From: Streptosporangiaceae bacterium
Lineage (GTDB): Bacteria > Actinomycetota > Actinomycetes > Streptosporangiales > Streptosporangiaceae
DNA: 8,064 bases
NCBI GenBank assembly: GCA_030045215.1
Contig: JASIBJ010000173.1
Location: 1-8,064, forward strand
Direction of reading: 5' to 3'
This document shows positions 1 to 8,064 of this stretch, in pieces. Made by a program: the position numbers and the translations under genes. The first letter of the stretch is position 1. The number at the start of each line of letters is the position of its first letter. A model generated the notes under the pieces. That model was given only the letters and a program-made list of their open reading frames with translations. It was not told the origin of the DNA and made no database searches.

Positions 1-695
1 GCTTCCTGGCTCGCGTAGAACACCGCCGCGGCGGCAACGTCCCTGGCCTCGCCGATCCTCCCGATGGGCGGCACCAGCCAGTCGTCGTCTGACTCGGGCG
101 TGTCGTCCTCGCCCGGCGGGGCCATATGCCGCATGCCGGGCTTGATGTCGCCCGGGCACACCACGTTCGAACGGACGCCGTCCGGGCCACCGTCGAGTGC
201 GAGCATCTTCCCGAGCATCACCACGGCCGCTTTGGTCACCGAGTACAGGCCGATTGCCTGCTCGCCCCAGATGCCCGCATCCGAGGCAACGTGGATCATG
301 CAACCGCGGCGGCCGGCCAGGTAGGGGTACGCGTGCTGCGCGTACAACAGGTAGCCGCGCACGTTGACGGCCATCACGCGGTCGTAGTCGGCCAGCGGGG
401 TGTCGATCAGCCGCGCGGTGACGCCGACGCCGGCGTTGTTGACCAGCACGTCGAGGCCGCCGAGGTGATCGGCCGCCGCGCGTACCGACGTCGCGACCGC
501 GGCCGGGTCGGCGGCGTCGGCGGCCAGGAAGCGAGCTCCCTCGCCCAGCACGCGTTCGGCCTGCAGTCCGAGATCACTATCGCGCCCCGTGATCACAACC
601 CGTGCGCCCTCGCGCAGGAAGCGCTCGGCGATGGCGAACCCCAGGCCGGTACTGCCGCCGGTGACAAGTGCGCAGCGGTCTTCCAGCAAGCCCAT
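1..695 (-). CDS. SDR-family NAD(P)-dependent oxidoreductase, C-terminus cut by window edge
   Basis: A classical short-chain dehydrogenase: cytoplasmic, using NAD(P)H to interconvert an alcohol and a carbonyl; the substrate cannot be told. Reading from ATG at 695-693, 231 residues lie in the window. Seen: the Rossmann nucleotide loop TGGSTGLG (residues 12-19), TGR at 36-38 (an arginine after beta-2, which usually favours NADP), the NNAG motif (86-89), and a full catalytic tetrad N111, S138, Y151, K155 (YSVTK). A CPGDI stretch near 182-186 matches the usual post-catalytic PG motif. Classical SDRs are about 250 residues, so only about 20 are missing. An in-frame GTG at 716-714 is an alternative start, but the ATG gives the normal family N-terminus. 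It begins 36 nt after the stop of the aldo/keto reductase on the same strand, with no terminator between, so co-transcription is likely. Family call is secure; substrate unknown. Confidence 0.93.
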   Translation of the reverse strand, partial: MGLLEDRCALVTGGSTGLGFAIAERFLREGARVVITGRDSDLGLQAERVLGEGARFLAADAADPAAVATSVRAAADHLGGLDVLVNNAGVGVTARLIDTPLADYDRVMAVNVRGYLLYAQHAYPYLAGRRGCMIHVASDAGIWGEQAIGLYSVTKAAVVMLGKMLALDGGPDGVRSNVVCPGDIKPGMRHMAPPGEDDTPESDDDWLVPPIGRIGEARDVAAAAVFYASQE

Positions 696-731
696 GGCCG
701 CAGTGTAGGAGCGCACGGCCGTCCGTGCGCA

Positions 732-1754
732 TTACCCGGCTGAACGGGCGACCTCCGCGCCCGCGCCCGCCGCCAGCTCGTCGATGGACGCCAGCTCTTC
801 CGGAGTGAAGGACGTGTGCCCGACGGCAGCCAGGTTCTCCTCCAGCTGCGCGACACTGCTGGCCCCGATCAGGGCCGAGGTGACGCGCGGATCACGCAGG
901 ACCCACGACAGCGCAAGCTGGGCCAGCGACTGGCCGCGGTCGCTCGCGATCTGGCCGAGCGCCCGGACGTGCGCGAGCTTCTGCTCGCTGATGTCGTCGG
1001 CGGACAGCGTGCCGTCCCGGCTGGCCCGTGAGCCCGCGGGAACGCCGCCGAGGTACTTGCCGGTCAGCACGCCCTGGGCCAGCGGGGAGAAGACGATGCA
1101 GCCGATCCCCTGACCGCCGAGCACGTCGAGCAGGCCGCCTTCGATCCAGCGGTCGAGCAGTGAATACGACGGCTGGTGGATCAGCAGTGGCGTGCCCATC
1201 GCGCGCAGGATCGCAGCGGCCTCGGTGGTCTGCTCCGCCGAGTACGACGAGATGCCGGCGTAGAGCGCCCGGCCGGACCTGACCGCCGTGTCGAGGGCGC
1301 CCATGGTCTCCTCGAGCGGGGTGTCAGGGTCGGGCCGGTGGCTGTAGAAGATGTCGACATAGTCCAGGCCCATCCTGGCCAGCGACTGGTCCAGGCTGGC
1401 CAGCAGGTACTTGCGCGAGCCCCATTCCCCGTACGGGCCTGGCCACATGTCCCAGCCGGCCTTGGTCGAGATCACCAGCTCATCGCGGTAGCCGCGCAGG
1501 TCCGTGCGCAGGATCTCGCCGAAGTTCGACTCGGCCGATCCGTACGGCGTGCCGTAGTTGTTGGCCAGGTCGATGTGCGTCACGCCGAGGTCGAACGCCC
1601 GCCGTATGATCGCCCGCTGCCGCGTCAACGGGTCATCCTCGCCGAAGTTCTGCCACAGCCCGAGCGAGATCTCCGGGAGCTGCAGCCCGCTGCGCCCGCA
1701 CCTGCGGTAGGGCATCTTTCCGTCATACCGGTCCGAGGCGGCTACATAGGTCAT
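732..1754 (-). CDS. YghZ/GPR-type aldo/keto reductase (probable L-glyceraldehyde 3-phosphate reductase)
   Basis: Aldo/keto reductase of the Kv-beta-like AKR14 group, typified by E. coli YghZ, which reduces L-glyceraldehyde 3-phosphate and other aldehydes with NADPH in the cytoplasm. The protein is 340 residues and tracks YghZ almost end to end from memory: MPYRRCGRSGLQLPEISLGL near the start, HIDLANNYG (60-68), STKAGWDMWPGPYG (96-109), SRKYLLASLDQSL (113-125), IFYSHRPD (135-142), and LLIHQPSYSLLDRW and LIGASSVAQLEEN later. The catalytic tetrad is complete: D62, Y67, K98, H139. The frame stays open to a TTG at 1781, but ATG 1754 aligns with the YghZ start; neither has a clear Shine-Dalgarno. 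It lies upstream of the SDR in a likely two-gene operon and diverges from the murA-like gene across 115 bp. The physiological substrate is inference: relatives may detoxify methylglyoxal or other aldehydes. Confidence 0.93.
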   Translation of the reverse strand: MTYVAASDRYDGKMPYRRCGRSGLQLPEISLGLWQNFGEDDPLTRQRAIIRRAFDLGVTHIDLANNYGTPYGSAESNFGEILRTDLRGYRDELVISTKAGWDMWPGPYGEWGSRKYLLASLDQSLARMGLDYVDIFYSHRPDPDTPLEETMGALDTAVRSGRALYAGISSYSAEQTTEAAAILRAMGTPLLIHQPSYSLLDRWIEGGLLDVLGGQGIGCIVFSPLAQGVLTGKYLGGVPAGSRASRDGTLSADDISEQKLAHVRALGQIASDRGQSLAQLALSWVLRDPRVTSALIGASSVAQLEENLAAVGHTSFTPEELASIDELAAGAGAEVARSAG

Positions 1755-1832
1755 GGTCAGCAGTCTGCCATTGCCGGTCAAAATCAGTCATCCCAGGCGC
1801 CTGCCCGCCGGGTTGTCCCTGCTCGCGAGGCT

Positions 1833-1862
1833 TTGGCGGAATGGGCGGGGAGTTCCTAGAGT
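1833..1862 (+). promoter_or_regulatory. Candidate promoter of the murA-like gene, leaderless geometry
   Basis: TTGGCG (1833-1838), an 18-nt spacer, then TAGAGT (1857-1862), with 7 nt to ATG 1870. This fits an actinobacterial housekeeping promoter (TTGnnn, TAnnnT) with transcription starting at or next to the A of the ATG. A competing reading is that GGGGAG at 1847-1852 is a Shine-Dalgarno for the in-frame GTG at 1861, 8 nt downstream; the two exclude each other. Pattern match only. Confidence 0.45.
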
Positions 1863-1869
1863 GGTAGCC

Positions 1870-3168
1870 ATGACGCAAACGTGGCAAGTCGAACCTTCCG
1901 GACCGCTGAGCGGCGATATCACGGTGCGCGGGTCCAAGAACGCGGTGACCAAGCACATGGTGGCGGCCATGCTCGGCCGGGGGCCGAGCAAGATCCGCAA
2001 CGCGCCCGAGGTGGGCGATGTGGACATTACCGCGGCGATGCTGGAGTCCGTCGGGTTCGAGGTACGCCGGGAGGGCGACGAGATCACGATCGGCCAGGGC
2101 CGAGCGCTGCAGCCACGAGTTCCGCAGGCATTCACCGGGCTCAACCGGATCCCGATCTTGATGCTCGGGCCGCTGCTGCACCGGACCGGAGAGGCCTTTG
2201 TGCCGCTGGTCGGTGGCGACGCGATCGGGCGGCGGCCGGTCGACTTTCACGTGGCGGCGCTGGAGGCTCTCGGCGCCGAGGTCAGTGTCGGCGCCGACGG
2301 CATCACGGCACGGGCCAGCCGGCTGCGCGGCACGCGCATCGACCTGCCCTACCCCAGCGTCGGGGCGACCGAGGCCGTGCTGCTGACCGCCGTGCTGGCC
2401 GAAGGAAAGACCGTGCTGCGCAACGCGGCGACCGAGCCAGAGGTGGTGGAACTCGCCCTGTTCTTGCAGCGGATGGGCGCCCACATCGAGCTCAGTCCGG
2501 AGCGGCGGATCATCATCGAGGGCGTGCGCGCGCTACGGGGCGCATCGACCCGGCTGGCCGGGGACCGGATTGAGGCCTTCTCGTACCTGGTGGCAGGGTT
2601 GATCACCCGCGGCGAGGTCCGGGTGCACGGCTGTCCGCAGGACCGGCTGGTCACCGCGATCACCACGCTGGCCAGGATGGGCGCCCGGTTCGAAATCACC
2701 GATGAGTGGATCACCGCGACGGCGACGACCGGACTGCGGCCCGCGGCCGTGCACACCGACACCCACCCCGGGTTCATGACCGACTGGCATCAGCCGCTGC
2801 TGGTGCTGTTCACGCAGGCCGACGGAATGTCGGTGCTGCACGAGACGGTCTTTGAGAACCGGCTCGTCTATGTGCCCGCCCTGCAGCAGATGGGTTGCGA
2901 GATCGAGGTGTTCGCGGCGTGCCTGGGCGGGCCGGCCTGCCGGTTCCATGACACGGACGCCGTACACTCCGCCGTTGTCCGCGGCGGATCCAAGCTGCAA
3001 GGCGCGGACGTGACGCTGCCCGACGTGCGGGCCGGCTTTTCCGGCGTGCTGGCAGCCGCCGTCGCGGATCAGCCGTCCGTGCTACGCGGCATCGCGCACA
3101 TCGAGCGTGGCTACCACCGGCCGTTCGAGCAGTTCACCTCCCTCGGACTGAGCCTGCGCCGCAGCTGA
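1870..3168 (+). CDS. murA: UDP-N-acetylglucosamine 1-carboxyvinyltransferase (MurA-like), Asp active-site form
   Basis: Transfers enolpyruvate from phosphoenolpyruvate to UDP-GlcNAc, the first committed step of peptidoglycan synthesis, in the cytoplasm. The 432-residue protein keeps the catalytic set of E. coli MurA: K23 and N24 (GSKNA; K22/N23 in E. coli), R93, R122 (RRPVD), D305 (GFMTDW) and R413 (HIERGY). The residue matching E. coli Cys115, the fosfomycin target, is D117 in VGGDAIG (codon GAC, 2218-2220), as in mycobacterial MurA. Compared with E. coli there are about 16 extra residues around 348-365, including C351 and C357 (CLGGPACRF). ATG 1870 gives the usual N-terminus; GTG 1861, four codons earlier, has a better-placed GGGGAG. 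It stands alone, divergent from the reductases and ahead of a sigma gene. It may be the essential MurA or a second paralogue; some nucleoside-antibiotic enolpyruvyl transferases also belong to this fold. Confidence 0.9.
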   Translation: MTQTWQVEPSGPLSGDITVRGSKNAVTKHMVAAMLGRGPSKIRNAPEVGDVDITAAMLESVGFEVRREGDEITIGQGRALQPRVPQAFTGLNRIPILMLGPLLHRTGEAFVPLVGGDAIGRRPVDFHVAALEALGAEVSVGADGITARASRLRGTRIDLPYPSVGATEAVLLTAVLAEGKTVLRNAATEPEVVELALFLQRMGAHIELSPERRIIIEGVRALRGASTRLAGDRIEAFSYLVAGLITRGEVRVHGCPQDRLVTAITTLARMGARFEITDEWITATATTGLRPAAVHTDTHPGFMTDWHQPLLVLFTQADGMSVLHETVFENRLVYVPALQQMGCEIEVFAACLGGPACRFHDTDAVHSAVVRGGSKLQGADVTLPDVRAGFSGVLAAAVADQPSVLRGIAHIERGYHRPFEQFTSLGLSLRRS

Positions 3169-3182
3169 GCGCCATGGCGCTC
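3167..3182 (+). terminator. Perfect 16-bp palindrome overlapping the murA-like stop codon
   Basis: GAGCGCCATGGCGCTC is a perfect palindrome that can fold as a 6-bp GC stem with a CATG loop; it starts inside the TGA stop. No T-tract follows, so it is at best a weak or accessory terminator, or a chance palindrome. Confidence 0.3.
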
Positions 3183-3194
3183 GCGAACACTCAC

Positions 3195-3233
3195 TGGCGT
3201 CGCCGCACCGCGTCGTGAGGCCGTGCGACGCCA
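3195..3233 (+). terminator. Inverted repeat downstream of the murA-like gene, probable terminator
   Basis: TGGCGTCGC (3195-3203) and GCGACGCCA (3225-3233) are exact 9-bp inverted arms around a 21-nt loop that can pair further (CGCAC with GTGCG). It lies 27 nt past the stop and about 100 nt before the sigma gene. There is no U-tract, which is common for actinobacterial terminators. A protein-binding site is the alternative. Confidence 0.45.
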
Positions 3234-3332
3234 CCCGGCCCTTCCGATGCAGCTGACCCGATCAGTTCCTCGGTGATGAGAGTCAGGGCCTGCTGAGGTG
3301 GACGATTCTTGGTCCTCATGCGTGTATAGGGC

Positions 3333-3830
3333 ATGGAACAGGACCAGCGCGAGTTCGCCGAGTTCTACGCCACGGCCTGGAGTGACTGCCTGCGGATTGT
3401 CATGGTCAGCGTGGCTGACCGGCCGCTGGCCGAGGACCTGGTGGCGGAGGCCTTCACCAAGGCGTGGGCGTCGTGGCGGAAGGTACGCGGGCTGGACGAG
3501 CCACGAGCGTGGGTCATCCGTACCGCGATGAACGCACGCGTGTCCTGGTGGCGGCGGCACCGCCGCGAGGTGACGCTGGGCAGCCACAACACCATGGCGG
3601 CCAGCAGTCAGGACCTGGCCGTCGATAGCTCCCTGGTGACCGCGTTGCGGCGGCTGCCGGTCCGGCAGCGCGAGGTGATCGCGCTGCGGCTACTGCTCGA
3701 CCTGGACACCGGCACCACCGCCAAGATGCTCGGCATTTCCAGCAGCACCGTCACCACCCACCTGCACCGGGCCATCGGCGCTCTGCGCCGCGAGATCATT
3801 GCCCTCGACGATCAGGAGTTGGCGCTGTGA
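3333..3830 (+). CDS. ECF (group 4) RNA polymerase sigma factor, SigE-like actinobacterial type
   Basis: A 165-residue ECF sigma factor: only regions 2 and 4, directing RNA polymerase to a small regulon. Region 2 spans about residues 7-75, with the LAEDLVAEAF core of region 2.2 (32-41) and a basic end with tandem tryptophans (SWWRRHRR, 71-78). A short linker leads to region 4 (about 100-153), with LRRLPVRQREVIALR (105-119) and the helix-turn-helix TAKMLGISSSTVTTHLHR (129-146). Length is normal and no extra C-terminal domain is present. Start choice is forced: a TAG stop lies at 3327-3329 in frame and the next ATG, at 3402, would cut into region 2. No Shine-Dalgarno is well placed, so the message may be leaderless, though I could not place a convincing -10. 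Its TGA overlaps the GTG of the following membrane-protein gene by 4 nt, the standard sigma/regulator arrangement. The signal sensed is unknown. Confidence 0.93.
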   Translation: MEQDQREFAEFYATAWSDCLRIVMVSVADRPLAEDLVAEAFTKAWASWRKVRGLDEPRAWVIRTAMNARVSWWRRHRREVTLGSHNTMAASSQDLAVDSSLVTALRRLPVRQREVIALRLLLDLDTGTTAKMLGISSSTVTTHLHRAIGALRREIIALDDQELAL

Positions 3831-4510
3831 ACAACGACCACACCTATAACGCAATCACCGGCCGTCTCGCCAGGATGCGGGACTCCCTCTGGGAGGAGAC
3901 ATACCCGATCATCCCGGCCGCCGAGATCATCGCCAGGGCCCGCCGTCGCCGCCTACGGCGACGCCTGGCCTCCGGCACAACCGGAGTCCTGGCACTGGCG
4001 GCCGGGGCGGCAGTTGCCGTGACCGCGCTGCTGCCAGCCAGTCACCCGGCCAGCCACCAGCGCAGCCATCCTGCTCAAGCCCAGCTGGCGGCCTGGACAG
4101 TGACCAAGGAGGCTGACGGCAAGATCCTAATCATAATCCGCGAGTTTCGCGATCCGGCCGCACTGCAACGCAGACTCCGCGCCGATGGCATCCCGGCCAG
4201 CGTCGTGTTCTATCCGGGCCGATTGCCGGCCGGCCTAAGTCCATTGCGCATCGTCCAGTTCAAGGGCAACCCGTGCCAGGAATACGGCGGCGGGGAAAGC
4301 CAGGCGCAGAACGTGGTGCAGGGCCCGCCGTGGCACGAGGTCGTTCAACCCTCGGCCATCCCCAGCGGTGCTGGCGTCCAGTGGGTTGCCAGCAGAAACA
4401 TCGGTTACTATCCCCTGTCGCTGCTCCGGCCGGGCCAGCGCTCCAAGGATGGGCCGATCGCGCTCTTGGAGTGGCTGGTCCAAGCCAGCCCACAATGCAG
4501 CGGCAGCTGA
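3827..4510 (+). CDS. Single-pass membrane protein paired with the ECF sigma factor, putative anti-sigma/regulator
   Basis: 227 residues, no family I can name with certainty. Starts at GTG 3827, overlapping the sigma stop (GTGA), with AGGAG at 3814-3818 spaced 8 nt, so translation is probably coupled. Order: a cytoplasmic N-terminus (1-46) with an amphipathic stretch and a very basic patch RARRRRLRRRL (37-47), one hydrophobic segment (about 49-70, SGTTGVLALAAGAAVAVTALL), a His/Ser/Pro-rich spacer (72-84), then an extracytoplasmic domain with WTVTKEADGKILIIIREF (90-107), DPAALQRRLRADGIPASV and two cysteines, C150 and C224, which could form a disulfide. The positive-inside rule puts the N-terminus inside. 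The zinc anti-sigma motif HxxxCxxC is absent, so if this is the anti-sigma it is not of the ZAS type. Function is inferred from the overlap and topology alone. Similar sigma/membrane-protein pairs are, as I recall, frequent in actinobacteria. Confidence 0.8.
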   Translation: MNNDHTYNAITGRLARMRDSLWEETYPIIPAAEIIARARRRRLRRRLASGTTGVLALAAGAAVAVTALLPASHPASHQRSHPAQAQLAAWTVTKEADGKILIIIREFRDPAALQRRLRADGIPASVVFYPGRLPAGLSPLRIVQFKGNPCQEYGGGESQAQNVVQGPPWHEVVQPSAIPSGAGVQWVASRNIGYYPLSLLRPGQRSKDGPIALLEWLVQASPQCSGS

Positions 4511-4545
4511 GCCCTCCGCCGATCACCCGGAGACTCTCATCGCCC

Positions 4546-4585
4546 GGCCGGAGGGCCACGCGCCGACCCGCGCGGCCCTCTGGCC
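4546..4585 (+). terminator. Strong GC hairpin terminating the sigma/membrane-protein operon
   Basis: 4546-4562 pairs with 4569-4585 around a 6-nt loop (CCGACC): a 17-bp stem with one A/C mismatch and one G-U pair, nearly all other pairs G-C. It begins 35 nt after the TGA at 4508-4510. No T-run follows (ATAACCGG), as is usual for terminators in high-GC actinobacteria. It is the strongest hairpin I found in the window. Confidence 0.7.
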
Positions 4586-4602
4586 ATAACCGGCGAGCAG
4601 CC

Positions 4603-4640
4603 TTAGAAGTGGTACAACCTGTCGTACTACTACCGAGGGA
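4603..4640 (+). promoter_or_regulatory. Palindromic operator/promoter-like region, antitoxin-type
   Basis: An imperfect 22-bp palindrome at 4609-4630 (8 of 11 pairs match), with GGTAC and GTACT half-site cores, sits directly before GAGGGA (4635-4640), a Shine-Dalgarno 9 nt ahead of ATG 4650. TTAGAA (4603-4608) and TACTAC (4625-4630), 16 nt apart, are weak -35/-10 candidates that would put the palindrome inside the promoter. GTAC-centred palindromes at the promoter are known for YefM-type antitoxin autoregulation. What it regulates now is inference: the small ORF and the GNAT-AAA gene are directly downstream. Confidence 0.45.
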
Positions 4641-4649
4641 ATGACCGTC

Positions 4650-4754
4650 ATGTCGATCGCCGCGAGCGGGCATCGCGGCGGCCACGAGAGCGCCGGGCCC
4701 GTCTCAGGTCAGCAGTCCCCGGAGGGCTGGCGGCCAGGACCGGGGGAACACTGA
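4650..4754 (+). pseudogene. Short ORF (34 aa) whose first codons resemble a YefM antitoxin start
   Basis: ATG 4650 is 9 nt after GAGGGA, a good ribosome site; an in-frame ATG at 4641 sits too close to it. The peptide begins MSIAASGHR, close to the MSITASEAR start I know from actinobacterial YefM antitoxins (6 of 9 identical). It then turns into low-complexity Gly/Pro/Ser/His sequence and stops at TGA 4752-4754. No antitoxin fold could be made from it and no toxin follows. Readings, in order of preference: the 5' scar of a deleted antitoxin gene, a translated leader coupled to the next gene (its stop is 4 nt before GTG 4759), or chance. Too short for a firm call. Confidence 0.35.
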
Positions 4755-4758
4755 CCTG

Positions 4759-6042
4759 GTGACGCCCTGGCGAATCCGCGACTTCCACGAGGACGACCTT
4801 GATGCCGTCATCCGCCTCTGGGATGACCCGGCGGCTGGCGGAACATCGCCGGTGTTCGGGGTCTCTGACCTGATCGGGGCTGTTCGTGCCGATTCGCCCG
4901 CCGTGGTAGCGGCAGTGGGCGAAGAAGTTGTCGGCGCCGTGGTCGCGACCGTCAGCGGCGCCCGCGCGCAGCTGATGCGGATCAGCCTGGCCGCGGGCTG
5001 GCGCCGGCAGGGTATCGGCAGCGCGCTGCTCACCGAGCTCGAGCGACGGCTGGTCGCCACAGGAGCCCACCGGATCACATGCCTGCTGGCGGCCGGCAAC
5101 GAGGTGGGCGCGCTGGCGCTGGAGAACTGCGGTTACAGCGTGCACCCCGCCATGCGGCTCTACGAGAAGCTTGAGCCGGTTGGCCCGGGCGATGTGGGAA
5201 TCCTGGCCCAGCTCGGCGGGCGCATGATCCGGGCGGGGTCCTGGGCGCAGCTCAGCGGCATGGCCAGAGAAAAGGAGCTGATCGAGCGCCGCGTCATCCT
5301 GCCGCTGGCCAATTCTCAGGTCGCTGGCCGGCTCGGGCTGGTGCCGCCGCACACGGTCATCTTGTTCGGGCCGCCGGGTACCGGCAAGACGACGTTCGCC
5401 AAGGGCGTCGCGTCCAGGCTCGGCTGGCCGTTCGTGGAGCTGTTCCCGTCCCGGCTGGCGGGCGCCTCGCCGGGCGGGCTTCCGGCCGCGCTGCGCGAGG
5501 CATTCGGCTTGATCGCCGAGCTCGACAAGGTCGTGGTCTTCATCGACGAAGTCGAGGAGATCGCCGGCTCGCGCCGTCAGGGCGCAGGGGCCGCCGGTCC
5601 CGGGGTCACAAACGAGATGCTGAAGCTGATCCCGCCGTTCCGCGAGCAAGAACAGCGGCTGCTGATCTGCGCAACCAACTCGGTGCGAGACCTGGACACG
5701 GCCTTCCTGCGGCACGGGCGGTTCGACTACGTAATCCCCGTCGGACCGCCCGACGACCAGGCGCGGCAGGCGATCTGGGAGCGGTACATGACCCAGATGC
5801 CGCACTCCGGAGTTGACATGGCGGCGATAACCGGGCACTCGAACCTGTTCACGCCAGCCGATATCGAGTTCGCCGCGAGGCGGACGGCCCAGCTCGTGTT
5901 CGAGCGCGTCGTGCTCGACCACGGCGAGGAAGTCGTGACAACCGCCGACGCCCTGGCCGGCATCGAGCAGACGAGGCGAACGCTAGCGCCCGAGACCGTC
6001 GAGCAGTTCGAGCAGGACATCGAAAGCTATGCCCGGCTGTGA
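4759..6042 (+). CDS. GNAT acetyltransferase-AAA+ ATPase fusion protein
   Basis: 427 residues, two domains. Residues 1-137 are a GNAT N-acetyltransferase: ITC-type N-terminus WRIRDFHEDDLDAVIRLW, a beta-hairpin region, the acetyl-CoA loop WRRQGIGSALL (81-91) and the closing NEVGALALENCGYSVHPAMRLYEK region. A short linker leads to a FtsH/VPS4-like AAA+ module (about 160-427): Walker A GPPGTGKT (204-211), Walker B VVVFIDEVEE (258-267), sensor 1 LLICATN (301-307), arginine-finger candidates R318 and R321 (LRHGRFD), and a C-terminal lid with TPADIEFAARR (365-375). Both sites look intact, so an ATP-driven, probably oligomeric machine with acetylation activity is expected; the acetyl acceptor and the AAA substrate are unknown. 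GTG 4759 follows GGGGGA (4742-4747) at 11 nt. I recall this pairing being annotated as bifunctional in actinobacteria, without a role. It is convergent with the MFS gene. Confidence 0.9.
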   Translation: MTPWRIRDFHEDDLDAVIRLWDDPAAGGTSPVFGVSDLIGAVRADSPAVVAAVGEEVVGAVVATVSGARAQLMRISLAAGWRRQGIGSALLTELERRLVATGAHRITCLLAAGNEVGALALENCGYSVHPAMRLYEKLEPVGPGDVGILAQLGGRMIRAGSWAQLSGMAREKELIERRVILPLANSQVAGRLGLVPPHTVILFGPPGTGKTTFAKGVASRLGWPFVELFPSRLAGASPGGLPAALREAFGLIAELDKVVVFIDEVEEIAGSRRQGAGAAGPGVTNEMLKLIPPFREQEQRLLICATNSVRDLDTAFLRHGRFDYVIPVGPPDDQARQAIWERYMTQMPHSGVDMAAITGHSNLFTPADIEFAARRTAQLVFERVVLDHGEEVVTTADALAGIEQTRRTLAPETVEQFEQDIESYARL

Positions 6043-6065
6043 TCGGCGGCAGCGCGGCAGGAGGC

Positions 6066-7301
6066 TTAGCCCGCGGTGGCGGCGCGATCGCGGATTTCTG
6101 GCGGCTGTTCGGGTGCTTGCTCGGTGACTGGTGGCCGGGCCGGGCGGGCGATTACCGGGATGGCGGCACCGGATACGACGGCTGCCGTGATGATGAGCAA
6201 CGGCCGGTAGCCGAGGGTGTCCACCAGGGCTGCTCCGATCGTGATCGAGAGCGTCTGGGCCAGGTCGGTCGCCATGTAGGAGGCGGCCAGGGTCCGGCCC
6301 TGCAGGTTCGGCGGCGAGTAGCGCTGGGTGGCGGTCGTGACCACGACCGCGCAGAGCGGAACCGCAACCCCGAAGATCGCGAGCGCGGCGCAGGAGGCCG
6401 GGAGCACGGGAATCGTGTAGATGAGGCTCGCGACCGCCCATGCGGCCAGCGCGATCCCGAGCGTCCGGGCCTCGCCAGCGCGCCTGATCAGCCGGCTTAC
6501 CGCGAGCCCGCCGATGATGGACCCGACGGCCTGGATGCTCATGAGCACGCCGAAGAAGGAGGCCGGCCTGCCGATCGCCGCGATGACGGCGAACGTCACC
6601 GATTCGTAGAAGCCGAGCACCAGCATGGCGATGGTGGCGCTCAGCGTGACCTGAGCCAGGAGGGGCGTGCGCCGCAGGTGTGCCAGGCCGGCCACCAGCT
6701 GGGCGACGACCGGCTGCCCGGCGGCCGGGCGCGACGTGGCCTCGGCGACGTGCACCGACAGCAGCGCGACGATCGCGACGGCGAACGTGACGGAATCGAG
6801 CACGGCCAGACAGCCGCCGCCGAAGCTCGCGTAGATCGCCGCCCCGGCCAGCGGCGAGGCGATGCGCAGGCCCTGGCTGATGGTCGTGCGCGCGGCGTTG
6901 GCGCCGACGAGGTCCTCATCTGCCAGCAGATCTTTGAGCAGCGCCGATCCGGCCGGACTGATGACCGTCGACGCGGCTCCGTAGCAGAGCGCCACCGCGT
7001 ACATCACCCACAGGTCAGAGCGCGAGTGGACCAGCACAAGTGCGAGTACCGCGGCACCGGCCGCGGCGTTCGCGACGATCAGCAGCGGACGGCGCCTGAC
7101 CCGGTCGACAAGCTGACCAGCCAGCGGCGCGGCCAGGCAGGGCAGGCCCTCCGCCAGGAAGATGGCCCCGGCTGCCGCGTTGCTGCCGGTCAGGTCCTTG
7201 GCCCAGATGCCGAGCGACAGGTACAGCGCGCTATCGCCGAAGCTGGAGACCGAGTTGCCGATCAGCAGCCGCCGGAAGCGCGCATCACCGAGCGCGCTCA
7301 T
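6066..7301 (-). CDS. MFS transporter, MFS_3/EntS-like efflux type
   Basis: Inner-membrane major facilitator protein of 411 residues, probably 12 transmembrane helices and proton-driven export. Seen: an N-terminal FRRLLIGNSVSSFGDSALYL first helix typical of the MFS_3 group, MFS motif A as GQLVDRVRRRP (62-72) between helices 2 and 3, alternating hydrophobic segments across both halves with a central charged loop (about 185-200), a second-half counterpart near GGLAVSRLIRRAGEA, and a proline-rich cytoplasmic tail (PARPPVTEQAPEQPPE). The ATG at 7301-7299 overlaps the TGA of the ArsR-type regulator by 4 nt (ATGA), so the two are translationally coupled and share the regulator's promoter. Regulator-first pairs of this kind usually control efflux of a drug or metabolite; the substrate cannot be read from sequence. 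It ends 23 bp from the convergent GNAT-AAA gene with no obvious terminator between them. Confidence 0.92.
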   Translation of the reverse strand: MSALGDARFRRLLIGNSVSSFGDSALYLSLGIWAKDLTGSNAAAGAIFLAEGLPCLAAPLAGQLVDRVRRRPLLIVANAAAGAAVLALVLVHSRSDLWVMYAVALCYGAASTVISPAGSALLKDLLADEDLVGANAARTTISQGLRIASPLAGAAIYASFGGGCLAVLDSVTFAVAIVALLSVHVAEATSRPAAGQPVVAQLVAGLAHLRRTPLLAQVTLSATIAMLVLGFYESVTFAVIAAIGRPASFFGVLMSIQAVGSIIGGLAVSRLIRRAGEARTLGIALAAWAVASLIYTIPVLPASCAALAIFGVAVPLCAVVVTTATQRYSPPNLQGRTLAASYMATDLAQTLSITIGAALVDTLGYRPLLIITAAVVSGAAIPVIARPARPPVTEQAPEQPPEIRDRAATAG

Positions 7302-7900
7302 GCACCGGGTTCCCGGCCCTCGTCGGGCAGCGGATAAGCCACGGCGAACAGCCGAGTCAGCCGGGACCCGGCGGGCCTGTTCGCCGGGTCGGCGACGCGG
7401 TCACGATAGGTGAGCATCAGCTCCTCGATCTGATCGCGCAGCCCGGCCAGCTCGTCCGGGGTCAGCCACGCAACGGCCCCGGCCCGCATCGAGGCTCGCT
7501 GCCACTGCTCCCCGTACGCTGGCGCGCTCTGGACCCAGCGCATCAGCGTGGCGAACTCGTGCTGGACGAAAACCCGCTCCAGCTCCGTTGCCGCCGCCGC
7601 GCGGGCGGGGTCGGGCTGCACCCGCGACCAGGACTGGTTCACCGTGGTCAGCCGCCAGGGCCGTTCCTTCTTCGAGGTACTCGGAGCTTCCTCAACCAGG
7701 CCGTAGCGTGCGAGCTGCCGCAGGTGAAACGAGCAGTTGGCCTGGCTCTCGCCGGTCAGCTCGGCGCAGCGGGTCGACGTTGCCGCCCCTTCCGTCAGCA
7801 GCACGTCCATCAGCGTCCACTTCAAAGGATGCGCCAGCGCACGCAGCGCGGCGGGGTCAGCGATCCTCAGCGGATCATCCGGGAGTCCACGAGGTGGCAT
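7298..7900 (-). CDS. ArsR-type winged-helix transcriptional regulator
   Basis: A 200-residue DNA-binding protein with an N-terminal ArsR/HTH_20 winged helix (about 14-90): ADPAALRALAHPLKWTLMDVL, then recognition region ELTGESQANCSFHLRQLARYGLVEE (47-71), then the wing with RPWRLTT. The C-terminal half is helical, rich in Trp, Arg and Glu, and probably dimerises or binds a ligand; its PDELAGLRDQIEELMLTYRDRV stretch could be a short coiled coil. C45 and C56 do not form the ELCVC metal site of ArsR/SmtB, so metal sensing is unlikely. ATG at 7900-7898 is preferred: a TTG two codons earlier (7906) is possible, but the ATG is 7 nt after a good -10. It overlaps the MFS gene and presumably represses or controls that operon, itself included, through the repeats at 7910-7950. 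Confidence 0.9.
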   Translation of the reverse strand: MPPRGLPDDPLRIADPAALRALAHPLKWTLMDVLLTEGAATSTRCAELTGESQANCSFHLRQLARYGLVEEAPSTSKKERPWRLTTVNQSWSRVQPDPARAAAATELERVFVQHEFATLMRWVQSAPAYGEQWQRASMRAGAVAWLTPDELAGLRDQIEELMLTYRDRVADPANRPAGSRLTRLFAVAYPLPDEGREPGA

Positions 7901-7907
7901 ATCCAAG

Positions 7908-7937
7908 AACGTACTCTTGCATTTCTGAGGATGTCAA
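7908..7937 (-). promoter_or_regulatory. Promoter of the regulator-MFS operon (leaderless)
   Basis: On the minus strand: TTGACA (7937-7932), a perfect -35; 18-nt spacer; TACGTT (7913-7908), matching TAnnnT; 7 nt; ATG 7900. The start point therefore falls on or beside the A of the ATG and there is no room for a Shine-Dalgarno, so a leaderless message is predicted. Confidence 0.65.
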
Positions 7938-7950
7938 AGCGTACTCTTGC
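7910..7950 (-). repeat. 11-bp direct repeat, probable operator of the ArsR-type regulator
   Basis: GCAAGAGTACG occurs exactly twice on the minus strand, at 7950-7940 and 7920-7910, 30 bp apart (about three helical turns, so on one face of the DNA). One copy lies just upstream of the -35 TTGACA and the other overlaps the -10 TACGTT. The promoter-proximal copy also forms CAAGA...TCTTG inverted arms (7904-7919). The placement is what an autoregulatory site would show; binding itself is inference. Confidence 0.6.
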
Positions 7951-7953
7951 GTC

Positions 7954-8064
7954 ATGCGGCCGTACCGCGTCGGCATGACGGCTGCGGGTGGTCACGGCAA
8001 CGGGCTGGCCATCATGCGGGAGCGAGCCGAAGAACTTGGCGGTACGGTGGCAGTCAGCGGCTCG
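7954..8064 (+). pseudogene. Histidine kinase C-terminal fragment, runs off the window
   Basis: From ATG 7954 the frame is open for 37 codons to the edge. Residues 13-30 (GHGNGLAIMRERAEELGG) followed by TVAVSGS match the last ATP-binding box of a NarL-type two-component histidine kinase, which normally lies within about 40 residues of the protein end. The sensor, dimerisation and the N- and G1-box parts of the kinase are absent: upstream in frame there is only the regulator's promoter DNA. A complete protein would be perhaps 60 residues and could not bind ATP. A degraded or recombined kinase gene is the best reading; a small functional protein starting at 7954 cannot be excluded because the 3' end is not in the window. 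Confidence 0.6.

Follow-up and report, generated by a model that had tools for sequence, protein, structure and literature searches.

AAA+ rings are usually steered by protein adaptors, and a functional pairing of an ATPase with a GNAT domain in one chain is found in the RNA acetyltransferase TmcA/NAT10/Kre33, which differs from the protein described here in its helicase-type rather than AAA ATPase, its RNA substrate and the position of its GNAT domain behind the ATPase. For AAA proteins, the available sections of one account describe two modes of remodelling, by N-domain motion and by pore-loop threading, and assign to threading ATPases an aromatic-hydrophobic pair in pore loop 1 (PMC9265785). 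The regulated lysine acetyltransferases (KATs), namely the cAMP-GNAT Pat, the ACT-GNAT AAPatA and the acyl-CoA-synthetase-like-GNAT enzymes, resemble our protein in joining a GNAT domain to a nucleotide or metabolite module, and the passages on KAT types I-V in three papers name no AAA type (PMC11254643, PMC6434083, PMC8556138). The available part of the last of these describes the active-site Tyr as essential in RimI, YiaC, YjaB and PhnO, and places a Phe at this site in GCN5 and PCAF (PMC8556138). A GNAT fold that binds another protein in a CoA-dependent manner has a precedent in PanZ (PanM), whose target is PanD according to the portion of the study available (PMC4410942); unlike our protein, PanZ is free-standing and ATPase-free.

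The gene under study lies in a window (the whole stretch of DNA analysed) of 8,064 nucleotides from a Streptosporangiaceae bacterium. It is a single open frame on the forward strand, 4759..6042, with a GTG start at 4759 and a stop at 6042, and it encodes 427 aa. Pfam detects both Acetyltransf_1 (PF00583, E=5.4e-09, residues 44-115) and AAA (PF00004, E=2.2e-26, residues 200-328) over their cut-offs. The GNAT-fold N-terminal domain, delimited by PF00583/PF13508, an AlphaFold2 (AF2) model and relatedness to E. coli YpeA, occupies residues 4-140 (4768..5178, forward) and includes the acetyl-CoA pyrophosphate loop RRQGIG (residues 82-87, 5002..5019, forward). It is followed by a conserved linker, the AAA large domain and a helical lid (residues 148-427, 5200..6039, forward), with the conserved linker residues W162, G167 and M168 ahead of the AAA large domain. 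In the AF2 model (mean pLDDT 89.7, pTM 0.68) the GNAT domain has the secondary-structure order b1-a1-a2-b2-b3-b4-a3-b5-a4, and fold and [QR]xxGx[GA] loop together place it in the GNAT superfamily. A sequence-only reading of this DNA had described a one-chain, 427-residue GNAT-AAA fusion carrying RRQGIG, Walker A, Walker B, sensor 1 and arginine fingers; the single frame and the Pfam matches to both domains bear out the fusion, and each of the motifs is found in the window's chain.

A homology search of 5.8 billion proteins with the window's protein scored 7999 candidates, of which 4902 matched at E <= 1e-10. All of the best 120 of these 4902 homologues (the window's own included) contain both GNAT and AAA, at 72-100% identity and mostly 427 aa, so the fusion is not a chance product; the joint search of both domains proposed by the sequence-only reading thus recovered a large family, named by NCBI 'bifunctional GNAT family N-acetyltransferase/ATP-binding protein'. 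This family is large and widespread in actinobacteria, occurring in 29/396 evenly sampled actinobacterial genomes (E <= 1e-60) and in 19/297 genomes of the Planotetraspora family (E <= 1e-100), the centre genome being counted in both. Matches were also found in 23 plasmid records, all at <60% identity; 22 of them cover >=80% of the query and the remaining one (H23) covers residues 148-426. Four phage records matched as well, each over the AAA part only, and we accordingly rejected a phage origin of the fusion. In the open-access literature, to which the search was confined, we found no study of this architecture, in agreement with the earlier statement that it has no established function. GNAT-AAA is thus a real but so far unstudied protein of bacteria: where a remodelling ring powered by ATP normally carries its front end, it has a GNAT fold.

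Residue counts were made on 117 aligned rows, comprising 112 GNAT-AAA fusions and 5 GNAT-free relatives. Left out were a broken gene (L072), archaeal Cdc48 proteins (L073-L080) and duplicates of kept genes (L081-L084, L106, L113 and L123), and one alignment further omitted L036, L061 and L064 as incomplete; the close family, window included, amounts to 35 rows. Walker A (GPPGTGKT, residues 204-211, 5368..5391, forward) is the same in 117/117 rows, save that residue 211, which follows the Walker lysine, is Thr or Ser. Walker B (VVVFIDE, residues 258-264, 5530..5550, forward) with D263 and E264, sensor 1 Asn307 (5677..5679, forward) and both arginine fingers, R318 and R321 of RHGR (5710..5721, forward), are likewise complete in 116/117 rows, the exception (L125) being a row that diverges from the family past residue 259. 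With Walker A, the Walker B DE, the sensor 1 Asn and two arginine fingers in the second region of homology, the window's protein has the attributes of a classical AAA ATPase. Its fold is closest to the p97/Cdc48 type: among the best 50 of 1960 Foldseek matches to the AF2 model, the top PDB entries were p97/Cdc48 and 26S Rpt chains. By sequence and Foldseek together, the top PDB matches belong to the p97/Cdc48, NSF, PAN and 26S Rpt class, which shares with the window the AAA core, both arginine fingers and sensor 1; the scores against NCBIfam's curated models fell far below their cut-offs (PAN 119.9 of 500 bits, CDC48 111.4 of 802.65, FtsH 89.2 of 600).

The window differs from this class in its GNAT N-domain, its single AAA ring and its pore loop. 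Residues 234-242 (5458..5484, forward), which we take to be pore loop 1 on our own reading of the p97-like ATPase alignment and general AAA anatomy, carry no aromatic in 111/117 rows, the window among them. The six rows with an aromatic there read Tyr-Gly-Leu and come from one Streptomyces group. The window thus lacks the aromatic-hydrophobic dipeptide of threading unfoldases and, because the aromatic is missing in nearly the whole alignment, unfolding of a substrate by threading appears doubtful.

Turning to the GNAT domain, its nearest solved relative by sequence is YpeA (E=1.3e-08). In the alignment, the Tyr of YpeA's MYERLGY, five residues before the Gly-Tyr end, stands opposite Leu121 (5119..5121, forward), which we take, from this alignment and from general GNAT anatomy, to be the equivalent of the general-acid Tyr. 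Residue 121 is Leu in 69, Phe in 40, Met in 2 and Ala in 1 of the 112 fusions and Tyr in none, so the active-site Tyr of the RimI/YiaC/YjaB/PhnO type is absent from the window and from all of these fusions; as GCN5 and PCAF carry Phe at this site, Leu or Phe at 121 is no proof of a dead enzyme. Position 109 in strand 5 is acidic in 0/112 fusions, and strand 71-78 contains an acid in 20/112, the window having none. The window's domain therefore shares fold and acetyl-CoA loop with single-domain GNATs of the YpeA and RimI type, but differs from them in having Leu at the place of the catalytic Tyr and in being fused to a motor. It also scored under the curated cut-offs of PRK03624 (presumably YpeA's model; 55.4 of 124 bits) and RimI (23.9 of 86.4), and its similarity to PanZ is at superfamily level only (PF12568, E=0.0034, under the cut-off).

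The acetyl-CoA loop motif is kept in 91/112 fusions, has His for Arg in 3 and is lost in 18, and R82, G85 and G87 are invariant in the 35 close-family rows, window included. Since the loop is present and the Tyr at 121 and the acid at 109 are missing, the window's GNAT domain looks, at the sequence level, like one that keeps acetyl-CoA binding and not catalysis in the usual mode. The earlier view that both active sites are intact hence stands for the AAA site, which is complete, and for the acetyl-CoA loop, but not for the general-acid Tyr. Two further positions were recorded along the way: alignment position 68 is acidic in 73/91 loop-bearing fusions versus 2/18 loop-less ones and is Ala in the window, and position 71 is Trp in 87/91 loop-bearing fusions and Gln in the window.

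The loop losses were placed on a tree of the AAA columns alone (99 rows, quick method). The motif scored was [QR]xxGx[GA], and R-to-H variants were counted as lost in the tree (20/94); the count of 18/112 is a later one, in which the three R-to-H rows were set apart as 'near'. Fourteen of these 18 losses fall into two well-supported clades, one of 10 rows of Rubrobacter/Acidimicrobiia type (SH-aLRT 99) and one of 4 rows from Propionibacteriaceae/Tsukamurella/Brevibacterium (SH-aLRT 100), while the other four loop-less rows (L032, L050, L087 and L108) retain part of the loop. Under the stricter test, loop absence takes 7 changes on the tree, of which 4 are forced by well-supported branches. Because the Rubrobacter/Acidimicrobiia-type clade is basal, loss there is read from GNATs in general and not from the rooting. 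A loop-less member (L105) is still predicted to fold in GNAT secondary-structure order (mean pLDDT 84.8). The sequence-only reading had named homologues consistently lacking one active site as a sign against its view; these do occur in defined lineages, with the AAA site undegraded, and not in the window's own subfamily, where the loop is intact in 35/35 rows.

We compared selection on the two domains in 37 disjoint close pairs, of which 30 are loop-bearing, 4 loop-less and 3 mixed or near. The ratio dN(GNAT)/dN(AAA) had a median of 0.88 (range 0 to 2.04) in loop-bearing pairs and of 2.60 (range 1.71 to 4.67) in loop-less pairs, so that the ranges touch; the difference has a Mann-Whitney p=1.5e-4, to be taken only as a guide, since two clades supplied all the loop-less pairs and the pairs have part of their history in common. 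Values for the other three pairs, mixed or near, were 1.25, 2.60 and 3.03. Plain GNAT dN/dS overlaps between the groups (0 to 0.37 loop-bearing versus 0.29 to 0.39 loop-less), and our reading of selection comes from the contrast between GNAT and the AAA part of the same gene, not from this value. For the window itself, dN/dS was 0.09 for GNAT and 0.23 for AAA when paired with L114, and 0.32 and 0.23 when paired with L115. By this measure, purifying selection acts on the GNAT domain of loop-bearing proteins; in loop-less ones the constraint on the domain is relaxed in comparison with the motor, without having vanished.

The five GNAT-free relatives (L066-L069 and L071; four Thermodesulfobacteriota and one labelled Myxococcota) belong to the same AAA subfamily, with 39-41% identity to the window over about residues 148-427, but carry in place of GNAT an N-terminal piece that resembles the end of DUF4032 (E 9e-06 to 8e-04 in the three scanned, one over the cut-off). 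A homology search from one of them gave 3427 matches at E <= 1e-15, and among the best 120 of these AAA is present and a GNAT Pfam domain absent. The names among the matches listed are AAA or ATP-binding ATPase only. The evolutionary pattern as a whole points to the motor as the fixed part of these proteins and to the acetyltransferase part as a swappable, sometimes degenerate, front end.

Upstream of the fusion in the window, an ECF sigma factor gene (3333..3830, forward; Pfam PF08281 and PF04542; SigE-fam_strep 127.1 bits, under the 141.55 cut-off) overlaps a 227-aa frame (3827..4510, forward) that matches no Pfam family and, judging by its translation, is perhaps the anti-sigma factor of the adjoining ECF sigma. 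The two frames (3333-4510) are separated from the GNAT-AAA start by 248 bases, and a search of 4300-6200 for sigma-70-like promoters gave none. An MFS transporter gene (6066-7301; PF07690, E=2.9e-32) lies on the opposite strand, end to end with the fusion. Conserved neighbours, which the sequence-only reading had suggested listing, did not emerge: ORF clustering over 80 loci and the window gave no conserved partner gene, and neither did Pfam on 135 proteins encoded around the fusion at 34 of those 80 loci, where the commonest family was MFS (6/135). As the genes were predicted simply from third-position GC, the 135 include spurious frames.

The reading that we prefer, at a probability of roughly 0.42, is that GNAT-AAA is a classical AAA remodeller with a CoA- and partner-binding GNAT N-domain that is moved by ATP, and whose conserved job is non-catalytic. 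The protein would be a classical-clade AAA+ ATPase that forms homo-oligomers, most likely hexamers, with the GNAT fold as N-terminal domain at the place held by the N-domains of the p97/NSF type. In the window's lineage, this domain would bind acetyl-CoA or another acyl-CoA together with a putative partner protein, which would be selected through binding that depends on CoA state; ATP hydrolysis would then move the N-domains, so as to remodel or release the partner in an NSF-like manner without pore threading, acetyl transfer not being the conserved job. Remodelling driven by the N-domain fits better than threading because the motor is invariant, the N-domain exchangeable or degenerate and the pore loop non-aromatic, and CoA-dependent partner binding, as in the proposed parallel to PanZ, fits a domain that has retained its acetyl-CoA loop but lacks the usual catalytic residues. 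Against this reading count the lack of a conserved neighbour, the Phe of GCN5/PCAF, the AF2 pTM of only 0.68 and, in the selection data, the touching ranges of the dN ratio, the overlap in plain GNAT dN/dS, the origin of the loop-less pairs in two clades and the disparate GNAT values of 0.09 and 0.32 for the window's two pairings; moreover, in loop-bearing proteins selection holds GNAT and motor to a similar degree, which would be expected of an active enzyme too. If the reading holds, a built-in metabolite-binding N-domain would couple carbon status directly to the remodelling of proteins. The invariant motor beside loop-less GNATs also offers a natural contrast, between loop-bearing and loop-less orthologues, for the ATPase response to acetyl-CoA.

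The main competitor, which we regard as possible, is a genuine protein or small-molecule acetyltransferase whose motor presents or refolds a target that GNAT then acetylates, with universal stress proteins as natural candidate substrates. Such an enzyme would be in keeping with the intact loop of most fusions, the GNAT dN/dS of the 30 loop-bearing pairs and the Phe of GCN5/PCAF. The mycobacterial GNAT PatA, moreover, acetylates the universal stress protein MSMEG_4207, as stated in the accessible part of PMC6640162. In Arthrobacter (L037 in G004, L090 in G016, and L063), in G202 and in L072, the fusion has a universal stress gene beside it. Of 28 genomes, an author-chosen subset of the fusion-bearing ones, at least 3 have such a gene within <=1 kb versus 0.14 expected, two of the three being Arthrobacter. 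An acetyltransferase is opposed by the absence of the general-acid Tyr and of the acid at 109 from all 112 fusions, by the rarity of acids in strand 71-78, and by loop loss that leaves the motor unharmed. The idea of the sequence-only reading that a target is modified during remodelling therefore keeps its basis in a chain that links an intact AAA motor covalently to a GNAT domain with an intact loop, and is weakened as regards acetylation by the missing Tyr, the lost loops and the different N-domain of the sister family. A form of the idea in which acetyl-CoA gates the ATPase is the better one; developed in full, with a GNAT pseudo-enzyme as N-domain on a p97-like ring, acetyl-CoA level switching the remodeller and repeated loop loss marking lineages that freed the motor, it would be the first acetyl-CoA-gated AAA+ motor, a proposal we consider rather unlikely as it stands. 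Clearly less probable still is a conventional threading unfoldase with GNAT as a passive docking domain, for the nearness to Cdc48/PAN-type AAA in sequence and fold and the Tyr-Gly-Leu of the six Streptomyces rows are set against a pore loop 1 without aromatic in the other 111 and an acetyl-CoA loop that is invariant across the window's close family.

A role in stress or starvation is possible under the preferred reading, and a more specific statement, compatible with the other readings, would make GNAT-AAA part of a DevR/OsdR-type regulon for stress or dormancy (regulon content from the available part of PMC5069765); we hold this to be somewhat improbable. It derives from a few loci. In L133, the closest relative with long context, the fusion is accompanied within 16 kb by Hsp20, two pyridoxamine-oxidase genes and three OsdR-like sites, one of them ~94 bases upstream of GNAT-AAA (P=0.0025 for this cluster of stress features, in a test picked after looking); L115 has a pyridoxamine oxidase and a partly matching universal stress protein frame upstream, and plasmid pDK2 brings two Hsp20 genes, a DyP peroxidase and encapsulin. 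Across the family, however, an OsdR-like site lies upstream in 1/112 fusions versus 0.60 expected, the sole match being L114, the window's closest relative among genomes, and Hsp20 lies within 10 kb in 1/54 genomes versus 0.29 expected. The window itself has no such site and no Hsp20, pyridoxamine oxidase, universal stress protein or encapsulin-type neighbours. A stricter DevR pattern occurred in 6/116 upstream regions at one mismatch and in 0 perfectly. Dormancy-regulon membership is thus unsupported as a family trait and stays a lead from few loci. That the protein is an ATPase of anti-phage defence akin to IetA/IteA is highly improbable: the family matches (IetA E=1.2e-22; IteA 71.1 bits, where the curated cut-off is 510) are weak, that to IteA is restricted to the AAA core, the four phage records match over the AAA part only, and no gene for a protease, the partner of IteA/IetA, is among the window's genes. 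The neighbours show no defence set, defence families numbering 6 in the 135 proteins, each in <=2, and a defence context was rejected.

Among plasmid-borne copies, the one on pDK2 of Rhodococcus sp. DK17 (L143) follows the two Hsp20 genes and precedes the DyP peroxidase-encapsulin pair, and that on Paenarthrobacter pADNL1 (L146) comes directly after aceA and aceB of the glyoxylate shunt, an adjacency that is suggestive in that it fits an acetyl-CoA-responsive protein. Of four further plasmid contexts, one is a run of mostly hypothetical genes, one a recombinase region, one has hyp hydrogenase genes and one is of mixed metabolism. Two full-length GNAT-AAA copies per genome were seen in Arthrobacter ISL-65 (G004), a Streptomyces (G001) and Rhodococcus opacus (G008). 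One row (L004), from a contig labelled as a Bifidobacterium breve MAG, clusters with Mycobacteriales/Streptomyces-type rows in the AAA tree, and its contig is probably mis-binned. Elsewhere in the window, MurA (1753-3168) passes NF006873 and TIGR01072; as its longest frame overlaps a divergent aldo-keto reductase gene, its true start likely lies later. Finally, in the broken Streptomyces gene (L072:9911-11650), the fusion stops past Walker A and continues directly as the reading frame of a universal stress protein, a junction that looks like the product of a deletion.
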